Source: an uncultured Mucispirillum sp. (GTDB lineage: Bacteria; Chrysiogenota; Deferribacteres; Deferribacterales; Mucispirillaceae). From it: a stretch of 9,489 bases of DNA. Location of the stretch: the NCBI GenBank assembly GCA_945929285.1, contig CAMEOC010000023.1:1-9489 (forward strand). The letters run 5' to 3'. Under the pieces are notes generated by a model, which made no database searches, was not told where the DNA came from, and saw nothing but the letters and a program-made list of their open reading frames with translations. Shown one piece after another: positions 1 through 9,489 of this stretch (the first letter of the stretch is position 1; every line of letters starts with the position of its first letter). The position numbers and the translations under genes are program-made.

Positions 1-2
1 TT

Positions 3-113
3 TGGCAAAATTTAACTTCAAGTCTACAATCATTTAATTCAAAAACGAAGAGGGGGACTGGATATATTTTAAATATTGAATATATACGAATATATATAGT
101 TATGGATAAGTAA
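3..113 (+). CDS. Possible 3' end of a gene entering from the left (partial)
   Basis: One frame is open from the window edge to a TAA at 111-113, about 36 codons. It ends with residues reading YIRIYIVMDK, encoded inside repeat copy 1. The other two forward frames stop quickly at the left edge. An equivalent frame can be traced in the other repeat copies, which suggests that the repeat may derive from the 3' end of a gene family. The protein is not recognised, its start lies outside the window, and 36 open codons in AT-rich DNA is only weak evidence for coding. Confidence 0.22.
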   Translation, partial: WQNLTSSLQSFNSKTKRGTGYILNIEYIRIYIVMDK

Positions 114-157
114 AAATAATATAATTATATATATTTTTTTTAAATCTTGGGGAAATC
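46..157 (+). repeat. Imperfect repeat, copy 1
   Basis: This stretch starts with CGAAGAGGGGG and ends with TTGGGGAAATC. It aligns along its whole length, with small indels, to 207-319. Shared blocks include CGAAGAGG, the AATATATACGAATATA core, the ATATAATT box, a long T-run followed by AAA, and the closing TTGGGGAAAT. The two copies start 161 bp apart. It is more diverged from copy 2 than copy 2 is from the right-end copy. It has no recognisable transposase or tRNA association. Confidence 0.8.
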
Positions 158-206
158 AAAAAATCAATAATATAACTTATTGATAATTTAAATGTTTATT
201 TTATAC

Positions 207-319
207 CGAAGAGGGGACTTGATATTCATGATACATCAAATATATACGAATATACATAGTTGTAGGTATGTAAAAAAGATATAATTGTATATAATTTTTT
301 TAAAAGTTTGGGGAAATTC
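207..319 (+). repeat. Imperfect repeat, copy 2 (left partner of the right-end repeat)
   Basis: This is the second copy of the ~112 bp repeat. Positions 222-304 match 9407-9489 without gaps, with four mismatches in 83 bases, at 229, 247, 251 and 271. The right copy is cut by the window edge, so the true match may be longer. The end carries TTGGGGAA, which is repeated 12 bases later at 320-327 and leads into the inverted repeat at 322-346. Such direct repeats around an accessory cassette could mediate recombination or be decayed gene ends. Confidence 0.88.
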
Positions 320-321
320 TT

Positions 322-346
322 GGGGAACTTTTTTTACCAGTTCCCC
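322..346. promoter_or_regulatory. Inverted repeat GGGGAAC/GTTCCCC, candidate operator
   Basis: A perfect 7-bp inverted repeat, GGGGAAC at 322-328 and GTTCCCC at 340-346, surrounds an 11-base T-rich centre. It is the most GC-rich spot in the region and directly abuts the predicted -35 of the helix-turn-helix gene at 347. HigA-type antitoxins commonly autoregulate through inverted repeats at their own promoter, so an operator role is a reasonable inference. It is not followed by a U-tract in either direction, which argues against an intrinsic terminator. Confidence 0.4.
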
Positions 347-377
347 TTGATTTCTCTATGCAAATATCGTATATAAA
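347..377 (+). promoter_or_regulatory. Sigma-70-like promoter for the helix-turn-helix gene
   Basis: TTGATT at 347-352 lies 17 bases before TATATA at 370-375, overlapping TATAAA at 372-377. Spacing and box quality fit a vegetative promoter, with initiation predicted about 30 bases before the start codon at 414. The adjacent inverted repeat would place an operator right at the -35. Confidence 0.45.
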
Positions 378-413
378 AATATCTCTGAGATTTAAAATCA
401 CGGGAGTAAAAAG

Positions 414-715
414 ATGAGTGAAGAAAAAAATATAAAACAAGAATCAGCCATAGGCAGAAGTTGGAATGATTTTGAAAAAGATATTTATACTGCTGATGAA
501 ATTGGAGAAAGCGATTTAAGAGTGGCCTTAATAAGTGAGTTTATTCATGCAAGAGATAAATTAGGAATAAGTCAAAAAAATTAGAAGAACAAAGTGGTGT
601 TAAGCAACCAGTTATTGCTAGAATGGAAAAAGGCTATTCAAATACACAAATAGAAACAGTTTTAAAAATATTAGCTCTAATGGGTAAAACTTTAGCTATT
701 GTTCTAATTAAGTAA
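414..715 (+). pseudogene. Frameshifted HigA/XRE-type helix-turn-helix antitoxin-like gene
   Basis: The ATG at 414 has a good ribosome site (GGGAG, 402-406). The first frame runs 56 codons, ending ...RDKLGISQKN, to a TAG at 582-584. Restoring one A in the seven-A run at 574-580 joins it to a second frame continuing KKLEEQSGVKQPVIARMEKG and ending at TAA 713-715. The result is a protein of about 100 residues. The central LGISQKKLEEQSGV plus RMEKG pattern is the classic XRE helix-turn-helix, with an N-terminal extension and C-terminal tail typical of HigA-like antitoxins. No HigB/RelE toxin gene is visible beside it. The lesion could be true decay, a homopolymer sequencing error, or a slippage site; a single-base loss in poly-A makes all three possible. 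If made, the 56-residue product would lack the recognition helix. Confidence 0.85.
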
Positions 716-1029
716 AAGTTGTGCATAATTAAGTAAGTATCGTCTTACTGCATTTATTATTTTTGTCATTAGAAATTGATAATATATTTCCTATTAGTTA
801 ATTTAAAACTCTAAATGGTATATTTTTTCTTAAAAAAATACTTGCATTTGTAGTAGATATAATATATGAAACTTAACTAAGTTTATTAAAATGATAATAC
901 ATTAAAAAATGCTTGGATAATTATATTATCGGTGTATTTGCCTAATTATACGGTTGAATTATCATATTATGTATATATTCTATATAATTCAGGTCTTGTA
1001 TTGTCATAAATCGGTTTATAAGGTGATTT
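716..1029 (+). other. AT-rich intergenic leader before the giant gene
   Basis: No gene is supported in this stretch. It holds the promoter candidates described at 842-868 and 959-988, a small hairpin AAACTT/AAGTTT (869-874 with 879-884), and a wider 7-bp pairing GATAATT at 916-922 with AATTATC at 957-963. No terminator with a GC stem and U-tract is seen after the helix-turn-helix gene. The last bases carry AAGGTG (1020-1025), the ribosome site of the giant gene. Confidence 0.5.
842..868 (+). promoter_or_regulatory. Weak promoter candidate for the giant-gene operon
   Basis: TTGCAT at 842-847 is followed 15 bases later by TATATG at 863-868, overlapping a consensus TATAAT at 858-863 whose spacing to TTGCAT is too short. 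A similar CTTGYATTT block followed by TATA boxes occurs at 8189-8217. An alternative is TTATCA at 959-964, 18 bases before TATAAT at 983-988, which would give a much shorter leader. I cannot choose between them from sequence. Confidence 0.3.
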
Positions 1030-4000
1030 ATGATTAATATCTTTTTTTTATTACTTCATTATGCTTCAAAAGTAAGATTATATAAGAAACTTCCTTACAG
1101 GATTTTTTTGCCATTGATAATTATATATAGGCTTATTACTGGTAAAAAAGATATTCCTTATTTAGAAATTTTTATTACAACAAAATGTAATTTAAAATGT
1201 CTGCATTGTTCTTCGTTACTTAATTATAATGATACCAAAAAACATATTGATAGTAAAGAACTGTTACAGTCTATAAAAAATATTATAAATAAGAGTGATA
1301 GAGTGTATCGCTTCAAACTACATGGAGGAGAAGTTTTATTACATCCTGAGTTAGCAGATATAATTGAATATGTTAACAATGAAAGCAAAATATTATCAGC
1401 TAGAATTACAACTAATGGTTCAATAATACCTTCTGATAATGTGATAAACAGCTTAAAAAAATCAGATAAGTTTAAGGTTCAAATTAGTATATATAAAAAT
1501 ATTATAGATTTATCACAGATTAAGCAGATATTTAAGGATAATAATATTCCTTATATTTTATTAGATAATAATATTTGGTATGATTATGGTCAAGTAGCAT
1601 ATACTGGAAAATCAGCATTTAATACATGTACATCAAAAAAATGTACTTCTTCAATTAATAATAAAATATATATATGTTCAAGGGCTGCAATGGCAGATTA
1701 TCTCGGTTTAGTTGAAGAAACAAATTATGTAAATATTTCTTCATCAGATAATATATCAAAAGATATAAAAATATTGCTAAATACGCCATCTAAAAGCTGT
1801 TTTTATTGTAATGGTACATCTAATATGGTTATTCCTGCTATACAGGATTTAAATATAAAAATTTATGCAGTGATTACTACTAAGAATAGAATATCTTTCT
1901 TCAAAAATGCTTTATATTCAGTTATTAAACAGACCTTTCTTCCTTATCATATTATTGTGGTTTCAGATTCTAATGACAATATAAAAGAACAAGAATATGA
2001 GTTGATTCAAAATATAGGTAATCTTAGTTATATACATAATAAATTTGCTTCCAATTATGCAGGTTCGCTTAATACAGCTGTAGATTTTATTGTGAAAAAA
2101 GAACTTTTTAACAATATTAATAATGCAGATAATATTTATCTAGCTTTTTTAGATGATGATGATACCTGGTGTCCTTCATATATTGAAACTATTAATGTAA
2201 GTTTAATTAATAGACCTGATTTTTTAGTATCAGGCATAAAATATAAAAGAAAAACCGAAACAATAGATTTAAGTATCCCGCAAACATTACATATTAATGA
2301 TTTTTTAAAAGGAAATCCTCATATACAAGGCTATAATACCTTTATAAAATTTTCTACATTACTTAAAGCTGGTGCTTTTGATGAAAATTTAACTTCTTCT
2401 ACTGATAGAGATTTATTTGTAAGAGTAATGATGTTAGAACCTGTTTATAAAATAATAAATCAGTATTTAGTAAATGTTGATGGTGATGACAATAGAGAAA
2501 GAATTACTACAAGCAGTAATAAAGTGATAGGCTTAAAATATTTCTATTATAAATACCACAAATTAATGGATGAGGAAGTAAAAACATATTTTTTTGATAG
2601 AGTTGAATGTCTTTTTGGAATAAAAAAAATAGATATATTACAACCATATTTCAATGATTATGCTGTAGATGAAGATATATCATATAATATAAAATCTAAC
2701 AATGAAATTATTATAGGTTTTACAGTTACATCTAAAATGCTTGGTTTAAGATTATTAAATAATATTATGGAGCAGCATATAGCAAACTTAACTGTCATTA
2801 TTGTTCAAAACTTTATAGAAAGTATACATGAATATGTTGAATTGCTGGAAAATCATAATATTAAATATAAAATATTTGATATTACCAGTGTACAAAATTT
2901 ATTATCAAATGAAAGTAATTTTATATATTTTAATGAGTTAATGAATATTCAAAATATCGTAACAGATATTGCAATATCAAGAAGTATTCTACAGTATTTA
3001 CTATATAAATTTTCTCATAAAGAAAGTATTATAATTGTACTTGATGATGATATGGAGTTTTCATATTTGATAGAAGAGCGTGGTAAAATTTCCAGTCAAA
3101 AAATTAATATAGAAGCTGCAGCGGTTTTTTATAAATATAAATATGATGCAGTAATCGGTAGTTATACACTTGATGCTCCTTTACCAGCATTTTATACTAT
3201 GAGAACTTCTTTGCTTGATTATTTATATGATATATATCCTTGTGATTTTTATTATAAAAATATATTTATTCAGGATAATTATTATTATGACTTATTTGAA
3301 GATAATAGAACTCATTTAGAATTTCCACAGCCATTATATAAAGATAAAAATATTGCTGAAATATTTTCAGGTAAATCATTATCACGCCCGCTTGTGAAAC
3401 AGCATAGTAGTGAAAAAACAGCATTGAATCGTGGTGGAATTACGATTATATATAACAGGAATATGCTTTTACTGCCTAATGTTTCTATAAATATCCATAA
3501 TAAAATAGGTAGAAGAAGCGATTATTTTTGGGTATTAAAAGCTGTTGAACATGGATACTCAGTTTCATCTGTTCCATTATATTTACTTCATAATCGTGAA
3601 ATTACTGAATTTAATATTGATAAAGAATTAGATAAAGTATTAAAAGATTTGCTTGGTTCATCATTTGTAAAGGCTTATTCTGTATCTAATGATAGATATA
3701 AATTTTATGAAAATTTTATTAAGTTCTTTAATAATAGATTATCTCTGTTTATTGCATCATATTTTCGGATAAATGGACTTTTATCTATCATATCAGAACA
3801 TGAATTGATACCAGAAGCTGCTAGTGAGATTACTACTAAAAAACTTAAAACTTTTGTTCAGTTGTGTTTTAAATATTGTAATATTGAAGATATATATGCT
3901 CAGTATGATAAACTTATAAATATCAAAATTAATTTTAATTTAGATTGTTTTTTAAATATACTAAAAGAGTTATTTGGAAAAAATATTTATGTATATTTAG

Positions 4001-6705
4001 GGCATGGCAGTGAAGGTATTGTTTTTACTGATAAAGTATATATTTATAAAATATTCTATGAAGATGTTAAGTTAGATAATACATTAATACAATTAGTATC
4101 ATCTTTTAATAAAATAAAAAATATATCCATATATCATCATAAAAGTCATACTATTATTAAATATCCTTATATTAAAATGGAAAAATATAATGGTGGGTAT
4201 GCAGATAAACTGATAAATTTTATTAATTATTTAAAAGATAATAATATTTATTTAAAAAATATTAAGCCAGATAATTTTATGATATATGGTGATGATGCCA
4301 TATATATTGATTATGGTAAGGATATATTATTAAATAACGGAAACTTTAACTACGGAATTATGTTTGAAAGAATATTTCAGTTAGTAAAGTATGCTTATCT
4401 TGGACCTGATATTTTTAAGCAAATTGTATATATATCACATAAAAAAGAAATATTTAATAACTTATACCATGGGTTAATGTATGGTTATGAAAATATGATG
4501 TCATTATTATATCAAGAATATAATAGAATAGATTTGTTAAAAAATAATATACATATAAAAAATAGTGATATAGTTCTGGATTATGGTGCTGGTAAGTGTA
4601 AACTTGCAAAGTTATTATCAGCATCAGCAAATGATTTTTATGTATATGATATAGATACTGCAGCAGTAAAAAGGTTTCGTAAACAGTCAAATATCTATAC
4701 TGATATTAAACAAATACCTGATAGTATGTTTGATGTTGTTTTATGTAATAGGGTTATATGCTCTATTAATAATGATGAATTAAATACTGTTTTATATAAT
4801 ATCAGCAAATGTTTAAAAATTAATGGCAAGCTTTATTTAAGTATATGTAATCCTTTTTTTAACAGCAAAAATGCAACTTCTGTTCAGTCAGTAGATGGAT
4901 TTGAAGAATATGCGTTTTTTAGCAAATTTGATAAACATATGAAACAAACATCAAATACCAGAGTTGAATATCATAGACCATTTAAATTTTATCAATATAT
5001 TTTGCAAAAATATGGATTTAAAATTAAAAAAACTACAGAGATTGGCGAGTATGTAGATGTTAATACATTGGAAAAGATTGGATTAGAAATAATGTTTACT
5101 TGCACATATATTAAACCAGTAAATATGAAAAGTGACATATCATTACTTATTAAAACAAATCCAATGGAGCATGAGTATATTTATGATAATATCTTTCATA
5201 TTGTTAGTCAGCTTGAAAAAGGATTTATTTTTAAAGAGAAACTTGTTGTCGTAAATGATGTTAATACAAATAGAGTTAGAAGATATGCAGAAGATGATTT
5301 ATCAAAATTGAAGTATATTTTAAATGGCATGAAAACACTTAATTTAATAGATAAAATCATATACGAGAGTGACTATTTGCATTTACAGAAAGATATTTAT
5401 GCAAAATATTTTAACAATACACTTGGAATTAATGTATCACAGAATGGTCAGCCGTTATTTGCTACATTACTGGCATTTGATATGGTTAATACAAAATATT
5501 TATATCAGACTGACTCAGATATAATATTTAATACAGATTACTATACTATGGATAATTTGTATAAAATCATTGAAGAAAATCAAGAAGTGGTGACATTATC
5601 ATTAGGTATAAGTAATTCTATTGTACAAGAGTATGGCAGGCGTTCAGAAGTGAGAACCTGTATGCTTGCTATGGAGCGTTTGACTAGTTTACTACCATTA
5701 GATAATAAATTGGATAAAAATCAGAAATACTGTTTAGCATGGCATAGAGCGCTTGACCAAAAAATAATAAACTCAAGCAAAAGTATCCGTTTAGATGATA
5801 CTTATGGTTTTTTTATACATCCAGAAAATAGTATAAAAGATAATCCTGATTTTATTGGTATAGTAAGAAGTAAAGTTGAGCATGGCTGTATAAATTCTTT
5901 ACAGTATAATAATGTTAATTTATCAGGAACAGTTACTGATTGGATTGAAACAAGCAGTAATGATGTAATATTATATATTAGAGGCAGAAATACTCCAGCT
6001 TATAAATTGAAAAGACTTTTTGAAAGTATTAGAATGCAAAGTTATCAAGATTATCAAATCATTTATGTTGATGATTATTCAGAAAATGAATCTGCAGAAT
6101 ATGCAAAAATTCAATTATTCTATTATCAATACAAACATAAACCTATTATGATTGAAAATAAAACACATAGAGGGGAGTTATATAATTTAGATTTTATGAT
6201 GAAAAATATTATAAACAATCCATCAGCAGTGATAATAAATATTGATAATGATGATTTTTTATTAAACAGTAATGCATTAAATATTATTATGGAAGAATTT
6301 AAGAAAGGTGCAGATTTGACTGTTGGTAATTGTTTTAGAAGCGACAAACCTGCAAAAGAATACAGAGTTACTTCCTTTAAAAATGTCTGGCTTAGAAATG
6401 GTGATAATATCTGGCTTCATCCAAAATGTTTTAAGGCTGAACTTTATAAATATGTAACAGATGATTTTAAGAAGATAGATGGTAACTATATTGATGTAAA
6501 TACTGATTTTGCAGTTATGCTTCCTATGGTAATTAATGCTAAAAAACCAGTATTTATAAATGATATTATTTATTATTTCGAGCCATCAAAAGAAAATCAA
6601 AATAAACAAGGGCAGTATGACGTGTATTATAAGCAGAAGATAAAAAAATATTTATTAGAGCAGGCAAGGAGTATGTATGAGAAAAATCATTTCAGTAATA
6701 GGTGA
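1030..6705 (+). CDS. Giant multidomain radical SAM / glycosyltransferase / kinase-like / methyltransferase protein
   Basis: This encodes 1891 residues with no interruption; AAGGTG lies four bases before the ATG. Apparent domains in order:
- Hydrophobic N-terminus, about 3-36.
- Radical SAM, about 44-262: cluster motif C53-x3-C57-x2-C60, GGE at 99-101, TTNG at 127-130, later cysteines 200, 205, 216, 257 and 260.
- GT2-like glycosyltransferase, about 276-525: DDDD at 375-378 followed by TW, TDRD at 458-461.
- Second GT-A-like domain, about 558-870: DDDMEF at 672-677, GRRSDYFW at 827-834.
- Protein-kinase-like fold, about 985-1130: GHGSEG loop from 991, K1007, IKPDN at 1078-1082, DYG at 1094-1096.
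- Class I SAM methyltransferase, about 1160-1360: VLDYGAG at 1182-1188, acidic YDID at 1206-1209.
- Third GT-A-like domain, about 1368-1635: TDSD at 1494-1497.
- Final GT2 domain, about 1645-1885: DNDD at 1739-1742.
It probably acts in the cytoplasm or at the inner membrane face to build a modified glycan. Domain families are motif-based; order and product are inferred. It ends in TGA directly followed by TAG, overlapping the next gene. Confidence 0.9.
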   Translation: MINIFFLLLHYASKVRLYKKLPYRIFLPLIIIYRLITGKKDIPYLEIFITTKCNLKCLHCSSLLNYNDTKKHIDSKELLQSIKNIINKSDRVYRFKLHGGEVLLHPELADIIEYVNNESKILSARITTNGSIIPSDNVINSLKKSDKFKVQISIYKNIIDLSQIKQIFKDNNIPYILLDNNIWYDYGQVAYTGKSAFNTCTSKKCTSSINNKIYICSRAAMADYLGLVEETNYVNISSSDNISKDIKILLNTPSKSCFYCNGTSNMVIPAIQDLNIKIYAVITTKNRISFFKNALYSVIKQTFLPYHIIVVSDSNDNIKEQEYELIQNIGNLSYIHNKFASNYAGSLNTAVDFIVKKELFNNINNADNIYLAFLDDDDTWCPSYIETINVSLINRPDFLVSGIKYKRKTETIDLSIPQTLHINDFLKGNPHIQGYNTFIKFSTLLKAGAFDENLTSSTDRDLFVRVMMLEPVYKIINQYLVNVDGDDNRERITTSSNKVIGLKYFYYKYHKLMDEEVKTYFFDRVECLFGIKKIDILQPYFNDYAVDEDISYNIKSNNEIIIGFTVTSKMLGLRLLNNIMEQHIANLTVIIVQNFIESIHEYVELLENHNIKYKIFDITSVQNLLSNESNFIYFNELMNIQNIVTDIAISRSILQYLLYKFSHKESIIIVLDDDMEFSYLIEERGKISSQKINIEAAAVFYKYKYDAVIGSYTLDAPLPAFYTMRTSLLDYLYDIYPCDFYYKNIFIQDNYYYDLFEDNRTHLEFPQPLYKDKNIAEIFSGKSLSRPLVKQHSSEKTALNRGGITIIYNRNMLLLPNVSINIHNKIGRRSDYFWVLKAVEHGYSVSSVPLYLLHNREITEFNIDKELDKVLKDLLGSSFVKAYSVSNDRYKFYENFIKFFNNRLSLFIASYFRINGLLSIISEHELIPEAASEITTKKLKTFVQLCFKYCNIEDIYAQYDKLINIKINFNLDCFLNILKELFGKNIYVYLGHGSEGIVFTDKVYIYKIFYEDVKLDNTLIQLVSSFNKIKNISIYHHKSHTIIKYPYIKMEKYNGGYADKLINFINYLKDNNIYLKNIKPDNFMIYGDDAIYIDYGKDILLNNGNFNYGIMFERIFQLVKYAYLGPDIFKQIVYISHKKEIFNNLYHGLMYGYENMMSLLYQEYNRIDLLKNNIHIKNSDIVLDYGAGKCKLAKLLSASANDFYVYDIDTAAVKRFRKQSNIYTDIKQIPDSMFDVVLCNRVICSINNDELNTVLYNISKCLKINGKLYLSICNPFFNSKNATSVQSVDGFEEYAFFSKFDKHMKQTSNTRVEYHRPFKFYQYILQKYGFKIKKTTEIGEYVDVNTLEKIGLEIMFTCTYIKPVNMKSDISLLIKTNPMEHEYIYDNIFHIVSQLEKGFIFKEKLVVVNDVNTNRVRRYAEDDLSKLKYILNGMKTLNLIDKIIYESDYLHLQKDIYAKYFNNTLGINVSQNGQPLFATLLAFDMVNTKYLYQTDSDIIFNTDYYTMDNLYKIIEENQEVVTLSLGISNSIVQEYGRRSEVRTCMLAMERLTSLLPLDNKLDKNQKYCLAWHRALDQKIINSSKSIRLDDTYGFFIHPENSIKDNPDFIGIVRSKVEHGCINSLQYNNVNLSGTVTDWIETSSNDVILYIRGRNTPAYKLKRLFESIRMQSYQDYQIIYVDDYSENESAEYAKIQLFYYQYKHKPIMIENKTHRGELYNLDFMMKNIINNPSAVIINIDNDDFLLNSNALNIIMEEFKKGADLTVGNCFRSDKPAKEYRVTSFKNVWLRNGDNIWLHPKCFKAELYKYVTDDFKKIDGNYIDVNTDFAVMLPMVINAKKPVFINDIIYYFEPSKENQNKQGQYDVYYKQKIKKYLLEQARSMYEKNHFSNR

Positions 6706-7234
6706 TAGCCATGAACTGCAAAAAAAGTCTAATAAACAGCTAGCATTTGAAACAGGGCGGTTACTTATTGATAATAATTATAGAGTTATGACTGGTGGTC
6801 TAGGTGGTATTATGAAAGAAGTATTAGTTGGTGCAAAATCTTCTGCTAATTATAAAGAAGGAGACACAATAGGTATTCTGCCATCATTTGATATTAATAG
6901 TGCAAATGAATATGTAGATATTCCAATAGCTACTGGATTAGATGTTGGTAGAAATCAAATAATTGCTAATGCATCTGCTGTTATAATTATTGGTGGTGGT
7001 GCAGGAACACATGTAGAAGCTGCATTGGCATGGGGGCTTTATAAATTAATTATTGCTTATGGAATGTCTGGCGGCTGTGCTGAATTATTAGCAGGGAAAG
7101 CTTTAGACCATAGAACAAGATATAAAGATATTGTAAAAGATGTTATCTATAATGTGTCAACTCCTGAAGAAATGATAATAACTCTGAACAGTAATCTTAT
7201 TAAATATGTGCGTGTACATCATGGAATAAATTAG
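6677..7234 (+). CDS. SLOG-superfamily nucleotide-binding protein (TIGR00725 / MoCo-carrier-like)
   Basis: This encodes 185 residues. The ATG at 6677 follows AAGGAG (6666-6671) by five bases and overlaps the end of the giant gene by 29 bp in another frame, so translation is probably coupled. Motifs fit the Rossmann-like SLOG fold shared by LOG phosphoribohydrolases, molybdenum-cofactor carrier proteins and the TIGR00725 family: TGGLGGIM at 39-46, GDTIGILP at 62-69, GRN at 91-93, and GGGAGTHVE at 106-114 in the position of the LOG phosphate-binding PGGxGTxxE loop. The exact LOG catalytic motif is altered (GGGAGT for PGGxGT), so a cytokinin-type hydrolase role should not be assumed. Binding of a nucleotide or nucleotide sugar is the safest inference, and would suit its place between a glycosyltransferase gene and a nucleotide-sugar dehydrogenase gene. 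The ligand is unknown. Confidence 0.85.
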   Translation: MRKIISVIGDSHELQKKSNKQLAFETGRLLIDNNYRVMTGGLGGIMKEVLVGAKSSANYKEGDTIGILPSFDINSANEYVDIPIATGLDVGRNQIIANASAVIIIGGGAGTHVEAALAWGLYKLIIAYGMSGGCAELLAGKALDHRTRYKDIVKDVIYNVSTPEEMIITLNSNLIKYVRVHHGIN

Positions 7235-7249
7235 CGAGGTGAGGATAAT

Positions 7250-8017
7250 ATGAAATATAATATAGGGATAGCAGGATTTGGGCATGTTGGCAATGCAATG
7301 AAAAAATTATTTCCAGAGAGTGTTGTATACGATAAAAATAAAAACATAGGAAGTATAAATGAATTAAATAACTGTTATTGTGTATTTATTTGTGTACCTA
7401 CACCACAGGGCAAATCTGGTGAGTGTAATACAACAATAGTTGAAGAATTAATTTCTATGTTAGATGTGGAGTTAATAATTATTCGATCCACTGTTTATGT
7501 TGGTTTTACAGACAAAATGGTTGAAAAGTATAATAAAAATATAGTATTTCAGCCAGAATATTATGGGGAAACAGTTCATCATCCATATGCAGAATTATTG
7601 TCAAGACATTGGATATCTCTAGGCGGCAGTGAAAAGGCTGTAAATATGGCAGTACATGTTTATCAGCAGGTTTATAATTCATCTATAAAAATATATCAAG
7701 ATTCAGCTAAAAATGTTGAGTTTGCAAAATATATGGAAAATGCTTTTTTTGCTGCTAAAGTAACTTTTTGTAATGAAATGTATGATATAGCAGAAAAACT
7801 GGGAGTAAACTATAATAGAGCTAGAGAAATGTGGCTTGCTGATGAACGTATTGGTCCATTTCACACATTTGTATATCCTGAAAATAGAGGCTATGGAGGT
7901 TCTTGTCTTCCAAAAGATATTGCTTCCATAATATATCAGGCAGAAGAATATGGTTATGAACCAGCATTTTTAAAAAGTGTTGTAGAAAAGAATAATATGT
8001 ATAAACAATCTAGATAG
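7250..8017 (+). CDS. Short UDP-glucose/GDP-mannose dehydrogenase-family protein
   Basis: This encodes 255 residues, starting 15 bases after the previous stop behind GAGGTGAGG (7236-7244). The N-terminal Rossmann NAD site is GFGHVG (9-14), followed by the family's VPTP (49-52), STVYVGFTD (80-88, equivalent of STVPPGTT) and QPEYYGE (101-107, equivalent of NPEFLREG). The central domain has AKYMENA with the expected Lys160 and Asn164. The catalytic thiol is Cys219 in GYGGSCLPKD (214-223). These enzymes oxidise a nucleotide hexose twice to the uronate using NAD. Usual family members are about 390-450 residues; this one stops at the end of the central helical domain and lacks the C-terminal NDP-sugar-binding domain. 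No remnant of that domain is seen downstream. Because the reading frame is clean and the break is at a domain edge, it looks like a natural short form, possibly acting on an unusual sugar substrate. Confidence 0.9.
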   Translation: MKYNIGIAGFGHVGNAMKKLFPESVVYDKNKNIGSINELNNCYCVFICVPTPQGKSGECNTTIVEELISMLDVELIIIRSTVYVGFTDKMVEKYNKNIVFQPEYYGETVHHPYAELLSRHWISLGGSEKAVNMAVHVYQQVYNSSIKIYQDSAKNVEFAKYMENAFFAAKVTFCNEMYDIAEKLGVNYNRAREMWLADERIGPFHTFVYPENRGYGGSCLPKDIASIIYQAEEYGYEPAFLKSVVEKNNMYKQSR

Positions 8018-8189
8018 TGTTTTCAAGCTGGCAGGAAGGTATATATTATACAAGTTATAATTAATGTTATATTTTAGAGTTACATATATATCATTATGAA
8101 ACTTATTTTCTTTTATTTTAATAAATATATCTTATGTCATATTGCTATGATTTTATTTAATTGTAAAAAATAAAAACGTAAAAAAGTGC

Positions 8190-8217
8190 TTGTATTTTTT
8201 TGAATATAGTGTATAAA
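8190..8217 (+). promoter_or_regulatory. Promoter-like site in the intergenic region
   Basis: TTGTAT at 8190-8195 is separated by 16 bases from TATAAA at 8212-8217. No reading frame starts near it, so if active it would transcribe a non-coding RNA or a long leader. The ATAGTGTATAA block is repeated at 8749-8760, in front of the intact small gene. Confidence 0.4.
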
Positions 8218-8223
8218 CATTAT

Positions 8224-8344
8224 AGATGGGATAATCGTTACATAATCCAGATAAAATAGCCTATTATTTTATCGTTCTATTATTGAGGATTGATTATCGT
8301 AGTTTATCATACATTTTCAATTGGTTCATTTTTTGAAATTTTTT
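8224..8344 (+). ncRNA. Candidate structured small RNA or leader
   Basis: Downstream of the promoter at 8190-8217 three pairings are compatible with one fold. GATAATC (8230-8236) pairs with GATTATC (8292-8298). AATCC (8244-8248) pairs with GGATT (8287-8291). A 9-bp GATAAAATA/TATTTTATC stem (8250-8258 with 8265-8273) has a six-base loop. A weak hairpin TTTCAA/TTGAAA (8315-8320 with 8333-8338) followed by six T (8339-8344) could end the transcript. I recognise no known RNA family. AT-rich DNA gives such pairings by chance, so the call is tentative. Confidence 0.25.
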
Positions 8345-8560
8345 GATAACTCATCCGTAACTTATATTTGCATTGTTTATGTTGTTGTATGTTTTTGTAC
8401 TTATAATATTTTGTATGTATAAATTCTGATTTTAAACAATGTAAGTATGATGGAATAATATGCTTTCATATATTTTATGTATGTAATACATGACTTAGGT
8501 GGGCATGTTGGAATTTGTTAAACTCTATAGTTATTAAAACTTGAGTTTATGGAGGATGTT

Positions 8561-8646
8561 ATGGATATGCTGATGTCATAAAATGGTAATACTACTGTTC
8601 AATACTGATTAAGAGCAAATGCAGTTTGCAGACAGTATAATAATAA
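8561..8646 (+). pseudogene. Decayed duplicate of the small Asn/Gln-rich gene
   Basis: GGAGG at 8551-8555 precedes an ATG at 8561 whose frame reads M-D-M-L-M-S and stops at TAA 8579-8581. The DNA after the stop still aligns with the intact gene at 8834: ATGTCA (8573-8578 versus 8846-8851), CAAATGNAGT (8616-8625 versus 8895-8904) and CAGTATA (8633-8639 versus 8912-8918). The offset changes from 273 to 279, so a six-base deletion lies between. The copy has lost its frame shortly after the sixth codon. It appears to be a tandem paralogue left to decay, although a short leader peptide cannot be excluded. Confidence 0.6.
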
Positions 8647-8733
8647 ATTTATTGTTAAATTTTGCTATAAGATTCAATTGCTTTTATTAGTTTAATAATA
8701 TGGCATTAAAGAATAGGTTATAGACAAGTGAAG

Positions 8734-8761
8734 TTAATACTATTTTATTATAGTGTATAAT
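8734..8761 (+). promoter_or_regulatory. Promoter for the intact small gene
   Basis: TTAATA at 8734-8739 is 16 bases before TATAAT at 8756-8761. This would start transcription near 8768 and leave a leader of roughly 65 bases before the start codon at 8834. It overlaps a GTG at 8753 that could otherwise be read as a longer start, which supports the internal ATG as the true one. Confidence 0.5.
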
Positions 8762-8833
8762 AAACCATTATATACTATACTATATTGTATTGTTCTTTTG
8801 ATGTCAATAATATTAATATATGGAGGTGGTTTT

Positions 8834-8977
8834 ATGAGTAAACTAATGTCACCAAAAGACAATGCTGCTAACATTCAAAATCCTAACAAAGGTACAAATG
8901 GAGTGAATAAGCAGTATAGTCAAAATCAAGGTAACAGGGGCAAACAGTTAAACCCTAATCAAAAAGGTAAATCATAA
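8834..8977 (+). CDS. Small Asn/Gln/Lys/Gly-rich hydrophilic protein, function unknown
   Basis: This encodes 47 residues. The ATG at 8834 lies seven bases after a perfect GGAGG (8822-8826). A longer version from GTG 8753 would add 27 mostly hydrophobic residues but has no ribosome site and overlaps the promoter, so I reject it. The product begins MSKLMSPKD and is rich in Asn, Gln, Lys and Gly, with NPNKGTNGVNKQY in the middle and QGNRGKQLNPNQK near the end. It has almost no hydrophobic residues and is probably disordered. I cannot assign a function. A decayed copy lies about 270 bp upstream, and a HicA-like broken gene follows 40 bp downstream, perhaps on the same transcript. Confidence 0.7.
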   Translation: MSKLMSPKDNAANIQNPNKGTNGVNKQYSQNQGNRGKQLNPNQKGKS

Positions 8978-8978
8978 C

Positions 8979-8998
8979 AGTGGGTAGTTCTACCCACT
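8979..8998 (+). other. Perfect 8-bp hairpin between two small genes
   Basis: AGTGGGTA (8979-8986) pairs perfectly with TACCCACT (8991-8998) around a GTTC loop, starting two bases after the small gene's stop. It is followed by AACAAAAAGGAG, which contains the ribosome site of the next frame and has no U-tract, so it is not a classical terminator. It could be an RNA stability or processing element, or could tune translation of the next gene. Confidence 0.65.
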
Positions 8999-9017
8999 AA
9001 CAAAAAGGAGTAAGAAT

Positions 9018-9206
9018 ATGAAAAAAATGATTAAAGAAGTAATGAAAATATATACAAGACAAGGGTTTATATTTGAAAATTGAAAAAAGCATCTCGTCGC
9101 AATTTATAAAGATGCTAAGAAAATGGTTACGATAGGAATGATGCCAAGTGATTACAGAGCCTATAAAAATATCTGTAAAGATTTAGAATATGCAATGGTG
9201 GCATAG
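9018..9206 (+). pseudogene. HicA-like small gene with an in-frame TGA
   Basis: The ATG at 9018 follows AAGGAG (9005-9010) by seven bases. After 21 codons a TGA (9081-9083) interrupts the frame, but the same frame continues without a shift to TAG 9204-9206, giving 62 codons in all. The second part reads KKHLVAIYKDAKKMVTIGMM and then PSDYRAYKNICKDLEYAMVA. The pattern of a basic N-terminal helix, a KH, a short strand pair, then PSDxRAxKNIxxDL resembles small HicA-like (dsRBD-like) proteins found in phages and toxin-antitoxin loci. The family assignment comes from memory of the pattern and is uncertain. GGA to TGA is the simplest origin, restoring NGKKH. A truncated 21-residue peptide is the likely product. 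No HicB partner is recognised. Confidence 0.5.
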
Positions 9207-9245
9207 AGGCTCAAAAAATCAATAAATCTTTATTAGTTAATACCA

Positions 9246-9434
9246 ATGGATTGTACTTTTAGATATTTTGAAAGTGCAAAAAGCCGTTATAATAATTTTA
9301 AAAGAGATAAAGAAATTATAAATGAAGATGAATATAATGCTTTTATTTTGCTTTATTTGTCTTTTTGTAGTGAAGATTATAAATTTCGCAAAGATAGTAT
9401 AATGAAATATTCACGATACATCAAATATATATGA
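9246..9434 (+). CDS. Short hypothetical frame running into the right-end repeat
   Basis: This frame has 62 codons, from ATG 9246 to TGA 9432-9434. The product is charged and probably helical, with FESAKSRYNNFKRDKEIINE near its start and FRKDSIMKYSRYIKYI at its end. No Shine-Dalgarno sequence precedes the ATG, and an in-frame stop lies just before it, so it may be a fragment of a larger gene rather than a working one. Its last nine codons lie in the 83-bp repeat. Past the TGA the same frame stays open to TAA 9477-9479. I do not recognise the protein. Confidence 0.3.
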   Translation: MDCTFRYFESAKSRYNNFKRDKEIINEDEYNAFILLYLSFCSEDYKFRKDSIMKYSRYIKYI

Positions 9435-9489
9435 AAATACATAGTTGTAGGTATGCAAAAAAGATATAATTGTATATAATTTTTTTAAA
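9407..9489 (+). repeat. Right-end direct repeat, matching 222-304
   Basis: These 83 bases align without gaps to 222-304 with four mismatches and run to the window edge, so the repeat may continue beyond. The left match starts about 15 bases inside copy 2; the CGAAGAGGGG opening of the left copies is absent here. The two copies are about 9.2 kb apart in the same orientation and bracket the helix-turn-helix pseudogene, the glycan operon and the decaying small genes. Confidence 0.9.

Follow-up and report, generated by a model that had tools for sequence, protein, structure and literature searches.

Does the long reading frame of this locus encode a single protein of seven modules, and what might such a protein make? 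The window (the whole stretch of DNA that was analysed) is an entire contig of 9,489 bases from an incomplete genome (57%). For the RpoB protein of a genome from the same genus, the nearest named relatives are Deferribacterales (Limisalsivibrio, 73%). An earlier note on this DNA had described one uninterrupted gene in which a radical SAM domain, four glycosyltransferase (GT)-like domains, a kinase-like fold and a methyltransferase are joined.

An intact gene of 1891 codons

The gene lies at 1030..6705 (+) as a single uninterrupted ORF of 1891 aa, with an ATG start and no internal stops, and the domain matches along the chain follow the module order described before. All the motifs claimed earlier are located in it: CNLKCLHC (residues 53-60), DDDD (375-378), DDDM (672-675), GHGSEG (991-996), IKPDN (1078-1082), DYG (1094-1096), VLDYGAG (1182-1188), TDSDI (1494-1498) and NIDNDD (1737-1742). 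A database protein, P0001, also has 1891 aa, is 97% identical over 100% of the length and is equally fused; it represents 34 member sequences from 11 contigs, and its domains are PF04055, PF00535 and a methyltransferase.

The rest of the window holds a few other elements. An 83-nt AT-rich repeat is found at 62-144, 222-304 and 9407-9489, i.e. at both contig ends (the outer copies are 95% identical to each other), and the contig probably ends there on account of this repeat, copies or pieces of which are found in nine out of 10 same-genus genomes, its own included. At 396-715, two ORF pieces that overlap but are read in different frames look like a disrupted gene for a regulator or antitoxin of the helix-turn-helix (XRE-type) kind. 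A small ORF of 47 residues, rich in Asn, Gln and Lys, is found at 8834-8977, with GGAGGTGG ahead of it. Rfam gave no matches in the window up to an E-value of 0.5.

Modules of the fused protein

Profile searches block by block, which the earlier note had proposed, recognise the radical SAM domain, two family 2 glycosyltransferases (GT2), the kinase fold and the methyltransferase; GTb is recognised weakly and GTc is not. Across 43 sequences (the window protein and its 42 homologues) the core modules keep their active-site residues almost without change, with the exception of the kinase catalytic Asp.

The radical SAM domain (1147..1839, +) matches PF04055 at residues 48-154 above the cut-off (37 bits versus 29.5), as claimed. 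Its CxxxCxxC motif and four additional cysteines (200, 216, 257 and 260) are invariant in all nine alignment rows, and from these four we infer a Twitch-type auxiliary cluster; the NCBIfam Twitch model NF033640 matches with an E-value of 5.2e-11, yet below its cut-off (42.3 versus 170 bits). In the PDB profile search the best match is 7wzv (6.1e-13), and BtrN (PDB 4m7s/4m7t) matches across the SAM core and the auxiliary region (residues 42-260, E-value 1.3e-6). BtrN acts on a cyclitol, and the match suggests that the radical SAM part may oxidise or remodel a sugar or cyclitol. An identity as moaA was rejected, its score being far below the cut-off (51.9 versus 284 bits).

Pfam Glycos_transf_2 (PF00535) matches two stretches of the chain (90.1 bits versus 23.3), the best of them at residues 280-405; the position of the other was not printed. 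The PF00535 match above cut-off, the DxD motif and the catalytic Asp are found in both GT2a (residues 276-540; 1855..2649, +) and GT2d (residues 1640-1885; 5947..6684, +). In GT2a the motifs are DDDD and TDRD (DxD and catalytic Asp), present in 42 out of 43 sequences, with a gap in the other one. GT2d, to which we assign the second PF00535 stretch, also matches NF050050 (1.9e-8), aligns with GT2a (hhalign Prob 95.9) and keeps its DxD region in 42-43 of the 43 sequences; in a relative, P0024, the best PF00535 stretch falls in this module. An all-against-all profile test of the seven domains gave an E-value of 2.7e-6 for the pair GT2a-GT2d, and the remaining 18 out of 21 pairs have E-values of at least 0.08.

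Of the four GT-like domains claimed earlier, GT2a and GT2d are thus family 2 enzymes, GTb has weak profile support and GTc has motifs only. GTb (residues 556-880; 2695..3669, +) is a divergent GT-A-like module without a Pfam match or a credible PDB match, in which D672/D674 and RRxD are kept in 43/43 sequences; its profile aligns with GT2a at an E-value of 9.2e-5 (probability 59%, 62 columns), or 3.1e-4 when deeper alignments are used (39%, 218 columns), and with GT2d at 1.3e-3 (18%). GTc (residues 1366-1640; 5125..5949, +; motifs TDSDI, WHRALD and FIHPEN) is GT-like by motif only: D1495, D1497, W1571-R1573, D1576 and H1597 are conserved in 43/43, but residues 1360-1640 are not recognised by profile searches, have no credible PDB match and do not qualify as GT2. 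The sole profile sign for GTc is a sub-threshold PF00535 match (E-value 0.0036) in one relative (L040).

The kinase-like domain (residues 955-1150; 3892..4479, +) has the fold that had been proposed for it, without the catalytic residue. A profile of this block built from 28 relatives matches protein kinases in the PDB (958 distinct sequences at an E-value of 1 or less, best 9.2e-7), with the catalytic loop and a DFG-like motif in register; Pfam finds no kinase match in the 1891-aa protein, and a Pkinase match in P0024 is below threshold. The G-loop, the Lys, the catalytic-loop Asn and DxG are present in 43/43 sequences. The Asp of the HRD motif, however, is replaced by Asn (Asn1077 in the window protein; 4258-4260, +) in all 43 core proteins and in all 30 core loci (the two sets may overlap), and therefore the domain is probably a pseudokinase or a nucleotide-binding scaffold. 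Among 120 listed proteins of a second type (see below), 119 have Asn at this position (115 by motif and four by alignment), P0062 being the one with Asp. That the nucleotide-binding residues are kept, and the catalytic Asp almost never, suggests that the domain is conserved as a scaffold or sensor, although some residual kinase activity is conceivable.

The methyltransferase (residues 1155-1365; 4492..5124, +) is of class I and SAM-dependent, in agreement with the earlier description: Methyltransf_11 (PF08241) matches residues 1183-1270 with 34.6 bits (cut-off 21.2), its profile matches PDB 3g5l (7.3e-10), and D1184, G1186 and G1188 of motif I are kept in 43/43 sequences.

A six-module core fused to a radical SAM gene

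The 42 homologues were obtained from 7981 scored candidates. Apart from P0001 they cover 72-86% of the query with 27-42% identity, the coverage starting as a rule at about residue 276 (seen for 14 of them), and P0001 is the only one of the 42 for which a radical SAM domain is listed. Where the relatives seen here carry an annotation, it reads just 'glycosyltransferase' or 'glycosyltransferase family 2 protein'. When genome contigs were scanned, the window protein by itself gave no hits and the family alignment gave 37 loci; IMG/VR contributed two contigs. We defined 30 core loci (the window counted) as those whose ORF clusters as core. What is conserved is a core of six modules (GT2a, GTb, kinase-like domain, methyltransferase, GTc and GT2d), and 27 out of the 30 core ORFs span all six modules: about 65 residues are missing at the start of GT2a in L038, the core of L044 is cut by the contig end, and that of L046 stops after the methyltransferase.

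The seven modules seen by the earlier note are one chain here, but elsewhere the radical SAM part is separate. In six loci (five titled Clostridia and one Candidatus Ornithoclostridium) a radical SAM gene of 276-321 residues is directly upstream of the core: in three of them the ATG of the core comes immediately after the stop codon of the radical SAM gene and in the same frame, and in the other three there is a four-base overlap between the two genes. The corresponding junction in the window, from the C-terminus of the radical SAM part into the N-terminus of the core, is at 1825..1863 (+). As the ends of two genes adjoin in these loci and are continuous in the window, the 1891-aa protein is a fusion of two neighbouring genes. 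Altogether a radical SAM gene or domain is found in eight of the 30 core loci (six upstream, one downstream in L038 and one fused, in the window). The separate genes of the six loci could suggest that the fusion is an artefact of assembly or sequencing. We consider this hardly credible, and rejected it as an explanation of the ORF at 1030-6705, because P0001 is fused in the same way, with the same length and domains, on 11 contigs.

The core loci come from Clostridia, Bacilli, Bacteroidota (Paludibacteraceae), methanogenic archaea, Planctomycetota, Alpha- and Gammaproteobacteria and Sandaracinaceae; they include two near-duplicate pairs (L030/L059 and L025/L031). The core is probably soluble, because 28 out of the 30 cores have no 19-residue segment above the hydropathy limit used. 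Split versions of the modules, for which the earlier note had suggested a search, include more than the radical SAM genes: in L051 and L054 one gene combines SLOG, kinase-like and methyltransferase domains and another GT2a and GTb, and L053 contains the second kind of gene together with a fragment of the first.

Among 59 genomes searched, 48 (the window's own included) have a match at an E-value of 0.001 or less. The full gene is found only in its own genome; the matches in the others are pieces, mostly of radical SAM or GT2. A complete genome of the same genus (G006) has a relic of the gene (L062:9720-10133), in which the radical SAM end is beside the core end, the interior is missing and nucleotide identity is ∼77.5%. 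Neither the window protein on its own nor the second-type protein found a relative in viral contigs, and phage records gave no matches. The earlier note knew of no named system that combines these modules, and a description of the combination was likewise not found in the open-licence PMC literature.

Partner genes

Two genes downstream of the fused gene belong to a recurring gene set. The first, overlapping the end of the 1891-codon gene, encodes a 185-aa SLOG protein (6677..7234, +; LDcluster4, PF18306, 6.2e-28). SLOG is found in 22 of the 30 core loci, as a separate gene in 17 and fused at the C-terminus of the core in five. The Arg and the GGxGTxxE Glu that are typical of LOG are conserved in 17/17 proteins. 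We found no paper on LDcluster4 in the open-licence PMC.

The second gene encodes a short NDP-sugar-dehydrogenase-like protein of 255 aa (7250..8017, +; PF00984/PF03721) and is found in 16 of the 30 core loci. A Lys, an Asn, a Cys and an Asp, which we take to be the catalytic residues of UDP-glucose dehydrogenase, are kept in 17/17. The model match ends at position 296 of 413 and the C-terminal UDP-binding domain is absent (other members are likewise short), so that the substrate may not be a UDP-sugar. Since SLOG is absent from eight of the 30 core loci (among them L044, whose core is cut off by the contig end) and the dehydrogenase from 14, and since radical SAM is found in only eight, the core can probably work without them.

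Other partners are found in fewer loci: an NAD epimerase domain at the N-terminus of P0038 (and of the cores in L026 and L034, judged by length and similarity), a polysaccharide deacetylase in L049 (in L051 below cut-off), a GT11 gene in L051, a GDP-mannose-dehydratase-like gene in L054, a PHP phosphatase-domain family in three loci and a fused histidine-phosphatase domain in L058. Partner family C18, of two methanogens, looks like a histidine phosphatase by motif only, with no Pfam match for the one member scanned. Two partner families, each scanned with one member, were not recognised: C5 (645 aa, e.g. L032:15621-17555, five loci) has no match in Pfam, PADLOC or PDB, and C6 (257 aa, e.g. L032:18844-19614, four loci) has none in Pfam or PADLOC.

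A second cassette type

A second type of cassette, found in Pseudoalteromonas (L061) and Ancylomarina (L050), keeps GT2a, the kinase-like domain and GTb (in this order in Pseudoalteromonas), and its partners are genes for GTP cyclohydrolase II + NADAR (we take NADAR to be COG3236), asparagine synthase and arylamine N-acetyltransferase. The Pseudoalteromonas protein as a query found 317 proteins at an E-value of 1e-3 or less; the 120 that are listed cover 59-100% of the query, and most are unnamed, the named ones being mostly 'glycosyltransferase'. The named relatives (among P0043-P0162) are mostly from marine Gammaproteobacteria, one being plasmid-borne beside tra genes. A rearranged relative on a Salinivibrio plasmid (L060) has a separate GT2 gene and a protein of 1020 aa that combines GT2, kinase-like and GTc-like parts; beside them is a radical SAM gene in convergent orientation, and IS elements are nearby.

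Both cassette types appear to carry a predicted N-glycosidase for a nucleotide-like substrate. By analogy with nucleoside antibiotics, this could mean that the product is a glycan linked to a nucleobase: the N-glycosidase would free a base, the dehydrogenase would provide a uronic acid, the GTs would join the parts, and the radical SAM part and the methyltransferase would tailor the product. The two types share GT2, the kinase-like domain and GTb yet differ in the predicted N-glycosidase, which is SLOG with the LOG-type Arg and Glu in one and GTP cyclohydrolase II + NADAR in the other, the latter found once in the same protein as GT2 domains (P0094). A base-releasing activity on nucleotides has been predicted for SLOG domains (PMC7159879). 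The gene set also parallels that of blasticidin S, for which PMC3715490 describes the joining of free cytosine and UDP-glucuronate by BlsD, with the radical SAM enzyme BlsE acting next; cytosylglucuronate decarboxylase matches the radical SAM part weakly in the PDB profile search (E-value 0.0048). But this is an analogy only. In Vibrio, a fusion of GTP cyclohydrolase II with the same N-glycosidase belongs to the normal riboflavin pathway, as stated in an excerpt of PMC5312566 (such a fusion is noted too in an excerpt of PMC4921024), the closest solved relative of the SLOG protein is a molybdenum-cofactor carrier (PDB 2iz5), and four GT-like modules exceed the needs of a nucleoside. We regard a nucleobase-linked product as quite unlikely. 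A broader proposal, to which we give just as little weight, is that the two types together form an undescribed class of assembly lines, horizontally spread in bacteria and archaea, in which a multi-GT protein scaffolded by a pseudokinase works with either N-glycosidase to make nucleobase-linked glycans; SLOG or GTP cyclohydrolase II + NADAR would then feed in a base or ribosyl unit, and in the lineage of the window a radical SAM tailoring enzyme would have been fused onto the line.

Flanking genes and mobility

From 195 listed flanking ORFs of other loci, 29 were chosen by hand and scanned. Eight of them encode a recombinase, an integrase, a DNA methylase or a restriction-modification function, and five gave no match. 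A Glycos_transf_1 gene flanks L023, an ABC ATPase gene lies ∼7 kb away from the core in L048, and in L034 an EamA-type transporter gene immediately precedes the core; the remaining ORFs are other genes. With seven queries, genes for a recombinase, an integrase or restriction-modification turned up in seven of the 30 core loci. Together with relatives that sit on plasmids next to tra genes or IS elements, and with the two IMG/VR contigs, these genes could indicate a trait of mobile islands that has an unrelated role (e.g. defence or competition between cells) and whose GT core would modify a protein or nucleic acid instead of producing a free glycan. However, the phage records are without matches, and those in PADLOC are partial only (the methyltransferase part matches mad2 with 4.6e-9, and the SLOG gene matches ThsA/STALD with 0.0037); an identity as a defence system was rejected as none of the matches is specific, and we hold the island reading to be very unlikely.

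The flanks also bear on whether the protein is a polymerase-terminator of a surface polysaccharide (of the WbdA/WbdD or O7 ORF6 type), in which polymerisation is the task of the GTs, and the kinase and the methyltransferase add a methyl-phosphate cap to the chain. Several GT modules and a methyltransferase are indeed in one chain here, with a kinase fold and more than one GT2, as in O7 ORF6 according to an excerpt of PMC11231755, and a Glycos_transf_1 gene flanks L023. On the other hand, the catalytic Asp of the kinase is Asn in every core protein, no coiled-coil ruler showed up when the window protein was scanned for heptads in a simple way, and there is no complete export set among the 29 hand-chosen flanking ORFs, the window contig itself being short. 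We regard a polymerase-terminator as unlikely.

A putative oligosaccharide assembly protein

The reading that we prefer, with confidence at about the halfway mark, is that the in-frame fusion of the radical SAM part and the core is a likely soluble 1891-aa machine that builds a short methylated oligosaccharide; it is drawn from domain matches, conserved residues and the partner genes, sugar-modifying ones among them. GT2a, GTb, probably GTc, and GT2d would transfer sugars sequentially onto one acceptor, and the methyltransferase would then methylate the glycan (its target could also be another molecule). The kinase-like domain would serve as a scaffold that binds a nucleotide or a phosphorylated intermediate, rather than phosphorylate, and the radical SAM/Twitch module would oxidise, epimerise or otherwise remodel a sugar position. 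Of the partners, the short dehydrogenase would supply a unit of the uronic-acid type, and the SLOG protein would cut the N-glycosidic bond of a nucleotide, thus supplying a building block. The gene set seems to spread as a compact cassette without a recurring export gene. Several observations count against such an assembly machine: no gene for a carrier lipid or acceptor was identified, an EamA transporter is upstream of the core in L034, GTc has no profile recognition, and GTb has a probability of 39-59%.

The recognised module types are all known. It is their combination and order that define a widespread family, which is also marked by the consistent loss of the kinase Asp and by frequent LOG-like and truncated dehydrogenase neighbours. 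Compact cassettes of this kind in bacteria and methanogens would imply an undescribed glycan or glycoconjugate, and the split and fused versions are natural experiments on which modules act together.

Comparison with known systems

BtrN is a stand-alone chain, whereas the radical SAM module here is fused to a GT core. The SLOG protein has its family match and its Arg and Glu in common with LOG and SLOG LDcluster4, and differs in being tied to a GT core. The dehydrogenase has the N-terminal domain and the central one of the UDP-glucose dehydrogenase family, catalytic residues included, but the 255-aa protein is without the UDP-binding domain of that family. The blasticidin S pathway (BlsD and BlsE) is alike in the supply of a uronic acid, the joining of sugar and base and the action of a radical SAM enzyme on the sugar; the likeness is one of gene content only.

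Two polysaccharide systems combine a kinase, a methyltransferase and several GTs, and both are compared here from excerpts of PMC11231755. WbdD/WbdA (E. coli O9, Klebsiella O3), compared by description only, pairs a kinase and methyltransferase protein with a multi-GT polymerase, and differs in consisting of two proteins with a coiled-coil ruler. The nearest system in print is ORF6 of Klebsiella pneumoniae O7, which shares the methyltransferase, the kinase fold and two GT2 domains. Its order (methyltransferase, kinase, coiled coil, GT2, GT2) differs from that of the core, from which it is set apart by description; it has ABC export genes and a coiled-coil ruler that sets chain length, and its kinase needs the catalytic Asp (D441A abolished the activity), while radical SAM and SLOG, both present here, are not mentioned for it in these excerpts. 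As the Asp is absent and the simple scan showed no coiled coil, we do not class the fused protein with O7 ORF6, but it may work partly like it.
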